NCBI GenBank assembly: GCA_018816945.1
Contig: JAHIVC010000062.1
Coordinates: 1-64,000, forward strand
Direction of reading: 5' to 3'
DNA: 64,000 nucleotides
Origin: Bacteroidota bacterium
GTDB lineage: Bacteria > Bacteroidota > Bacteroidia > Bacteroidales > GCA-2711565
Part shown: positions 1 to 64,000 of the stretch, in pieces
Layout of the letters: each line of letters opens with the position of its first letter
Position numbering within the stretch: the stretch's first letter is position 1
Position numbers and translations under genes: made by a program
Notes under the pieces: model-generated
The model's database searches: none
Told to the model about the DNA's origin: nothing
Seen by the model: only the letters and a program-made list of their open reading frames with translations

Positions 1-290
1 AAATATCTTTTTCATCAAACTCAGTTAATAATTCTTTTGTATTGTAAACATTATATTCTCTCCTTCGACTTTTCTTCGAAAATTCACTCGAATTGACGTT
101 TCTTTATAAAATATTTTTTCCGTCAAACTCAGTTAATAATTCTTTTGTACTGTAAACATTATAAACTCTCCTTCGATTTTTCTTCGAAAAATCACTCGAA
201 TTGACGTTTCTTTATAAAATATTTTTTCCGTCAAACTCAGTTAATAATTCTTTAATATCGTAAACATTATAGGCCCCTTCGATTTTTCGT
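1..290 (-). repeat. 108-bp tandem repeat of a glycosyltransferase gene tail
   Basis: Near-identical units begin at 15, 123 and 231, an exact period of 108 bp; bases 1-14 match the end of another unit, so the array continues beyond the window. Units 15-122 and 123-230 differ at about five positions. Read leftward, each unit encodes the last ~20 residues of the adjacent glycosyltransferase (core YNVY-x-x-KELLTEFD), its stop, and the following spacer. Because 108 is a multiple of three, the extra tails stay in the frame of the gene, separated from it by stop codons. The unit at 231 is the real gene end and diverges upstream of about 290. The cause is not visible; slippage or repeated recombination at the gene end would fit. 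Confidence 0.9.
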
Positions 291-1201
291 TTAATGAATT
301 TTAACGGTGTTCTCCATGAAAACGGTTTTTTTCGTGCAATCCCGTTAAAATCATTTTCCCCAGGATTTAACAATCTTTCGGTAATTTTTTTAAGATGTTT
401 GATGTAGGGAACATAAAGAATTTGAATGTCTTGCTCCTTCAATTTATAAATGCCTAGTTCAACTTGATTGTTTTCCAATAAAATGAAATAATGAAAATGG
501 TAAAAAACGAGCTTAAAATTTTTATCGGATAAATCGTATTGTTGAATATTCCAGGGGGCCACTCCCCCGCCTCTGTTTTCAAGCACATGAACAATTCCTT
601 TAAATCGTTCGGTCCAGTCGTCCAAATATTTTTGATCGCCAAATTTCCCGTCTTCATGCCTTGCATAGCACCAATCGATGCAAGCATTTCGCCACCAATT
701 AAGCACTTTCATTCCATCCTGACTGTTTTTAAAAGTCATAAATTGCACACAATAAATCCCGCTTTTTGCACTTTGATCATACTTTTTGGTGTATCGATGG
801 TCGGTAATCAAAACCGATTTTTCTCCCATTTCTTCAATTAAGACGGAAGGATCGGAAAAGAAGTACAAATCGGCATCTAAATAAGTGCAACAATTTAACT
901 TATAAGTTTCAATGGCATATTTAATAATTGAGGAGGTGGAGGTCCAGCAATACTCGGCTGCAGTTCTATCACTTTTTACTTTCAACAATTCCTCGTCTTC
1001 AAATTCGTTTAGCGAGATAACCGTAATCGATTCAAGGTTTAGTTTTTTGAGCAGAGAATAACTTTGATCATCAAAAGCAAAAATATATAAATGAAAATTC
1101 GCACTGTGCTTTTTCAGCGACTCATACATTGCCAACCCGCGGGTCAGATAATTACGATCGAATAAAGTGCAGTAATTATACATCTTTAACTTTTTTTGCA
1201 A
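212..1201 (-). CDS. Putative glycosyltransferase, GT-A fold (GT8-like)
   Basis: This 329-residue protein has the layout of a nucleotide-sugar-dependent GT-A glycosyltransferase. A DXD-type metal and nucleotide site is at residues 109-115 (DADLYFF) and a conserved-looking FGDQKYLDDW stretch at 187-196. It probably adds a sugar to a lipid-linked polysaccharide intermediate in the cytosol; donor and acceptor cannot be read. It overlaps the upstream methyltransferase by 26 bp, or by 8 bp if Met7 (1183) is the true start, which suggests translational coupling at the end of a leftward operon. Its C-terminal codons and stop are repeated downstream in a 108-bp tandem array. Family assignment is by motif only. 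Confidence 0.75.
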   Translation of the reverse strand: MQKKLKMYNYCTLFDRNYLTRGLAMYESLKKHSANFHLYIFAFDDQSYSLLKKLNLESITVISLNEFEDEELLKVKSDRTAAEYCWTSTSSIIKYAIETYKLNCCTYLDADLYFFSDPSVLIEEMGEKSVLITDHRYTKKYDQSAKSGIYCVQFMTFKNSQDGMKVLNWWRNACIDWCYARHEDGKFGDQKYLDDWTERFKGIVHVLENRGGGVAPWNIQQYDLSDKNFKLVFYHFHYFILLENNQVELGIYKLKEQDIQILYVPYIKHLKKITERLLNPGENDFNGIARKKPFSWRTPLKFIKRKIEGAYNVYDIKELLTEFDGKNIL

Positions 1202-1904
1202 GAATGATATTATCCAGATACAAGTCGTTGTTTTTAGGCAAAATTACGGAGAAAATAAGTCCCAGGATATTTATTGGAGCCATTAAAATTAATGTGAATA
1301 AGAGGTTTAAGAATACATATTTTGTCAATGTAATTTTATAAATATAGGCATTGAGTAATTGGAATATAACGGTAATTCCATTATTGCTCTTTCGCTGCTC
1401 AACAGTCTCAAATCCCTCTTCAGCCAAAATATGTCTTAAGCCAAAGAATGAATATCTTGCATAATCAAAGGGTTGTTCGTGCTCGTCCCAAACAAACGGA
1501 ACAGTCATTAACATCAGCCCACCTATTTTAGTGACCCTGTTTATTTCTTTTAAAAAAGCGTGAGGATTAAATACATGTTCAAAAACCTGATTTGTGATGA
1601 TGCTATCAAAACGCTTGTCCTCAAATGGCAAGGTCCTTCCATCATAAAAGTAATCTACTTTTGGATTATTCCTATTAGCTTCATTTTCAATTTCAACACC
1701 AATATAATCATCAACATTGCAGGCACCCTCGTAGGGCTTGCTCCCGCATCCAACGTCCAAAAGCTTACCCTTTAAATTTTTAGCCAACGCTACTACATTT
1801 TTATTTAAGCCTTTCCGTGCAAAATAAAATGGATTGGTAAAGAGCCCTATAAACTTAGGTGCAAATTGTTCTCTTTTATATATTTTTTTCAGTTGATTAA
1901 GCAT
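1176..1904 (-). CDS. Class I SAM-dependent methyltransferase
   Basis: The 242-residue protein has a SAM-binding motif I (LLDVGCG, residues 48-54), an acidic residue ending strand 2 (GVEIE, ~69-73), and a motif IV-like region near residue 100 (FDSIITNQVFEHV). This matches the Methyltransf_11 group. A hydrophobic segment at about 196-222 may tether it to the inner membrane. Its place among glycosyltransferases suggests it methylates a sugar or glycan end, but the substrate is unknown. It overlaps the upstream fusion gene by 8 bp and the downstream glycosyltransferase by up to 26 bp, so the three are probably co-translated. Confidence 0.85.
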   Translation of the reverse strand: MLNQLKKIYKREQFAPKFIGLFTNPFYFARKGLNKNVVALAKNLKGKLLDVGCGSKPYEGACNVDDYIGVEIENEANRNNPKVDYFYDGRTLPFEDKRFDSIITNQVFEHVFNPHAFLKEINRVTKIGGLMLMTVPFVWDEHEQPFDYARYSFFGLRHILAEEGFETVEQRKSNNGITVIFQLLNAYIYKITLTKYVFLNLLFTLILMAPINILGLIFSVILPKNNDLYLDNIILAKKVKDV

Positions 1905-3585
1905 TCTTTTTCAAGATCATTCCTTTAAAAATACACTCTTTTCCTTTTCCATCATTCGCTTCGAATTCTTCTATCAATCTATAATTTTTTGAAAGAAAAT
2001 ACTTTGTAAAAAATTGCTTATCAAAAAACCAACAAGGATAGCTCGCTTCATAAATACTTGGTGGGACTATTTGAAGTTTGATTTTATCCTGGTTATCGAA
2101 ACTAAAAGGGGTTCTATCAATCAAAATATATTCAAACTCATGTTTTAATATCCCATCAAGCAATTGGTAAGGTTTTTCGATATACTGCAAAACACTTGAT
2201 AAAAGAAGTACCGTTGGTTTCTCATTTTTCACACACGCTTCAACCTCAAAGTAAAAATGCAAGTTTTCATCCTCAAAATCACGTTTTCCGATCTCAACAA
2301 AGTGCTTTTGCTCAACAATATTCCATGATATATGAGGAAGTGCATCGAGAAATCTTTTATTTTGATAATAAGTACTCCCCAGGCTGCCTCCAAAGTCGAG
2401 AACGCTTAATCCTTTAGGTTTATTGGCAGACGCGAGCATTAACCCTGTTGATAATGGCCATGAATATTCAATTTCGTTAAAAACTACACTGTCCCTCTCA
2501 AAGGCTACCTCCCCATTCTTTACCTTTAAGAGCGCCTCTTTTACTTTATGAATGATTATATCATCTTCGTAGCCTTTTGCCTCTGATTTTGCCTCTTCCC
2601 ATGTAGTATAATCCCCTTTCCATCCAAATTTTCGATTTTTAAAATGTTCCAGAAACGTTGTAAATATTGGTGGAAGGAGCTTTTTTACATAAATTTTTGT
2701 GGAATTTTCCTTTATTTTCGAATTTGACTTTTTAACTAGATTTTGTTTAATTGAGTTGAAAAAAATTTGAAATTTTTTTCTTGAATTTACATCTTCGAGT
2801 AAATCAATTTTTGAAATTTTAATATCCTTATTAAGCTGAACACGATATACATCGGATGGTCCACAATGCCTCCCGCTACTGTCGTCACCAATATTTTGCA
2901 CATATGATACTGAAGGATAAAGTGTCAACATTTCCTTTAAGAATACACTCATCGACCACCTTATGGCCCAAGAACTATTTTTGCCCCGAATTTGATTTTT
3001 CAACATTCTGACATATCCATAACTATTGTTAAAATCAACTTCTTTTTTTAAATTTTTCCTATTGATTTCCTTAAGAAGTTTCTTTCCATCCGGTTCAAAA
3101 TGTCTCCAGGCACGGTCCCAGGTTGCCCAACCCCAACAATCGGCCCCTTTAATGAAAAAGGTATCAGGGAGATTGTTTATCGGAAAAACATATCCATGAA
3201 TTGAAGCGACTTTATCTTCATCTTTATAGATTTCCAAAGCCTCATTCATAAATTTCAAAAACATGGGGCTTGTTACAAGGTCATCCTCCAACACAATTAT
3301 TTTTCCATATTTATTTACAATATCTGTAACTCCATCGATGATTGAATTTGCGAGTCCCCAATTTTTTTCTCTTTCAAGGATCGTAATTTTCCTGAATCCT
3401 TTAATTGTATGAATATAATTTCTAACCTCATTTACCTTTTTTACGCTATTTTCGTTTGCAGGGGCATCTGAATAAATAAAAAGTTCACTCTCGTTTGCCA
3501 GTTCATTTTGCTGCAATGCTTTAACCGTTTGCATTGTGTGCAAAGGACGGTTATAAACAAAAAGAACAATAGGAGCCAACTTCAT
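1897..3585 (-). CDS. Glycosyltransferase - methyltransferase fusion
   Basis: Two enzymes appear joined in 562 residues. Residues 1 to ~270 look like a GT-A glycosyltransferase: a start resembling IVLFVYNRP, the acidic LEDDLV site at 99-104, and a WGWATWDRAW stretch at 151-160 typical of this GT subgroup. Residues ~320-560 look like a TIGR04325-type methyltransferase, with GWKGDYTTWEEA at 321-332 and a SAM site LDFGGSLGS at 396-404. A lysine-rich linker lies between. The likely role is sugar transfer followed by methylation of the same glycan, possibly capping it; this is inference. It overlaps the next methyltransferase gene by 8 bp, giving two methyltransferases in a row. Confidence 0.82.
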   Translation of the reverse strand: MKLAPIVLFVYNRPLHTMQTVKALQQNELANESELFIYSDAPANENSVKKVNEVRNYIHTIKGFRKITILEREKNWGLANSIIDGVTDIVNKYGKIIVLEDDLVTSPMFLKFMNEALEIYKDEDKVASIHGYVFPINNLPDTFFIKGADCWGWATWDRAWRHFEPDGKKLLKEINRKNLKKEVDFNNSYGYVRMLKNQIRGKNSSWAIRWSMSVFLKEMLTLYPSVSYVQNIGDDSSGRHCGPSDVYRVQLNKDIKISKIDLLEDVNSRKKFQIFFNSIKQNLVKKSNSKIKENSTKIYVKKLLPPIFTTFLEHFKNRKFGWKGDYTTWEEAKSEAKGYEDDIIIHKVKEALLKVKNGEVAFERDSVVFNEIEYSWPLSTGLMLASANKPKGLSVLDFGGSLGSTYYQNKRFLDALPHISWNIVEQKHFVEIGKRDFEDENLHFYFEVEACVKNEKPTVLLLSSVLQYIEKPYQLLDGILKHEFEYILIDRTPFSFDNQDKIKLQIVPPSIYEASYPCWFFDKQFFTKYFLSKNYRLIEEFEANDGKGKECIFKGMILKKNA

Positions 3586-3650
3586 GCTAAATAGTTAAAG
3601 TTTTTATACGACAATCTTTGATTTCAAATGCATAGCATTCCCAATTATGA

Positions 3651-6266
3651 TTATATAATCGCATCTTCTTTCACGCTTGTAACTTTAGATGCTGAAATAA
3701 ATTTCCAAATACCATAAGCAAGCAAAGAAAAAACTGACAAGAGTAATAAGTAAGATGAATATTTATTAATTGCATTTCCCAGAATATAGGATCTGGGTTC
3801 AAACTTAAACACTATGGTATGATTGCCAGCCGGAATAACAAGCGATCTGAATAAATAATTAGCCCTTAAATAATCCACAGGTTTATCATCAATATATACA
3901 TGCCATCCTTTGGGATAATATATCTCTGAAAATACTGCCAGCATATTGGCATTTGAGCTCGACTTATAGGTTAAGATATGCGGTTTATAATTTTCCAGTT
4001 TGATCGAAGCCATTGGGTCAAATCCTAAATTTCCCAATTCCATCCCTTTAAACTCAATATTTACGGCTGCATCTTCTCGTGGGTTTACGCTTGTCATAGC
4101 CGCAAATTCATCATTTGCATTTTCGACCCATTTTATATTTTTAACAAACCAGGCATTGCCCATTGCATCCCTATTAAGGAAAGCAGACTGATCAGGATTT
4201 GTTATAATGTACTTTGTATTTAACATGTTTAACAAGCTGTAAGAATCACGATTTTGCCCGGATTGGACATTTCTTCCGAAATTTACAATTTGTTGTTCAA
4301 GTACCCTGCTATCGATCAAATCCTGATAACGCCTTAATTTAGCAGGGCTGTATCCGCTTAATGATTTATGATAATAAGATGTTAATGCATCCGAAAAGTT
4401 GATACCTCCCGATAAGTTTAAAACCCGATAGTTGGTGGTTAAATTCAATGCCAATAAAGGTGGACTCTCATTATTTTTTAAAATCGGGGCATCTTTATAC
4501 GTAGCAAGAAATGACTCAACTCCGGATTTAACCACCGGTGAAAGTGTTTCAATGTTATAAATTGACAAATCGGCTTTTGTTGGCGCAAAAGATGCTTCGG
4601 TAGAACGAACCGTTTTAAAATCCTTATATGAAACATACCTTGTATCAACCAAAGCTAAATCCAACAACATGAGAATTAACATTGAAGTACCCAGTAATAA
4701 TTTTTTGAGTTTTTTGGTATGATATAGCCACAATACACCAGCACCGGCAATTATGAAGAAAAAAGAACGGATTGCATCAATCCTTAACATTGATTTACGG
4801 TCAATCATCAATGCATTAACAAACTCAGGGTTGTTCGCATAATTAGCATCGATCGGGCCTGTAAAACTTCCTGCTAATCCGGGAAACAAAGCAAAAATTA
4901 AGGCAATACCACCAACGATTGCAAATGCCCACTTAATTGCAAACAGAAATTTCTTTTTATTATAATCTTTAAATAATTCGTTTAAAGCAAGTATCCCAAA
5001 AAAAGGAATCGTATATTGAATAATGATAAGAATGGTAGTGACTGCCCTAAATTTATTATATAACGGAAAATAGTTGAAAATAAATCGGTTAAAAATATCA
5101 AAATGATAACCCCAGGCTAAAATCAATGCAAATAAAGAAATACTTAATATCCACCATTTTTCTTTGTTCTGAAGGAAAAACATTGCAAATACAAACAAGA
5201 AAACAGCCAATGCTCCCATGTATGCAGGGCCTTCAGTAGATGGCTGAGGCCCCCAATATAAAGGCAATTGCTTAATTACCTGGTTGGCTTGTGCCCGATT
5301 ACTCTGGCTATAAAGTTTATAAACTTCTGATTTTTCAGAAAGCTCTCCGACCGTGCTGCCCCCTCTAAAATTGGGAATCAATAAATTAAATGACTCCCCA
5401 AGGCCATAACTCCACTGTGTGGCATATTCAAAGTCCAATCCATCTGCTTTAGCTGCTTGTCCGGAAGCGGTATTTGCAGATAAAATTGTGTTGCCCCGAG
5501 CAGAAAACCGGGTATATTCACGGGTAGTCCATATCGAACTGATATTTGTTAAGCCGGCCAATAATGCAGCAACGAATAAAATGGCTGTTATTTTCAAAAA
5601 GTCAATGAGAGTTTTAGTCTTTAAAGCCATTATTAAATAATGTATCCCAATCGCGACAACAATAAGTATGTTATAATAAACTATTTGATAATGTCCCGAT
5701 GCAATTTCCATGGCAAGAAATAATGCCATAACTATTGCACCTATGATCACTTTTCGCTCTTTGTAAGCCAGGTAAATCCCGGCGATAACTCCCGGCATAT
5801 ATGCCAAACCAATTACCTTGGTTACATGGCCCGCACCAATAATTATGATAAAATAGGATGAGAAAGCATAAGCTACACTGCCAACTATACTGAGCCATGG
5901 ATTTACGCCATAACAAATCAATAATAGATAAAACGATATCATGGCAATAAAAAGATAAGCTATTGGCCCATCGCCGGTAAAAAAGTTAATGAATTGCGTT
6001 ATAATATACAAGGGTGCCTCACCTTTTATCCAAATCGTATAAGCCGGCATTCCACCAAAGGCTGAATTCGTCCATGCACAATCATCACCGGTAAGCGACA
6101 CATAAGGTATGATTTCACCCTGTTGGCTTTTTGCCGTAATATTATCTGTTCCGTGCAATACTTTACCTTGACTTGCAGGTAGAAAATAAATGTATGAAAT
6201 AATCAGAAAAGCAACAATTGCTATGATGTGAGGTAGAACTGTTTTTAATATATTTTTTTTCTGCAT
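3651..6266 (-). CDS. YfhO-type polytopic membrane protein (copy 1)
   Basis: This 871-residue protein has many hydrophobic helices in its first two thirds, a soluble region around residues 560-830, and a last helix near 838-858. The N-terminal layout, an early loop with GGMPAYT and the C-terminal block with GWHVYIDDKPVDYLRANY match the YfhO family (PF09586). That family is thought to be GT-C-like and, in Firmicutes, is linked to glycosylation of surface polymers; its role in Bacteroidota is not established. It may transfer sugars from lipid carriers on the outer face of the inner membrane. A paralogue lies 3.3 kb upstream. Only 2 bp separate it from the GT2 gene before it. Confidence 0.88.
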   Translation of the reverse strand: MQKKNILKTVLPHIIAIVAFLIISYIYFLPASQGKVLHGTDNITAKSQQGEIIPYVSLTGDDCAWTNSAFGGMPAYTIWIKGEAPLYIITQFINFFTGDGPIAYLFIAMISFYLLLICYGVNPWLSIVGSVAYAFSSYFIIIIGAGHVTKVIGLAYMPGVIAGIYLAYKERKVIIGAIVMALFLAMEIASGHYQIVYYNILIVVAIGIHYLIMALKTKTLIDFLKITAILFVAALLAGLTNISSIWTTREYTRFSARGNTILSANTASGQAAKADGLDFEYATQWSYGLGESFNLLIPNFRGGSTVGELSEKSEVYKLYSQSNRAQANQVIKQLPLYWGPQPSTEGPAYMGALAVFLFVFAMFFLQNKEKWWILSISLFALILAWGYHFDIFNRFIFNYFPLYNKFRAVTTILIIIQYTIPFFGILALNELFKDYNKKKFLFAIKWAFAIVGGIALIFALFPGLAGSFTGPIDANYANNPEFVNALMIDRKSMLRIDAIRSFFFIIAGAGVLWLYHTKKLKKLLLGTSMLILMLLDLALVDTRYVSYKDFKTVRSTEASFAPTKADLSIYNIETLSPVVKSGVESFLATYKDAPILKNNESPPLLALNLTTNYRVLNLSGGINFSDALTSYYHKSLSGYSPAKLRRYQDLIDSRVLEQQIVNFGRNVQSGQNRDSYSLLNMLNTKYIITNPDQSAFLNRDAMGNAWFVKNIKWVENANDEFAAMTSVNPREDAAVNIEFKGMELGNLGFDPMASIKLENYKPHILTYKSSSNANMLAVFSEIYYPKGWHVYIDDKPVDYLRANYLFRSLVIPAGNHTIVFKFEPRSYILGNAINKYSSYLLLLSVFSLLAYGIWKFISASKVTSVKEDAII

Positions 6267-6268
6267 CG

Positions 6269-7036
6269 CTATAAATATTTCGTTCTGAATAATGGAACAA
6301 TTTTTAATTTAAGTAAAACATTATCAAAGATAAAGAAGATGTGAGAAAGCAAACATTGAAATATTCCGAAATGCGTGTTCAGGATATGGATCCTGTCGAG
6401 CCAGCTCTTTATCAAATTTTGATTCGAAAACCCTCCTTCAGTGAAATTTGAGATTATCGTTTTTGTAAAAATAATTTGTTTTGAGGCTTTCAAGGATTTA
6501 ATTACCCAGTCAACATCGGCTGCAAATTTATATTGCAAGTCATAAAATGGAGCGATCTCCCTTTTTACAAATATCGACTGATGACAAACAACCATTCCTC
6601 GTCTGAAACTTTTCCATGTTAAATTTTGGGGTAATTTTTTACGACGAAGCCCTAATTGTTCTCCTTCATTACCAAGAATCAATGTTTCTCCATAAAATAT
6701 TTCAGCTGAAGGATACTTTTCAAATGGGATTTTTTCAAGAGTATCAATTTCATTAAAAGAATCGCCTGCATTTAAGAACAACAGATAATCACCTTTTGCC
6801 AAACCAATTCCTTTATTCATGGCATCATAGATTCCATTATCCGGCTCACTGATCCAATGAGCAATTGATTTTTCAAATTTTTTTATTACCCTAATTGTTG
6901 AATCTGTTGAACCACCATCAATGATGATAAGTTCATAAATTTTAGCAGACTGTTCAAAAATACTCTTGAGTGTCCCTTCAAGGATATCTCCGCAGTTATA
7001 TGTTACGGTAATTATACTAACTTTTGGAATCATCAA
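6269..7036 (-). CDS. Glycosyltransferase family 2
   Basis: A 255-residue GT2 enzyme. It begins with VSIITVTYN, has the nucleotide-binding IIDGGSTD at 38-45, NGIYDAMNKG at ~68-76, and an LNAGD motif (88-92) in the DXD position. This is the WcaA/WcaE-like subgroup. It most likely adds one sugar to the growing repeat unit on undecaprenyl carrier at the cytosolic membrane face. It sits 6 bp downstream of the GDP-fucose synthase gene, so GDP-fucose is a plausible donor, but the sequence does not prove this. Start at Met1 or Met2. Confidence 0.92.
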   Translation of the reverse strand: MMIPKVSIITVTYNCGDILEGTLKSIFEQSAKIYELIIIDGGSTDSTIRVIKKFEKSIAHWISEPDNGIYDAMNKGIGLAKGDYLLFLNAGDSFNEIDTLEKIPFEKYPSAEIFYGETLILGNEGEQLGLRRKKLPQNLTWKSFRRGMVVCHQSIFVKREIAPFYDLQYKFAADVDWVIKSLKASKQIIFTKTIISNFTEGGFSNQNLIKSWLDRIHILNTHFGIFQCLLSHIFFIFDNVLLKLKIVPLFRTKYL

Positions 7037-7042
7037 TTATGA

Positions 7043-8143
7043 CTATCTTTTATTTTGTAAACTAATAAGCATTTTAATTCCTTCTTCTAAACCAATTTTA
7101 TGCTTCCAACCAAGTTTCCATAACTGAGAAGGATCTGTGACCTTTCGCATGGTCCCATCCGGCTTATCAGGATTAAATTGAAAACTGCCTTTAAAACTTA
7201 TTTGTTTCTTAATCAGTTCGGCCAATTCTTTAATGGTGATTTCTTCACCGGTACCTATATTAACATGTGTGTTTCGAATTTCTTTCGGCTGATCCGCCAT
7301 TTGAGGGATTAAATCGTTAAAGTTTATATTCTTCATAATATGTACACATGCATCGGCCATCTCCTCACTCCGCATAAACTCTCGCTTTGGGGCACCTGTA
7401 CCCCAAATTTCAACTACCACTTTCTCCCTTTCCCGATCTAGTTTAATACCATATTTAATGAGTACCGTAAGTATATCCTCTTGATTAGCTTCTCCATCAA
7501 TTCCTTCGATGGGATTATTGGTTAAATCTTTCCGAATGGATTTCCAATCATCATTTTCAAGAAATTTTCCGAGCATAACCTTTCGAACTAATGCAGGCAA
7601 TACATGTGATTTTTCTAAATCAAAATTATCATTCGGACCATACAAATTTGTAGGCATCACCGAGATAAAATTTGTACCATATTGCAAATTATAACTCTCG
7701 CACATTTTAATCCCGGCAATTTTAGCTATGGCATAGGGTTCATTGGTATACTCAAGTGGCCCAGTCAATAGTTCTGATTCTTTCATGGGCTGATGCGAAT
7801 CTTTTGGATAGATGCATGTACTTCCCAGAAAAAGTAATTTTTTAACACCATACTTCCAGGAGTTATGGATCACGTTATTCTGAATCATCAGATTTTCATA
7901 AATAAAATCTGCACGATAAGTATTGTTCGCCGCGATTCCCCCAACTTTTGCGGCAGCTAAAAACACATATTCAGGTTTTTCTGCCATAAAAAACGCTTCA
8001 GTAGCAGCTTGATCCAATAAATTTAATTCGCCATAATTCCGGAAAATGATATTAGAATACCCTTTTGTTTTCAAATTTTTTAATATGGCTGACCCAACCA
8101 ATCCATTATGCCCGGCAATATATATTTTAGCATCCTTCTGCAT
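7043..8143 (-). CDS. fcl: GDP-L-fucose synthase
   Basis: This 366-residue short-chain dehydrogenase converts GDP-4-keto-6-deoxy-mannose to GDP-L-fucose (epimerase-reductase). It shows the Rossmann motif GHNGLVG (11-17), the catalytic serine in GSTCIYP (107-113) and the YAIAK pair (137-141). It is longer than the E. coli enzyme because of an insertion after KFLENDDWKS, a form common in Bacteroidota. The start codon overlaps the stop of the upstream dehydratase gene by 1 nt (TAATG), so the two steps of GDP-fucose synthesis are coupled. This shows the locus makes a fucose-containing glycan or its precursor. Confidence 0.96.
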   Translation of the reverse strand: MQKDAKIYIAGHNGLVGSAILKNLKTKGYSNIIFRNYGELNLLDQAATEAFFMAEKPEYVFLAAAKVGGIAANNTYRADFIYENLMIQNNVIHNSWKYGVKKLLFLGSTCIYPKDSHQPMKESELLTGPLEYTNEPYAIAKIAGIKMCESYNLQYGTNFISVMPTNLYGPNDNFDLEKSHVLPALVRKVMLGKFLENDDWKSIRKDLTNNPIEGIDGEANQEDILTVLIKYGIKLDREREKVVVEIWGTGAPKREFMRSEEMADACVHIMKNINFNDLIPQMADQPKEIRNTHVNIGTGEEITIKELAELIKKQISFKGSFQFNPDKPDGTMRKVTDPSQLWKLGWKHKIGLEEGIKMLISLQNKR

Positions 8144-9258
8144 TACTCATACTGGTTTAAAGTTTTATATCCGCCTTCGGATATATATTTTTCCCGTTTC
8201 ATTAACTCGAGATCTGATAGTGCCATATCTTTTATTAAGTCTTCCAAACTAAATTTTGGTTTCCAGCCAAGTTTAGAATTAGCTTTAGTTGGGTCGCCCA
8301 ATAATAATTCTACTTCTGCAGGCCTGAAATATTTAGGGTCAACTTCAATAACTTTTGTGCCTGCTTTTATTTTAAAATCATTGTTAATTACTTTTTTAAC
8401 AAAACCACACTCTTTTTCATTCTTTCCGACAAAATCAATTTCAATGCCTAATTGGGCAAATGCCAAATAAACAAACTTCCTGACTTCGGTCGTAACTCCG
8501 GTTGCAATAACATAATCATCAGGCTGATCTTGTTGGAGCATCAAATACATAGCCTCAACAAAGTCCCTTGCATGGCCCCAATCTCTTTTTGCCGATAGAT
8601 TCCCAAGATAAAGTTTCTCTTGCAAGCCGAGTGCTATCCGCGCAGCAGCCATTGTAATTTTCCTTGTGACAAAAGTTTCACCTCTTATGGGCGACTCATG
8701 ATTAAATAAAATCCCATTACTGGCATGCAATCCGTATGCTTCACGATAGTTAACCGTTATCCAATAGGCATAAAGCTTTGCTGCCGCATAAGGCGATCTT
8801 GGATAAAATGGCGTATTTTCAGATTGGGGAATTTCCTGAACTTTGCCATAAAGTTCGGAAGTAGATGCCTGATAAAATCTGGTTTTTTGGGTCAATCCCA
8901 ACAATTTAATTGCTTCTAATATTCTAAGAGTTCCTAATCCATCAGTATTTGCGGTATACTCCGGTGTTTCAAAACTAACCTGCACATGCGATTGTGCGGC
9001 CAAATTATAAATTTCATCCGGTTGCACCTGCTGTATTATTCTAATTAAATTCGCAGCATCTGTCATATCGCCGTAATGCAGAATAAAATTTTGATTTTTT
9101 ATATGTGGGTCTTGATAGAGATGGTCAATGCGCTGTGTGTTAAACAATGAACTTCTTCTTTTTATTCCATGCACTATGTAACCTTTCTGAAGAAGAAATT
9201 CTGCAAGATAAGCCCCATCCTGACCTGTTATTCCTGTAATTAGTGCAATTTTATTCAT
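8143..9258 (-). CDS. gmd: GDP-mannose 4,6-dehydratase
   Basis: Converts GDP-D-mannose to GDP-4-keto-6-deoxy-D-mannose, the precursor of GDP-L-fucose. The NADP-binding motif [10 protein letters not shown] follows directly after the chosen Met. The TSELYG segment and the YAAAK catalytic pair are present, as is the [16 protein letters not shown] substrate region. An upstream in-frame ATG at 9294 would add 12 polar residues not typical of the family, so I prefer 9258. It overlaps fcl by 1 nt. A 261-bp gap separates it from the second YfhO gene upstream, so it may have its own promoter, though I could not identify one. Confidence 0.96.
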
Positions 9259-9294
9259 ATTTCGAGTTCTTTCGTTAATTTTATCATCATTCAT

Positions 9295-9555
9295 TATACT
9301 TGCCTGTTTACAAGAGGATTTATTTAGCAGTCAGCAGCTAAATTATTTACGAATCCTGAATAAGTTTTGCTTTCAAATGATGCTTTTTCCCTGATACTAT
9401 TCCTAACTTGAAAACCTTCTATGTTAATTTAAGGTATAGGATCATCAATAGATTTATATTATTTAACAGCACCTTCGAAACAAACTCATATAAATATATC
9501 AAGCATATTGAGCATGTCAAAGTTAAAAAAAACTACCGACTTATATCATTACATT
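9295..9555. other. Intergenic gap between yfhO-type gene and gmd
   Basis: This AT-rich 261-bp gap lies between the end of the second YfhO-type gene and the gmd start. It should carry any separate gmd promoter. No convincing TAnnTTTG box, terminator hairpin or repeat was seen. A 63-codon rightward frame that runs across into the YfhO gene looks spurious. Confidence 0.5.
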
Positions 9556-12045
9556 TTAGGATGATTCTTCTTTATTTCTTGAATGCTTCCAACGCTTAAT
9601 TTCGAAATAGCAATATCCTAAAAAAATCAAAATCATTAAAGAAGAGCTGGCATAGGAAATTTTATTACCAATAGTGTAAGACTTTGGTTCAAATTTGAAT
9701 TCTACAACATGGTCTCCTTCCGGAATAACCATTGCGCGTAATACATAGTTTGCCCTGAAGTAATCTGCCTTCTCACCATCGATGTATGCATTCCAACCTT
9801 TATCATAGTATATTTCAGAAAAAACGGTAAACTGTTCTGAACTAGCATTATAAGAATATTTCAGATAGTTTGGTTGGTTTTCGACCATTACAATTCTGTT
9901 CTTTGACTCACTTGAAAATGATTTATCAACTATATAATCTTCAAAATCTTTGTCTACAATGGCAATTGTCTTCGGATCTACTAGTCTCAAAGTAGCTAAT
10001 TCTTCATCAGGATTATTAACAATATGATAGTTATTTACAAACCAAGCATTCCCCATTGCATATTTATTTTTAATAGGGGGAATATTTAAGTCATTAATAA
10101 GATATCTGGTGTTTAACATATTTAAAACGCTCATTTTCAAAAGAATTGAGTCAGATAAATAACCTAATCTTAGCCCATTACTTATTTGCATTAATTCCCG
10201 GTTGATACAACAATCAATAAGTTCCTGGTATCGTCCTAATTTTGCGGCGTGATAACCACCAACATTTTGGTGATAATAGGATGCACGAGCATCCGTAAAA
10301 GGATCTTTCAATTGTAAAACCCTAAAACTTATATCCTGATCCTTCAATATCTCATTATCCGCCAATGTTTTTGGAAAAGGATTCTGGGTTTCGCGTTTAG
10401 AAGAAAAATTACTTTCATTAAAGTATCTTTTATCAACAGCCCAAAGATCAATAATAATGAGTGTTCCTAACAAAAATATTAAACCGTTAGATTTTATTTT
10501 ATTCAGATACCATAAATAGATAGATCCGGCTGCTAAAACAATAAAAACAAAGGATCGAAATGCATCCGCTTGAAGCATATTTTTACGATCAATCACAATA
10601 CTATCGAGCAGCCAATCCGGATTGATTCTCAAATCATTAATTCCCGTGAAGTCTCCGGATATTGCCGGAAACAACGCATACAACAAAGCGAAACCTCCGG
10701 TGATAATCAATGAAGATACTGTGCTTTCAAAAATATCTTTCTTTTTAACCTGACCACTTAAAATTCTGTTCAAACCAATAAACCCAAGTAATGGCATAGT
10801 AAATCCAGCGATTACTAATATCATATCGGGAGCTCTAAATTTACTATAAAGAGGCAGATAATCGAGTAAGAAATCAGATAGGCCCAAAACGTTTTTACCC
10901 CAGGCTAATACGATAGAAATAACTGTTGCTATTAAGAGCCACCATAGATATGGACCCCGAACTATAAATAACCCAAGTACAAATAAAAACACTACAATTG
11001 CACCTATATAGACAGGCCCATAAGTAATTGGCTTATCGCCATAATAATAAGAAATACTTTGACCACTTCTCTGACTTTGACGTGCCTTTTCAATATTTTG
11101 CCTTGTCTTTTTGAATACTTCAGAATTTGTACCTGGGATCAATAAACTTGAACCTCCTTTGAAACTTGGGATTAAAAGTGTTAAGGTTTCATCGATGCCT
11201 TGACTATGCTCAAATACATAATCTCTATCCAGACCTCTAGTTTTATTTGCATCTTCAGCTAATAATTCGGATTGTCCACGAATGGTCTGCTTAGAATATT
11301 CCCAAGTAGTATATAATCTAGAGAAATTCATCCCTATAGCGAGTATAATACCCAAAAGCAAAACCCCAACATTAGCTGCGAAATTTAAAATCCTTTTATT
11401 TTTAATCGCATAAATAATTTCGACTAATCCATAGAGGATCACTAAAATTAAAGTATAATATGTTATTTGATAATGATTTGAATGCAATTGAAGGGATAAT
11501 GCAACTGTGAATAAGAGTGAACCCGAAATTTTCCTGCCCTCAAAAGTCATGATTATCCCTGCAATAACAGGAGCCATATACCCTATCGCATAAGCTTTCG
11601 TATTATGTCCGACACCAATAATAATTAACAGGTAGGTAGAAAATCCATATGCGATGGCACCTGCAAGACTCTGCCATTTATTTATCCCAAGTGTTAGTAA
11701 TAAAAAATAATAACCAATTATATATAAGATTAACATTCCAACGGGATGAAATAGGCTACGGTATATACTATTAATTTGAGAACTTATATTTCCGGGATAT
11801 TTTGCCGAAATCATATAAGCAGGCATTCCACCGAACATACTATTTGTCCATAAAGGTTCTTCACCGGTCTTGTCTCTGAAATCGCTCACCGATTTGGACA
11901 TAGCTCGCCATTGGGTTATGTCAGATTGCTGAATTTTTTTTCCTTCAAAAACAGGAGAGAAATATATTGCTGACAGAACAATGATGAACAGCATAATAAA
12001 AACATGCATCATTTTACCCCATATTTCGGCATTCTTCTTTACCAT
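9556..12045 (-). CDS. YfhO-type polytopic membrane protein (copy 2)
   Basis: An 829-residue paralogue of the protein at 3651-6266. Both share an early loop with WTNSMFGGMPAY (here ~67-78), many transmembrane helices, a second loop with LLIPSFKGGS, and a C-terminal domain ending in FSEIYYDKGW, YFRANYVLRAMVIP and FKFEPKSY before a final helix. Family knowledge suggests a membrane glycosyltransferase-like role, which is not proven in this phylum. It is the first gene of the leftward block and starts 146 bp from the divergent flippase gene. The clear divergence between copies suggests two distinct jobs rather than a recent duplication. Confidence 0.88.
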   Translation of the reverse strand: MVKKNAEIWGKMMHVFIMLFIIVLSAIYFSPVFEGKKIQQSDITQWRAMSKSVSDFRDKTGEEPLWTNSMFGGMPAYMISAKYPGNISSQINSIYRSLFHPVGMLILYIIGYYFLLLTLGINKWQSLAGAIAYGFSTYLLIIIGVGHNTKAYAIGYMAPVIAGIIMTFEGRKISGSLLFTVALSLQLHSNHYQITYYTLILVILYGLVEIIYAIKNKRILNFAANVGVLLLGIILAIGMNFSRLYTTWEYSKQTIRGQSELLAEDANKTRGLDRDYVFEHSQGIDETLTLLIPSFKGGSSLLIPGTNSEVFKKTRQNIEKARQSQRSGQSISYYYGDKPITYGPVYIGAIVVFLFVLGLFIVRGPYLWWLLIATVISIVLAWGKNVLGLSDFLLDYLPLYSKFRAPDMILVIAGFTMPLLGFIGLNRILSGQVKKKDIFESTVSSLIITGGFALLYALFPAISGDFTGINDLRINPDWLLDSIVIDRKNMLQADAFRSFVFIVLAAGSIYLWYLNKIKSNGLIFLLGTLIIIDLWAVDKRYFNESNFSSKRETQNPFPKTLADNEILKDQDISFRVLQLKDPFTDARASYYHQNVGGYHAAKLGRYQELIDCCINRELMQISNGLRLGYLSDSILLKMSVLNMLNTRYLINDLNIPPIKNKYAMGNAWFVNNYHIVNNPDEELATLRLVDPKTIAIVDKDFEDYIVDKSFSSESKNRIVMVENQPNYLKYSYNASSEQFTVFSEIYYDKGWNAYIDGEKADYFRANYVLRAMVIPEGDHVVEFKFEPKSYTIGNKISYASSSLMILIFLGYCYFEIKRWKHSRNKEESS

Positions 12046-12121
12046 ATATTAAAAGTTTAATAAGCATTGATTTAACGAAGATAAAAATTTATTTCTGCTT
12101 TGAATCAGTCAAAACTAATAA

Positions 12122-12151
12122 TTGTTCAATCCGAAAGATTTCCTATTTTTG
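12122..12151 (+). promoter_or_regulatory. Candidate Bacteroidota-type promoter for the flippase operon
   Basis: A TTG at 12122-12124 is followed after 19 bp by TATTTTTG at 12144-12151. This matches the -33 TTG / -7 TAnnTTTG pattern of the phylum's main sigma factor, about 40 bp upstream of the flippase start at 12192. Prediction from sequence only. Confidence 0.55.
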
Positions 12152-12191
12152 ATTAGCTTAACAATCATTTAATTCATCTCAAAATGATACT

Positions 12192-13676
12192 ATGGGGATA
12201 ATTACCAAACAAGGTATTAAAGGAACAATCTGGTCCTATTTAGGATTAATTATTGGTTATTTAAACCTTGGCATTATAATGCCTCATGTTTTTTCACCTG
12301 GTAAAATTGGGCTCATTCATCTCTTTGTTGCAACTTCAACCATATTTTCACAGTTCTCATCTCTTGGATTCAATAGTGTTACTAATCGTATGTTCCCCTA
12401 TTTTAGGGACAGAATGAATAAACACAATGGCTTTCTTTTTTTGGCTATTTCTATCACACTGATTGGATTCACATTAGCTACAGTAGCTTTTTTTATTCTA
12501 AAACCACATATCATTGAAGCCAACATACAAACATCTCCAATTATTGTGGAATATATCATGTTGTTGTTACCCTTGATTTTTTTCAAGTTAATGTACTCTC
12601 TTTTTAATACATACAACAGGGTCTTATTAGATTCAGTTACCGGGGTTTTTTGGTCTGAATTTGTTCACAGAATTGTTAATTTACTCCTAATTATTGGAGT
12701 TGCATTGGATTTGTTCAATTTCAGGCAGTTCTTCTTTGGATACATTGTGTCAATTTGTATGCCGGTAATTCCCATAATTTTTGTTTTAATAAAAAGAGGC
12801 GATTTCAGTTTGAAGCCTAATCTAGGTTATGTAAAAAAGTATACGAAGGAGATGATTTCGATATCGGCATACGGAATGTTTAACGGCTTTAGCGGACAAT
12901 TGACTTCAAATATTGATAAACTTCTGGTGCATCATTACCTCTCTTTACAATCACTCGGGATATTCAGTGTATGTTCATTATTCGCCAAAGTGATATCTAT
13001 ACCGGGACATTCGGTGTCTTCAATCTCAACCGGACTAATTGCTCAATCATGGAAGGAAAATAATGTAAAACATATTCAAGAAATTTATTACAAGGCAAGT
13101 ATAACCCAAATGGTGGTTGGCTCAATCCTATTTATTGGGCTTTTGATTAATATTGATACCATATTTCAAATCCTTCCTGCTGCTTATTCTAAAGGCAAAT
13201 GGGTTATTATTATTTATGCATTTGGAGTACTTGTGAGTACAGTAAATAGCATGAATGGTACCATTATTTCAACATCCGCACGTTACAAAGCATTATCATA
13301 CTTTGTTATTTTAACATTTGCTATTTCTATTATTTCAAGTGTTCTTCTAATACCTCCTTTTGGGATTATTGGTGCAGCTATTGCAACATCACTAACCTAT
13401 ATCATCATAAATGCGGCAAAATTTTTATTTATTAAAATCAATTTTGGAATGAATTGCTTCGGGAAAAAGCATTTAATAGTACTTTTTATCGCGATTCCTT
13501 TGGTTCTTCTTGGAAATGTGCTTTCAGGTTTTGATAATTGGATCATCAACTTTGTTTTTAAAAGCAGTATAATTAGCGCAATATATATCGCATTAATATG
13601 GAAACTTAATGTTTCTGAAGACATAACTAAGCTCCTTAATGTAGCATGGCAATCCGTTTTGAAGCTAAAAAAATAA
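12192..13676 (+). CDS. Polysaccharide flippase (Wzx/MATE-like)
   Basis: A 494-residue, very hydrophobic protein with about 12-14 predicted helices. Its start (GTIWSYLGLIIGYLNLGI) and internal SISAYGMFNGFSGQL stretch resemble oligosaccharide flippases of the MOP superfamily. It should move lipid-linked repeat units across the inner membrane. This supports a Wzx/Wzy-type pathway, although no Wzy polymerase is recognisable in the window unless a YfhO-type protein does that work. It is the first gene of a rightward block and diverges from the leftward glycosyltransferase block. Confidence 0.9.
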   Translation: MGIITKQGIKGTIWSYLGLIIGYLNLGIIMPHVFSPGKIGLIHLFVATSTIFSQFSSLGFNSVTNRMFPYFRDRMNKHNGFLFLAISITLIGFTLATVAFFILKPHIIEANIQTSPIIVEYIMLLLPLIFFKLMYSLFNTYNRVLLDSVTGVFWSEFVHRIVNLLLIIGVALDLFNFRQFFFGYIVSICMPVIPIIFVLIKRGDFSLKPNLGYVKKYTKEMISISAYGMFNGFSGQLTSNIDKLLVHHYLSLQSLGIFSVCSLFAKVISIPGHSVSSISTGLIAQSWKENNVKHIQEIYYKASITQMVVGSILFIGLLINIDTIFQILPAAYSKGKWVIIIYAFGVLVSTVNSMNGTIISTSARYKALSYFVILTFAISIISSVLLIPPFGIIGAAIATSLTYIIINAAKFLFIKINFGMNCFGKKHLIVLFIAIPLVLLGNVLSGFDNWIINFVFKSSIISAIYIALIWKLNVSEDITKLLNVAWQSVLKLKK

Positions 13677-13932
13677 GCTTTAGGCTTTAAATCTTTAAAA
13701 AAAATAGTTTCTGCTAAATTAAACGATATGAAGGAACATTATTTGATTGATATAATAGCAGTATTAAAAGCAGTAGAAAATTGCCATAATGTTCGCCAGA
13801 GAAATAAAATTGTTAAACTACGAGTTTTTGACAAGTTTGTTTATCATGGGCTCATTTTTTAAAATATCAATACTGTGCTAATTATTTTCATATCTTTTGT
13901 TTGTATTATTTAAGTAATTATAATAACAATTT
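13677..13932. other. Intergenic gap with a 44-codon frame
   Basis: This gap between the flippase and cysC genes has no clear terminator. It contains an ATG-started frame of 44 codons at 13728-13862 (MKEHYLIDII...) that I do not recognise. It could be a small protein or decayed sequence. No ribosome-binding site was seen. Confidence 0.3.
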
Positions 13933-14541
13933 ATGGCAAAAAATATTTTCCCCGTATTTGATCAACTTCTAACCAGAAATGACAAGGAAAGAATTCTAAA
14001 CCAAAGATCTAAGGTGATATGGTTAGTTGGCTTATCCGGGTCAGGAAAAACTACGATTGCAAGAGGGGTCGAAATTGAATTAAACAAACTTGGATTTCTT
14101 ACACAAATTTTAGATGGAGATAACATACGTTCAGGATTGAGTAAAGATTTGGGATTTTCAGAATCAGACCGAAAAGAAAATATCCGGAGAATTGCAGAAG
14201 TCTCAAAAATATTGTTGAATAGTGGAATCATTTGCTTAAACGGATTCATTGCACCTACAAAAGAAATAAGAAAGATGGCTTATGAAATTATAGGGAGAAA
14301 TGATGTTCTTGATGTTTTCATTAATGCGCCAATAGAGGTTTGTGAGCAAAGAGATGTAAAAGGATTATATATGAAAGCCCGAATGGGTTTGATAAAAGAC
14401 TTTACCGGGATAAATTCACCATTTGAATATCCAGAAAATCCAGATCTGGAAATTAGAACTGACTTACTATCAATTGAAGAGTCTGTAAATAAATGCTTAG
14501 AATTTATTCTCCCAAATATTACCTTGGCAGAAAAGAATTAA
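13933..14541 (+). CDS. cysC: Adenylylsulfate (APS) kinase
   Basis: Phosphorylates adenylylsulfate with ATP to give PAPS, the sulfate donor for sulfotransferases. The 202 residues include the P-loop GLSGSGKT (33-40), the DGDNIRSGL substrate region (~61-69), and DVKGLYMKARMGLIKDFTGI, a block highly typical of CysC, followed by PFEYPENPDL. The usual FISPYRADR-like loop reads NGFIAPTKEIR here, a variation worth noting. No sulfate adenylyltransferase (cysD/N or sat) lies nearby, so APS must come from elsewhere. The leftward sulfotransferase 2.7 kb downstream is the likely consumer, pointing to glycan sulfation rather than sulfate assimilation. Confidence 0.94.
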   Translation: MAKNIFPVFDQLLTRNDKERILNQRSKVIWLVGLSGSGKTTIARGVEIELNKLGFLTQILDGDNIRSGLSKDLGFSESDRKENIRRIAEVSKILLNSGIICLNGFIAPTKEIRKMAYEIIGRNDVLDVFINAPIEVCEQRDVKGLYMKARMGLIKDFTGINSPFEYPENPDLEIRTDLLSIEESVNKCLEFILPNITLAEKN

Positions 14542-14654
14542 AATCCAAACTTTTATTAAAAGTGAATTTGAACGTTTAAATAGTCAATAAAAAGTGTACT
14601 AACATTAAGGTGATCTTAGAGAATGTTCCCAATAAATCATAAATTTATACTATT

Positions 14655-14732
14655 ATGGAAACAAGGAAGAAACAATCCACGTCTAAATACAATAAAGAGA
14701 TTAGGAGAAAAGCCAGACAGTACATATGCTAA
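14655..14732 (+). other. 25-codon open frame, possible transposase start remnant
   Basis: A short frame (METRKKQSTSKYNKEIRRKA...) lies in the 261-bp gap after cysC. Its basic, lysine/arginine-rich start loosely resembles the first residues of IS3-type OrfA proteins. It stops after 25 codons. It could equally be chance. The rest of the gap shows nothing else that I recognise. Confidence 0.2.
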
Positions 14733-14802
14733 CTGGTAATGTACCTTTAAAAGAAAAGAAATAAAAAATAACTAATTTTATATTTGAAGGATACGCTAGG
14801 CT

Positions 14803-15720
14803 ATGAAAGTTTTTTATTTTATCAAATATTTTGAAAATGGGTTCAATGCCTATTTTGAGAAGATTAATAATTGTATTGCTACTTTTACCTTTGATTTAGA
14901 GGATAGTATTCATGATTTCAATGACCAGAATAGGAGTCGCCTCCTTAAAGAAAAGTACAGAGAGATCCTTAAAAACGTATTGAATCAGAATCTCAATATA
15001 CATCATTATCATTCTATTGCAATAAGGATAAATAATCCTTTAATAAAGGAATTTTCAAAAGATATAAAGCTTCTAAAAGAAATAAATGGTATTCACTGGG
15101 ACACAATAATAATTCCCAAGGTCGAAAACATAAATCAAATTAAAATCACCTTGCTGGAACTCAAAAAGAATCAAGTCAAATTTCAGAATATTGCAATCTT
15201 TATAGAAACTAAAAATGGGATGTCTGCATTAAAAGAAATAATTTTCAACAATATTCCTGAATTAAAATATGTAATCTTTGGACATGCTGATTACAATTTA
15301 GATAACAGAATTTTCCCATTTATTCATCAGTCGGAATCGCAATACTGGAGTTGGGTCGAGAAAATGTTTATTGATCTTGTAGATTCAAATATTATTTTTA
15401 TTAATTCTCCTTGTCTATTTTTGGATGATAATGATCTTTTTAATTTTAACCTTAAAAAGCTTAGTGATATCTTTAAAGTAAGATTTGGTCAAATGACACT
15501 GACCTTGAGACAAACCTCCATGTGTAATAACTTTAAGGAAAGAGATTTTGGTTCATTGAAATACCCCTACATAAAGAGTGTTGATAAAGTTGAATTTGCT
15601 TTGGAGTTAATTAAAGAAGACAGCATGAAAAAATCTGATAAGAGCTTTTCTATCAATGGTTATAACAATTTTATATGTCCGCAAGAAGTTGTAATGGCCA
15701 GATTATTTTTAGGATATTAA
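14803..15720 (+). CDS. HpcH/HpaI aldolase - CitE-like protein
   Basis: The 305 residues read like a divergent citrate lyase beta-subunit (CitE) TIM barrel: TFDLEDS (~29-35) in the acidic substrate position, an AIRIN strand (~72-76), IIIPKVE (~103-109), an IETKNG strand (~146-151) and FGHADYNLD (~167-175). Enzymes of this fold make or break C-C bonds of CoA thioesters or keto acids with divalent metal. In a polysaccharide locus it may build an acyl or keto-acid decoration; the substrate is unknown. It is unusually AT-rich and precedes an SGNH-like gene whose start overlaps or abuts its end. Confidence 0.72.
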   Translation: MKVFYFIKYFENGFNAYFEKINNCIATFTFDLEDSIHDFNDQNRSRLLKEKYREILKNVLNQNLNIHHYHSIAIRINNPLIKEFSKDIKLLKEINGIHWDTIIIPKVENINQIKITLLELKKNQVKFQNIAIFIETKNGMSALKEIIFNNIPELKYVIFGHADYNLDNRIFPFIHQSESQYWSWVEKMFIDLVDSNIIFINSPCLFLDDNDLFNFNLKKLSDIFKVRFGQMTLTLRQTSMCNNFKERDFGSLKYPYIKSVDKVEFALELIKEDSMKKSDKSFSINGYNNFICPQEVVMARLFLGY

Positions 15721-15731
15721 CATTTTATTTA

Positions 15732-16625
15732 GTGGGAAAGACAAATATTCTGATAGTTAGCGGTTGTATGGCAATTCAGGCCTACAAAGGAAATTTACAG
15801 CCGGAGGATTTATATCATAGCATTTTAAAGGAAACCTTTCTGAAAGAGTATCATAAATTGCTAAATTTTGAAATAATTAATTATAATGAATTGCATCTCT
15901 GTTATGAAAATATTATAGAAAGTTTTGAATCTAAACCGGCGAACATAATAATATTTCAGGTTCGGGGCCATTATTACCTAAATATGGTTAACTTTTTTAA
16001 AACATATAAAACTATTGAACGGGTTAATTTAACAAAAAAAGGGCAACAGGTTACCATACAAAAAAGTCCATATTTTCTTCAGGATCCAAAGAACAAACTG
16101 AGACACGGAAATAATTTTGCGAGCATTTATATTTACAAACAAATGTCTTTTATAAAACGTAAATTAGTAAGACCAATAGGTTATTTCCTGGGGTATTTAT
16201 TTGGAGCTGAGAACTTTGCAAAAATAACATACGCAAAACTAATAACCAATACATTACAGTATGCTGAATACAAAAAAGTTCCTGTTCTTTTTTTAGGAGT
16301 AACATCTCGGCCAGATTGCAAAGTTGCGAACCTATTTGCAAAGCGTTTAAATAGATACGCCGAAAAATTGATAACTTCTTTGGGGGGAACCTATATAGAT
16401 ATTTTTGGTAAATACACAACAAAGAATGAGTGTAAATTTGTTAATAACAAAAGTGACAGAGTTAGTTTGAATAATATTGGACATAGGGAAGTTGCTGAGA
16501 AATTTACTAAATATATTGAGAAATTAATTATACCGCCTAATTTAGATAAATCCGGTATTGATGACCCCTACTCGGATGATACTACCAACTTCAGGAATAA
16601 TGATACAAAGAACTCAAATAGCTGA
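15732..16625 (+). CDS. SGNH-hydrolase-like protein
   Basis: About 297 residues starting at a GTG 11 bp after the CitE-like gene; an in-frame ATG at 15675 would overlap that gene by 46 bp. The order of elements fits the SGNH/GDSL fold: an N-terminal strand-turn (NILIVSGCMA), a central IIIFQVRGHYYL strand, VPVLFLGVTSRP, and a C-terminal SLNNIGHREVAEKF that could hold the catalytic histidine. The canonical GDS serine is not clear; the turn reads SGC. It may O-acetylate, deacetylate or otherwise modify the glycan. The pairing with a CitE-like protein suggests a shared acyl-transfer step, which is inference. Confidence 0.55.
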   Translation: MGKTNILIVSGCMAIQAYKGNLQPEDLYHSILKETFLKEYHKLLNFEIINYNELHLCYENIIESFESKPANIIIFQVRGHYYLNMVNFFKTYKTIERVNLTKKGQQVTIQKSPYFLQDPKNKLRHGNNFASIYIYKQMSFIKRKLVRPIGYFLGYLFGAENFAKITYAKLITNTLQYAEYKKVPVLFLGVTSRPDCKVANLFAKRLNRYAEKLITSLGGTYIDIFGKYTTKNECKFVNNKSDRVSLNNIGHREVAEKFTKYIEKLIIPPNLDKSGIDDPYSDDTTNFRNNDTKNSNS

Positions 16626-16841
16626 CAATTTTACAGGTTTTTCTATAACTTTCACCATTTTATTCAACTCTGTAAGAGATTTGGACGAAATCGCTATCAT
16701 AAATTATTTTGGATTTGTCAGCTGGATTTTGGTTGTTTAGCATCAGCGTCACGTCTTAAAAGTGAGAATTCAATTTTTATCAAAGGGATTTATATCATAA
16801 TTAAACATTTCAAAGGACTATCTCATAAAGGGTGTAAATAG

Positions 16842-16879
16842 AAAATATCGGGGGTTGCAACCCCCGATATTTTTTTGTT
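16842..16879 (+). terminator. Strong palindromic terminator
   Basis: A perfect inverted repeat (arms 16842-16857 and 16858-16873, core ATCGGGGGTTG/CAACCCCCGAT) is followed by a T-run on the + strand. It ends the rightward flippase-cysC-SGNH block. A-rich sequence on the left may also let it stop leftward transcription from the IS3 fragment. Weak outer arms GTGTAAAT (~16832) and ATTTACAC (~16888) flank it. Confidence 0.85.
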
Positions 16880-16915
16880 AACTTTAAAATTTACACATTA
16901 TGTGACGTCCTCCCA

Positions 16916-17191
16916 TTATTCGACACATGATAAAATAGAGAAATTAAGCGTATTTTTCATATTACCATGTACGTGATTCGGAGTTAAATTATTCAAAGAA
17001 CTATGAGGTCGAAACTCATTATATTTCTTTCTCCACTGTTCAATTTTTTCTCTTGCATCCAACAAAGATAAGAACCAATTTGTATTTAAACATTCATCCC
17101 TGAAACTTCCGTTAAAATATTCAATAAATGGGTTATCCGTTGATTTTCCCGGTCTTGAAAAGTCCAATACTACATTGTTGTCGTATGACAA
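16916..17191 (-). pseudogene. IS3-family transposase (OrfB) C-terminal fragment
   Basis: The frame encodes only the end of an IS3-type DDE transposase. Visible are [18 protein letters not shown], with the last catalytic glutamate in the FIEYFNG context, then RDECLN, the [16 protein letters not shown] block and the NLTP end. The first two catalytic aspartates and OrfA are missing. The residues before PGKS do not look like transposase, so the break lies near 17165-17180. No intact element is present in the window, so this is a dead remnant marking past rearrangement inside the glycan locus. Confidence 0.88.
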
Positions 17192-17238
17192 TTTAGAATA
17201 AATTACCCAAGAATTTATTTGATAAAAAAGGCAATGAT

Positions 17239-17919
17239 TTAAGATTTATTTTTCCATGGCATTTTGTGTATGATTTTCTCTGATCCAATGAAGTTGCATA
17301 CCTTAATCGCTGCATCAGGTTCTTGCACATTAATCACAAGTAATTTTCCCGGTCTATCTTTAAAATAATCAATTACTGACGAATTATAATCAATATACTT
17401 CTTTTTCATAATTTCCTTATTATAAATATCGTTTTCAGGAGTTTCCCATATCTGGGTTCGTTCCCACATCCAGCCTGGATAAACATATTCAGCAATTTGT
17501 AATTGTTCCTTCGTTGGAATTTGTCCGTTACCAAATAATTTGGAGTGAAAGGATGTCAAAGATATGTACCACTCATCCGGCGAATTACGAATTGTCAAGA
17601 TAAACTTGCTATCAGGAAATTCCTTATCCATTATTTTAAATGTGTTTGGGAGGCTAAATGGTATGTCCTGAAAAGCTTCTCCATTATATTTTACGTAGCG
17701 GATGATTCTTCTATAATCACCTCTAATCCAATCTTTAAGTAATAATTCTGCTGGTCTTTGAGGCCCCACCCTTAATCCTATTTGCCTAAAAAGCTCTGCC
17801 ATACTTGTTGTTCCGGTTTTATTATTTCCGATGCAAAAAAATTTTTGACTGTTTACATAAAGAACAGAACAGATTATCCTAAAACCAACTGATTTAATTT
17901 TTTTAAATATTTTTAGCAT
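17239..17919 (-). CDS. Sulfotransferase family protein
   Basis: A 226-residue PAPS-dependent sulfotransferase. The 5'-phosphosulfate-binding loop GNNKTGTTS is at 31-39 and a 3'-phosphate-binding segment ([13 protein letters not shown]) is near 106-118, with arginine and serine in the expected places. A hydrophobic N-terminus could act as a weak membrane association segment. It probably sulfates the polysaccharide or a lipid-linked unit using PAPS from the nearby CysC. It is transcribed against its neighbours and sits between IS3 and IS110 remnants, so it may have been brought in separately. Confidence 0.85.
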
Positions 17920-17962
17920 TTTATGTTTTATATATTGTAATCATACTGGAGTTGAGAATAAA

Positions 17963-18130
17963 AATACAGAATTTATTGGAATTGACGTTTCTATGGTAAC
18001 TGTAATATTTGATATTTAGCATCCTCCCTTAGATCATCCTAAATTAAGAGAATAATTAAAATTTGGTTAAAGAACAATCAAAACATTTGAGAAGATGTTC
18101 AAGCCGCATGATGGAATTATAGTGTTGTAA
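17963..18130 (+). pseudogene. Degraded IS110-type transposase N-terminus
   Basis: One forward frame reads TEFIGIDVSMVTVIFDI, then several in-frame stops, then TFEKMFKPHDGIIVL. This resembles the start of IS110-family (DEDD) transposases, whose first acidic residue lies in a F-x-GIDVS strand. The stops at 18017, 18053, 18068 and 18128 show it is dead. The match is short, so the call is tentative. Confidence 0.4.
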
Positions 18131-18191
18131 TCGTCAACAACTAGCTCAAGAAGTTAATTATAACAAACTTGTAATTTTTCTTATAAATTCG

Positions 18192-19358
18192 ATGTCAATC
18201 AAACAATTTTCGCTAAAAAACTTATCTTTGATCAAGAATATGAAAAATTCCTTAACCCCTATTTTCGTATCTCAACCTTCTTTGCCTGACTTAGAAGAAC
18301 TTCTTCCATATCTAGAAGAGATATGGAAGAGTAAACGATTAACAAATTTTGGTCCGTTTCATAAGCAATTTGAAACTGAGCTAGCAAAATTTTTAGGTGT
18401 TCCGTACATCTCAATTTTTACAAATGGAACATTAGCCTTGTTGACAGCATTGAAAGCACTAGACATCAAAGGAGAAGTCATTACAACTCCTTACAGTTTT
18501 GTTGCAACAACACATAGTTTAAGATGGAACAACATAAAGCCTGTTTTCATCGATATTGAATCTGATTATTGCACTATGGATCCTGAAAAAATTGAAGCCG
18601 CAATAACCTCAGAAACAACAGCCATACTTCCAGTACATGTTTATGGCAACCCGTGCAAAGTGGAACAAATTAAAGAGATTGCTGCTAAATACGGATTAAA
18701 GGTTATATATGATGCTGCGCATGCCTTTGGTGTAAATTACAAAGGGCAAAGCATCTGCAATTTTGGCGATCTTTCAATATTAAGCTTCCATGCAACCAAG
18801 GTATTTAATACTTTTGAGGGTGGAGCTATCGTTTGTCATGATGCCCAGACTAAAGTGAGAATTGACCACTTAACAAATTTTGGGTTTAAAGACGAAACAA
18901 CAGTAATTGCTACTGGAATTAATTCAAAAATGAATGAAATACAGGCAGCGATCGGTATATTGCAACTAAAAAAACACAAAGATAATATTTTACAACGAAA
19001 AATAATTTCTGAAAACTATCGAAAAAAACTGAAACAATGCAAAGGAATTTCAACCTTAGCCCAACCTACTGATACCATAAGTAATTATGCATATTTTCCA
19101 ATTTTTATAAATGAAAAAGATTATGGAATATCTCGCGACGCTCTTTACGAAAAATTAAAACAAAATGGGATATTTGGCAGGCGCTATTTCTATCCTTTAA
19201 TAAGTAATTTTCCAATTTATAACGATTTAGATTCTTCAAAACCTGAAAATTTGAAGGTGGCTACCCTAAAGGCTGACTCTGTTATATGCTTACCAATCTT
19301 CCCCTTAATGAAACCTGAAAGTTTTGATAGAATTATTCGTACTATTATTGAACATTAG
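18192..19358 (+). CDS. DegT/DnrJ/EryC1/StrS PLP-dependent sugar aminotransferase
   Basis: The 388 residues match the DegT family, which transaminates nucleotide-linked keto-sugars. PLP contacts are visible: TNGTLALLTAL (~78-88), the aspartate of YDAAHAFG (173-180), and the Schiff-base lysine K203 in SFHATKVFNTFEGG. The first ~16 residues are atypical, so translation may begin at Met17 (18240). It heads a rightward block with a NeuD-type acyltransferase and a BKACE-type enzyme. This suggests synthesis of an N-acylated amino sugar. No matching nucleotide-sugar dehydratase lies beside it; the Gmd product, a 4-keto sugar, is one possible substrate and would give a perosamine-like sugar. Confidence 0.9.
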   Translation: MSIKQFSLKNLSLIKNMKNSLTPIFVSQPSLPDLEELLPYLEEIWKSKRLTNFGPFHKQFETELAKFLGVPYISIFTNGTLALLTALKALDIKGEVITTPYSFVATTHSLRWNNIKPVFIDIESDYCTMDPEKIEAAITSETTAILPVHVYGNPCKVEQIKEIAAKYGLKVIYDAAHAFGVNYKGQSICNFGDLSILSFHATKVFNTFEGGAIVCHDAQTKVRIDHLTNFGFKDETTVIATGINSKMNEIQAAIGILQLKKHKDNILQRKIISENYRKKLKQCKGISTLAQPTDTISNYAYFPIFINEKDYGISRDALYEKLKQNGIFGRRYFYPLISNFPIYNDLDSSKPENLKVATLKADSVICLPIFPLMKPESFDRIIRTIIEH

Positions 19359-19446
19359 ATGATGAAATCACAGATAAAGAACTGCTATATGCCTGTTTTT
19401 TTTTATAATGTTATGTATGAATAAAGATGATTTAACCTGATAAAAT

Positions 19447-20079
19447 ATGGACTCAAATAAAATTATTGTAATAGGAGCTGGTTTATATTCGGAGGAAATA
19501 ACTGATCTGATCCAAACATCATTCACTGGCGAGATTATGGCTTTCATAGAAGGTGTTAATCGAGAAAATTGTGGTGTAAATGAAAATGGGGTACCAGTTA
19601 TATGGATTGATGAGATGAATGATTTAAATTTGTCACATAAATGTATCTGTGCGATCGGCTCACCTAAGCGAAAAAATTTAATCGAGCTTGTTAAATTAAA
19701 AGGTTTTGGTTTTACTTCATTAATCCATCCGTCTGCTCAAATATTTCCTTCAGCATTTATATCGATGGGTTCAATAATTGGAGCTGGTACCGTGATTTCG
19801 ACAAAAACTAAGATTGGAGAGCATGTGATCATAAACAGAGGATGCCTTATCGGTCACCATGTTTGCATTGAAAACTATGTTACTCTTTCTCCGGGAGTAA
19901 ATATTGCAGGTAAAGTTACGATTAAAGAATGTGCATATATAGGGATGGGAGCTATCATACTGGATGGAATATCCATAGGAGCAAATTCTGTAATCGGTGC
20001 TGGCGCATTAGTCACAAAAGAAGTACCCGATAATGTTCAGGTGATGGGGATTCCGGCAAGAATTACCAAAATATTTTAA
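19447..20079 (+). CDS. Sugar acyltransferase, NeuD/PglD family
   Basis: A 210-residue enzyme with a Rossmann-like N-terminus (KIIVIGAGLYSEEI) that binds the nucleotide sugar, and a left-handed beta-helix of hexapeptide repeats from ~95 to 195 (for example IGAGTVIST, INRGCLIGH, IGMGAIILDG, IGAGALVTK) that binds the acyl-CoA. The likely catalytic histidine is in GHHVCIEN (~136-143). Family members acylate the amino group made by a DegT aminotransferase, exactly the gene upstream (88 bp gap). The acyl group could be acetyl or, given the next gene, something less common. Confidence 0.9.
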   Translation: MDSNKIIVIGAGLYSEEITDLIQTSFTGEIMAFIEGVNRENCGVNENGVPVIWIDEMNDLNLSHKCICAIGSPKRKNLIELVKLKGFGFTSLIHPSAQIFPSAFISMGSIIGAGTVISTKTKIGEHVIINRGCLIGHHVCIENYVTLSPGVNIAGKVTIKECAYIGMGAIILDGISIGANSVIGAGALVTKEVPDNVQVMGIPARITKIF

Positions 20080-20107
20080 TTTTATAAACAGTAACTTTAT
20101 ATTAACT

Positions 20108-20977
20108 ATGAACCTTATTATCAACTTCACACCCACTGGAATGATTCCTACCAAGGAATTAACCCCACATGTACCAATTTCTGTCACAGAAATTATCGAA
20201 AATGTACACGAGGCTATTGAAATAGGAATCTCAATGGTTCATTTGCATGCAAGAGATGAAAAAACAGGAGAACCTACCTATAAAAAAAAGGTGTATGGAA
20301 AGATTATTGAAGGCATTAGAAAATATTCTAAAGAACTAGTCATATGCGTATCTCTAAGTGGCAGGGGAATTAAAGAATTTGTTCATCGTGCTTCTCCCCT
20401 GCAATTGGAAAACGATTTAAAACCTGATATGGGAAGTCTTACACTCAGCTCCCTGAATTTTAATAGTATGGAGAGTATGAATTCCCCAGAGATGATCAAG
20501 AAATTGGCTGAGGAAATGAAAAATAAAGGAATATTAGCTGAACTGGAGGCTTTTGATGCAGGTATGATCAATTACGCAAAATACCTGGAAAGAAAGGGTT
20601 TACTTCAACCTCCTCATTATTTTAACCTATTATTAGGTAATATTGCTTGTGCACAAGCAGATTTGCTTCATGCAGGCCTCATGGTACGTGATTTACCCAA
20701 AGGTTCGGTTTGGAGTTTTGGAGGAATTGGTGACACTCAGTTAATGATGAACTCTCTTGCTGTTGCTTCGGGTGGTGGAGTTAGAGTAGGATTGGAAGAC
20801 AATATTTTTTATGATATTAAACGAACTCGTCTTGCAAAAAACAGCGAATTAATTAATCGGATTCATACCCTGGCAGAAGCCAATGAAAGAAAGATAATGC
20901 AACCATCAGAACTTAGGAAAATCTTGGGTCTGAATCCTGGATTTGGATTCTATGGAAAAGATTTTAGTCGAAGTTAA
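20108..20977 (+). CDS. BKACE (DUF849) beta-keto acid cleavage family enzyme
   Basis: The 289 residues match the BKACE family of TIM-barrel zinc enzymes that exchange acetyl-CoA with beta-keto acids. The metal-binding HLHARD is at 45-50, the FTPTG start at 7-11, and SFGGIGDTQLMMN and the GGGVRVGLEDN loop near the C-terminus are typical. Its place 28 bp after an acyltransferase gene and beside a GT2 gene is unusual for a catabolic enzyme. It may supply an unusual acyl-CoA or keto-acid precursor for the sugar decoration; that is inference. The length (289) is normal for the family. Confidence 0.9.
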   Translation: MNLIINFTPTGMIPTKELTPHVPISVTEIIENVHEAIEIGISMVHLHARDEKTGEPTYKKKVYGKIIEGIRKYSKELVICVSLSGRGIKEFVHRASPLQLENDLKPDMGSLTLSSLNFNSMESMNSPEMIKKLAEEMKNKGILAELEAFDAGMINYAKYLERKGLLQPPHYFNLLLGNIACAQADLLHAGLMVRDLPKGSVWSFGGIGDTQLMMNSLAVASGGGVRVGLEDNIFYDIKRTRLAKNSELINRIHTLAEANERKIMQPSELRKILGLNPGFGFYGKDFSRS

Positions 20978-21046
20978 TTAAAGGTAATATTGGCATCAAG
21001 TATTATCAAAGTATGACTCAGTAATATTTTAAATATTCAAATTAAT

Positions 21047-22093
21047 ATGCATACGAAATTTCCCAAAATAAGTATTATAGTCCCGGTATATAATAGTGAA
21101 AATTTTATTGCAAAGTGCATTCATTCAATCTTAAATCAAAGCTTTAAAGAAATTGAAGTTATTGCCATAAACGATTGCTCAACCGATCAATCACAGAAGA
21201 TTCTGGAAGATTTGGCAGCTAAAGATAATCGACTTAGAATAATTAATAACAAAACCAACATTGGAGGTGGAGGTTCAAGAAACATAGGAATTAGTTCAGC
21301 TAAAGGGACTTACCTTATGTTTGTAGATCATGATGATTGGCTAAATCTAGATGCCTGTGAAGTATTATATAATATTGCTTATTCGAACGATTTAGACATC
21401 TTAGAGGCCACACATATTCACGACTCAAAAAGTTCTGGCATAAATACAAGAACCCTTGAAAAGCAAATAGAAACTCCAAAGGTGTATTCAGGTGCTGAAT
21501 ATATTAGTAAATATCCTTTTAACCCAATCATTTGGAACCGTATTTGGAAAAGAGCATTTATGATTGAGAATCAAATTTACTGTCTCTCTGGGAATCAATT
21601 CAGCGACAGCACATTGTCAATACAAGGCTTGATATATGCCAAAAGGATTTCTAAAATTGAATTCCCATTTTATCATTATTTTAAAGGGAACAAGTTCTCT
21701 GTCATGAATAAACCAATAAACGATGAATCATTAATAGACAAATTAATTTTATCTGACTTCTATCTTAACCTATATCGCGACAATGACTCTTCGGAATTAG
21801 ATGGTCCAATAAGAAAAGTTATATCAGGACGAATACAGACTCATTTAAGTTATTTAAGAAGATATCAAGGGAAGAATAAAGACCTTCAAGAAAAATATAT
21901 CGCAAAAATGGAAGAGTTCATTAGAATAGGTCAGCCCTATTTTATGACATTAAAGCAAATTCCATACCTTAAAAAATTATTAATATATCTCTCTCCCTCC
22001 ACTTATATTACTGTTTTTCGATTCATTGACAAAATTAAGAGTCGACTGAATAAAGTAGTGTTGAAAAAGCATATTAAAACAGTGCAATATTGA
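21047..22093 (+). CDS. Glycosyltransferase family 2
   Basis: A 348-residue GT2 enzyme with the start ISIIVPVYNSENF, the nucleotide-binding INDCSTD (41-47), the NIGGGGSRNIG glycine-rich block (~71-81) and the metal site VDHDDW (93-98). The C-terminal ~120 residues are basic and helical, ending in a region that may touch the membrane. It likely transfers the amino sugar made by the three preceding genes. Decayed GT2 sequence at 23868-24160 has a very similar IGAGTLRN...VNSDDW block, so this locus has held at least two related GT2 genes. Confidence 0.93.
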   Translation: MHTKFPKISIIVPVYNSENFIAKCIHSILNQSFKEIEVIAINDCSTDQSQKILEDLAAKDNRLRIINNKTNIGGGGSRNIGISSAKGTYLMFVDHDDWLNLDACEVLYNIAYSNDLDILEATHIHDSKSSGINTRTLEKQIETPKVYSGAEYISKYPFNPIIWNRIWKRAFMIENQIYCLSGNQFSDSTLSIQGLIYAKRISKIEFPFYHYFKGNKFSVMNKPINDESLIDKLILSDFYLNLYRDNDSSELDGPIRKVISGRIQTHLSYLRRYQGKNKDLQEKYIAKMEEFIRIGQPYFMTLKQIPYLKKLLIYLSPSTYITVFRFIDKIKSRLNKVVLKKHIKTVQY

Positions 22094-22094
22094 T

Positions 22095-22208
22095 ATGAAA
22101 CAATTTATAAAAAATCAGTTGCAAAAATATTTTCCTACTCTTTCCCATAAGAATATATTCCTTTATTTTCGAAAAATGAAATACGCATTATCGCAAGTAC
22201 ATTGTTGA
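22095..22208 (+). other. 37-codon frame, probably a truncated gene start
   Basis: A frame starting 1 bp after the GT2 stop encodes MKQFIKNQLQKYFP... and stops after 37 codons. The start is well placed for translational coupling, and its composition resembles the first residues of FkbM-type methyltransferases or glycosyltransferases. Probably what is left of the next gene of the block; a true small protein is less likely. Confidence 0.3.
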
Positions 22209-22264
22209 TCAAGAATTTTCAAATCTTAACTTTAAGACCATAAATTTACTTTAACAATCATTGC

Positions 22265-22470
22265 AGAGAATGAAACTCCCCGCCGCAGAGTAGCGGGGTA
22301 TCAATTGGAATAGTATTTAATTTTTTCGCCACAAGCCCGCCTGCGGCCGGCAGGTGGCGGAGTACCAGCCTGCCGGCTGGCAGGTTAGTCTCATTCATCC
22401 CGATACGCTGCACTTTCGGGATTCGTTCAGCTTAGAATTTTTATAGCGCTCGCACTTATAAAAATTTAGT
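22265..22470. repeat. Composite GC-rich hairpin element
   Basis: In the 355-bp gap between convergent genes lies a run of hairpins in otherwise AT-rich DNA: CCCCGC (22278-22283) with GCGGGG (22293-22298); CGCCA (22327-22331) with TGGCG (22355-22359) enclosing CCTGC/GCAGG; CCAGCC (22365-22370) with GGCTGG (22375-22380); TCCCGA (22398-22403) with TCGGGA (22416-22421); and AATTTTTATA (22436-22445) with TATAAAAATT (22457-22466). It resembles REP- or MITE-like intergenic elements. It may also stop transcription from both sides. The flanks 22209-22264 and 22471-22563 show nothing further. Confidence 0.7.
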
Positions 22471-22563
22471 TTCACGAATAAATGAATAATAGATCCTCTT
22501 CAAAGAAATTATTCGGTCTTAAGCCTAAAAAACCAGATTGAAGACTTACAAGATTAAAACTTT

Positions 22564-23856
22564 TTATTCGTGTAAATTTCGAGACTCTTTCAAAAACTCA
22601 TTATACAATTCTTCAATATAAATACTTGCCGGACGAAAATACTTAATTAACTTATCTTGACTTTCTTCTCCTTTCAATTTGAGAACCCATTTATATATTT
22701 GCATATAAACAAAAAATATTTTAGCAATAATTAGGTTATTACCTTCACAAAAATCACATTTGTTAATATATAATTTCAATATTTCATCAAAGCTAAAAGC
22801 AAAATTCCAAAAATAGTTATTCATATCCCAACCTCTAAGCGCAACGCCATATGCCCCCCAATCTATCACCCATTTCTTATCACTTTCATATTCTGAAATA
22901 ATATTACTCTTGTGAAAATCATTATGACAAAAAGAATAATGGATTTCCGGAATTATATTTCTATATAGTTTTTTTGAAATTATTATTCTCTCAAGATTCT
23001 TAATTATTTCAAGCAATTCGTTATGGTCATTCTTGGACTTATTTAACAAGTATTTCATCTCAGAGAAAATATGCTCATTCATCATTCTAGTATGTAATTC
23101 GCCAGCTGCGAGCCGCTGAGTATCTAAACTTGAGCCAAATATTTCAATTAAAGGAAGAGCTTCATTGTAACTTATAGTTTCAATTATGCTGTTAATTTTT
23201 AAAATTTCTGAAATATCATTGATAGAAGATATTTTCCCTTCGATCATTTTAACTGTTAATAATGAATATTTTGAATCTACTTTTTCTATAGAATTTAAAA
23301 AATTAGGGCAAATTGTTTTCAATTTTGGATATTTTTCATAAATATTCAGATAAAAATATATCCCTTTATTTATTGATCTCATTCTCCCAGAACTATCCAT
23401 TATTTTAGTTATATAGTTATATGAAGAACCATTAGCAGACTCTTTATTGTGCAATATAAAACCAAAATTAGTATTCCCACCAAAGTATTTAAAACCCGAG
23501 TCATATCCACAATTAGCAGGTAGCCCTATTCTCGATAACTGAATTAATCTATTTGTATCCGAATTCAAAAACAATACAAGTGCTTTTTTCATTAAAACTT
23601 CAGCATATTCATGATTTCCGGAACGATGTGCTAAAAAAGCATTTTTTTTAGTTAAATAAATATCGTCCTTATATTTAATTAATTCTTTTTTACCAATTTC
23701 GAATGCTTTTTCATAATTACCTGCAGAAATTTGTCTATCATAATTATAAATGTTGTTATGAAATAATTTTAACCGTAATCGATTCAAACGTCTTTTGATA
23801 ATTTCTAAGAAGTATCCTTTTTGAATACTTCTTCTAATTTTATAATAACTAAACAT
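22564..23856 (-). CDS. APH/choline-kinase-fold phosphotransferase with helical N-terminus
   Basis: A 430-residue protein. Residues ~35-110 look like short helical repeats (TPR-like: AGNYEKAFEIGKKEL, SGNHEYAEVLMKKAL). Residues ~125-400 look like an aminoglycoside phosphotransferase/choline-kinase fold: a possible ATP-binding lysine in YITKIMD (~K151), the catalytic loop HNDFHKSN (311-318) and the metal-binding aspartate in VIDWGAYG (330-337). It may phosphorylate a sugar or a glycan substituent in the cytosol. A gap with a decayed GT2 gene lies upstream. The substrate cannot be predicted, and a role in phosphocholine or phosphoethanolamine decoration is only one possibility. Confidence 0.72.
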   Translation of the reverse strand: MFSYYKIRRSIQKGYFLEIIKRRLNRLRLKLFHNNIYNYDRQISAGNYEKAFEIGKKELIKYKDDIYLTKKNAFLAHRSGNHEYAEVLMKKALVLFLNSDTNRLIQLSRIGLPANCGYDSGFKYFGGNTNFGFILHNKESANGSSYNYITKIMDSSGRMRSINKGIYFYLNIYEKYPKLKTICPNFLNSIEKVDSKYSLLTVKMIEGKISSINDISEILKINSIIETISYNEALPLIEIFGSSLDTQRLAAGELHTRMMNEHIFSEMKYLLNKSKNDHNELLEIIKNLERIIISKKLYRNIIPEIHYSFCHNDFHKSNIISEYESDKKWVIDWGAYGVALRGWDMNNYFWNFAFSFDEILKLYINKCDFCEGNNLIIAKIFFVYMQIYKWVLKLKGEESQDKLIKYFRPASIYIEELYNEFLKESRNLHE

Positions 23857-23867
23857 ATTTGCTTAAA

Positions 23868-24160
23868 AATTTCTATTTATCCAATCATCGCTGTTCACAA
23901 ACATTATATATTTGCCAGTAGCCAATTCAACACATTAATTCCGAAGAGTTCCAGCTCCAATATTTTTTCATTTTGAATAATAACAAATTGATCATTCTTT
24001 TCCAAATATTGTTGAATAATTTCTACAGAATTATCGGTTGAGTAATCATCAAAAACCAATTTTTGATCTCACTTAATGTTTGATTTATTAAAGAATCAAG
24101 ACAGCGATATTAATATTTTACTCTATTATAAACGGGTATAGCTAATGAAATTTTGGCTCG
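23868..24160 (-). pseudogene. Decayed glycosyltransferase family 2 gene
   Basis: Leftward, three frames in turn read as a GT2 N-terminus: AKISLAIPVYN, then after one stop CLDSLINQTLSEIK, then after a frameshift LVFDDYSTDNSVEIIQQYL, and after another shift IGAGTLRN, a stop, and ATGKYIMFVNSDDWIN. All hallmark GT2 motifs are in the right order, but two frameshifts and two stops break it, and the rest of the gene is missing. It fills most of the 352-bp gap between the kinase-like gene and the GT-B gene. Confidence 0.85.
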
Positions 24161-24208
24161 CTCATAAACTCTTAATTTTGTATTCTCATTTGAATCTTCG
24201 AATACAGA

Positions 24209-25393
24209 TTAATCCCGTAAAATATGTTGCAGACTGTTCCAGGTTTTTTTTGCAACAAAGTCAAATCTAAACTCATCTATTATTGATGACATAACATGTG
24301 ATTGGAATTCTCTATCGTTTATCCAACTAATTAAAATCTCGGTTAAATTATTCTCATCTTTATAACTTTGGATATATGATTTTAAGGAATCCTCAATTGG
24401 GTAAAAGCTAGGAATTAATGCGGGTTTTTTATAAATAATCATATCATTTACCCCTCCGGATATTTTTGAAAAGCCATACAATTCTTTATAAAGTTTATAT
24501 CGTGTTTCTCTTACTGTCGGGATAATAAAGAAATCTGCCTGCTCAGCTATATCATTAAATATGCTTTGATCAATAAACTTTCTAAATGTTCTGATCCTTA
24601 AAAAATCCGTTTCTAATTGTTTATACTTTTTTATCATTCCCAACCCATACAATCCTGCTGGTTTACCTAACAAACATAGTTCAACCTTTATATTAAGCAG
24701 CGGAGCTATGTTTTTAAATGCATTTAAGACCTCTTGGTAATTTCTTCTTCTTTTATCAATGATCCCTGTAATTACAATTCTAATTACTGATATAGGCGAT
24801 TTCCTAGCTGCTCTTTCACTTTGATATATATATGGAATTGATGATAATAATTTGTCAGGTGTCGTATATTTCTGATTAAGGACAAATTCTTTAACCACTT
24901 TATTAGGTAATAGAAAATAGTCAACCTTATTTTTTACAAATCTTGATCTGTAAACTATTTCACCCTTTAAAATTCCTCGGTGGATTAAATAAGACATGTC
25001 CTTCCATATATAAAAAATAGAAAGTTTTGGATTAATACTTCTCCTTGCATTAAAATATGCATTGGCATTATGTATCCTTAAAATTACAATTGCTTTAAAA
25101 TCAAAATTCGAAAACAATTTAAAATTTGAGGCAAGCGTATTAAAAAGAATGAATTGAGATTCATTAAGAACGTCAATATTATCAAGTATTAATTTCTTTA
25201 CATCACGATGACTGTCAACTTTGTAAACTATTAAATCTTCCCAATTATCAGATTTACTAATTTCAGCCCAAATATTTGAACTTGTAAAAAGACTTATATT
25301 AAAAGGAAGTGTTCGCAGTACTAATAATGAGTTTATCAATACTTCTGTATGATAATCAAATTCAACAATCGAAATATTTTTTCGAATTTCCAT
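24209..25393 (-). CDS. Putative GT-B glycosyltransferase
   Basis: About 394 residues, starting at an ATG two codons after an in-frame GTG (25399). It lacks sharp motifs but has the two-domain layout of GT1/GT4-type enzymes. The N-terminal half has alternating strands and helices. The C-terminal half has an IRIVITGIIDKRRRNY segment near residue 205, LCLLGKPAG near 240, and a late KISGGVNDMIIYKKPALIP region (~330) in the position of the GT-B donor site. It likely adds a sugar in the same glycan pathway. It lies downstream of a truncated GT4 start and upstream of a decayed GT2 gene. Confidence 0.65.
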   Translation of the reverse strand: MEIRKNISIVEFDYHTEVLINSLLVLRTLPFNISLFTSSNIWAEISKSDNWEDLIVYKVDSHRDVKKLILDNIDVLNESQFILFNTLASNFKLFSNFDFKAIVILRIHNANAYFNARRSINPKLSIFYIWKDMSYLIHRGILKGEIVYRSRFVKNKVDYFLLPNKVVKEFVLNQKYTTPDKLLSSIPYIYQSERAARKSPISVIRIVITGIIDKRRRNYQEVLNAFKNIAPLLNIKVELCLLGKPAGLYGLGMIKKYKQLETDFLRIRTFRKFIDQSIFNDIAEQADFFIIPTVRETRYKLYKELYGFSKISGGVNDMIIYKKPALIPSFYPIEDSLKSYIQSYKDENNLTEILISWINDREFQSHVMSSIIDEFRFDFVAKKTWNSLQHILRD

Positions 25394-25476
25394 TAACACA
25401 GTTGGGTTTATACTCTTAGTTCATTTTATGTGTTCTAGTTTTTTATACCAAAAGTAATCACATAGTTCGGTTAGGC

Positions 25477-25626
25477 TTAATTCTTCGCATGACAGATTAT
25501 TTGTACATTATGATATTTGCTCCATTCCTTAATGAAATAGTGCAGCGCAAACGAATTTTTTGAATCTGCAGAAACCGGGTATAATTGGGAAATAAATAAA
25601 ATGTTTAGTTTAGTATTTCTATCCAT
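25477..25626 (-). pseudogene. Truncated GT4 glycosyltransferase start
   Basis: From an ATG at 25626, overlapping the stop of the upstream GT4 gene by 8 bp, a frame encodes 49 residues (KLNILFISQLYPVSADSKN..., then HYFIKEWSKYHNVQII) and then stops. This is the usual N-terminal strand and loop of a GT4 enzyme, normally followed by ~300 more residues that are absent. The coupling-type overlap suggests it was once a full operon member. The 77 bp that follow show no recognisable continuation. Confidence 0.65.
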
Positions 25627-26935
25627 TCCGAATAACATTGTTATCAATAAGTTCAACCAGTTTTTCAGTAAGTTCTGCACGCGAAAACTTACCTAGATTA
25701 AGTATTTCGTATTTTGAATTTAATTTCCACTTTCTATGAATTTCAATTAACGCATTCTTAATATTTTCTTTGTCGTCGAATGCACATATTATCCCTGATC
25801 CCAATTCTTTAATTATTCCAGCGGCATCAGAATTGTTGGGCCCAATAGCTAAGATAGGTTTCTTGGCAGCCAAATACTCAAAAAACTTTCCAGGGATATG
25901 CCCTTGAGAATTTTTAGTATTATTAAGTAAGAGCAAGAAACAGGAAGACTCATTATAATGCTGAATAACCTCATTATGTGAAACATATCCACATAGTTCA
26001 GTTTTATTTAAAATATTTGGGAATTCAGATAAAATATTTTTAAGTCCATTATCAGAAATTCCGAATATCTTAATCTTCAAATCATTATTAAAGTCTGCAT
26101 TTTCTAAACAAACTTCTTCCAGCGCCTTCCACAATGGTAAAGGATTTCGATAGGTATTTAGCAGTCCTGTATATGTAATTATAAATTTCTTAGGAATAGT
26201 TTCACAGGAAGAAGCAAAATCTTTATGATCATAGCCATTTGCTAGGAACTTAATTGGCGTATTGGTAAATTTTTGTAAGTTCTCAACCCAAGTTGGCGAT
26301 ACAGTAATCACTATGTCGGCTAAATCCAGTACACGCTTTTCAAGTGTCCTTTGGCGGGCTCTAGCCAGTTTCGAAGGATAGAAATTATTTAACAGATCAA
26401 ATTCGGACCAAGGGTCCCGAAAGTCAGCAAGCCAAAAAATATCCGGAAATTCTTTTTTCAAACCTTTTCCGATAAGATGAACACTATGAGGAGGCCCAGT
26501 TGTAACAATTACCGATGGTTTAATGATCATTATATGTTTTTTCAATCTCCGAATAGAGGGTCTTACCCAAAATAAACGTGGATCGGGAATGAGAAAATTT
26601 CCTCTGATCCAAAGTGATATTTTTTCCATTAATGATCTTGGACCATCATCGAATAAGATACCCGAGTTTACTTTCTCCTCCTTTTTTCTGCCGGTTAGTT
26701 TTTTGAAAATATGATAGGGCTCCCATATGGGTAAGCGAATAATTTCTGCATCCCGAGGCACATCGGCTAAAAGTGTATCATCAATTACAGGATATTCGGG
26801 ATTTTCCGGAACTGCCACAAAAGTGTTCCAGCCATATGAAGGCAAATATTTAACGAATTTAAGCCACCTTTGCACTCCTCCACCTCCGCATGGAGGCCAA
26901 TAATAAGTAATAATTAGGATTTTTTTATTTTTCAT
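25619..26935 (-). CDS. Glycosyltransferase family 4
   Basis: A 438-residue GT-B enzyme. The N-terminus has ITYYWPPCGGGGVQRW (~9-24), a glycine-rich acceptor loop common in Bacteroidota GT4 proteins. Further on come WLADFRDPW (~190-198), FLANGYDH (~250-257), ITYTGLLNTYRNP at the start of the C-terminal domain (~271-283) and the GKFFEYLAAKKPILA donor site (~368-382). It likely transfers a sugar on the cytosolic face of the membrane. It is the first gene of the last leftward glycan block, next to DUF4834 and rpmH, which appear to mark the locus border. Confidence 0.92.
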   Translation of the reverse strand: MKNKKILIITYYWPPCGGGGVQRWLKFVKYLPSYGWNTFVAVPENPEYPVIDDTLLADVPRDAEIIRLPIWEPYHIFKKLTGRKKEEKVNSGILFDDGPRSLMEKISLWIRGNFLIPDPRLFWVRPSIRRLKKHIMIIKPSVIVTTGPPHSVHLIGKGLKKEFPDIFWLADFRDPWSEFDLLNNFYPSKLARARQRTLEKRVLDLADIVITVSPTWVENLQKFTNTPIKFLANGYDHKDFASSCETIPKKFIITYTGLLNTYRNPLPLWKALEEVCLENADFNNDLKIKIFGISDNGLKNILSEFPNILNKTELCGYVSHNEVIQHYNESSCFLLLLNNTKNSQGHIPGKFFEYLAAKKPILAIGPNNSDAAGIIKELGSGIICAFDDKENIKNALIEIHRKWKLNSKYEILNLGKFSRAELTEKLVELIDNNVIRNG

Positions 26936-26978
26936 GAATAATCACAAAAGGTGCGTTCTTAAAAATATAAATAAAAAA

Positions 26979-27242
26979 TCAATCATTCACCTCTTCAAAA
27001 TCAACATAATCCCCAACATTATCTTTGCTTGCCTTATTGCTTTTTTTAGGCGCTGAATCTATACTAACTTCTCCTACTTTTTTAGAAGTCTTTGCATTCG
27101 AATTATTTGATTCATTTCTCATCATCTGATCATGCGCGCGCTTTATAAAAACAGAGATCAGATATGGTAAAATATATCTCCCAATGAATTTCAAGAGATA
27201 ATAAATGACGATAACAATAAAAAGAAATTTAAGAAAGCCCAT
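26979..27242 (-). CDS. DUF4834 family small membrane protein
   Basis: An 87-residue protein with one N-terminal transmembrane helix (~3-30, FLKFLFIVIVIYYLLKFI) followed by a polar, lysine- and serine-rich tail ending in an acidic stretch (DYVDFEEVND). This matches DUF4834, a family known only from Bacteroidota. The function is unknown. It lies 43 bp from the GT4 gene and downstream of rpmH, with the rpmH terminator between, so it probably has its own promoter. Confidence 0.8.
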   Translation of the reverse strand: MGFLKFLFIVIVIYYLLKFIGRYILPYLISVFIKRAHDQMMRNESNNSNAKTSKKVGEVSIDSAPKKSNKASKDNVGDYVDFEEVND

Positions 27243-27352
27243 TCATAATTATTTAAAGAAATAACTGAATACGAAGATATTTATTTTTTTTGAGCAGATC
27301 ATAAGAAATGATATTGAATCTGCATTTTTTGAAAGATGAAAACTTGGTAAAC

Positions 27353-27384
27353 AAAAAAAGGAAAGCAACAATGTGTCACTTTCC
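27353..27384 (-). terminator. Rho-independent terminator of rpmH
   Basis: Read leftward, the stem GGAAAG (27384-27379) pairs with CTTTCC (27365-27360) across a 13-nt loop and is followed by seven Ts (27359-27353). It lies about 30 bp past the rpmH stop. Confidence 0.75.
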
Positions 27385-27412
27385 CTAAGTTATCTTTTTA
27401 TAAGTAAATACC

Positions 27413-27559
27413 TTATTGGTCAGAAACAGTTAATTTTTTGCGGCCTTTATCTCTTCTAGCTTTAAGAACTTTGCGACCATTAGCTGTTGACATTCTTTCA
27501 CGGAATCCGTGCTTACTTTTTCTCTTTCTGTTCGAAGGCTGAAATGTTCTTTTACTCAT
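27413..27559 (-). CDS. rpmH: 50S ribosomal protein L34
   Basis: A 48-residue, strongly basic protein starting [20 protein letters not shown] and containing the L34 signature [21 protein letters not shown]. It is a structural protein of the large ribosomal subunit. The size is normal for the family. It has a near-consensus Bacteroidota promoter just upstream and a terminator downstream, so it is a single-gene unit. The neighbouring rnpA, dnaA or yidC genes often found beside rpmH in other phyla are not here. Confidence 0.97.
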
Positions 27560-27581
27560 CGTTATTCATTTTTTGGGAGTG

Positions 27582-27613
27582 CAAAGATACTTAAATTTTT
27601 ATTTTGCACAAAT
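27582..27613 (-). promoter_or_regulatory. rpmH promoter (TTTG / TATCTTTG)
   Basis: On the minus strand TTTG lies within 27613-27608 and TATCTTTG at 27589-27582, followed by CACTCCC. This matches the TTTG...TAnnTTTG consensus of Bacteroidota. The -7 box ends 22 bp before the rpmH ATG. Confidence 0.75.
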
Positions 27614-27679
27614 TATTTCACTTTTTTATCTAAAATATTATCCTGATCAATATTCCTTTTTGCCGGATAATTACAGCCC

Positions 27680-29140
27680 TTATCTTATAGGTGCATTTTT
27701 AAGTGTTTCAAGCAAGAATTCCCAGAATAGTTCAACAGTTTTAATATTTACCATTTCATCCGGAGAGTGCGGATTTCTGATGGTTGGCCCGAACGAAATC
27801 ATATCCCAATTTGGGTATTTTGAACCTAAAATCCCGCATTCCAAACCGGCATGAATGACTTTCACTTCCGGTATTTTTCCGAATTTGGCATTGTAACCTT
27901 CCTTCATTGCTTTTAAGATAGGAGAGTTAACGTTCGGTTTCCATCCGGGATATTCTCCTGAAAATGCTGCTGTTCCACCAACTTTAGTAAATGCATCGTA
28001 GAATTCTTGAGCTACTTTTCGTTTTTCCGAATCTACTGCACTTCTTTGCAAAGAAGCAATTTCTATTTTCCCATTCTCCGATTTGATAATGGCAAGATTT
28101 GATGAGGTCTCAACCAAATCGGGCATATCCTTGCTCATGGCATAAACGCCATTAGGACAAGTATTAACTGCTTCGAAAAGATTTGCTTGTGTTTCGGCAT
28201 CAATTAAACTGCCGGGCAACCCAACTTGTTCAATTACAACTTTCAAACCCGGATCACTATCTTTTAACTCATTTTTGGCAAATACAAAATATTCATCAAC
28301 AAATGATATAAACTCTTTTTTCTCTGATTCAGGAACAACCACTACTGCAAATGCTTCCCTGGGAATCGCGTTGCGCATATTGCCTCCATCAATACTGGCC
28401 AATCTCAATCCAGAGCGCTCTGAAGCATTCAACATCAATCGATTGATTATTTTGTTGGCATTACCTCTTCCTAAATTAATATCCAATCCCGAGTGACCGC
28501 CTTTTAATCCGGTCACGCTAATTTTATAGGCACTCATCCCTGCTGGAACATTTTCTTCGGTATAATTAAAAACTACTTTTGTGTTTACTCCTCCGGCGCA
28601 ACCTATGTACAATTCACCTTCATCTTCCGAATCGAGGTTCATTAAAATGTCACCTTTCAGGATTCCGGCTTTTAGGTTATTGGCGCCCGTCATCCCTGTT
28701 TCCTCATCTGAGGTCATTAATACTTCTATAGGGCCATGAGCTATGTCATTAGCCTCCAATACAGCCATTGCTGCCGCAACACCAATTGCGTTATCGGCAC
28801 CTAAGGTTGTACCTTTTGCTTTTACCCAACCATCTTCAACATAGGTTTTGATTGGATCGTTCAGGAAATCATGATTGATGTCACTGTTTTTTTGTGGGAC
28901 CATATCAAGATGTCCTTGCAAGATCAGGCCCATTCGGTTTTCCATGCCCGGTGTGGCAGGTTTTCTGATAATGATATTTCCGACTTCATCAATAATCGTT
29001 TCTAAACCTAAGTTTTCACCAAATTTTTTAGCAAATGCTTGTATTTTATCTTCGTGTTTTGATGGTCTTGGTATTTGATTCATGGATGCAAAATTCTTCC
29101 ATAAATTAGCTGGTTTTAATCCTTCGTAAACGTAACCCAT
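27680..29140 (-). CDS. pepD: Beta-Ala-His/aminoacyl-histidine dipeptidase (M20C, PepD)
   Basis: A 486-residue cytosolic M20C zinc dipeptidase. Metal and catalytic residues are in place: H77 and D79 in LQGHLDMVPQ, the bridging D116 in TTLGADNAIG, E146/E147 in SDEETGM, D170 in NLDSEDEGELY, and a late histidine in VIHAGLECGIL. It hydrolyses dipeptides including Xaa-His. A good Shine-Dalgarno (GGAGG) sits just before the ATG, rare in this window, and a TAATTTTG box on the minus strand at 29195-29188 may be its -7 element. It stands alone between rpmH and an MFS gene terminated before it. Confidence 0.95.
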   Translation of the reverse strand: MGYVYEGLKPANLWKNFASMNQIPRPSKHEDKIQAFAKKFGENLGLETIIDEVGNIIIRKPATPGMENRMGLILQGHLDMVPQKNSDINHDFLNDPIKTYVEDGWVKAKGTTLGADNAIGVAAAMAVLEANDIAHGPIEVLMTSDEETGMTGANNLKAGILKGDILMNLDSEDEGELYIGCAGGVNTKVVFNYTEENVPAGMSAYKISVTGLKGGHSGLDINLGRGNANKIINRLMLNASERSGLRLASIDGGNMRNAIPREAFAVVVVPESEKKEFISFVDEYFVFAKNELKDSDPGLKVVIEQVGLPGSLIDAETQANLFEAVNTCPNGVYAMSKDMPDLVETSSNLAIIKSENGKIEIASLQRSAVDSEKRKVAQEFYDAFTKVGGTAAFSGEYPGWKPNVNSPILKAMKEGYNAKFGKIPEVKVIHAGLECGILGSKYPNWDMISFGPTIRNPHSPDEMVNIKTVELFWEFLLETLKNAPIR

Positions 29141-29223
29141 TTATTTTTCCTCCGAAATATTATATTTTAATTTATTATTTTATCGTGCAAAATTACAAAT
29201 AATTAAGTACATGTTCATTTTGA

Positions 29224-29263
29224 TTCAATAAAAAAGGTGCCTTTGAGCACCTTTTTTATTGAA
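29224..29263. terminator. Bidirectional terminator
   Basis: A perfect 17-bp inverted repeat (29224-29240 and 29247-29263, core AAAAAGGTGC / GCACCTTTTT) with a 6-nt loop has T-runs on both strands. It lies 9 bp past the MFS gene stop. Confidence 0.9.
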
Positions 29264-29271
29264 TTTGTGTC

Positions 29272-30837
29272 TTATTCGTCTCGTGGAGCAACTGCACTGG
29301 AAGGCAATTCTAATCCATATCCTTGACGTTTATCAGCGGCTTTGAGCTTGTATGCCAAGAAGATCGAAATGATTCCGCAACCAACCAGTATTAAGATTGG
29401 ATATGTATAATCATACATTGCAATTCCTGCACGAATATCTTCGATATTTGATTTATTTACATAGTCTAATAAAGCACCTATACCCCAAAAAAATGCACCA
29501 AGTCCCCAATTTTGAAGTGTGAACATAGAAGCATAAGCAGTTCCTAATCGGGATTCAGGAACAATCTTGGCAACTGAAGGCCACATTGCAGCCGGAACCA
29601 AAGAAAATGCTATTCCTAATGAAAGTAATCCAAGATATGCCAAATAAACACTATCGAATAATGATAAAGAAATATGTGCGAATATTAACAATAGGGATCC
29701 GAATATCATTAAAGTAGCAGCCTTCCCGTGCTTGTCAACATAATTTCCGAATATTGGTGTAAAAAGAATAGTCCCAACCGGTATTAAGCTTGCGGTTTTT
29801 GCTCCGTTTTGAAACCAGAGTTGTAATTGCTCATGAATATTAAATAGATAAGCAACAAATACCAAAAATGTTATGCTTTTAAATAAAAGACGATTTTGCT
29901 TCTTTTCAATTCTACCCGGAATTACCGAGAACGCAATTGCAAAAAGAAAAAATATCAAATAAACACTGGCATTACCCAATGTGGCACTGCCAAAGAGAAT
30001 GATATTCCCTTCAGCAACCATTTCTCTTGTAAAATTAAATTTATTGATTAATAAGTCGGGAGCATACTGAATAAAGGGAAATACAGCTGCATAAAAAGAA
30101 ACACATAATAAGGCAATATAAAGAAATGATTTGTTCGAAATAAGTACTATAAGATCTGAAAACTTAAAATCCTCATCAGCAACTTTTTCCTTGCCACTCT
30201 TAATTTGTTTATCTAATTTAATGTCAAAAACCAAATAAATAACAAACATTAACAAAGTAATAGCTATTAAAGAAGCAGCAAAAGTAACAGCAGGAGCAAC
30301 ATGTCCACCTCCAATATCTATCGATAACGCAATACCCATAGCGCTCCCAAGTCGGCCAAAGCCCATATTGATAGCCATAGCCAATGCTAATTCGTAACCT
30401 TTAAACCATTTAACAACCGTTCGAGTAGCAACAACGCAAACAACCTCCAAGCCTGATCCAAACAAAATACGACCTAAGATCATGAAATTCAACATTGTTG
30501 AACTTTCACTTCCGAAGAATCCGGTTGTAGCAAGAGCTGAGATAGCACCACCCAATACGGCCAATCCACCAAATAGCATACCTGCAACTCTAATTCCCCA
30601 TTTATCTAAGATAATACCACCAACGATAATCATCCCAAACATATTTGCTATAGTTGTGAGTCCAATTACTCGACCAAACTCCTCGCTCGAATAACCTAGC
30701 TCACTCTCCATTAATCCTTTCAGACCTCCGTAAAAGTCCTGGAACCAATAAGTACTAAATATTAATCCACTAATCAAGACTAATACGAACCACCTCATTG
30801 CTGGTGAATCTTTAAGTGTTTTTTTAATAGTGTCCAT
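29272..30837 (-). CDS. MFS transporter
   Basis: A 521-residue inner-membrane protein with about 12 hydrophobic helices. The N-terminal half has FGRVIGLTTIANMFGMIIVGGIILDKWGIR, the usual MFS loop 2-3 region (D-K-W-G-x-R), and the C-terminal half has FGNYVDKHGKAA, its equivalent. The central loop (~210-230) is charged. It probably carries a small metabolite by proton coupling; the substrate cannot be told. It stands alone: 155 bp separate it from rsmG and it ends in a bidirectional terminator. Confidence 0.88.
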   Translation of the reverse strand: MDTIKKTLKDSPAMRWFVLVLISGLIFSTYWFQDFYGGLKGLMESELGYSSEEFGRVIGLTTIANMFGMIIVGGIILDKWGIRVAGMLFGGLAVLGGAISALATTGFFGSESSTMLNFMILGRILFGSGLEVVCVVATRTVVKWFKGYELALAMAINMGFGRLGSAMGIALSIDIGGGHVAPAVTFAASLIAITLLMFVIYLVFDIKLDKQIKSGKEKVADEDFKFSDLIVLISNKSFLYIALLCVSFYAAVFPFIQYAPDLLINKFNFTREMVAEGNIILFGSATLGNASVYLIFFLFAIAFSVIPGRIEKKQNRLLFKSITFLVFVAYLFNIHEQLQLWFQNGAKTASLIPVGTILFTPIFGNYVDKHGKAATLMIFGSLLLIFAHISLSLFDSVYLAYLGLLSLGIAFSLVPAAMWPSVAKIVPESRLGTAYASMFTLQNWGLGAFFWGIGALLDYVNKSNIEDIRAGIAMYDYTYPILILVGCGIISIFLAYKLKAADKRQGYGLELPSSAVAPRDE

Positions 30838-30992
30838 AAGTTTATTATTTAATTTTTTAATTGATTGCTAATTAATAAGGTTGGCTAATATAGAAAATAT
30901 TATTCGATCTGTTTATTTTTTAACATGTATAGTTTGACCTCTGTATTTGTATAATTGTTAATGGCGCAACTAATTTAATTATTCCCAATTCT

Positions 30993-31619
30993 TTATATAC
31001 AACGATAGATGTGAACAAGTTTTTTGGTCTCAAAAAATTCTTCATTAAAATAATCAGAAAGATTAAAAGTCGTTAATTGAGCTTTCAGTAATTTCAGTTC
31101 ATCATTAAACTCGCCTCCCTTCAAATATAATATCCCATTATTCAGCATATTAAATCCTTTTGGACTTATCAAATTTTGTGTGATATTTACAAAATCAGGT
31201 AAGTTAGTAACTGCCCGACTTACAACAAAATCAAATTTAGTTTTGACATCCTGAACCCGCATATGATTTGCTGTAACATTCGGTAAGCCCAATGCTTCAA
31301 CAACTGCATTTACAACTTTAATCTTTTTCCCAACAGAATCAATGAGATGAAATTTTACCTGAGGGAACATTATTGCAAGTGGAATGCCCGGAAAACCACC
31401 ACCGGTTCCAACATCTAAGATTGAAGTTTGAGGTTTAAATCTAACTAGCTTGGCAATTGTCAGAGAATGCAATATATGCCTTTCATATAAAAATTGAATA
31501 TCCTTCCTGGATATCACATTAATTTTCTCATTCCATTCGATATATAATGGCTCAAGCATTTTAAATTGACTAAGTCTCTGAGAATCTAAATCATCAAAAT
31601 ACTTTAAAAGAATCTCCAT
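30993..31619 (-). CDS. rsmG: 16S rRNA (guanine-527-N7)-methyltransferase
   Basis: A 208-residue class I methyltransferase that modifies G527 of 16S rRNA. Motif I is ILDVGTGGGFPGIPLAI (67-83), nearly invariant in RsmG; NVISRKD (34-40), the ERHILHSL block (46-53) and VVSRAVTNLPDF (~131-142) are also typical. The length is normal. Loss of this enzyme is known to give low-level streptomycin resistance in other bacteria; here the gene looks intact. Confidence 0.96.
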   Translation of the reverse strand: MEILLKYFDDLDSQRLSQFKMLEPLYIEWNEKINVISRKDIQFLYERHILHSLTIAKLVRFKPQTSILDVGTGGGFPGIPLAIMFPQVKFHLIDSVGKKIKVVNAVVEALGLPNVTANHMRVQDVKTKFDFVVSRAVTNLPDFVNITQNLISPKGFNMLNNGILYLKGGEFNDELKLLKAQLTTFNLSDYFNEEFFETKKLVHIYRCI

Positions 31620-31864
31620 TGTGTTCTTTCACTGATTAATAAAAAGATATCTTAGTTAAAGGTTACCTTTTATAAATTATTAGAATTAACTGTAACAAAT
31701 ATGCGAATTATTTTGCCGTGTGATGAACATATTGATCGTTAATATTTTTTAAAATTGAGTACCATTATTAGTAACATTTCGTTGTGAATAAAAGGAACAT
31801 TTATTTAAATTGTTCTATATGTATTGTATTATTTTTGGTTTAACTAACTTAACAGGTGTTTTTA

Positions 31865-32809
31865 ATGATTAAATATATAAAATACCTAACCAGTGTCTTA
31901 CTGCTCTTACTCAGTTTAACTGTATTTGCCCAAGAAACAAATACTTCCGAATACATTAAGAGGTATAAAGACCTTGCCATCAAAGAGATGGACAAGTATA
32001 GTATTCCAGCCAGTATAATTTTAGCGCAAGGCATATTGGAATCAGGAAATGGAAATAGCCGACTTGCAAAAGATGGCAAGAATCACTTCGGGATAAAATG
32101 TCATGTTGGGTGGAATGGCAAAACCATACTTTGGGATGACGATACCAGTAACGAATGTTTCCGTAAATATAATTCTGTAGCTGATTCTTATCGTGATCAT
32201 TCTGAATTTCTAGCTACCCGAAAACATTACAGCCAGCTTTTTGAATTACCAATAACTGATTATAAAGGATGGGCAATCGGTCTTCAAAAAGCGGGTTATG
32301 CAACCAACAGTAAATACTCCACATTACTTATTCGAATTATTGAAGAGAATAACTTACATCAATTTGACAACAAAAAATTACTTGCAAGATATTCGAAAAA
32401 TGAAGCAGTTTCCGGTAATCAGCAAACGAATCCTCCTTCCGAAAGTGATTTCGAACCAATCGACATCAGTACTAACAATCGCCCTTTGTATTCAAATAAT
32501 GGCATAAAATTCATTTTTGCCGAAGCCGGTGATAGTTTTTCAACCATTGCCAGTGATTTGGGTATTTACACATGGCAGGTTTATAAATACAATGAATTGA
32601 AAAAAAACGATACCCTTAAGGAAGGACAGATGCTTTACATACAAAAGAAGAAAAGAAAAGCTACCCAAAAATATCATATCGCTAAAGCTAATGAATCTAT
32701 TTATTCAATAGCCCAGTTATATGGTGTACAACTTAAAACCATCCTTAACAAAAACAAACTTGAATTAAGTGATCCCATTCAGGTAGGCCAGCAAATCAAA
32801 TTGAGATAA
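31865..32809 (+). CDS. Secreted glucosaminidase with two LysM domains
   Basis: A 314-residue exported peptidoglycan hydrolase. The signal peptide is MIKYIKYLTSVLLLLLSLTVFA. A GH73-type glucosaminidase domain follows (~25-165) with the catalytic glutamate probably in AQGILESGNG and the NHFGIKC block typical of Bacteroidota. Two LysM repeats close the protein (~205-255, ~265-313) with TIASDLGIYTWQVYKYN and YSIAQLYGVQLKTILNKN. It likely cuts glycan strands for growth or daughter-cell separation. I start it at the ATG (31865); a GTG three codons earlier is less likely. Confidence 0.93.
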   Translation: MIKYIKYLTSVLLLLLSLTVFAQETNTSEYIKRYKDLAIKEMDKYSIPASIILAQGILESGNGNSRLAKDGKNHFGIKCHVGWNGKTILWDDDTSNECFRKYNSVADSYRDHSEFLATRKHYSQLFELPITDYKGWAIGLQKAGYATNSKYSTLLIRIIEENNLHQFDNKKLLARYSKNEAVSGNQQTNPPSESDFEPIDISTNNRPLYSNNGIKFIFAEAGDSFSTIASDLGIYTWQVYKYNELKKNDTLKEGQMLYIQKKKRKATQKYHIAKANESIYSIAQLYGVQLKTILNKNKLELSDPIQVGQQIKLR

Positions 32810-32895
32810 TCGTCTCATCTGCATTAAAAAAGAAATAAATCTTTTTACATTTTACAAAAAACGTTAATTTTAGCTGAATTACCATCATCATAAAT

Positions 32896-33405
32896 ATGCA
32901 GTTTCATCTGAATAAATGTATTCTAAGGCCCTGGCAAATGAGCGATGCAAACTCACTGGCAAAGTATGCAAATAATAAAAAAATAGCAGACAATTTGCGT
33001 GATGAATTCCCGTATCCTTATACTTTGCACGATGCCAAAACCTGGCTTGAATTTGCGTTAGGCAATCAAAATTTACTTTTTGCAATTGAAGTAGATTCAA
33101 AAGCGGTTGGAGGTATAGGACTAATTTATAAAACAGATGTTTATCGGAAATCGGCAGAAATAGGATATTGGCTAGGTGATGCCTATTGGTCCAAAGGAAT
33201 TATGACCGAGTCAATAAATATTCTGGTAAAACACGCATTTGACAATACCGAAGTAATCAGAATTTATGCAGGAGTTTTTGAAAATAACATTGCTTCGGCC
33301 AGGGTATTAACAAAATGCGGATTTTACCTCGAATCGGTTCATCATCAAGCAATCATAAAAAATGGAAAAATCATGAACGAACTGATTTATGCAATTCTAA
33401 AATAA
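32896..33405 (+). CDS. GNAT-family N-acetyltransferase (RimJ/RimL type)
   Basis: A 169-residue acetyl-CoA-dependent acetyltransferase. The start (LNKCILRPWQMSDANSLAKYANN) and the AEIGYWLGDAYWSKGIMTESI acetyl-CoA region (~95-115) match the RimJ/RimL-like group, as does NIASARVLTKCGF (~135-147). Substrates in this group range from ribosomal protein N-termini to small amines, so no specific role is claimed. It lies 86 bp after the glucosaminidase gene on the same strand and may be co-transcribed. Confidence 0.9.
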   Translation: MQFHLNKCILRPWQMSDANSLAKYANNKKIADNLRDEFPYPYTLHDAKTWLEFALGNQNLLFAIEVDSKAVGGIGLIYKTDVYRKSAEIGYWLGDAYWSKGIMTESINILVKHAFDNTEVIRIYAGVFENNIASARVLTKCGFYLESVHHQAIIKNGKIMNELIYAILK

Positions 33406-33438
33406 TTCTCTGTCATTATCATTTAATAATCAAGAATA

Positions 33439-33468
33439 TTGGCTAATAAAAAAAATCTAATATCTTTG
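33439..33468 (+). promoter_or_regulatory. Promoter of the DUF5916 gene
   Basis: TTGG at 33439-33442 and TATCTTTG at 33461-33468, 18 bp apart, followed by CACTTTCG: nearly identical to the rpmH -7 region. The gene start is 85 bp downstream, leaving a long leader. Confidence 0.65.
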
Positions 33469-33553
33469 CACTTTCGTAAAAAAGGCATCCGCACCATCGC
33501 CTAACTTTCAGCAAATTGCATTTTATCATTCACCTAAATGCAAAAACCTGTTT

Positions 33554-35722
33554 ATGAAACATTTTTTAATTTCCATTATTATCTTCTTTTTTCTTTGTCA
33601 CTTAAGTTTACAATCTCAAAACACGAATGAACCTCTACGCCCGGTTTTTACAAAACACGCCCCGCTGATTGATGGATCATTAGACGATCAAGTTTGGACA
33701 GTAGCTCCACAGGTAGGTGGCTTCAAAACTTTTGTACCCGACTTTGGTAAAGATATGTCGGAAAAAACCGTGGTGTATATGGCATACGATAAGAACAATC
33801 TGTACTTTGCTTATCGATGCTATGATCGTGAACCCGAAAAAATTAAGGCGACAATTACGAACCGTGATAACATCAGTACGGATGACTGGATCTGCATCAA
33901 TCTAGACACTTATAACGATCATCAATCATTAACGGCTTTTTATGTGAATCCATACGGCATTCAAATGGATAGTCGCTTTTCAAACAATGTGGAGGATGCA
34001 AGCAGTGATTTCATTTGGTACAGTGCCGGTAAAATAGATAGTGCCGGCTACACAATCGAAATCCAAATTCCGCTCAAAAGCATTCGTTTTAATAGTGGGA
34101 AAACCGTAGAAATGGCTTTGTTTTTTGAACGAAAAATCAACCGCAGATCTGAACAAGGGTCATACCCTGCTTTAAACCCTGATATGGGTCAATCCATTCT
34201 TACCCAGTTAAATCCTATTATTTTCGAGAATATTACGAATCAATCGTTTTTAGAAATACTGCCCGCTATAACTTACAATCAACAATACAGTCATCATGAA
34301 GGAAAATTAAATAAAGATTTGAGTGATGGAGCAGCGAGCTTAACTTTAAAATATGGAATAACCTCTAACCTTGTTCTTGATGCAACCTATCATCCAGATT
34401 TTAGTCAGATAGAATCTGATGCAGGTCAGATAGATATAAACCTGAGAAGTAATTTATTTTTTGCGGAAAAAAGACCCTTCTTTTTAGAAGGAAGCGAAAC
34501 TTATAATTTTGGAGCCATTCGGTCATCAACTGTCGACCCTATTTATTCGGTAATCCATACAAGAACTATTGTAAATCCTGAATTTGGGATCAAACTTGCC
34601 GGGAAAATTAGAAATAAAAATGACATTTCTTTCATGTATGCAAAAGACGAATTAAACAATTCGGCTGATAATATCAAATTTGTAAATGTACCGATATTCC
34701 GTTATAAACGCTCGTTTGGTAACGACAGTTATCTGGGTGGGGTTTATACGAGCAGAGAATCTGATGGTGCTTTCAATCGATTAAGTGGGATCGACGGTAG
34801 CACTAGGATTGACAAATCAACCACCCTTGTTTACCATGCATTGTATTCCAACACAAAAAGAGCGGACGCTGATCAATCATTAGATGGGCATGCCATTGGG
34901 TTACGTTTGGCTCGGATGACACGCGACTGGCGCTTGGTATTTACTTTTAAGGACATCAGTAAAAACTTTATTGCAGATATGGGTCATATCACACGGACCG
35001 GACTTGAAATATATACCGCTTATGCGGCCCCACAATTTTATCCAAAAACTGAGTTGATCAGGAAAATTATGCCAGAGCTGTTTATTGGACAGGTTCGTGA
35101 TAAGTTTTATAATATGTGGGAAACTTTTAATTACTCTTCTGTAAATATTTCTTTCGGAGGTCAAACAGAATTCATTGCCAAATATTATTTAACAACTGAA
35201 ATTTATGATGGCGAAAGATTCAAAACCAATGGATTTCATACTTTACTTCAAACACAATTATCAAAACAATTGGCAGTCGGGCTAGTGTCACGATGGAACA
35301 ACGCTATTTATTACAGCAATCCTCAACAAGGTAAAACCTACCGATTAACCGGCGGAGTAACCTATCAGCCATCTGAAAAAATTACGGCTGATTACTCCTT
35401 AAGTTATGCCAATTTCAAAAGTGATTTGGATCATGCTCTGCTTTACGACTATTCCATCCATCGATTGAAACTAACTTACCAACTTAATAAATATTTACTT
35501 TTCAGAGGCATAACCGAATATAACAGTTACAGAGAAGAATTATTGACTGATTTCCTGGCCTCATTTACTTACATACCAGGTACGGTAATTCATCTTGGAT
35601 ACGGATCAGTTTATGACAAACTGGAATGGGATAATGTTAACAATAGATATGACGAGAGTGAGCGATTTATTGAGTTCCGTCGTGGATTCTTTTTTAAAGT
35701 GTCGTACTTATGGAGGATTTAA
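33554..35722 (+). CDS. CBM9-like / DUF5916 outer-membrane protein
   Basis: A 722-residue exported protein. After a signal peptide (residues 1-~21, ending SLQS) comes a CBM9-like domain (~30-205): PLIDGSLDDQVW, VVYMAYDKNNLYFAYRCYD and IEIQIPLKSIRF. The remaining ~500 residues match DUF5916, with KRPFFLEGSE (~310-319) as a hallmark, alternating aromatic strands, and a C-terminus FFFKVSYLWRI ending in an aromatic-rich strand, as for outer-membrane barrels. Family members are common in Bacteroidota but not characterised; a role in carbohydrate or peptide handling at the surface is plausible. It stands alone. Confidence 0.88.
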   Translation: MKHFLISIIIFFFLCHLSLQSQNTNEPLRPVFTKHAPLIDGSLDDQVWTVAPQVGGFKTFVPDFGKDMSEKTVVYMAYDKNNLYFAYRCYDREPEKIKATITNRDNISTDDWICINLDTYNDHQSLTAFYVNPYGIQMDSRFSNNVEDASSDFIWYSAGKIDSAGYTIEIQIPLKSIRFNSGKTVEMALFFERKINRRSEQGSYPALNPDMGQSILTQLNPIIFENITNQSFLEILPAITYNQQYSHHEGKLNKDLSDGAASLTLKYGITSNLVLDATYHPDFSQIESDAGQIDINLRSNLFFAEKRPFFLEGSETYNFGAIRSSTVDPIYSVIHTRTIVNPEFGIKLAGKIRNKNDISFMYAKDELNNSADNIKFVNVPIFRYKRSFGNDSYLGGVYTSRESDGAFNRLSGIDGSTRIDKSTTLVYHALYSNTKRADADQSLDGHAIGLRLARMTRDWRLVFTFKDISKNFIADMGHITRTGLEIYTAYAAPQFYPKTELIRKIMPELFIGQVRDKFYNMWETFNYSSVNISFGGQTEFIAKYYLTTEIYDGERFKTNGFHTLLQTQLSKQLAVGLVSRWNNAIYYSNPQQGKTYRLTGGVTYQPSEKITADYSLSYANFKSDLDHALLYDYSIHRLKLTYQLNKYLLFRGITEYNSYREELLTDFLASFTYIPGTVIHLGYGSVYDKLEWDNVNNRYDESERFIEFRRGFFFKVSYLWRI

Positions 35723-35909
35723 GTAAGATTATTCTGAACACAATCATGATGTTTAGATGCTGTTGATTATTATTTGATTGAAATATTTGGAAAACTCATT
35801 CAGATTAAATAAAATATTTAACTTTAAGCATTCTTCAAATCAATTGGTCAATAGTTTATGCCTAATATGAAGATTTGATAATTCAATCATAAACTCAAAT
35901 TACCGATCT

Positions 35910-36284
35910 ATGAAAGCAAAAGTATTCATCTTGCGATTTGTTTCCCTTGCGCTTCTAATTTTAGGAATTATCAGGGTATTTGCAAATCAATCAACCTTTG
36001 AATATTTAAGAAATGGAGACTTATGGCCAAGTGAGATTCTTTTACAATACTTATTTAAAGCTTCAGGAGGGTTTATTTTATTTCACGCCATCTTATTTTT
36101 TGGCATCTCCAGAGACATGGTCAGATACAGGTCAATATTTGGGTCTTATGCTTTGGCCCTTTTTGTTTCAGGAACGGTAATGCTTATTGTTGGTTATCTC
36201 AATTTTTTACCAATTTGGCTCTATGGCTCAGACGCCCTAATTTGTTATTTTCTGGCAATTTTTTGTTTTTATATTAAGGATTAA
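35910..36284 (+). CDS. Small four-helix membrane protein
   Basis: A 124-residue hydrophobic protein with four likely transmembrane helices (~6-23, 45-68, 78-98, 102-121). No family motif is recognised. A charged loop FGISRDMVRYRS sits between the second and third helices. The next gene starts 23 bp later, so the two are likely one operon with a following HEAT-like protein. Function unknown. Confidence 0.7.
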   Translation: MKAKVFILRFVSLALLILGIIRVFANQSTFEYLRNGDLWPSEILLQYLFKASGGFILFHAILFFGISRDMVRYRSIFGSYALALFVSGTVMLIVGYLNFLPIWLYGSDALICYFLAIFCFYIKD

Positions 36285-36307
36285 CCTTAAAAATGCTGGT
36301 TGTTTAA

Positions 36308-36838
36308 ATGAAGATCGAGTGCCTATTACCAGACAGTTTTAGACAAACAGCTGATCTCGCTACGGCGTTTGTTTTAGCAAATCCGGAAATTTTGAGTGAA
36401 ATGATCAAGGTTTCCTTTTCAGATGATAAATTAATGGGGATGCGGGCTTCACGAGTTGTACTCCTCACCTATTATCAAAATCCGGCTTTGGTAAAAAACC
36501 AGATTCCTCAAATATTAGATGAACTCTGTTTAACCAAAAACAGTTCAACCATCCGAAATTTGTTACACTTATATTTGGATAATATTGAAGTACTCGATGA
36601 ATCGAAATTCGGAAAACTGGTAGATTTCTGCTTCAAACTACTTGAATCACCCTCAGCTGAAATTGCTCAACGTGCTTTGGCAATGCAAATTTTATACATA
36701 GCTTCGAATATTATACCGGATTTCAAAGATGAACTCAAGGCAATTATTGAATTTCATTATGAGGAAGGCTCGCAGGGATTTAAGAGCACAGCAAAGTCGA
36801 TCCTGAAAAAGCTTAACAAAGAAATCATGCAAAAATAG
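36308..36838 (+). CDS. HEAT-repeat-like hypothetical protein
   Basis: A 176-residue, all-helical, soluble protein without a signal peptide. Its pattern of paired amphipathic helices (for example RASRVVLLTYYQNPALVKNQ, then NLLHLYLDN, then EIAQRALAMQILY) resembles HEAT/ARM-type repeats used for protein binding. No enzyme motif is present. It is probably co-transcribed with the small membrane protein upstream. Function unknown. Confidence 0.7.
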   Translation: MKIECLLPDSFRQTADLATAFVLANPEILSEMIKVSFSDDKLMGMRASRVVLLTYYQNPALVKNQIPQILDELCLTKNSSTIRNLLHLYLDNIEVLDESKFGKLVDFCFKLLESPSAEIAQRALAMQILYIASNIIPDFKDELKAIIEFHYEEGSQGFKSTAKSILKKLNKEIMQK

Positions 36839-36951
36839 GGCAATCAATTTTATAGATCTGGCTATTGGATTAACTTATTTTGAGCATCAATAGAAAATAA
36901 AGAAAATTCTTAAAGTTGACTATCCCCGTGGCAGAACCTAGGACAACTTTA

Positions 36952-37091
36952 TTTCAGCAAAAAGCTGAAAACCGAATTTTCATTATTTCACCCCTCTGTC
37001 AGTCATTCGACTGACATCCCTGCCTGACGGCGAGGCAGGTCCCCTGATTTTCAGGGGAGAGTATTAGGAAACCTCGAGGCAAGCCACGAGG
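36952..37091. repeat. Array of five consecutive hairpins
   Basis: In the gap between convergent genes lie TTTCAGC/GCTGAAA (36952-36970), GTCAGTC/GACTGAC (36998-37015), CCTGCCT/AGGCAGG (37019-37039), TCCCCTGA/TCAGGGGA (37040-37058) and CCTCG/CGAGG with an inner GGC/GCC (37072-37091). None has a T-tract. The CCTGCC...GGCAGG core recurs at 22340-22386 and ~44233-44250. It fits an intergenic REP-like family and may protect or end the 3' ends of both neighbouring transcripts. Confidence 0.7.
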
Positions 37092-37101
37092 AATTGTTTG
37101 A

Positions 37102-37923
37102 TTAAATCCCATACTCCCTAATGAATACTTCGAATAATTGATTTAATTTAATCTCAGCTTTAGCGGCATTGGCCAGTATATCTTTGATATTTGCAACTTC
37201 CAGATTATCAGGATCACATTCGTCGGTAACGACCGAAATTGCTGCACAAGGCAAACCAATTTGATTGGCAACGATAACTTCAGGCACTGTTGACATTCCA
37301 ACAACATCTGCACCAATCCCTCTTAAAAAGCGATATTCTGCTCTGGTTTCCAAATTAGGCCCTGTTACGGCAACATAAACACCTTCGAAAAGCTCGATCT
37401 GATTATTATCAGCAATTTGATGAAATTTACGATTCATTTCCCAATTATAGGGCTGACTCATATCCGGAAACCTTGGTCCCATTTCATCAAGATTTTTACC
37501 AATTAACGGATTGCCCGGTAAAAGGTTTATATGATCATCAATAACCATTAGCGATGCATTTCTCATTTTAGGATTCAATGCGCCACAAGCATTTGATAAT
37601 AAAAGATAATTGATACCTAGTAATTTCATTACACGAACGGGAAAAGTGAGTTGTTGGAAAGAATAACCCTCATAATAATGAAACCGACCCTGCATCAGGA
37701 TCAAATTCTTATCTCCCAATCTGCCATAAATTAACTTCCCTTTATGAGATTCGACCGTAGAAGTTGGGAAGTTTGGAATATGCTCATACTCTAGTTCTTT
37801 AACAACCTCTACTCTTTCGGCAAATTTACCCAATCCGGTTCCCAAAACAATCCCAATATCAGGATTTGTAAATCCATGATCCTTTAAAAATTGAACGGTT
37901 TCTTTAATTTTTTCCATTATCAT
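37102..37923 (-). CDS. punA: Purine nucleoside phosphorylase
   Basis: A 273-residue trimeric-type (PNP class I) enzyme that splits inosine and guanosine with phosphate into base and ribose-1-phosphate in purine salvage. Visible are the phosphate-binding GIVLGTGLGKFA (24-35), the SHKGKL loop (58-63), MQGRFHYYEGYS (~78-89), GPNLETRAEYR (~190-200) and GADVVGMSTVPEVIVA (~205-220), all typical. Translation could start at Met1 or Met3 (37917). Monocistronic. Confidence 0.96.
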   Translation of the reverse strand: MIMEKIKETVQFLKDHGFTNPDIGIVLGTGLGKFAERVEVVKELEYEHIPNFPTSTVESHKGKLIYGRLGDKNLILMQGRFHYYEGYSFQQLTFPVRVMKLLGINYLLLSNACGALNPKMRNASLMVIDDHINLLPGNPLIGKNLDEMGPRFPDMSQPYNWEMNRKFHQIADNNQIELFEGVYVAVTGPNLETRAEYRFLRGIGADVVGMSTVPEVIVANQIGLPCAAISVVTDECDPDNLEVANIKDILANAAKAEIKLNQLFEVFIREYGI

Positions 37924-38025
37924 ATTAATCGTTAAGTGGATTCTTCGTAAAATTTGTTAAAATTAGTGACAAAGCTAATATTTTGAATTACTTTTGTTAT
38001 TTAGAATGTTTTTAAATAACTTGAC

Positions 38026-38535
38026 ATGATCATTACAATTATACTTATATACATACTTAACTTATTTTCGATACAAATTCCTGGCAAACAGGATAAGAAA
38101 GCTAGAGTTGAATTAGAAATACAACCAAAAAAGAATATGGAGACAGAGGTAATTAAAAAAACTGAATCTGAATGGAAAGCTCAATTGTCGCCAATAGCCT
38201 TTAAGGTTTTACGTCAAAATGCTACAGAAGCACCTTTCACCGGTGAATTTTATAAAAATGATGATAAAGGAACCTATTACTGTGCGGCTTGCAACAATAA
38301 ACTTTTTAGTTCGGACACGAAATTTGATTCGGGCTGCGGTTGGCCAAGTTTTTACGATTTGATTGATAAAGCCAACGTTAACCTTGTTAAAGACACTACA
38401 CTTGGAATGATCAGAACCGAAATCAGATGCAAAAAATGTGACGGTCACTTGGGACATGTATTTGATGATGGCCCCAAACCTACCGGATTAAGATACTGTA
38501 TCAATTCTGCAGCCCTTGATTTCGAAAATAAATAA
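38026..38535 (+). CDS. msrB: Peptide-methionine (R)-S-oxide reductase, probably exported
   Basis: Reduces the R form of methionine sulfoxide in proteins. The catalytic domain (~45-167) has four zinc-binding cysteines (CAAC near 85-88, CKKC near 134-137), the GWPSF block, and the catalytic cysteine in RYCINSAAL. The first 18 residues ([13 protein letters not shown]) form a signal peptide or anchor, so the protein is likely periplasmic; a cytosolic form could begin at Met38 (38137). The msrA gene lies 13 bp away on the opposite strand, converging. Confidence 0.94.
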
Positions 38536-38548
38536 TCGTTTTGTCTAT

Positions 38549-39019
38549 TTAAAAATGGCAAGAACTTAATCCATTTTTTTTCAGATATTCCTGATGATAT
38601 TCCTCAGCTTTATAAAATGTTGAAGCTTTAGTTATTTCGGTTACAATTGGGTTATTGTACAAACCTGATTTCTCAAGGTTTGCTTTACTTTCTTCAGCAA
38701 CTTTTTTTTGCTTTTCTGTTTGATAAAATATTGCAGACCGATACTGTGTTCCTATATCCACTCCTTGCTTATTTAAAGTAGTTGGATTATGCATCTGCCA
38801 AAAAACATCTAGTAATTCCTGATAACTAACTTCCATAGGATTATATTCGATTTGAACTACTTCGGCATGTCCGGTATTACCGTCGCAAACATCTTTGTAA
38901 GTTGGATTTCCTAAAGTACCTCCCAAATAACCGACCGTTGTATTTATTACCCCTTTTATTTGCATAAATGCATCTTCCACTCCCCAAAAACATCCGGCTC
39001 CAAATGTAGCAATTTCCAT
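38549..39019 (-). CDS. msrA: Peptide-methionine (S)-S-oxide reductase
   Basis: A 156-residue enzyme that reduces the S form of methionine sulfoxide. The catalytic motif GAGCFWG is at 7-13 (Cys10). Also present are GYLGG (~31-35), [12 protein letters not shown] (~51-62) and QYRSAIFY (~87-94). No signal peptide: cytosolic, unlike the adjacent MsrB. The genes converge 13 bp apart with no clear hairpin between them, so antisense overlap of the two transcripts is possible. Confidence 0.95.
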
Positions 39020-39204
39020 TTTTTTCTGTTTTAATTTTATGTTAAACCTGATTATAATGAATAATAAACACCTGCAAAGATAATCATTGATTATGCCGAT
39101 TATTCATTTTTAGGAAATTTATTTGGAATGAATCCAGATAATATTCAAGCCAGCTATTTTGACAATTAAAAAAGGGCTGTTTCTCAGCGTAGTAAAAATA
39201 TTTT

Positions 39205-41211
39205 TTAACACAAATATTTACTGATGGTGCTCATCAAACTCTTATGTTTGATCGGTTTGGTAAGATAATCATCACATCCACAATCAATGGATTTCTGTTT
39301 ATCATAATCAAATGCAAGTGCCGTTTGGGCAATCACATAAATATTTTTATTCAGTTTTTTTATCTGTGTTGTTGCTTCAAAACCACTCATTTTTGGAAGT
39401 TTGAGATCCATAAGCACCAAATTAATATCATTGTTTTTCTGACATAATTTTAAGGCATCTTCGCCATTACTTGCTGAAATTACATGCACATTTAGCGGTG
39501 CAAGCAATCTTTCGATAAGAATCCTGCTTGAATCTACATCTTCAACAATTAATATGGTTTTATCATTTAGCTTATTACTGATCCCTGTAATTATCCTATT
39601 GTATGGTTTTCGCATTATTTTGGCCATTAATGGGAGTGAAAAAGAAAACTCAGAGCCATGATCAATCTTTGATTCAACAGTTAAATTGCCTCCTAGCAAT
39701 TCAACCAATTTTTTTGAAATCGACAAGCCCAATCCAGATCCGCTGTATTTACCATCAAATGGTCCACGTACTTGTCCAAACCTTTCGAATATAAAACTGA
39801 GGTCGCTCTTTTTTATCCCAATTCCTGTGTCTTTGATATAAAAACGGGCAGTTGATTCAAGTATTTCACATCCAAAAACAACGAATCCTTTATCTGTAAA
39901 CTTAATGGCATTATCAATGAGATTGACCAATACCTGAAATAATCTTGTACGATCGGTTGTTATATGTAACTTTTTAATTCCGGATGGCCATTCAACTTTG
40001 AATTCTAAACCCGGCTTTACTAATTTTTTAAGTTTAGCAGAATAAACCTGTTCCAATTCACTCATCAATTCAAACACATCTACAGTTGTTGGCTTTATTG
40101 GCAGCTGGCTTCCTTCAATTTTACTTAAATCCAAAATATCATTTAGGAGAGTTAACAAAACTTCCCCATTCCTTGCAATTATATCAATATATTCATCTCG
40201 TTCGGCCGGGTTATCAGTATAGCGTAACAGATCAGAAAACCCAAGGATAGAATTCATTGGGGTACGGATTTCATGTGACATATTTGCCAAAAAAGCAGAC
40301 TTAAGGCGATCCGATTCTTCAGCCTTCACTTTTGCTTTTGCTAATTCTAAATTTGTAGTTTTTATCTTTTTCTCCAGTTTAAGATGGTCGGTAATGTTTG
40401 ATGAAACACCTATCACTGATTCAACTTCACCTGCCGAATTTTTCATTGGCGAATAAGTAGTGTCAAAAAATAATCCATTGATCTCTATCACAGTTCTAAC
40501 AAACTCCCCATTTAATGCCTTACTCACACTCTCAACAATATGGGGATGATTCATTTTCGATTCGAAAACTGAATATCCAACTAATTCATCCGGACTTATA
40601 CCCAAGCTTATTAGACTTTTACCATCTGCGAAAGTAAATACCCCATTTTTATCCAATGAAAACAAAATTACATGTGCTTCCGAAATAACTGTTTTAAGTT
40701 TTTGATTACTATCTTGCAAAGCTTGTTCAGCTCTAACCTGCTCCGTTATATCGGTATGAGTACCAAATATCCTGATTGCTTTTCCTTTTTTATTTTTAAT
40801 TGAAACTCCCCTATTTTGAATCCATCTATAGGTTCCATCTTTATGCCGCATACGAAAGGATATTTGAAATTGTCCTTCCGGGTAATTTAAATATTGCTTT
40901 AATTCGCGATGAACACGACCGTAGTCTGTTGGGTGTAATAAATTCTGAAATGTCAAAAACTCATTTTTAATCTGATCAGGCCCGTATCCGAGTTGTGCTT
41001 TCCATTGATCAGAATAAAACAATTCATCTTGATCCAACTTCCAATCCCAAATCCCCTCTTGAGCTGCAGTGAGAGCCAATGTATAACCATTCTCATCGGC
41101 TACTTTATTAAACTCAGATCTATAATAATCCACCTCCGCAGTCAGCTGCTCTACTTTCTTCATTAATTCGGTTTTTGATAGCATGGTATTAGCTAAGCTA
41201 TTTTGTGACAT
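39205..41211 (-). CDS. Soluble PAS-PAS hybrid sensor histidine kinase
   Basis: A 668-residue protein without transmembrane helices. In order: a coiled coil (~12-35), a PAS domain (~42-160, ending with a PAC TDITEQVRAEQ), a second PAS (~172-282), a HisKA domain with the phospho-accepting His313 in ANMSHEIRTPMN, a HATPase domain with N-box NLIDNAIKF (430-438) and DTGIG (461-465) and GSGLGLSISK (491-500) G-boxes, and a receiver with Asp602 in LVLMDLKLPKMSG. It senses a cytosolic signal through PAS. It shares its strand with two more two-component genes downstream of the map, 133 bp away. Confidence 0.93.
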   Translation of the reverse strand: MSQNSLANTMLSKTELMKKVEQLTAEVDYYRSEFNKVADENGYTLALTAAQEGIWDWKLDQDELFYSDQWKAQLGYGPDQIKNEFLTFQNLLHPTDYGRVHRELKQYLNYPEGQFQISFRMRHKDGTYRWIQNRGVSIKNKKGKAIRIFGTHTDITEQVRAEQALQDSNQKLKTVISEAHVILFSLDKNGVFTFADGKSLISLGISPDELVGYSVFESKMNHPHIVESVSKALNGEFVRTVIEINGLFFDTTYSPMKNSAGEVESVIGVSSNITDHLKLEKKIKTTNLELAKAKVKAEESDRLKSAFLANMSHEIRTPMNSILGFSDLLRYTDNPAERDEYIDIIARNGEVLLTLLNDILDLSKIEGSQLPIKPTTVDVFELMSELEQVYSAKLKKLVKPGLEFKVEWPSGIKKLHITTDRTRLFQVLVNLIDNAIKFTDKGFVVFGCEILESTARFYIKDTGIGIKKSDLSFIFERFGQVRGPFDGKYSGSGLGLSISKKLVELLGGNLTVESKIDHGSEFSFSLPLMAKIMRKPYNRIITGISNKLNDKTILIVEDVDSSRILIERLLAPLNVHVISASNGEDALKLCQKNNDINLVLMDLKLPKMSGFEATTQIKKLNKNIYVIAQTALAFDYDKQKSIDCGCDDYLTKPIKHKSLMSTISKYLC

Positions 41212-41344
41212 TATTCAGTAAATAATACAGGATATTCTTCAACTAAAAAAAACAATTGAAGAGATAACAAGTTTAAGCTTATTTATTACGGGAACACATC
41301 GGCATAATACCCAATTTTACACTAGGTAATACACCTAAGAATAC

Positions 41345-41995
41345 TTACAATTCGAATAAGTGATTATTGATTGAATACTTGACCAAACCGGCAGTGTTTC
41401 TTACTCCTGTTTTTTCGAGCAAGTTTCTTCGATGGGCATCAACTGTACGCATACTTATGGAAAGTTTATCAGCAATTTCCTGATTTGAATATTCCCTGAC
41501 AATGAGTTCCAACACTTCCATTTCCCTGGCCGTTAATTCTATTTTTGCATCATGTTCTTTCTTTTTTCGAGGATTGGTTAACTCTTTAATAACAGCCAAG
41601 GTTATTTCCGGACTGTAATAATGTTTGCCTTCAACTACTGCGCTTAAAGCACTAAGTAACTCTTTCTTTCCCAAGTTTTTCAAAATATACCCAACAGCAC
41701 CGGCCTCTATCATCTTGGTTAAATAGATTTCCTCACTATGCATTGTGAGGGCTATTACTCTTGTATCTTCGAATTTCTCATTAATTTCACGAGTGCAATC
41801 GATGCCATTCATCTCAGGCATATTTATATCAACAATGGCAATGTCAATCTTTGTTTTAGCCAGAATCGCTAGTGCTTCCCGCCCATTAGAAGCTTCTGCA
41901 ATAACCGAATACTCCGGCTGATCATGCAATAGCGAACTGATCCCGTCTCTAATAATTTTATGGTCGTCGACTACTAAAATTTTAATTTTTTTCAT
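41345..41995 (-). CDS. NarL/LuxR-type response regulator
   Basis: A 216-residue regulator. The receiver domain (1-~120) has the acidic pocket DD at 10-11, the phospho-acceptor Asp56 in AIVDINMPEMNG and the lysine of ILKNLGKKE. A LuxR-type helix-turn-helix follows (~150-210, TAREMEVLELIVREYSNQEIADKLSISMRTVDAHR). It binds DNA when phosphorylated, presumably by the kinase encoded just upstream (14-bp overlap, coupled translation). Target genes are unknown; a candidate site in the next gap is listed separately. Confidence 0.95.
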   Translation of the reverse strand: MKKIKILVVDDHKIIRDGISSLLHDQPEYSVIAEASNGREALAILAKTKIDIAIVDINMPEMNGIDCTREINEKFEDTRVIALTMHSEEIYLTKMIEAGAVGYILKNLGKKELLSALSAVVEGKHYYSPEITLAVIKELTNPRKKKEHDAKIELTAREMEVLELIVREYSNQEIADKLSISMRTVDAHRRNLLEKTGVRNTAGLVKYSINNHLFEL

Positions 41996-43091
41996 GATCC
42001 TTTGATTTTGTTAATGGGATATCTATACTTATCATTGTGCCTTTATCAATTTCACTTTCAACGGTAATGGCACCGTCTAACAGCTTGGTTCTATGATAAA
42101 GGCTTTGCATTCCATAGCTTGATGTATCTTGTAGTTTCGAGTTAATCCTAAATCCCTTCCCGTCATCTTCACAAGTCAAATGAATTTCATTCTCGCTCAA
42201 GATTATTTGCAAGGTGGCCATTTTAGCATCTGCATGCTTAATGATATTATTAATGCATTCTTGTCCAATTCGATATAAATGTAATTCTATATTCTTATCT
42301 AATCGTTGATGAATATGTTTATGAATGAATTTGAATTGAGTTTTTGAGCTTTCGTTTAATTTCCTGATCAGAATATCCAAGCTATCAATTAAACCAAAAT
42401 CGTGAACAACTCTTGGAATAAGATTAGCAGTAATAGACCTGCTCTCAGTAATTGCCTGATTTAAAAAATTCAACCCGTTCTCAAAGTTCTCCCTTAGCTT
42501 TATGTTTAAAGGATCGACATCCTCTTTTATTGCATTGAAATTCATTATAGCAGCTGAAAGATATTGCCCGATCCCATCATGCAGTTCACTGGCGATTCTT
42601 ATCTTTTCTCTATCTTCACCTTCAATGATAAGTTTGATCCTTGATTTTTCAGTTTCTTTTAATTTTTCAATATACTCTTCCAATAAAAGTTGCTTCTGCT
42701 GTAATTCATATCTTTGTTGATACAACTGAATAAAAATTTTCACCTTGCCGAGTAGAACTTCTCTTTTAATAGGTTTGGTAAGATAATCGACCGCTCCGGC
42801 CAAATAGCCTTTAAAAACACTTGCCGAATCAGAATATACTCCCGTTAAGAAAATGATTGGGGTAAGTGCGTTTAGTTTTGTCTGCCGAATAATATCAGCT
42901 AACTCAAAACCGTCCAAATATGGCATTTGAACATCCAGTATAAATAAGGCGTACTCATCCTTTTTGACCAACTTTTTTGCTTCAGTTGATTTCAGACAGG
43001 TAGTTATTTCAGCACGAATCCCTATTAAATACTTCTCAACTAATAATAAATTTGGTTCCCAATCGTCAACAACTAATATTTTTGGTAGCAT
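41982..43091 (-). CDS. Receiver - HisKA_3 histidine kinase
   Basis: A 369-residue cytosolic kinase with reversed layout: an N-terminal receiver (1-~125; DD at 9-10, Asp53 in FILDVQMPYLDG), a coiled-coil linker (~125-160), then a HisKA_3 domain with the phospho-accepting His171 in ASELHDGIGQYLSA and a HATPase domain (~275-360). It lacks its own sensor, so input must come through the receiver, for example from the hybrid kinase. Output should go to the coupled NarL-type regulator. This makes a possible two-layer phosphorelay with the next two genes. Confidence 0.93.
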   Translation of the reverse strand: MLPKILVVDDWEPNLLLVEKYLIGIRAEITTCLKSTEAKKLVKKDEYALFILDVQMPYLDGFELADIIRQTKLNALTPIIFLTGVYSDSASVFKGYLAGAVDYLTKPIKREVLLGKVKIFIQLYQQRYELQQKQLLLEEYIEKLKETEKSRIKLIIEGEDREKIRIASELHDGIGQYLSAAIMNFNAIKEDVDPLNIKLRENFENGLNFLNQAITESRSITANLIPRVVHDFGLIDSLDILIRKLNESSKTQFKFIHKHIHQRLDKNIELHLYRIGQECINNIIKHADAKMATLQIILSENEIHLTCEDDGKGFRINSKLQDTSSYGMQSLYHRTKLLDGAITVESEIDKGTMISIDIPLTKSKDHEKN

Positions 43092-43161
43092 TTCTTCTTA
43101 TTGATTATACCAAATATATGCCATTATCGCTTATCTGCAAAATTGAAGGCATATAAAAAGT

Positions 43162-44202
43162 TTAAAAATCTATGGGTTCTGTATTTTTTTGTAATTCCTT
43201 GGTTGAAAGTAACCCACATGCTGCAAAAATATCCTGACCCCTTGAAGCTCTAATAGTTGTTGTGATTCCCTTTGACATTAATTTTTCCCTAAACTCATTA
43301 ATAGCCTTTTCATCAGGACTTTCCAAGGGAGAGTTAGGAATAGGATGAAAGCGAAGTAAATTAATTCTACACTTTATTCCATTTAAGATTTTCGCTAACT
43401 CATTGACATGTCGCTGGCTATCATTAAATCCTTTAAATAAAATATATTCGAATGAAATCCGTCTTTGCTTGCCCCATTCAAAGTCGTGAATGGCTTGTAA
43501 AAGTTTTGTTAATGGATACACATTTTCAATTGGCATAATTTTTTTTCGATCATCTTCGAATGGAGAATGTAAACTAATTGCGAGATGAGCTTTGGACTCA
43601 GTTAAAAATTGCTGCATTGCCGGGATAATGCCAATAGTCGACACGGTAATCCTTTTTGGAGACCATGCATAACCCCATTCACTCGTCATAATTTCAAGCG
43701 ATTTCAGAACTTCTTTCAAATTATCGAAAGGTTCACCCATTCCCATATAAACGATATTGGTCAATTGATCGAATTCGGGCAAACTATGAATTTGATTCAC
43801 AATTTCACCCGCACTCAACTGACCTTGAAAACCTTGTTTACCGGTCATACAAAACAAACATCCCATCTTGCAACCAATTTGAGATGAAATACAAAGCGTG
43901 GCGCGATCCTTATCTGGAATATAAGCTGATTCAATAAATTTCTTTCCGGCAGCAGGGTATAAGTATTTTTTTGTTCCGTCGATGGAGGTTTGTTCCTTAA
44001 CAGGCAAGTTTAATCCAATTTCATATTTCTCCTGAAGTTTGGTTCTATTAGTCTTCGACAGATTTTTCATATCCTGAATTTCTGTGATGTGCTTTTTATA
44101 CAGCCAATCAGAAATTTGTCCTGCAACAAAAGTAGGCATCCCTTCCTGAACAACAATTTCCTGTAGTTCACTTAATGTTTTTCCGAATAATTTATCTTTC
44201 AT
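43162..44202 (-). CDS. rlmN: Dual-specificity RNA (adenine-C2)-methyltransferase
   Basis: A 346-residue radical SAM enzyme that methylates C2 of A2503 in 23S rRNA (and A37 of some tRNAs). The iron-sulfur cluster cysteines are C111, C115 and C118 in GCKMGCLFCM. Other features are YMGMGEPFDN (~152-161), STIGIIPAM (~190-198), SLHSPFEDDR (~215-224), and the late catalytic cysteine in FAACGLLS (~C332). Length and motifs are normal. Single gene; a short GC-rich palindrome lies just upstream of its start. Confidence 0.96.
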   Translation of the reverse strand: MKDKLFGKTLSELQEIVVQEGMPTFVAGQISDWLYKKHITEIQDMKNLSKTNRTKLQEKYEIGLNLPVKEQTSIDGTKKYLYPAAGKKFIESAYIPDKDRATLCISSQIGCKMGCLFCMTGKQGFQGQLSAGEIVNQIHSLPEFDQLTNIVYMGMGEPFDNLKEVLKSLEIMTSEWGYAWSPKRITVSTIGIIPAMQQFLTESKAHLAISLHSPFEDDRKKIMPIENVYPLTKLLQAIHDFEWGKQRRISFEYILFKGFNDSQRHVNELAKILNGIKCRINLLRFHPIPNSPLESPDEKAINEFREKLMSKGITTTIRASRGQDIFAACGLLSTKELQKNTEPIDF

Positions 44203-44229
44203 CCGTAATTAAATTTATAAAACTTGCCT

Positions 44230-44252
44230 ACCCTGTCTGCCGACAGGCAGGT
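44230..44252. repeat. Short GC-rich palindrome (REP-like)
   Basis: CTGTC/GACAG (44233-44246) with a TGCC loop, followed by GGCAGG, in the 118-bp gap between rlmN and the oxidoreductase gene. It shares its CAGGCAGG core with the hairpin elements near 22.35 and 37.03 kb. No T-tract. Confidence 0.5.
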
Positions 44253-44320
44253 GCAATAAGGTTGCTTGGATAGCCTGTCCCGATTTTGGCAAAAGAACTG
44301 ACCCGATCGGACGCTTATCA

Positions 44321-44986
44321 TTAAAAATAAATTTCCGCAATTATCTGTTTGAACGGGATCCCCTTTTGAATAAGGATGTCCCTGGTTTCAACCACCATTT
44401 CAGCACTGCCGCAAAGATAATATTTATGTTTGGGAGGCAGTTCATTTAACGATTTTAGATATTCTGTTAACCTGCCTTTAAAAACTCCCTGTCCGGTTTG
44501 TTGCGAACAGCAAGGGATATAATTATCTTTAAAATAAGCCTCAAATACATTTCTAAAATAGAAGGCACTTAATGTCCTGCCTCCGTGAATAATGATTTTA
44601 TTAGATGCAAGTCCGGAATAAAACATGGATGTAAATGGGGCTATTCCGGTACCGGCAGCTATCCAATAAGCAGGTTCCTTTGTCCCGGTAAACTTTCCGA
44701 AAGGCTTTGAAATAAAAATCTTGTCCCCCTCAATTAATTGCGACATTTGTGTAGTTAGTTTACCTTCCGGCACTACATTAAATAGAATTCTTACCTCCTC
44801 TTCACGAATGCCGCTTGCAATACTATAAAGTCTTGGCTTATCATTCAAATCTGTGGTAATTGCAACAACCTGACCTGCCAGAAATTCATGTATCTTTTTA
44901 TATGCAAGAACAAACACACCTGTGGTGATTTCTTCTAATTTCAGCACATTCGCCTGAAAAAAATTATATCCGTCGTTAGTGTTCAC
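44321..44986 (-). CDS. Ferredoxin/flavodoxin-NADP(+) reductase-like protein
   Basis: A 221-residue protein with the FAD-binding RLYSIASG (~54-61; normal motif RxYS) and the GKLTTQMSQL segment, then the NAD(P)-binding IAAGTGIAPFTSM (~109-121) and a C-terminal KYYLCGSAEMVVETRDIL block that places the pyridine nucleotide. It lacks a ferredoxin domain. It ends in an aromatic residue (YF), as in flavodoxin reductases. It likely moves electrons between NAD(P)H and a small carrier. It begins 5 bp after the M28 peptidase gene and may be co-transcribed with it. Confidence 0.88.
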   Translation of the reverse strand: MNTNDGYNFFQANVLKLEEITTGVFVLAYKKIHEFLAGQVVAITTDLNDKPRLYSIASGIREEEVRILFNVVPEGKLTTQMSQLIEGDKIFISKPFGKFTGTKEPAYWIAAGTGIAPFTSMFYSGLASNKIIIHGGRTLSAFYFRNVFEAYFKDNYIPCCSQQTGQGVFKGRLTEYLKSLNELPPKHKYYLCGSAEMVVETRDILIQKGIPFKQIIAEIYF

Positions 44987-44991
44987 TTAAT

Positions 44992-46629
44992 TTATTTTTC
45001 TCGCATGGCTCTAAATTCAGAATCTTCAGACCACTTTGGAAAATTGTTTTCCATCGCCAATTTCATTCCTATTTTAAAGAATAATTTGGCATCTTCAACA
45101 TTCCCCGACAAATCTGCCGTTGCCGGATCATATTCATCTGAAGGCTTGTGATATGTATTTGCCCAATAATAGTTTATTTTTTCAGTGGCAAAATCCTTTC
45201 CTTTTTCGCGGTGATCCGACCATCCTTTTATAAATAATGAAGGAACTCCCTGTCGTGCAAAGCTAAAATGATCAGAACGGTAATACATTCCATTTTCAGG
45301 AAAAGGATCGGCCATAATATATCGATCTTGTTCCTTTGCGGCTTCTTCCACGTATCTGTCAAGTTCGGATTGCCCAAACCCTGTAATGGTAACATCTCTC
45401 ATCCGGCCAATGGGTAAAAATAATTCATAATTTAAATTTGCAACTGTTTTCTGAACAGGAATTACCGGATTTTCGACATAATACTTTGATCCCAGCAACC
45501 CGGTTTCTTCAGCTGTTATGGCTAAGAAAATAACAGTTCGTCTGGGTTTCTGTTTTAAATTAGCGAAGGCTTTAGCAGTCTCAAGCATTGCAGCTATTGG
45601 GATTCCGTTATCTGCTGAACCGTTATATATGGAATCTCCATTCATCACAGGGCCAATACCAAAATGGTCCCAATGAGCAGTATAAACAATACATTCGTCG
45701 GCCAGATCGGTTCCCTTTAACATCGCCAGTACATTTTTAGAACTTGCGTAACGCAATTTATTGTTCATGGTAATACTGAGCTTTGTGTTCAATGAAACAG
45801 GTTTGAATTCTGAGCTTAATGCTTGCTTTGATATTTCTTTAAAATTCAACCCGCATTGCTCAAAAAGTCTTGAAGTTGCTTCATCAGTAATCCATCCATT
45901 CAACTCACAATTCGACAAATTTCCATCTTCTGACTGAATAAAGAGCTTATTATCGGCAGTATTTGTTATCACTTTCCAGGGATATCCCGCCCCTTTCGTG
46001 TCATGAATTACAAGAACTCCGGTTGCACCCTGACGAGCTGCTTCTTCATATTTATATGACCAACGACCATAATAAGTCATGGCATTCCCATTAAATATTG
46101 CAGGGTCCTGAGTTATCAAACCAGGGTCATTTACCAATACCAGAACAGTTTTACCTTTGCAATCCAAGTCTTCATAATCGTTTCGGTTAAATTCAGGAGC
46201 CACTATTCCATAACCTGCAAAAACCAGCTCAGAATTTTCAACATTTATTTGCTCCTTAACCTGACTTGTCGAAAAAACATAATCTTTAATTAACTCCAAT
46301 TCCAAAATCCCACCAGAAGTCTTCAATTCCAGTTTTTCAGGTGAGCCAAATGTAATTTCAACCATGGGTACCTCTTGAAAATAGCTGCCTTTATTAGCAC
46401 CTTCTAAGCCTAAATTTTCAAACACAGACTTTAGATAATAAACTGTTTTTTCTTCCCCTTCGGTGAATGGCTGACGTCCTAAAAACTCATCAGATGCAAG
46501 CGTGATGACATGTTTTTCCATATCAATTACATTAATACTATTCTCTGCTTGTCGAAGGTCAGAAACTTTTTGATTACAGCTTGCCAATATTGCAAGCAAA
46601 AAAATAAAGGATAGAAATTTCAATTTCAT
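44992..46629 (-). CDS. M28-family zinc peptidase lipoprotein with PA domain
   Basis: A 545-residue exported aminopeptidase-like enzyme. The signal peptide ends in the lipobox LASC (Cys18), so it is probably anchored to the membrane. A PA domain is inserted near residues 130-230 (ELVFAGYGIVAPEF, ARQGATGVLVI). Metal ligands of M28 appear in TAHWDHFG (~318-325), SADNGIPIAAML (~338-349), AITAEETGLLGS (~367-378), and a later DHFSF histidine. It likely trims peptides outside the cytosol for nutrition. It is one of four secreted hydrolases in a row. Confidence 0.93.
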   Translation of the reverse strand: MKLKFLSFIFLLAILASCNQKVSDLRQAENSINVIDMEKHVITLASDEFLGRQPFTEGEEKTVYYLKSVFENLGLEGANKGSYFQEVPMVEITFGSPEKLELKTSGGILELELIKDYVFSTSQVKEQINVENSELVFAGYGIVAPEFNRNDYEDLDCKGKTVLVLVNDPGLITQDPAIFNGNAMTYYGRWSYKYEEAARQGATGVLVIHDTKGAGYPWKVITNTADNKLFIQSEDGNLSNCELNGWITDEATSRLFEQCGLNFKEISKQALSSEFKPVSLNTKLSITMNNKLRYASSKNVLAMLKGTDLADECIVYTAHWDHFGIGPVMNGDSIYNGSADNGIPIAAMLETAKAFANLKQKPRRTVIFLAITAEETGLLGSKYYVENPVIPVQKTVANLNYELFLPIGRMRDVTITGFGQSELDRYVEEAAKEQDRYIMADPFPENGMYYRSDHFSFARQGVPSLFIKGWSDHREKGKDFATEKINYYWANTYHKPSDEYDPATADLSGNVEDAKLFFKIGMKLAMENNFPKWSEDSEFRAMREK

Positions 46630-46764
46630 GATTTTTGGTTTTTTCTTGAAAATTACAATTTTTTCACCAATGACTGAAATGAGAAATGAATAATTTGTGC
46701 AACATTTATATGCTAAAGATGGATGTTTGTCGATTATTATACGGCCAGCATTAAATTTGACTTG

Positions 46765-47910
46765 TTATTGTATCCCAAACCATTCGAGCGCTGCTTTAAA
46801 AGCGGTAGGATCAACAAAATGACCACCTGCAAAGTCATGAAAATTAACCTCATAGCCATTCTTTTTTAAGATTTTTTTGGCCTCATTGGCATTCTTTATG
46901 TGATCCTCCTTACCATGCGCAATAAATACCTTTAATTTATTACCTTTAACAATATCTTCATCCGAAAGAAACCATGAATATTTTTTAGTATCGGGCAAAC
47001 GGGCACCGAAACAAATGATCCCTTCAAATTCATCAGGGTTTTTAATTCCAGTAACATATGCATATCCTCCACCTTGCGAAAACCCCATTATATATGATTT
47101 TTCGATTTTATATTTTTCTCTGACATATTTCTTAACATTAACAATGAATTGGGAGCTCAAGTTGTCGGCTCGCTTATATAAATCTATGTCCTCAACACGA
47201 ATATCCCAGGAATATGCATTAGGTCGAACGCTAACATCAGAATAAGCATTATACGGGCCCTCCGGCATCACGAAAATGAATGAATGCTTTTCAAAATATG
47301 CCCAAAGTTTTGTGAATTCCTCTGTAGTACCACCAAATCCATGCATACCAATGACTAAGGGATATGATACTTCAGGCTGATAATTTTCAGGTAACAATAC
47401 ACGGCATTTAATGAGTTTTTCCCCTTTTACATAAATATTTTCGCCCAAACTCTTTCCTGCATTCAAAACGGCTTGATATCGGTTAAAAAATTCAGGATTT
47501 TGCTGTAATTGGTTAAATGCCTCATCTTTACGTATGAAAGTAAAGTCATTGAAGCCATTATTGATAGCAAGTATCAAAAAATTAGCTGCATAACCCGCCT
47601 GACCGAGATATGCATAACACCTTGCCAGATCATAACAAGCACTTGCATCGCTCATGCTTCGACTTACGATATATAAGTAAAAGCGTGCTGCAGTTTCATA
47701 ATCCTTATTAAGCATTAAAAAATATGCCTGATGTTTCAAATCCACCAAATCTATTTGGGCAAGTTCAGTCAGGTCAAAAGTATATGGGTTAATTTTAAAA
47801 ACTTTGGGATACTTCTCCTGCAAATTTTTTGTTTCTTGAGCATGCAGAGATTGGAAACCTGAAATGATCAACAGGAATAAAACTGCAAATTTTTCGAAAT
47901 TTTTTATCAT
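46765..47910 (-). CDS. Exported alpha/beta-hydrolase (esterase type) with helical repeat
   Basis: A 381-residue protein with a signal peptide (1-~25, ending LHAQ). Residues ~50-140 contain TPR-like helices (AYFLMLNKDYETAARFY, ASACYDLARCYAYLGQAGYAAN). The catalytic domain (~155-380) is an alpha/beta-hydrolase of the phospholipase/carboxylesterase or Esterase_PHB group: the oxyanion region VIGMHGFGG, the nucleophile in MGFSQGGG, an aspartate in HGKEDHIKN and the histidine in AGGHFVDP. The exact substrate is unknown. It lies between M28 and M20 peptidase genes. Confidence 0.88.
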   Translation of the reverse strand: MIKNFEKFAVLFLLIISGFQSLHAQETKNLQEKYPKVFKINPYTFDLTELAQIDLVDLKHQAYFLMLNKDYETAARFYLYIVSRSMSDASACYDLARCYAYLGQAGYAANFLILAINNGFNDFTFIRKDEAFNQLQQNPEFFNRYQAVLNAGKSLGENIYVKGEKLIKCRVLLPENYQPEVSYPLVIGMHGFGGTTEEFTKLWAYFEKHSFIFVMPEGPYNAYSDVSVRPNAYSWDIRVEDIDLYKRADNLSSQFIVNVKKYVREKYKIEKSYIMGFSQGGGYAYVTGIKNPDEFEGIICFGARLPDTKKYSWFLSDEDIVKGNKLKVFIAHGKEDHIKNANEAKKILKKNGYEVNFHDFAGGHFVDPTAFKAALEWFGIQ

Positions 47911-47945
47911 AGAACAATTTGTTGATGACTTATCAACAGCATGAT

Positions 47946-49478
47946 TTAGATTTTTTCGGTAAGCAAAGCAACAATAGTTTTAATCCCATCTATGTAATTG
48001 CCTAACCTCAAATTTTCATTTGGTCCATGCTGATTGTTATCTAAATTAACCATTGGAAGAATTACAGCCTCGATCCCTAGTTTACTTATAAACGCTGATA
48101 TCGGCACCGTACCCCCTGTTGTTCTCACCCTTACCGGCTGTTCTTCAAATGCTTTTATCAATGATCGGTTCACCCATTTCCCTATTTCCGAGTCAAATTC
48201 GGTTCTGAAAGCTAAATTTTCGAACCCTGAATTAAACATCGCGATTTTTGGATATTTAGCCCGCTCCTGATCGTTAGGAAGATGATTAATTACATAAAAA
48301 CCCTGTCCTTCAATGTGTTTTTTTACTAAATTGATCAGTCTTACCGGATTACTTTCAACCACTAACCTAATATCCAGCGCAGCAGTTGCCGTAGTTGGAA
48401 CAATAGTTCTGGCCTCAGAGCCAACCCATCCGGATGACATTCCTCGAATATTTAGTGAAGGATATTGCAAGGATTGTTGATAATCGGCTCCTACCCTGTC
48501 TGGTATTGCGATCCCCAGATTTTGATTGATTTCATTTATGTCATCAGGTACTTGTGCCAATATTTCTAAAGTTTTTTTATCCATCTTAATTCCATCATAA
48601 AAGCCGGGAATAATTACCTTGCCTTCATCATCCTTCATTGTGGCTAATAATTTAGCCAGGCTTAAAGCAGGGTTTGGCGCATAATTTCCATAATGGCCGC
48701 TGTGCTGTGCATTCTTTGGGCCAAAAATCGTAATCTCGACAGAAGCTAAACCCCTGCAACCGAAGAAAATACTTGGCTTATTACTGATATGTCGGGGTCC
48801 ATCAAGAATTAGCATCATGTCTGAAGCTAAAAGATCATGGTAATTATCAACAATGTCAGGCAAATTTGGGGAGCCCATTTCCTCTTCACTATCCAATATT
48901 ACTTTTATATTAAAAGCCGGCTTATGATTATTTGCATTTAATATATCAAGTGCAGAAAGCAGCATATTTATTGGTGATTTATCATCCGACGATGAACGAC
49001 AGAAAAACCGCAATTCTTCATCAGGGGCATATTGCAAAAGATTCCAATCCACTATATCCCATCCACCCGCTTGATTTTTTTGTTTTAAAACCGGGGTGTA
49101 AGGATTCGGCTGTAACCATTTTGAAGAATCAACAGGCTGCCCATCGAAATGCATATAAAAAAGTACCGTTTTAAGATTCGAATCAATCGCTTTTTCTGCA
49201 AATAGTGATGGGTTTCCCTTCGATTTTAAAACAACAGTATTAAAATTCCGCTTCTTGAAAGCTTCTTCGAGCCATTGCATGTTTTCCAAAATTTGGTTCT
49301 CAAAATGCGAATCATTGGGGATACTCAAAAACGCTTTCAATTCAGAAAAAGATTTTTGCAAATGAGGCTGAACCCATTCATTAATCAAAGCTTTATTAAT
49401 ATGTTGGGTATAAACTGCTGTTGATAATGAAAGCGAAAGGGCCAGAACCAGAGAGAAAACTTTTACACGAATACGCAT
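47946..49478 (-). CDS. Exported M20-family metallopeptidase
   Basis: A 510-residue M20 peptidase with a signal peptide (1-~24, SLVLALSLSLSTAVYT). Metal ligands are visible in MHFDGQP (~109-115), the SSDDKSP bridge (~161-167), LDSEEEMGSPN (~205-215), and a late NQHGPNEN histidine. A dimerisation domain lies between (~240-370). It likely cuts dipeptides or removes N-terminal residues in the periplasm or outside. It is near the M1 gene but divergent from it, with 110 bp between the M20 start and the M1 start. Confidence 0.92.
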   Translation of the reverse strand: MRIRVKVFSLVLALSLSLSTAVYTQHINKALINEWVQPHLQKSFSELKAFLSIPNDSHFENQILENMQWLEEAFKKRNFNTVVLKSKGNPSLFAEKAIDSNLKTVLFYMHFDGQPVDSSKWLQPNPYTPVLKQKNQAGGWDIVDWNLLQYAPDEELRFFCRSSSDDKSPINMLLSALDILNANNHKPAFNIKVILDSEEEMGSPNLPDIVDNYHDLLASDMMLILDGPRHISNKPSIFFGCRGLASVEITIFGPKNAQHSGHYGNYAPNPALSLAKLLATMKDDEGKVIIPGFYDGIKMDKKTLEILAQVPDDINEINQNLGIAIPDRVGADYQQSLQYPSLNIRGMSSGWVGSEARTIVPTTATAALDIRLVVESNPVRLINLVKKHIEGQGFYVINHLPNDQERAKYPKIAMFNSGFENLAFRTEFDSEIGKWVNRSLIKAFEEQPVRVRTTGGTVPISAFISKLGIEAVILPMVNLDNNQHGPNENLRLGNYIDGIKTIVALLTEKI

Positions 49479-49588
49479 AACAGATATTGTTTAAATGAAT
49501 ATTAAATTAACGGATTTCTTATTTCTTCAAATATAGAATTTAAATGCAAAAATGGCTACTTTTAAGGGTTGAAATAAAAGCCTGTTTT

Positions 49589-52180
49589 ATGAAAAAAGTA
49601 TCATATTATAGTATGGCGATCATATTAAGTGGAATAATCTTAATAGCCTGCAACAAATCCCAAGAAATCGAAATAGTACACGGAGTTTCAAAAACCATTG
49701 CTGATCATAGAACCCAAAGTATTTCAAATCCCGAATATAAATTACACTTTTCAATTCCTGATTCACTTCACCAAACGATAGAGGCAAATATGTCTGTTTC
49801 ATTAGAATTGAATGATTTGTCCCATCCTCTTCTTCTTGATTTTAGTGCCCCGCCTGAGTATATTAAGGAAGTAAATGCAAATAATAACGCCGGATTTGAA
49901 ATGCAAAACGGCCATCTCGTTATTCCAATTTCATCCTTAAAAAAAGGATTAAATAGAATAAATATCGTTTTCAGGGCCGGGGAAACATCATTAAACAGGA
50001 ACAAAGAATTTTTGTACACGCTATTTGTCCCCGATCGTGCATCAACTGCTTTCCCCTGTTTTGATCAGCCCAATATGAAAGCCAAATATACCCTTGAGCT
50101 TAGCATACCTAAAGGCTGGACTGCCGTTTCGAATGCACCTGCTAACAATACAATACTTGATGAAAAAAATGCGCGGAAAACAATTTTTTTCGATAAAACA
50201 GATAAATTAAGTACCTATCTGTTTTCGTTTGTGGCAGGGAAGTTTGAGCAAATTACCAGAAATACCGACGGAAGGCAAATGACCATGCTTCATCGGGAGC
50301 CTGATTCAAATCTGGTAGCGCGAAATGTGGATGAGATTTTCAGTTTACATGCCAAAGCATTAAATTGGCTAGAAGATTATACCCAGATAAAATATCCCTT
50401 TAAAAAATTTGATTTTGTTGCCATTCCATTTTTTCAATATGGAGGGATGGAACATGCAGGTGCAATTCAATACCGTGCAAATTCATTATTTCTTGAAAAA
50501 AACGCAACCCAAAATCAAAAATTGGCCCGTGCAGGTTTAATCTCACACGAAACAGCCCACATGTGGTTTGGCGACTATGTTACCATGAAATGGTTTGATG
50601 ATGTTTGGCTGAAGGAGGTTTTTGCCGGGTTTATGTCCGATAAAATCATTAACCCTAGTTTCCCCGAGGTTAACCATGATCTTAAATTTTTGCTTTCTCA
50701 TTATCCGGCAGCTTATGAAATCGATCGAACTTTAGGCGCAAATCCCATTGGTCAGCAACTGGAAAACATGAAAGATGCCGGTGCCTTATATGGCAATATT
50801 ATCTATCATAAGGCCCCAATTGTGATGAGACATTTGGAGAGTTTAATGGGTGCCGAAAAATTACGATCAGGGTTACAGGAATATTTGAAAAATTACGCAT
50901 TTGGTGATGCAACCTGGGATCAATTAATTGAAATTTTAAATAAACAAACAGAATTTGACTTAATAAAATGGAGCAATATTTGGGTAAAAGAGGCCGGAAT
51001 GCCGATTATTAAAACTCATATTGAAATTGAATCCAATAGAATAAAAACAGCAACAATCAGCCAAAGTGACCCTGCCGGTAAAAACAGGGTTTGGCCTCAA
51101 CAATTAGAATTTGAATTATACTATGATAATCCTGAAAAAAATAAGGTCTTTGATATCAATTTTGACGCGTTAAAAGTAGGACTGAATCAGACAACAAATA
51201 TGGATGTTCCATTGATGATAACACCTAACAGCAAAGGTAACGCTTATGCTTATTTCGAATTGGATGAAACCAGTAAACAGTACCTGCTCAACAATATTAA
51301 TTCATTTAAGGACCCGCTTAAACGGGGGATTGCCTGGATAACCCTTTGGGAGAATATGTTGAATTTAAATATAGACAAAACTCAACTTTACCAACTTCAA
51401 CTAAATTCACTGGATGTCGAAACCAATCCGCTGTTAATTGGTAAGATTCTGGCTCAAACCGGTACCATTTACTGGCAATTTTTTTCTAAGGAGGAAAGGC
51501 AGGAATGGACTGCCAAATCGGAAGAAAAACTGTGGAATTTAATAAATAGCACGAATGATCCCGGACTTAAAAAGAATTATTTTGACAGCTACCAGGATAT
51601 TGCCCTGAGTGCTGAAGCCCTTATGAAATTATTTGATATTTGGGAAGGTAAAACAGCAATTAAAGGCTTGGAATTATCGGATAATAATAAAACCGTACTG
51701 GCCTATATCTTGGCTCTAAAAATCCCTGATCAAAGCAAAGATATTCTCCTTAAACAACTAGATCGGATAAAGAATGAGGACCGTAAAGACGAGATCAGGT
51801 TTGTGATGCCTTCTTTATCAAATGTTGATAAGGAACGAGATTTGTTTTTCCAGAGTTTGCGAAGCCCTATAAACCGTGAACATGAGCGATGGGTCGTAAC
51901 CTCATTGAATTATCTGAATCACCCTTTACGTGCCGAATATTCAATAAAATATTTGAAAGTGAGCCTGGAACTTTTACAGGAAATTCAGTTAACGGGTGAT
52001 ATCTTTTTCCCTAAACAATGGTTAGATGCCGTGCTTGGTGGATATCAGTCGAAAAAAGCGGCAGATATTGTAAATGAATTTCTGCAAGATCATCCGGATT
52101 ATCCCGAAAACTTGAAGGCCAAAATATTACAATCAGCTGATTTTGTTTTCAGATCACAGAATCTGGTTCAACAAAAATAA
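49589..52180 (+). CDS. M1-family aminopeptidase lipoprotein
   Basis: About 863 residues. I start at Met16 of the longest frame, because it gives a clean lipoprotein signal (MKKVSYYSMAIILSGIILIAC). The exopeptidase motif GGMEHAGAIQY and the zinc site HETAH with the third ligand glutamate 18 residues later (WLKE) are all present, so it is an active M1 metalloenzyme by sequence. N-terminal beta domain, catalytic domain and C-terminal helical domain are all present. It would release N-terminal residues from peptides outside the cytosol, complementing the M28 and M20 enzymes. Confidence 0.94.
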   Translation: MKKVSYYSMAIILSGIILIACNKSQEIEIVHGVSKTIADHRTQSISNPEYKLHFSIPDSLHQTIEANMSVSLELNDLSHPLLLDFSAPPEYIKEVNANNNAGFEMQNGHLVIPISSLKKGLNRINIVFRAGETSLNRNKEFLYTLFVPDRASTAFPCFDQPNMKAKYTLELSIPKGWTAVSNAPANNTILDEKNARKTIFFDKTDKLSTYLFSFVAGKFEQITRNTDGRQMTMLHREPDSNLVARNVDEIFSLHAKALNWLEDYTQIKYPFKKFDFVAIPFFQYGGMEHAGAIQYRANSLFLEKNATQNQKLARAGLISHETAHMWFGDYVTMKWFDDVWLKEVFAGFMSDKIINPSFPEVNHDLKFLLSHYPAAYEIDRTLGANPIGQQLENMKDAGALYGNIIYHKAPIVMRHLESLMGAEKLRSGLQEYLKNYAFGDATWDQLIEILNKQTEFDLIKWSNIWVKEAGMPIIKTHIEIESNRIKTATISQSDPAGKNRVWPQQLEFELYYDNPEKNKVFDINFDALKVGLNQTTNMDVPLMITPNSKGNAYAYFELDETSKQYLLNNINSFKDPLKRGIAWITLWENMLNLNIDKTQLYQLQLNSLDVETNPLLIGKILAQTGTIYWQFFSKEERQEWTAKSEEKLWNLINSTNDPGLKKNYFDSYQDIALSAEALMKLFDIWEGKTAIKGLELSDNNKTVLAYILALKIPDQSKDILLKQLDRIKNEDRKDEIRFVMPSLSNVDKERDLFFQSLRSPINREHERWVVTSLNYLNHPLRAEYSIKYLKVSLELLQEIQLTGDIFFPKQWLDAVLGGYQSKKAADIVNEFLQDHPDYPENLKAKILQSADFVFRSQNLVQQK

Positions 52181-52270
52181 ATGGAAGTTTTAAAAAATTG
52201 GAAACTCTTCATTTACCTTAAATGGTACTTTTTAATTGACTTTTCCAGATTGAAAAAAATAGAAGCCAAC

Positions 52271-52312
52271 AGCTAAAAGCTAACAGCTAACAGCTAACAG
52301 CTAACAGCTAAA
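52271..52312. repeat. Heptamer tandem repeat (AGCTAAC)
   Basis: Six tandem 7-bp units: AGCTAAA, four AGCTAAC, then AGCTAAA, starting at 52271. The array ends 3 bp before the corA stop codon (52316-52318), in the gap between convergent genes. A slippage-prone satellite; 7 is not a multiple of three. It may vary in copy number between strains. Confidence 0.9.
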
Positions 52313-52315
52313 ACA

Positions 52316-53380
52316 CTATAACCAGCGCTTTCGTTTAAAGAACATGATCATGATAAAAATAACGGCAAGCATAACTCCCCATACGGCAAAATAGCCGTAT
52401 TGCCAATGAAGCTCAGGCATGTTATCGAAATTCATGCCATAAACACCGGCAATAAAGGTGAGTGGGATAAAAATAGTTGCGATGATGGTTAAGATCTTCA
52501 TGATTTGATTCATCTTATTACTCACGCCTGATAAGTAAAGTTCCATGATGCTTGCGAGTCTATCCCGCTCTGAATCTATGGTTTCGTTCACCTGGATCAG
52601 ATGTTCGTAAACATCTCTTAAATAACGAATAGTGTCCGGCTTAACAAATTCGTTCCCATCTTTTTGCAGGCTTGAAACAGCCTCTCGTAAGGGCATAACT
52701 GATTTGCGAAGATTTACAAATTGCTTTTTCAAATGCTGTATTTCTTGCAAGGTTTCTTTATCCTGATTATTCATTACCTTTTCTTCCAGCTTTTCAATGA
52801 CATCAGTTAAATGTTCAGTCACAAAAAAGTAGTTATCAACTACTGTATCTATCAAGCGATACATTAAATAATCAGTCCCTTTATGCCTGATATTTCCTTT
52901 TTTCTCTTTTATTCGTTGTCGAATTGTATCAAAAACATCACCTTCCTTCTCCTGGAACGAGATTACCCAATTTTTGCCCAGAACAAGGCTAATCTGTTCC
53001 GAAACAACATATTTTCCATCTTTACTTATTTCAAACATTTGAAGGGCAAGAAACAGATAATCATCAAATTCTTCAACTTTGGGACGATGACTCGTATTTA
53101 GTACATCTTCAAGCAAAAGCGGATGCAGTCCATAATGTTGGCCAATCTTCCCGATAGCTTCCGTATCATGCAACCCATCAATGTTAATCCAACTCACGGA
53201 AGAGGTATCTTTGTATGGAAAGCATTCCTCAATTGTTTTGCAATTGACTTCCGAAAAATTCGTTTCGTTGTAATCAATAACCGTGACTTTTATTTTGTTG
53301 GCTTTGCGTGTCCCGATGTGAACCAAGGCTCCCGGAGGTAAACCAGCTTTTTTGGATAATGATTTTGGATTTTCATTCAT
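52316..53380 (-). CDS. corA: CorA-family magnesium/cobalt transporter
   Basis: A 354-residue divalent cation channel. The N-terminal cytosolic domain (~1-250) is alpha/beta then long helices; the two C-terminal helices (~293-313, 325-345) surround the signature YGMNF (~317-321) and the following MPELHW loop. It imports Mg2+ down the membrane potential as a pentamer. The last residues (KRKRWL) are basic, as usual. It is a single gene with a heptamer repeat right after it. Confidence 0.96.
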   Translation of the reverse strand: MNENPKSLSKKAGLPPGALVHIGTRKANKIKVTVIDYNETNFSEVNCKTIEECFPYKDTSSVSWINIDGLHDTEAIGKIGQHYGLHPLLLEDVLNTSHRPKVEEFDDYLFLALQMFEISKDGKYVVSEQISLVLGKNWVISFQEKEGDVFDTIRQRIKEKKGNIRHKGTDYLMYRLIDTVVDNYFFVTEHLTDVIEKLEEKVMNNQDKETLQEIQHLKKQFVNLRKSVMPLREAVSSLQKDGNEFVKPDTIRYLRDVYEHLIQVNETIDSERDRLASIMELYLSGVSNKMNQIMKILTIIATIFIPLTFIAGVYGMNFDNMPELHWQYGYFAVWGVMLAVIFIMIMFFKRKRWL

Positions 53381-53451
53381 TTGTCATCATTTTTCAATTA
53401 GTTAAATGTACTAAATTTTAATCTGATGTTTGAAAAATGAAGGATCATACA

Positions 53452-53483
53452 TTTGGGCTTAATTAAAAAATCAATTACATTTG
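53452..53483 (+). promoter_or_regulatory. Candidate promoter for the methyltransferase gene
   Basis: TTTG at 53452-53455 and TACATTTG at 53476-53483, 20 bp apart, fit the Bacteroidota consensus on the + strand, 133 bp before the gene start at 53616. Confidence 0.5.
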
Positions 53484-53615
53484 AGTACTAGTATTTCCTA
53501 AGTATATACACCATTAATAAATCAATGATGGTATTGATTATAGGCACCTCCTGGAACTTGGATTCATATCTTGTGATTTTTAATAAATAGTTCAATAAAT
53601 AAGATGCCTTAAAAA

Positions 53616-54254
53616 ATGAAAACCCGTCAACTTAAAGAGCAGAAATTCTGGGATAAATTTGCCCGTTATTATGATTTATTTATCAAAAAAACGCTAGGCA
53701 AAACCTATGAAGTTATCTTAGAAAATATAGATACAGCGCTTTATCCCAATCAAAATGTTTTGGAAATTGGCACGGGAACAGGAATTATTCCTTTTACAAT
53801 TTGCACCAAAGTAAATTCCGTAGTTGCTACAGATATTTCGCCCGAAATGATCCTGATTGCCAAACAAAAGCAAAGCGAATTACACATCAAAAATATTGAT
53901 TTTCAGGTCCAGGATGCTTATCAATTAAGCATCGCCGATCATTCGTTCGATCTGGTAATTGCTTCCAATATCTTACACCTACTTTATGAACCTGAACAAC
54001 CCATCAGCGAAATTAAAAGAGTGATGAAAGATGATGGAATTTTTATTGCTCCTACTTTTTGTGTTGGCGAAAGCCTGAAAAGCAAAATCATCTCAAGCAT
54101 TGCTGGTGCACTGAGCGGTTTTAAAATTGTGAACAAATGGTGCATCAATGATTTTAAAAGTGTGTTAATTGACAATGGATTTGAAATTAAAAAATTTGTG
54201 AAAGTTGAAGGTAGATTCCCACTTGTCTATGTTGTAATGAAAAAATCCTCCTGA
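53616..54254 (+). CDS. Class I SAM-dependent methyltransferase (UbiE-like)
   Basis: A 212-residue soluble methyltransferase. SAM contacts: VLEIGTGTGIIPF (motif I, ~49-61), VATDISPEMILIAK (~70-83), and FDLVIASNILHLLYEP (~110-125). The layout is that of Methyltransf_11/UbiE-like enzymes. Members act on quinones, lipids or small molecules, and this copy's substrate is not known. It is 27 bp from a DUF2007 gene on the same strand, so the two may be co-transcribed. Confidence 0.87.
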   Translation: MKTRQLKEQKFWDKFARYYDLFIKKTLGKTYEVILENIDTALYPNQNVLEIGTGTGIIPFTICTKVNSVVATDISPEMILIAKQKQSELHIKNIDFQVQDAYQLSIADHSFDLVIASNILHLLYEPEQPISEIKRVMKDDGIFIAPTFCVGESLKSKIISSIAGALSGFKIVNKWCINDFKSVLIDNGFEIKKFVKVEGRFPLVYVVMKKSS

Positions 54255-54281
54255 TTTTTTATATTTTTAGAAAAGCAACTA

Positions 54282-54677
54282 ATGAAAACAATCGCAATAG
54301 CTACTTGTAAAGATGCAATTGAGGCCAATTTCATCAAGAACAAACTTGAACTAGCAGGCATTGACAGTTTTCTTACAAATGAAAATGCTGCAACTTTATT
54401 ACCTCATCTTTTTATGGGTTCAAATTCTGGAGTTCAAATTTTTATTAATGATTCAGACATCGAGGAAGCTAAAAAAATTGTTGATTTACATTTGGGCAAC
54501 AACGAAATACACATCGTTTGCCCAAAGTGTAGTTCGAAAAACGTGACTGTAAGTTTAGGAAAAAATAAACTCCATAATTTCTTTAAAATATTCATTTCAC
54601 TCTTTGCGAACACTGCACCGCAAAGCAATTTTTACAGTTATAGATGCACGGACTGTAAAGCCGAATTTAAAATTTGA
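54282..54677 (+). CDS. DUF2007 domain protein with zinc ribbon
   Basis: A 131-residue protein. Residues ~1-70 match DUF2007 (start TIAIATCKDAIEANFIKNKLELAGI; IFINDSDIEEAKKIVD), a small alpha/beta domain proposed as a signal-transducing partner. The rest contains CPKC and CTDC pairs, a likely zinc ribbon, around a hydrophobic stretch (NFFKIFISLFA) that may touch the membrane. Function is unknown. It lies just before the second two-component pair. Confidence 0.82.
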   Translation: MKTIAIATCKDAIEANFIKNKLELAGIDSFLTNENAATLLPHLFMGSNSGVQIFINDSDIEEAKKIVDLHLGNNEIHIVCPKCSSKNVTVSLGKNKLHNFFKIFISLFANTAPQSNFYSYRCTDCKAEFKI

Positions 54678-54778
54678 CGCATTTTATTGGTCCAATAGCC
54701 GGAAATATATTACGCGATGTAGTTCTTTCTTTATATTTGTTGATATTGGATTGCATATTTATTGATCAATAAGTTAAC

Positions 54779-56575
54779 ATGAAGAAAAGTACTTCCATTG
54801 TAAAAAAATTAATCATCTATTTTTTATTACTAAATATTTTTACTGTAATCGTAGTAGGTTCTTACTCCTATTATCGGGCGAAAGATGCTTTGGTAGAAAG
54901 GACATTTGATCAACTAACCTCTTTACGGATTGAAAAAAAATACAGGATTGAACGATTTTTCGAAGATCGCATGTTGGATGTCAACCTCGTTTCAAAATCG
55001 GAAGATGTGAAAAACATCATTCAACTGCTGAATAATAATTTGCCGAATCATGATAATGATACACTTATAAAGCAGGAATACGACAATTTTTTACGAAAAC
55101 ATTTTTTATCGGCTAATTATTATAAACGATTTTTTGTGATAAATCAGTCAGGGCAAGCTGTTTCCTTTATAGCATTATTTGATGAAACCACGCGAATGGA
55201 TTATGGTGCGGTGGAGCAATTGCCCATCAATAATTTGTACCATAAAATTAACTTCAGTTCAGGCATTTCAATTGAAGATTACAAATTGGATTCAACAACA
55301 AATCTTCCCAGTATATTTATTGGAACACAGGTGACAGATAATTCAGGGAATCAAGGTGGCACGGTTGTCATTGAAATAGATATTGATGCCATCAACTCTA
55401 TCATGTACGAAAACAATCCTCACAACGGATTAGGAAAGTCTGGGGAATCATATCTTGTTGGAAGCGACTCACTGATGCGTAGCACCTCTCGTTTTCAGGA
55501 CAATGCAATTTTTAAGACTTTTGTCCGAACTACGGGTTTTAAAAAAGCGGTTAATGGGGAAACGGGTACAGAGGTGATCAAAGATTATCGGGATATTTCG
55601 GTTTTAAGCTCCTATAGCAAAGTAGATATTCCTATTCTTAACTGGGCCATTCTGGCAGAGATTGACGAAAAAGAAGCTATGATCCCCATTGATTCCATCC
55701 GAAATAATATTCTTTATTTAAGCGTACTGATGTCGCTGCTTTTATTTGCTTTTGTCTATATCATCGCTAAACGAATAAGCTTGCCCATTGTTAAATTGAA
55801 ACATGCGGCACAGAATATTACAAATGGAAATTATGATGTTATCGTCGAAGATATTGTTAGCAACGATGAAATTGGAAGTTTAGTAGATGCATTTAACGAG
55901 ATGTCGGCAAAGATTAAGGAGCAGACGGAAAACTTGAAATTAGAGCGATCGATGCGCGTGAGCTCCATGATCGATGGGCAAGAACTCGAACGTCAAAGAT
56001 TGTCGCGGGAATTGCATGATGGGCTCGGACAGTCGATTCTTGCAATTAAGATGCGATTAGAACGCACTGCAACTTCCTCTCCAGAAAGGACAAAGATAAT
56101 TATGGCTGAAGTTCAGGAACTTTTTGCCAATACCATTAATGAGGTTCGGAGCATTTCCAATAATTTAATGCCCGCTATATTAAATGAATTTGGTTTGGTT
56201 GATGCACTTTCAAATCTATGTCGTGAGATTTCGGACAGTTCAGGAATTGCGATAGAATTCAATCATAAACAATTTTCGATCAAAGTTGAAGATAAAATAA
56301 ACACTTATCTATACCGAATCTCTCAGGAAGCACTGAGTAATATCATTAAACATTCTAATGCAAAATCTGCAAAAATTGAATTAATCGCAGACGCAGAACG
56401 GGTGTATTTAAATATTTCGGACGATGGCTCCGGCTTTTGTTATAAAGAGGGCAGGAAATTATGCGGGAACGGAATTTCAAACATGAAAGAAAGAGTACAT
56501 TTGTTAAATGGCGAAATTGATCTAATTACAAACAAAAAAGAAGGAACTAAAATAAAAATTGGGATTCCAATTTAA
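54779..56575 (+). CDS. Membrane sensor histidine kinase (Cache - HAMP - HisKA_3)
   Basis: A 598-residue kinase. Helix TM1 is ~11-31; residues ~35-305 form an extracytoplasmic sensor resembling Cache/PAS-type domains (SYLVGSDSLMRSTSRF, GYSYSKVDIPILNWAILAEI-like end); TM2 is ~311-331; HAMP ~332-385; the HisKA_3 domain has His413 in SRELHDGLGQSI; the HATPase domain closes it. It senses a small ligand outside and signals to the regulator encoded 8 bp later. It is a NarX/LiaS-like class. A TATATTTG box at 54732-54739 may be its promoter. Confidence 0.92.
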   Translation: MKKSTSIVKKLIIYFLLLNIFTVIVVGSYSYYRAKDALVERTFDQLTSLRIEKKYRIERFFEDRMLDVNLVSKSEDVKNIIQLLNNNLPNHDNDTLIKQEYDNFLRKHFLSANYYKRFFVINQSGQAVSFIALFDETTRMDYGAVEQLPINNLYHKINFSSGISIEDYKLDSTTNLPSIFIGTQVTDNSGNQGGTVVIEIDIDAINSIMYENNPHNGLGKSGESYLVGSDSLMRSTSRFQDNAIFKTFVRTTGFKKAVNGETGTEVIKDYRDISVLSSYSKVDIPILNWAILAEIDEKEAMIPIDSIRNNILYLSVLMSLLLFAFVYIIAKRISLPIVKLKHAAQNITNGNYDVIVEDIVSNDEIGSLVDAFNEMSAKIKEQTENLKLERSMRVSSMIDGQELERQRLSRELHDGLGQSILAIKMRLERTATSSPERTKIIMAEVQELFANTINEVRSISNNLMPAILNEFGLVDALSNLCREISDSSGIAIEFNHKQFSIKVEDKINTYLYRISQEALSNIIKHSNAKSAKIELIADAERVYLNISDDGSGFCYKEGRKLCGNGISNMKERVHLLNGEIDLITNKKEGTKIKIGIPI

Positions 56576-56583
56576 GTTAAGCT

Positions 56584-57228
56584 ATGGGAAAAATTAAGGT
56601 CATATTGGTGGATGATCATCAGATGTTCAGAGATGGAGTCAAATCGGTTTTATCAGATGAAGAAAACATAGCGATTATTGGCGAAGTTGGACATGCAAAC
56701 GACTTATATAAATTGCTGGAATCTACCTCACCTGATCTGATTATTACCGACATTTCGATGCCTGACATTTCCGGAATCGATATCACAAAATATGTCTCCA
56801 AAAACTTTCCCGAAATCAACATTTTAATTCTTTCCATGCATTCAAACGAAGAGTTTATCACAAAAGCCTTAAATGCCGGAGCAAATGGATATTTACCCAA
56901 GGATACCAGCATGAATGAGCTTCTCCAAGCCATCAACATTATTGCTAAAGGGGAGAATTATTTCAACAAAGGAATTTCAGATACCATTCTAAAGTCAATG
57001 GTCAACAAATCTAAGATTTCAAAAAATGATAACTTAACTTCCCGTGAATTAGAAATTGTTCATCAGGTGGTTGAGGGTTTATCAAACAAAGAGATTGCAG
57101 AGAAATTAAATATTAGTGTCAGAACTGTTGATTCCCATAAGAATAACATTTTACATAAACTCGGCTTAAAATCTTCTGTCGAATTGGTAAAATACGCCAT
57201 TAAAAACAATCTGGTTATGCTAGATTAA
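56584..57228 (+). CDS. NarL/LuxR-type response regulator
   Basis: A 214-residue partner of the upstream kinase. The receiver has DD at 10-11 and phospho-acceptor Asp56 in LIITDISMPDISG; the LuxR-type DNA-binding domain is ~148-208 (TSRELEIVHQVVEGLSNKEIAEKLNISVRTVDSHK). It is a close relative in layout of the regulator at 41345-41995. The next gene is a porin-like protein followed by an ammonium transporter, which are the natural candidate targets; this is inference from position. Confidence 0.95.
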   Translation: MGKIKVILVDDHQMFRDGVKSVLSDEENIAIIGEVGHANDLYKLLESTSPDLIITDISMPDISGIDITKYVSKNFPEINILILSMHSNEEFITKALNAGANGYLPKDTSMNELLQAINIIAKGENYFNKGISDTILKSMVNKSKISKNDNLTSRELEIVHQVVEGLSNKEIAEKLNISVRTVDSHKNNILHKLGLKSSVELVKYAIKNNLVMLD

Positions 57229-57240
57229 TATTGAGGGAAA

Positions 57241-57280
57241 TACTTAGACAAAATTTTGGTTCTAAGTAATATTACCTAGA
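57241..57280. promoter_or_regulatory. Inverted repeat and possible response-regulator site
   Basis: TACTTAGA (57241-57248) and TCTAAGTA (57261-57268) form an 8-bp inverted repeat around a CAAAATTTTG palindrome, followed by ATTACCTAG. It lies 12 bp after the regulator stop and 225 bp before the porin start. ATTACCTAG also occurs in the minus strand of the gap at about 41320-41330. It could be a binding site or a weak hairpin. Confidence 0.35.
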
Positions 57281-57465
57281 CTTCCTCAAAGATTTTCCTA
57301 TATAATTTTCAGCTTTTTTACCGATTGTAGGTGTGCACTGCTATCGATAATTTTGCCCTATGCACAATAGTTCTATGGAGAGAAATCATGCAGTTACATC
57401 GCCCATCAAAGCATCATGCTTTACTATTTTCCTATCCCGACAATTAATCCTAAATAATAAAACCT

Positions 57466-58296
57466 ATGAAACAAAAAGCTAAACTTTTAAGTGTCTTACT
57501 TCTTTTTTTAATGAGTATGAGCAATTTATTTGCGCAAGAGGAACCCAAAGAATCGCACTGGAGTATGGGTGTTGATTTTACCAGCCGATATATTTGGCGC
57601 GGATTAAATCTCGGAGCTTCGTCACCCAGCATACAACCTTATTTGGAGTTTGGGTTTGGATCTGAAAACCATGCTTTTACAATAGGTGCATGGGGCGCTT
57701 ATTCAACCAATGGAACACAAACCGGACAAGAAGCTGATATTTATTTGACGTATACTTTAAATCAATTATTCACTTTCACCCTAACCGATTATTTTTTCCC
57801 AGATGAAACATCCGGAAGAAATGATTACTTCAACCGTAATATGAATTGGGATAAGATCAATCATGGTGACAAAGATCAAACAGGTCATATTGTAGAGGCT
57901 GCATTGGCATTTAATGGCACAGAAAAATTCCCCATCAGCATCATGTTTGCCATTAATATTTGGGGTGCCGATTCCAGAAAATACATCGAACAATCAGGAG
58001 TCATGGTACCTGAAGATAAGATCGTGATGTCGAAATATTTGGAATTTGGCTATTCAACAGAAATTCAGGGTACTTCACTGGATTTTTTTGCAGGATTGGC
58101 ATTGGATAATCCCAAAACCGAGAGAGGTGAACCAACAGGCTTTTATGGTCAGGAAAATGCCGGACTTGTTAACCTTGGATTAACACTTTCAAAAGAAATA
58201 CAAATTTCGGATAAATTTTCGTTGCCTGTTTCAGCATCATTAATTACCAATCCTGAAGCGGGTAATATTTTTATGGTATTTGCAGTATCCTTATAA
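57466..58296 (+). CDS. TorF-like putative outer-membrane porin
   Basis: A 276-residue exported protein. Signal peptide 1-~24 (LLSVLLLFLMSMSNLFAQ). The mature part begins with SRYIWRGLNLG, a mark of TorF-family proteins, and then alternates polar and hydrophobic residues as in an outer-membrane barrel, ending in FMVFAVSL. It may let a nitrogen compound through the outer membrane. It precedes the ammonium transporter by 33 bp on the same strand, so they probably form one operon. Confidence 0.82.
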   Translation: MKQKAKLLSVLLLFLMSMSNLFAQEEPKESHWSMGVDFTSRYIWRGLNLGASSPSIQPYLEFGFGSENHAFTIGAWGAYSTNGTQTGQEADIYLTYTLNQLFTFTLTDYFFPDETSGRNDYFNRNMNWDKINHGDKDQTGHIVEAALAFNGTEKFPISIMFAINIWGADSRKYIEQSGVMVPEDKIVMSKYLEFGYSTEIQGTSLDFFAGLALDNPKTERGEPTGFYGQENAGLVNLGLTLSKEIQISDKFSLPVSASLITNPEAGNIFMVFAVSL

Positions 58297-58329
58297 TTCA
58301 AATATTAAACTAATTAAAAAATTACAATT

Positions 58330-59541
58330 ATGTTCGACACAGGTTCAACAACATTTATGGTTTTATGTACAAGCTTGGTGATGCTTATGACACCGGGTTT
58401 GGCATTCTTTTACGGCGGTTTAGCCAGTAAAAGAAACATTCTGGGAATCATGGTACAAACATTTGTATCGCTTGGAATTACAACAATTATGTGGGTAACC
58501 ATTGGTTATTCGCTATGTTTTAGCGGTGGCGAAGGAGGCATCATTGGTAACCTTGATTTCGCTTTTTTAAAAGGAATTGCATTTGATCAGGCCTACGATA
58601 ATGGGAAATATCCGGTTTACATATTTATTGCCTATCAAATGATGTTCGCGATCATAACTCCTGCGCTTATTACGGGTGCATTTGTAAATCGTGTAACCTT
58701 TAAAGCCTATCTCATTTTCTTGGTGCTATGGCAATTATTTGTTTACTATCCATTTGTACACATGGTATGGGGTGGCGGAATACTTGCCGAATGGGGCGTT
58801 TTAGACTTTGCCGGAGGTATAGTTGTTCATGCAACCGCTGGTTTTGCTGCACTTGCTTCCGTATTTTATGTAGGTAAACGTCGCGACACCAACTCTCCTC
58901 CCAACAGTATTCCATTGGTTGCCATTGGCACCGGTTTATTATGGTTTGGCTGGTATGGTTTCAATGCGGGAAGTGAATTGGATGTTGATGCAATATCAAC
59001 TTTGGCATTTTTAAATACCGATGTTGCCGCATCTTTTGCCGCAATAACCTGGCTAGTTATCGAATGGATTAAAACTGGTCAACCTAAATTTGTGGGATTA
59101 TTAACCGGTGCTGTTGCAGGTTTGGCAACCATCACTCCTGCTGCCGGATTTGTACCTATTTGGGCTGCTATGCTTATTGGTATTGCAGCTGGTGCTGTTT
59201 GTTTCCTGGCAGTTCAAATGAAAAACAAATGGGGTTGGGACGATGCATTAGATGTTTGGGGAGTTCATGGTATTGGTGGAACTCTTGGCACTATATTATT
59301 AGGAGTTTTCGCTTTCTCACATATTAATGGTCAGGCCGGGCTCTTGGAAGGAGATGTAAGTTTCTTTTTAAAAGAACTCACGGCAGTGGTGATTGCAGCA
59401 GTTTATGCTTTTGGATTTACCTATTTAATGTTGGTGGTTATTAATCTGATATCTCCGGTAAAAGCAACCGAAGAACAAGAAGAAATGGGCATAGACCAGG
59501 CGCTGCATGGTGAAGTTGCTTACGATTCGGGTGCATTATAA
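58330..59541 (+). CDS. amt: Ammonium transporter
   Basis: A 403-residue Amt/MEP/Rh family channel with 11 predicted helices. The twin histidines are present in VVHATAG (~160-166) and GVHGIGG (~309-315), and the start TTFMVLCTSLVMLMTPGLAFFYGG and the GFNAGSEL block are typical. It brings NH4+ into the cell. A PII gene (glnK) normally follows amt in other phyla but is missing here; the acidic tail (TEEQEEMG) ends the protein. Terminator directly downstream. Confidence 0.96.
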   Translation: MFDTGSTTFMVLCTSLVMLMTPGLAFFYGGLASKRNILGIMVQTFVSLGITTIMWVTIGYSLCFSGGEGGIIGNLDFAFLKGIAFDQAYDNGKYPVYIFIAYQMMFAIITPALITGAFVNRVTFKAYLIFLVLWQLFVYYPFVHMVWGGGILAEWGVLDFAGGIVVHATAGFAALASVFYVGKRRDTNSPPNSIPLVAIGTGLLWFGWYGFNAGSELDVDAISTLAFLNTDVAASFAAITWLVIEWIKTGQPKFVGLLTGAVAGLATITPAAGFVPIWAAMLIGIAAGAVCFLAVQMKNKWGWDDALDVWGVHGIGGTLGTILLGVFAFSHINGQAGLLEGDVSFFLKELTAVVIAAVYAFGFTYLMLVVINLISPVKATEEQEEMGIDQALHGEVAYDSGAL

Positions 59542-59583
59542 TAATTATTGAGAAATTAGAGGGTTGAAAAGCCCAATAATTTT

Positions 59584-59622
59584 AAAACAGGCTACTATGT
59601 TCATTGGCAGCCTGTTTTTGTT
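59584..59622 (+). terminator. Rho-independent terminator after amt
   Basis: AAAACAGGCT (59584-59593) pairs perfectly with AGCCTGTTTT (59609-59618) across a 15-nt loop, and Ts follow. It is 43 bp beyond the amt stop and ends the regulator-porin-amt run. Confidence 0.9.
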
Positions 59623-59730
59623 TAAGAGAATTAAATTTTTAAAACACTAAATTTATTTTTGGAAAAAGCAATTATATGTAGCCAAAACATCAACTTTTTT
59701 TGTATATTTGGCTGGTTATAATAGTATGCA

Positions 59731-61152
59731 ATGCAAAATTTAATTGGGCGCAAACATGAGATTGAAATTTTATTAAAGGCTCTAAAAAGCAATAAATCAG
59801 AACTAATTGCCATATATGGACGCCGTAGGGTTGGGAAGACATTTCTGGTTCGGGAGGTTTATAAAAATTATATCCAATTTGAAATAGCGGGTATCCACAA
59901 TGTTACTTTAAAACAACAACTCCATAATTTCCACCTCACACTTTCGGTCAAAAATACCAATTTCCAAAAGCCTTCATATTGGATTGAAGCCTTTCATCAA
60001 TTGGGACTATACCTTAACAAGCTTAAGATTACAAAGAAGAAAGTAATTTTTATTGATGAATTCCCTTGGTTGGATACCCGAAAGTCAAAATTTCTTCCGG
60101 CATTTGATAATTTCTGGAACAGCTATGCGTCAAAAAGAGATGATTTAGTGGTAGTTATTTGCGGTTCAGCAGCATCCTATATGATCCAAAATATTATCAA
60201 AAGCAAAGGAGGGCTCCATAATAGGTTAACCGAAAAAATCCAATTAGCACCATTTAATTTATATGAAACCGAACAGCTTTTCAGAAAAAATAAAGTTAAG
60301 CTTTCCAGATACGATATACTGCAAATTTATATGGCTATGGGAGGAATCCCCCATTACCTCGAAAGAATTTCATCAGGTGAAAGTGTTGCCCAAGCTATTA
60401 ACCGTTTATGCTTTAGGAGGGATGGTTTTTTAAGATCTGAATTTGAAAATATTTTTGCTTCCCTTTTTGAGCAGCACGAAAACCATGCATTGATCATCAG
60501 GACATTGGCATCTATCAGAAAGGGCTTAACCAGAACCGAAATTGTAACCCGTGGAAAAATCGCATCGGGAGGCACTTTAACAAAGACATTAACTGAACTG
60601 GAAGAATCGGGGTTCATTGAAAAGTACATCCCCTATCAGGGAAATAAAGATGCTATCTATAGGTTATCTGATGAATATTCGATGTTTTATATCAAATATA
60701 TCGAAAACACAAAAGCATCCGACAATGATATTTGGATGAAGATGTATCAGGATTCATCCTACAAAATCTGGTCGGGTTTTAGTTTTGAAACCATCTGCAT
60801 GAAACATCTTGCACAGATAAAAGAAGGCTTAAAAATTTCTGGGATTAATGCATTCCAAGGTAGTTGGATCGAGAAAAATTCAACAAACAGTGCACAGATT
60901 GATTTGCTAATTGATCGAGATGACAATGTAATCAATCTTTGTGAAATGAAATTTTACAATACCGAATATGCCATCGATAAAAAATACGCCAATGAAATTG
61001 CAAAAAAAGTAAATGCTTTTTCTGACTGTACCAAAACGAAAAAGAGTGTATTTGTAACCTTTATAACAACTTACGGACTTATTCAAAATCAATATAGCAA
61101 GCAATATGTGCAAAATGAGCTCACGATGGATCATCTTTTTATTGATTTATAA
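59731..61152 (+). CDS. AAA-type ATPase with DUF234/nuclease-like C-terminus
   Basis: A 473-residue protein of the ATPase_2-DUF234 type. The P-loop GRRRVGKT is at 30-37 and Walker B is KVIFIDEFPWLD (~104-115). A winged-helix-like region (~265-320, SIRKGLTRTEIV, GTLTKTLTELEESG) follows. The C-terminal domain has AQIDLLI...CEMKFYN, a D...ExK arrangement of PD-(D/E)XK nuclease-like folds. Such proteins are common but uncharacterised, and some are near mobile or defence genes. Here it stands alone after the amt terminator. A TATATTTG at 59703-59710 may be its -7 box. Confidence 0.85.
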   Translation: MQNLIGRKHEIEILLKALKSNKSELIAIYGRRRVGKTFLVREVYKNYIQFEIAGIHNVTLKQQLHNFHLTLSVKNTNFQKPSYWIEAFHQLGLYLNKLKITKKKVIFIDEFPWLDTRKSKFLPAFDNFWNSYASKRDDLVVVICGSAASYMIQNIIKSKGGLHNRLTEKIQLAPFNLYETEQLFRKNKVKLSRYDILQIYMAMGGIPHYLERISSGESVAQAINRLCFRRDGFLRSEFENIFASLFEQHENHALIIRTLASIRKGLTRTEIVTRGKIASGGTLTKTLTELEESGFIEKYIPYQGNKDAIYRLSDEYSMFYIKYIENTKASDNDIWMKMYQDSSYKIWSGFSFETICMKHLAQIKEGLKISGINAFQGSWIEKNSTNSAQIDLLIDRDDNVINLCEMKFYNTEYAIDKKYANEIAKKVNAFSDCTKTKKSVFVTFITTYGLIQNQYSKQYVQNELTMDHLFIDL

Positions 61153-61219
61153 CTAGCCAAAACTATCAAATAAACATTACTTTTGGCTGAATATATCCAC
61201 TTATTTAATAAAATAAAAA

Positions 61220-61477
61220 ATGCAAAAAAAGAACTGGAAACTCAGATTAGGATTAATTCTTATTATTGTTTCGATTCCACTGTTTTTATCCTTGCCTTTC
61301 ATTCCTTTTCTTAATTTAGAAAATAACCAGAAGCTAACCTTTACGACAATTGTTTTCATCTCGGCTGAAGTGCTCTTTTGGTCGGGCGGAATTTTGGTTG
61401 GGAAGGAATTATTTCAGAAATATAAATCCCTCCTAAATCCTAAAACCTGGTTTAAAAAAAGATCAAAAAAAACTTAA
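61220..61477 (+). CDS. Small two-helix membrane protein (transporter-suffix type)
   Basis: An 85-residue protein with two hydrophobic helices (~9-27 and ~40-60) and a basic tail (KTWFKKRSKKT). The pattern SAEVLFWSGGILVGKEL resembles the 'transporter suffix' family seen alone or at the end of transporters. Function is unknown. It lies 67 bp after the ATPase gene. Confidence 0.65.
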   Translation: MQKKNWKLRLGLILIIVSIPLFLSLPFIPFLNLENNQKLTFTTIVFISAEVLFWSGGILVGKELFQKYKSLLNPKTWFKKRSKKT

Positions 61478-61544
61478 AAATAATAGTATTTAATTCTTTA
61501 ATTTGAGTCTTTAGTTTGCTTGCTTTCACCTAAAACCAAAAACC

Positions 61545-62288
61545 ATGAAAGAAATCTTTAAAAAAACGCTCTTAGGAATAGGGATCTTAATTGCATTAAT
61601 TGTGATTTTCATTGTTGGATACATGTTAAAAGCAAAATCAGAAATCAAAAAAATGACCCCCACCGAAACGAAAGAGATTATTGCAAACATCTATTCGATC
61701 AAGGATTCGTTCACAAATATGTACCTGATAAAAGACAGTGCCACGTATATCGCAATAGATGCAGGAAACGATTTAGAAGTGATCTCGGAAGAATTAAAAA
61801 AACTGAATATTAAACCTGACCAAGTTACGGCAGTGCTTTTGACCCATACCGATGCGGACCATGTCGCTGCCCTGAGTTTATTTAAAAATGCCGAAGTCTA
61901 TCTTTCAAAACAGGAAGAGCAACTCCTTACCGGAGAAAAGTCCCGATTCTTATTTTTTGGAAATACCATTGATGCTGAAGAATACACCCTGATTGAGGAC
62001 CAACAAATTTTTAATATCGGAAATTTAAAGATTCAAGGGATTCTAACCCCGGGACATACAGTTGGTGCAATGTGCTATCTGGTTGACGATAAGTATTTGT
62101 TCGTTGGAGATGTCCTAAGTATAAAGGATGGAAAGATTGATAAGTTCAATACATTTGCGAATACTGATACCAAAACAGCAATTAAATCTATCGCATTAAT
62201 CACAAAATTACCCTATGCAGAATATATATTTACTGCCCACTACGGATATACCAACAATTATAAAACTGCAGTTGAATCATGGAAATAA
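61545..62288 (+). CDS. Membrane-anchored MBL-fold metallo-hydrolase
   Basis: A 247-residue metallo-beta-lactamase-fold protein with an N-terminal membrane helix (~8-28). Metal ligands are seen in LTHTDADHVA (~99-108; HxDADH where H-x-H-x-D-H is standard), TPGHTVGA (~174-181), FVGDVL (~190-195) and a final TAHYGYT. The first ligand histidine pair is altered (T-D in place of the second H), so check whether two metals bind. It acts outside the cytosol or at the membrane. It overlaps the next gene by 10 bp. Confidence 0.85.
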   Translation: MKEIFKKTLLGIGILIALIVIFIVGYMLKAKSEIKKMTPTETKEIIANIYSIKDSFTNMYLIKDSATYIAIDAGNDLEVISEELKKLNIKPDQVTAVLLTHTDADHVAALSLFKNAEVYLSKQEEQLLTGEKSRFLFFGNTIDAEEYTLIEDQQIFNIGNLKIQGILTPGHTVGAMCYLVDDKYLFVGDVLSIKDGKIDKFNTFANTDTKTAIKSIALITKLPYAEYIFTAHYGYTNNYKTAVESWK

Positions 62289-62698
62289 GCATTTTTACCA
62301 ACAAATCTATTATCCCCGGTAATGATGATTTGAAATCTCCGCTGGGTGAAACCTACCCATTTTGGTTTTTATTAAGGGATTATGTTTTTGATAAATATCC
62401 GACCGCCAAGGAAGAATGGAATTACCCGGGGAAAAATTACGGTTGGAGTTTTCGTATTAAGGATAAAAACCGGGCAATCATTTACTTTTTGCCTCGCGAG
62501 GGATATTTTAAAGTGGCCTTTGTATTTGGGCAAAAAGCAACAGATCAGGTGATGGCTTCCCGGATTTCCGAAGAAATTAAAACCGAACTGCGAAACGCTA
62601 AGGTTTACATGGAAGGCAGAGGTATTGGAATAGAAGTTAGAGATGAATCAAAATTGCCAGACATTAAGAATCTGATTGAGATAAAAATATCCAACTAG
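62279..62698 (+). CDS. DUF3788 family protein
   Basis: A 139-residue soluble protein matching DUF3788: KEEWNYPGKNYGWSFRIKDKNRAIIYFLP and FKVAFVFGQKA are the recognisable blocks. It resembles the YdhG/DUF1801 group in sequence pattern. Function is unknown; the family is mainly found in Firmicutes and Bacteroidota. It overlaps the MBL gene by 10 bp, a translational coupling suggesting a joint role. Confidence 0.78.
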   Translation: MEISIFTNKSIIPGNDDLKSPLGETYPFWFLLRDYVFDKYPTAKEEWNYPGKNYGWSFRIKDKNRAIIYFLPREGYFKVAFVFGQKATDQVMASRISEEIKTELRNAKVYMEGRGIGIEVRDESKLPDIKNLIEIKISN

Positions 62699-62798
62699 TT
62701 AGCATAACCTACATCATTTCTGCTTTGAAAACTGGGCAGATATTGCTATTATTGTTTAAATTTAATGAATGAACGATTAAAAATTCAAACCCTCGTTT

Positions 62799-64000
62799 AT
62801 GCCAATCTCAAAATCGGTTCTATTGATCTTCAGCATCCTTTTAATTCCCTTTACATATGCCCATTCACAACAACATGTCGAGAGAAATACTGATACTACA
62901 ATTGTAATTGCTACTTCCGGAAACAGTTGGGTTGTGAACGACCCTTTTCAATCATCGGAAGTAATTTCTTCGGATGGAATTACGAATTGGACAAATCAGG
63001 ACCAAATTATCCGTACTTACTTTTACGTTGATAAACCCGGACAAATCAGCTTGTCCTTAAAAATAAAAACAGAAAAAGGTTCATCTGTTATTAAAGTTGG
63101 GGTTGGCGATTTTTCGAAAAATATTATAATTAACAATGCCGAATTTGAGCAAATTGATATTGGCAATTTTGAGGTTCATTCTGCAGGTTACCATTTCATC
63201 GAATTGAAAGGATTAGAAAAAGAAGGAAACACTTTTGCAGATGTTATGGAAATTAAACTCACTTATGATTCTTCAAAAAATGCGATTAAATACATAGCCG
63301 ATGATTTTTATTTTGGGAGAAGGGGGCCATCTACCCATTTACTTTTCCAAACTCCGCCTGAAATTGATGATATTGAATGGTTTTATAATGAAATAGAAAT
63401 CGATGAAAATCAGGATGCCATTGGATCCTATTTTATGGCATGCGGCTTTACCGGCGGATACTTTGGAATACAGGTGAATTCAGAAACTGAACGAAGAATT
63501 TTGTTTTCGATTTGGAGCCCTTATAATACCGACGATCCCAAAAGCATTCCTGAAGAATACCGGATCAAATTACTTTCAAAAGGAGATGGAGTTACAACAG
63601 GAGAATTTGGAGATGAAGGATCGGGAGGGCAGAGTTATAAAATATTTCCATGGAATGTTAAGACCCGATATAAATTCATCATCAGTGCTAAACCGACCGA
63701 TAATGAATCAACGGACTACACAGCTTATTTTTGCGATCCAAAGGAAGGAACTTGGAATTTGATAGCCAGCTTTCGTAAACCAAAAACGCATTCATATCTA
63801 ACCCGACTTTACTCTTTTTTAGAAAATTTCATCCCCGAAACAGGAATTATCAGTAGGCAAGGTGGCTTTTATAATCAATGGATTAGAGATTCGAAAGGAA
63901 AATGGCACGAAATTAATGAAGCCCGGTTCTCTGCCGATGCTACTGCAAAAAAAGGTTCACGTCTCGACTATTCAGGAGGAATCAAAAATGATGGCTTTTA
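62799..64000 (+). CDS. DUF5077/DUF3472 exported protein (partial)
   Basis: The frame starts at 62799 and is open to the window edge, giving 400 codons. It has a signal peptide (residues 1-~24, VLLIFSILLIPFTYAHSQ). Residues ~30-155 match DUF5077, a beta-sandwich that may bind carbohydrate. Residues ~160-400 match DUF3472, with FYNEIEIDENQDAIGSYFMA, FSIWSPYNTDDP and EGSGGQSYKIFPW. Both families are uncharacterised and common in Bacteroidota secreted proteins; sugar binding or cell adhesion is only a guess. The C-terminus is not seen. Confidence 0.88.
   Translation, partial: MPISKSVLLIFSILLIPFTYAHSQQHVERNTDTTIVIATSGNSWVVNDPFQSSEVISSDGITNWTNQDQIIRTYFYVDKPGQISLSLKIKTEKGSSVIKVGVGDFSKNIIINNAEFEQIDIGNFEVHSAGYHFIELKGLEKEGNTFADVMEIKLTYDSSKNAIKYIADDFYFGRRGPSTHLLFQTPPEIDDIEWFYNEIEIDENQDAIGSYFMACGFTGGYFGIQVNSETERRILFSIWSPYNTDDPKSIPEEYRIKLLSKGDGVTTGEFGDEGSGGQSYKIFPWNVKTRYKFIISAKPTDNESTDYTAYFCDPKEGTWNLIASFRKPKTHSYLTRLYSFLENFIPETGIISRQGGFYNQWIRDSKGKWHEINEARFSADATAKKGSRLDYSGGIKNDGF

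Follow-up and report, generated by a model that had tools for sequence, protein, structure and literature searches.

In a 64,000-nucleotide stretch of bacterial DNA (the window), a beta-keto acid cleavage enzyme (BKACE, DUF849) is encoded between a sugar N-acyltransferase and a glycosyltransferase; it belongs to a separate clade with conserved catalytic residues, most of whose members lie beside acyltransferases or are fused to them. Enzymes of this family ordinarily serve in keto acid breakdown. Because relatives of this one adjoin or fuse to acyltransferases in many unrelated bacteria, however, we regard it as a probable maker of a special acyl building block rather than of food. On the strength of sequence and gene order, we think there is a reasonable case that this set of genes makes an N-acylated 4-amino-4,6-dideoxy sugar and that the clade BKACE supplies a dedicated acyl-CoA to the adjacent or fused acyltransferase, which would decide the acceptor. 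Our wider proposal, to which we give somewhat less than even odds, is of an undescribed and widespread two-enzyme module: a DUF849 clade may turn a free beta-keto acid into a short acyl-CoA for an adjacent or fused beta-helix or GNAT acyltransferase, with varied acceptor enzymes in 13 phyla (named as in the source records, mostly metagenome assemblies). It would decorate surface sugars in some bacteria and occur also in Flavobacteriaceae, Chloroflexota and the fusion-bearing lineage. Among the open-access papers listed by our literature searches, as judged by titles and the start of abstracts (subscription literature being outside this scope), we found no description of the pairing; BKACE is named in PMC4922564, PMC12133276, PMC12871164, PMC11961710 and PMC12421898.

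Four genes forming a unit within a glycan locus

The initial annotation had DegT, NeuD, BKACE and family 2 glycosyltransferase (GT2) genes in tight order, and all four open reading frames are indeed present on the forward strand (Table 1), spaced by gaps of 88, 28 and 69 bp within a glycan (surface-sugar) locus. As the flanking genes both lie on the reverse strand, the four form an isolated unit.

Table 1. Genes of the unit at 18192-22093 and its neighbours
Feature	Coordinates	Strand	Basis
DegT/DnrJ/EryC1 aminotransferase, DesI-like, 388 aa	18192..19358	+	Pfam, NCBIfam, PDB sequence match
NeuD/PglD/VioB-type left-handed beta-helix sugar N-acyltransferase, 210 aa	19447..20079	+	TIGR03570, Pfam, PDB matches
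BKACE (DUF849), acyltransferase-partnered clade, 289 aa	20108..20977	+	Pfam, conserved residues, tree
Family 2 glycosyltransferase (GT2), 348 aa	21047..22093	+	Glycos_transf_2 116 bits
Sulfotransferase (Sulfotransfer_4), divergent neighbour, outside core unit	17239..17919	-	Pfam 54.7 bits
Kinase-like gene, neighbour on other side of unit	22564..23856	-	

The aminotransferase matches DegT_DnrJ_EryC1 in Pfam (347 bits) and has DesI (TIGR04427) as its top NCBIfam model, at 300 bits below the equivalog cut-off of 650, for which reason we call it DesI-like only. Its top PDB sequence match is 2po3, which we take to be DesI, and an SFHATK motif with a presumed PLP lysine is read by us as the PLP-lysine site. 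By these matches it is a probable dTDP-4-keto-6-deoxyglucose 4-aminotransferase, and a dTDP-glucose 4,6-dehydratase is encoded in the genome (484 bits, cut-off 365). The DegT gene might instead start at an internal ATG, at 18240. The NeuD-type protein combines Hexapep (59 bits) and PglD_N (29 bits) matches in Pfam, passes the NeuD_NnaD model TIGR03570 (178.5 bits against a cut-off of 160.8), finds its best PDB matches in PerB (4ea7) and VioB (7txp) and contains a GHH motif that is presumably catalytic, while the GT2 probably transfers the finished sugar.

The BKACE spans a complete PF05853 domain (residues 3-275; 260.2 bits against a curated cut-off of 24.8), the sole match to this family in its genome, and PF05853 was absent from the five other genomes of the genus examined, three of them at most 87% complete. 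Its top NCBIfam model is lysine Kce (NF052387), and both its score of 227.6 bits, below the cut-off of 382, and Ile13 at the Glu14 position place it outside lysine-fermentation Kce. Within the four-gene unit there is no gene for making a beta-keto acid.

The pathway that we infer, reaction direction, substrate, acyl group and acceptor included, would start with transamination of dTDP-4-keto-6-deoxyglucose by DegT to dTDP-Qui4N. BKACE, acting on zinc, would take a beta-keto acid that is small and neutral, condense it with acetyl-CoA and yield a shortened acyl-CoA plus acetoacetate; NeuD would then move the acyl group onto the 4-amino group of dTDP-4-amino-4,6-dideoxyglucose, and GT2 would add the sugar to the glycan.

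Coupling of the BKACE clade to acyltransferases

Association of this BKACE clade with acyltransferases is far from chance. By profiles that drew in part on these very neighbours, the 95 clade loci divide into 9 with a GNAT fusion, 74 with an adjacent acyltransferase, 4 with one at most three genes away and 8 without (one of these, L091, has an acyltransferase four genes away), and the same profiles found a partner at none of 19 non-clade BKACE loci. Eighty of the loci studied were taken as the nearest of 349 relatives, so the coupling rate describes near relatives within DUF849. Pfam tests are free of the fault in the profiles: among 114 same-strand neighbours (from 80 of 94 loci) Acetyltransf_1 occurs 30 times and Hexapep 29 times, whereas neither can exceed 2 among 114 random genes ranked third or further out in 61 of the same loci, a bound set by the absence of both from the 25 families listed for these controls. 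At 14 of the 19 non-clade loci, 18 neighbours gave Pfam matches led by 3HCDH, thioesterase, aminotransferase III and AMP-ligase, so that the outgroup loci look catabolic and the acyltransferase-partnered clade does not. In an even draw of 395 genomes of the phylum, moreover, all 15 genomes matching the BKACE at E<=1e-20 (the window's included) are coupled, 9 by fusion and 5 by immediate adjacency, with L004 at a distance of two genes. As to counting, L017-L022 and the clade-member copies L114-L140 were entered once only, four of seven paralogue matches, which have no locus, were left out, and L154 and L155, both short of the PF05853 cut-off, are excluded from the outgroup, as is L152 (partial) from the tree. 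Absence of conserved co-occurrence had been set beforehand as grounds for rejecting the initial annotation's proposal; what we see is very strong co-occurrence, wider than proposed, as it takes in NeuD-type proteins, GNATs of several families and a fusion of GNAT to BKACE.

Partners come in two unrelated folds, the left-handed beta-helix (LbH) and several GNAT families, and all nine fusions (L009 is one) score over the Pfam cut-offs for both BKACE and Acetyltransf_1. On one quick tree, in which the window BKACE falls in the separate clade, 17 changes of partner type are needed when 'none' and each GNAT family are treated as separate states; a single acyl-CoA serving several acceptors would lead one to expect such a pattern of many partner changes with fixed catalytic residues. 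The first member of GNAT family F2 has no Pfam match, yet 20 of 23 members match Acetyltransf_1 at E<=0.1; a sequence-profile search of the PDB with F2 gave no match, and the PDB matches listed for its structure model are mostly acetyltransferases. BKACE-F2 pairs occur in Flavobacteriaceae such as Flagellimonas flava (L052) and Robiginitalea sp. (L042). By eye, the LbH partners in L028, L029, L041, L044 and L050 resemble O-acetyltransferases, and the acyl bond therefore need not be an amide.

Active site, alternative readings and known systems

The zinc ligands H45, H47 and E230 and the residues E147, R226 and D231 are each found in 86 of 86 clade sequences, and we assume the Asp equivalent to D231 to be catalytic in BKACE. 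Roles of the zinc ligands and of the catalytic Glu and Arg follow PMC12871164 and PMC11961710, the latter of which gives the Glu as E171 in BKACE15. At the position of Kce Glu14, 85 of 86 clade rows have Ile, Val or Leu and one has a gap. Glu14 of Kce is presumed by us to bind the substrate amine, and with these residues in its place the clade substrate is probably neutral. Kce Tyr145 corresponds to Phe149, which all 86 clade members and all 9 fused ones carry. PMC12871164 states that an equivalent Tyr is universal in BKACE sequences; we do not take it as defining BKACE, since the outgroup rows have Phe in 11 of 20 (Tyr in 9 of 20) and 3NO5, with Phe at this position, passes the NCBIfam 3-oxoadipate:acetyl-CoA acetyltransferase model (494 bits, cut-off 350).

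This Phe is shared with BsfD (Phe166), a biosynthetic DUF849 enzyme of flavophos biosynthesis that, according to PMC12871164, stops at the acetylated product. It brings up an unlikely scenario where the clade works without cleavage, by BsfD-like C-acetylation of a beta-keto acid or by C-C bond formation, and the product is activated otherwise for the acyltransferase; profiles do place CapK-like genes, possible acid-activating enzymes, at most six genes away in 5 partnered clade loci, albeit the one in L031 matches AMP-binding only below cut-off and one in L046 has no Pfam family. Being common in the outgroup and found in 3NO5, however, Phe149 was rejected as proof of BsfD-like chemistry. Moreover, BsfD has an insertion of about 20 residues after strand beta3 where the window protein is only four residues longer than Kce, and a free C-acetylated acid is no acyl donor. 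BsfD itself C-acetylates a phosphonate, and the passages that describe it (PMC12871164) name no acyltransferase for its cluster.

That NeuD adds acetyl from the common pool, with BKACE working at a different step towards the same product or consuming a by-product, strikes us as fairly unlikely: its relatives PerB and PglD are named acetyltransferases in the PDB, but the GNAT link and the fusions are not easily explained when acetyl-CoA is all that the partner requires. A catabolic BKACE (for lysine, carnitine or another keto acid) in an incidental position seems to us quite improbable. Kce is part of lysine fermentation (PMC4922564) and a SAR11 betaine/carnitine island contains a BKACE gene (PMC12421898), and the genome encodes a CoA-transferase pair; against this stand the conserved partners and the fusions, the loss of the Glu14 residue and the contrast between outgroup and clade loci. 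Gene context and residue 14 led us to discard lysine fermentation and carnitine catabolism; a search of the genome for lysine aminomutase (PF09043), run with no positive control, gave no match.

Our preferred reading, an acyl-CoA made by BKACE for its partner, can be set beside known systems. Kce (2Y7D-G, Cloacimonas) and BKACE15 (8RIP, Paracoccus) share Pfam family, zinc ligands and catalytic Glu, Arg and Asp with the window BKACE, which differs in its acyltransferase-partnered clade and in scoring below the NCBIfam cut-offs, the clade departing from Kce at the Glu14 and Tyr145 positions. VioA/VioB, PerA/PerB and PglE/PglD likewise have a 4-aminotransferase followed by a NeuD-type LbH N-acetyltransferase, acting on a nucleotide sugar of the 4-keto-6-deoxy type; they use acetyl-CoA and are not known to have an acyl-CoA-making gene. 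For anthrose, the acyl-CoA probably arises via an enoyl-CoA hydratase-like enzyme, not a BKACE. Its antABCD pathway is a dedicated operon (PMC7793302) for Qui4N with a non-acetyl N-acyl group (PMC6222408). Acyl-building genes inside the cluster are also a feature of the O-polysaccharide R-group genes wfpC-G of Flavobacterium psychrophilum, where, by PMC6519341, a PglD homologue is predicted to place the unusual acyl group 3,5-dihydroxyhexanoyl on the 4-amino group and ketosynthases are predicted to assemble it on a dedicated acyl carrier protein, whereas we propose a single BKACE with free keto acid and CoA.

Sugar genes around clade loci and predictions

The conserved DegT-NeuD-BKACE triad anticipated by the initial annotation does recur, in several phyla, with DegT at most six genes from BKACE in 10 of 32 beta-helix-partner loci (window included). 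The proposed role in acylamino sugar synthesis is supported in this respect and less so in others: GT2 lies within six genes in only 15 of the 32 (a GT2-profile match directly follows BKACE in L008, L024, L025, L026, L098 and L101 among the loci listed), and the five profiles applied show no sugar genes beside most F2-paired BKACEs, the 36 F2 loci having, within six genes, one GT2-profile match, one epimerase, three CapK and no DegT. An acylamino sugar thus seems to be one output of a wider module. The few sugar genes beside F2 pairs, together with the existing fusions, also led us to reject a chance neighbourhood in a sugar locus.

If the proposal holds, one donor-making enzyme serves different acceptor enzymes across the 13 phyla. 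Surface glycans of uncultured Bacteroidota, Planctomycetota and others should then carry a non-acetyl acyl group, and the GNAT-BKACE fusion protein should be assayable by itself.

In L024, L026 and L098 a WbqC gene sits between DegT and NeuD (the WbqC set and some profiles derive from earlier neighbour families than those used for the clade counts). Its predicted structure is confident (pLDDT 91) and had no PDB match at E<=0.001; weak matches include tyrosyl-tRNA synthetases and ubiquitin E1 enzymes. Homologues of the sulfotransferase upstream of the unit were found by blastp in L081 and L090 only, and both loci hold DegT, NeuD and BKACE.

BKACE-acyltransferase coupling and its controls

The initial annotation proposed that the window's BKACE (beta-keto acid cleavage enzyme, DUF849) may supply an unusual acyl-CoA to the neighbouring NeuD, a view that called for conserved co-occurrence. 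This is what we find: across 95 clade loci (the window and L003-L016 plus L023-L102 from other genomes), an acyltransferase is fused to BKACE or lies within three genes of it in 87, which comprise nine GNAT fusions, 74 immediate neighbours and four non-adjacent partners (L004, L045, L048, L087). Eight loci are partnerless (L032, L037, L070, L080, L082, L089, L095 and L091, whose acyltransferase is four genes away). Immediate partners are F2 GNATs (36), hexapeptide left-handed beta-helix (LbH) proteins (30) and GNATs of the f45 (4), F12 (3) and F20 (1) families; 70 of the 74 share the BKACE strand, and among these the median gap is 8.5 bp and 21 genes overlap. Going by record titles, the 87 coupled loci span 13 phyla (44 in Bacteroidota, 16 unplaced).

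Eighty of these loci come from a scan of genome contigs with a six-sequence BKACE alignment that confirmed 349 relatives, the best 80 being kept (81% to 63% identity), so they represent the window's nearest relatives and no random DUF849 sample. The less selected set stems from 395 genomes of the phylum, 15 of which (window genome included) carry a close BKACE (E<=1e-20); all 15 are coupled (nine fused, five immediate, one two genes off).

With neighbour genes called by script around a BKACE ORF fixed beforehand, profiles marked acyltransferases in 73/180 first neighbours versus 2/232 genes at rank >=5. Since training of these profiles had drawn in part on the neighbours themselves, we ran the comparison again with Pfam. 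The 114 same-strand neighbours taken for it (<=250 bp away, >=120 aa) represent 80 of the 94 non-window loci; 30 have an Acetyltransf_1 and 29 a Hexapep match (E<=0.01). Among 114 random genes at rank >=3 (pool of 458, same loci, 61 drawn) each occurs at most twice, neither being among the 25 of 185 families listed, the smallest of which has two members. Outside the clade we assembled 19 BKACE loci, three being paralogues from clade-bearing genomes (of seven such matches) and 16 above-cut-off matches from two overlapping genome sets (143 and 56) that represent the classes around L053 and L090; within ~1.5 kb per side, none of the 19 has an acyltransferase-profile match. Pfam families of their 18 same-strand neighbours (14 loci) are led by 3-hydroxyacyl-CoA dehydrogenase, thioesterase, class III aminotransferase, short-chain dehydrogenase and AMP-binding enzyme, with GNAT or hexapeptide families at one member at most (25 of 41 families listed, the others having <=1 member each). 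Among the papers listed in searches of mostly open-access literature, we found none that describes the BKACE-acyltransferase pairing. Bastard et al. 2014 reportedly founded the BKACE family.

Partner families and the BKACE tree

Each of the nine fusions scores above the Pfam cut-off for BKACE as well as for Acetyltransf_1. F2 is a GNAT family, with Acetyltransf_1 matched in 20/23 members (E<=0.1) and mostly acetyltransferases among the PDB matches listed for its predicted structure (pLDDT 85.5); by eye, the F2 N-terminus starts with a likely amphipathic segment. The f45-type partners of L038 and L051 are GNATs, an F20 member is an Acetyltransf_6 protein and an F12 member matches GNAT families only below their cut-offs. 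Three Chloroflexota loci (L045, L048, L087) combine BKACE with an F12 GNAT, a SAM methyltransferase and a protein of the F20 (Acetyltransf_6-type) family. LbH partners belong to several families: some are NeuD/PglD-like, and others, from alignments judged by eye, look like maltose or colanic-acid O-acetyltransferases.

A quick ML tree was built from 115 BKACEs (95 loci, 20 outgroup rows) and rooted on the outgroup; in it, the split between clade and outgroup has a support of only 85, with 99 for the 86 unfused rows, 98 for the nine fused ones and 99 for 19 of the 20 outgroup rows; outgroup L151 sits near the root on a long branch, and several other outgroup branches are long too. Partner type changes 17 times among clade rows ('none' and each GNAT family counting as separate states), which argues that one kind of BKACE has been joined repeatedly to different acyltransferases.

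The four-gene unit, its triad and its setting

The DegT-NeuD-BKACE-GT2 order read from the sequence alone holds up: there are four plus-strand ORFs at 18192-22093 with agreeing Pfam identities, and because the genes on either side lie on the opposite strand, the four form a closed unit. PDB sequence searches concur (DegT with 2po3, NeuD with PerB and VioB, BKACE with DUF849 structures). The BKACE is a PF05853 member below the cut-offs of all four named NCBIfam BKACE models matched, and it fails the model of Kce, the lysine-fermentation relative. It is the only BKACE gene of its source genome, and five other genomes of the genus that were searched gave no BKACE match.

Features of the window and of related loci
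Feature	Location	Strand	Remarks
DegT aminotransferase	18192-19358	+	Pfam 347 bits; nearest NCBIfam DesI, below equivalog cut-off
Hexapeptide acyltransferase with PglD_N domain	19447-20079	+	above NCBIfam cut-off of TIGR03570 NeuD/PglB/VioB
BKACE/DUF849	20108-20977	+	Pfam 260 bits, residues 3-275
GT2	21047-22093	+	Pfam 116 bits
Large multi-spanning membrane protein	3651-6266	-	871 aa; YfhO-like by eye
Large multi-spanning membrane protein	9556-12045	-	829 aa; similar-looking, YfhO-like by eye
Stand-alone APS kinase	13933-14541	+	TIGR00455 above cut-off
HpcH/HpaI C-C lyase	14803-15720	+	CitE/RipC-like, weak (27-37 bits); ~2.5 kb upstream of the unit
ORF	15675-16625	+	no Pfam match; overlapped by HpcH/HpaI gene upstream
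Sulfotransfer_4 protein	17239-17919	-	
G+C-rich palindromic repeats	22280-22400		short, judged by eye; lies in the AT-rich intergenic DNA that follows GT2
GNAT-BKACE fusions	L006:820-2352, L009:1492-2847, L010-L016		nine ORFs of 451-510 aa; confined to genomes of one family within the phylum
BKACE-F2 pairs	L030 and 35 loci among L042-L102		mostly Flavobacteriaceae; few sugar genes nearby

The triad has counterparts in other loci. DegT lies within six genes of BKACE in at least 10 of 32 LbH-type loci, a lower bound because many contigs end inside that range; these are the window, L024, L026, L081, L090 and L091 (68% identity to the window DegT in L026, 67% over 230 residues in L081, 63% in L024, 56% in L090, 46% in L091), L085, L101 and L008 (just 28-34%), and L098. 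L082 has a DegT and no acyltransferase match. WbqC (PF08889) is found near NeuD and BKACE in nine loci (e.g. L024:4558-5280), in three of them between DegT and NeuD; its structure, predicted with confidence, matches nothing in the PDB at E<=0.001, and E1 enzymes and tyrosyl-tRNA synthetases of class I are among the weaker hits. In L029, LbH-BKACE is flanked by what by eye appear to be dTDP-rhamnose genes and an ABC exporter.

The unit is embedded in a glycan cluster that includes genes for glycosyltransferase, APS kinase and sulfotransferase, together with flippase-like, GDP-mannose dehydratase-like and fucose synthase-like ones (translations judged by eye). The APS kinase and Sulfotransfer_4 protein suggest a sulfated glycan, and relatives of the sulfotransferase occur in L081 and L090, both with DegT, NeuD and BKACE. 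The HpcH/HpaI lyase is a possible second CoA-ester C-C enzyme of the cluster, which also holds the two membrane proteins tabulated. The repeats after GT2 look like a dispersed repeat element or a terminator.

Active site and a possible acyl route

H45, H47, E230, E147, R226 and D231 are invariant in all 86 unfused clade members. By the roles given in passages of PMC12871164 and PMC11961710, H45, H47 and E230 correspond to Zn ligands and E147 (E171 of the Paracoccus enzyme BKACE15) to the catalytic base. Given this invariance, the clade BKACEs seem unlikely to be dead enzymes. Ser84, Thr112, Asn178 and Gln183 are fixed in the same 86 rows and mostly different in the outgroup; the nine fusions have Pro at the Gln183 position. 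Glu14 of Kce, the residue that binds the substrate amine, is replaced in the unfused rows by Ile (79), Val (4), Leu (2) or a gap (1), and a neutral substrate would be the natural inference for the clade. Substrates of one published BKACE group, G1, are 'hydrophobic and non-charged polar' (PMC4922564, in part). At the Kce Tyr145 position the window BKACE has Phe149, and a Tyr-to-Phe change is tied to a different reaction in BsfD, the DUF849 enzyme of flavophos biosynthesis (preprint PMC12871164, in part). We discount Phe149 as decisive for a BsfD-like reaction, since Phe is also present in 11/20 outgroup rows and in 3NO5, which at 494 bits passes the NCBIfam equivalog 3-oxoadipate:acetyl-CoA acetyltransferase.

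Drawing on family knowledge, DegT would form dTDP-Qui4N; a dTDP-glucose 4,6-dehydratase above its family cut-off is encoded elsewhere in the source genome. The coupling then suggests that BKACE may use acetyl-CoA to turn a small neutral beta-keto acid into an acyl-CoA, with acetoacetate as the other product, that NeuD would place this acyl on the sugar's amino group and that GT2 would transfer the sugar. Counting against such a scheme are the eight clade loci without a nearby partner and the few sugar genes around F2 pairs. As the active-site residues stay fixed while partners vary, we think the donor may be a single compound or narrow set serving several acceptors; propionyl, isobutyryl, 3-hydroxybutyryl and formyl are unranked candidates. 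For formyl-CoA from malonate semialdehyde, activity was shown in >20 of 124 BKACEs tested, according to a section of PMC11961710. The unit resembles known sugar pathways that pair an aminotransferase with a NeuD-type acyltransferase, and also the Flavobacterium psychrophilum O-polysaccharide genes, whose cluster bears its own acyl route, predicted to build the acyl on acyl carrier protein (PMC6519341, in part); the proposed donor enzyme, here a BKACE, is the difference from both. A CoA-transferase pair encoded in the source genome could recycle the acetoacetate.
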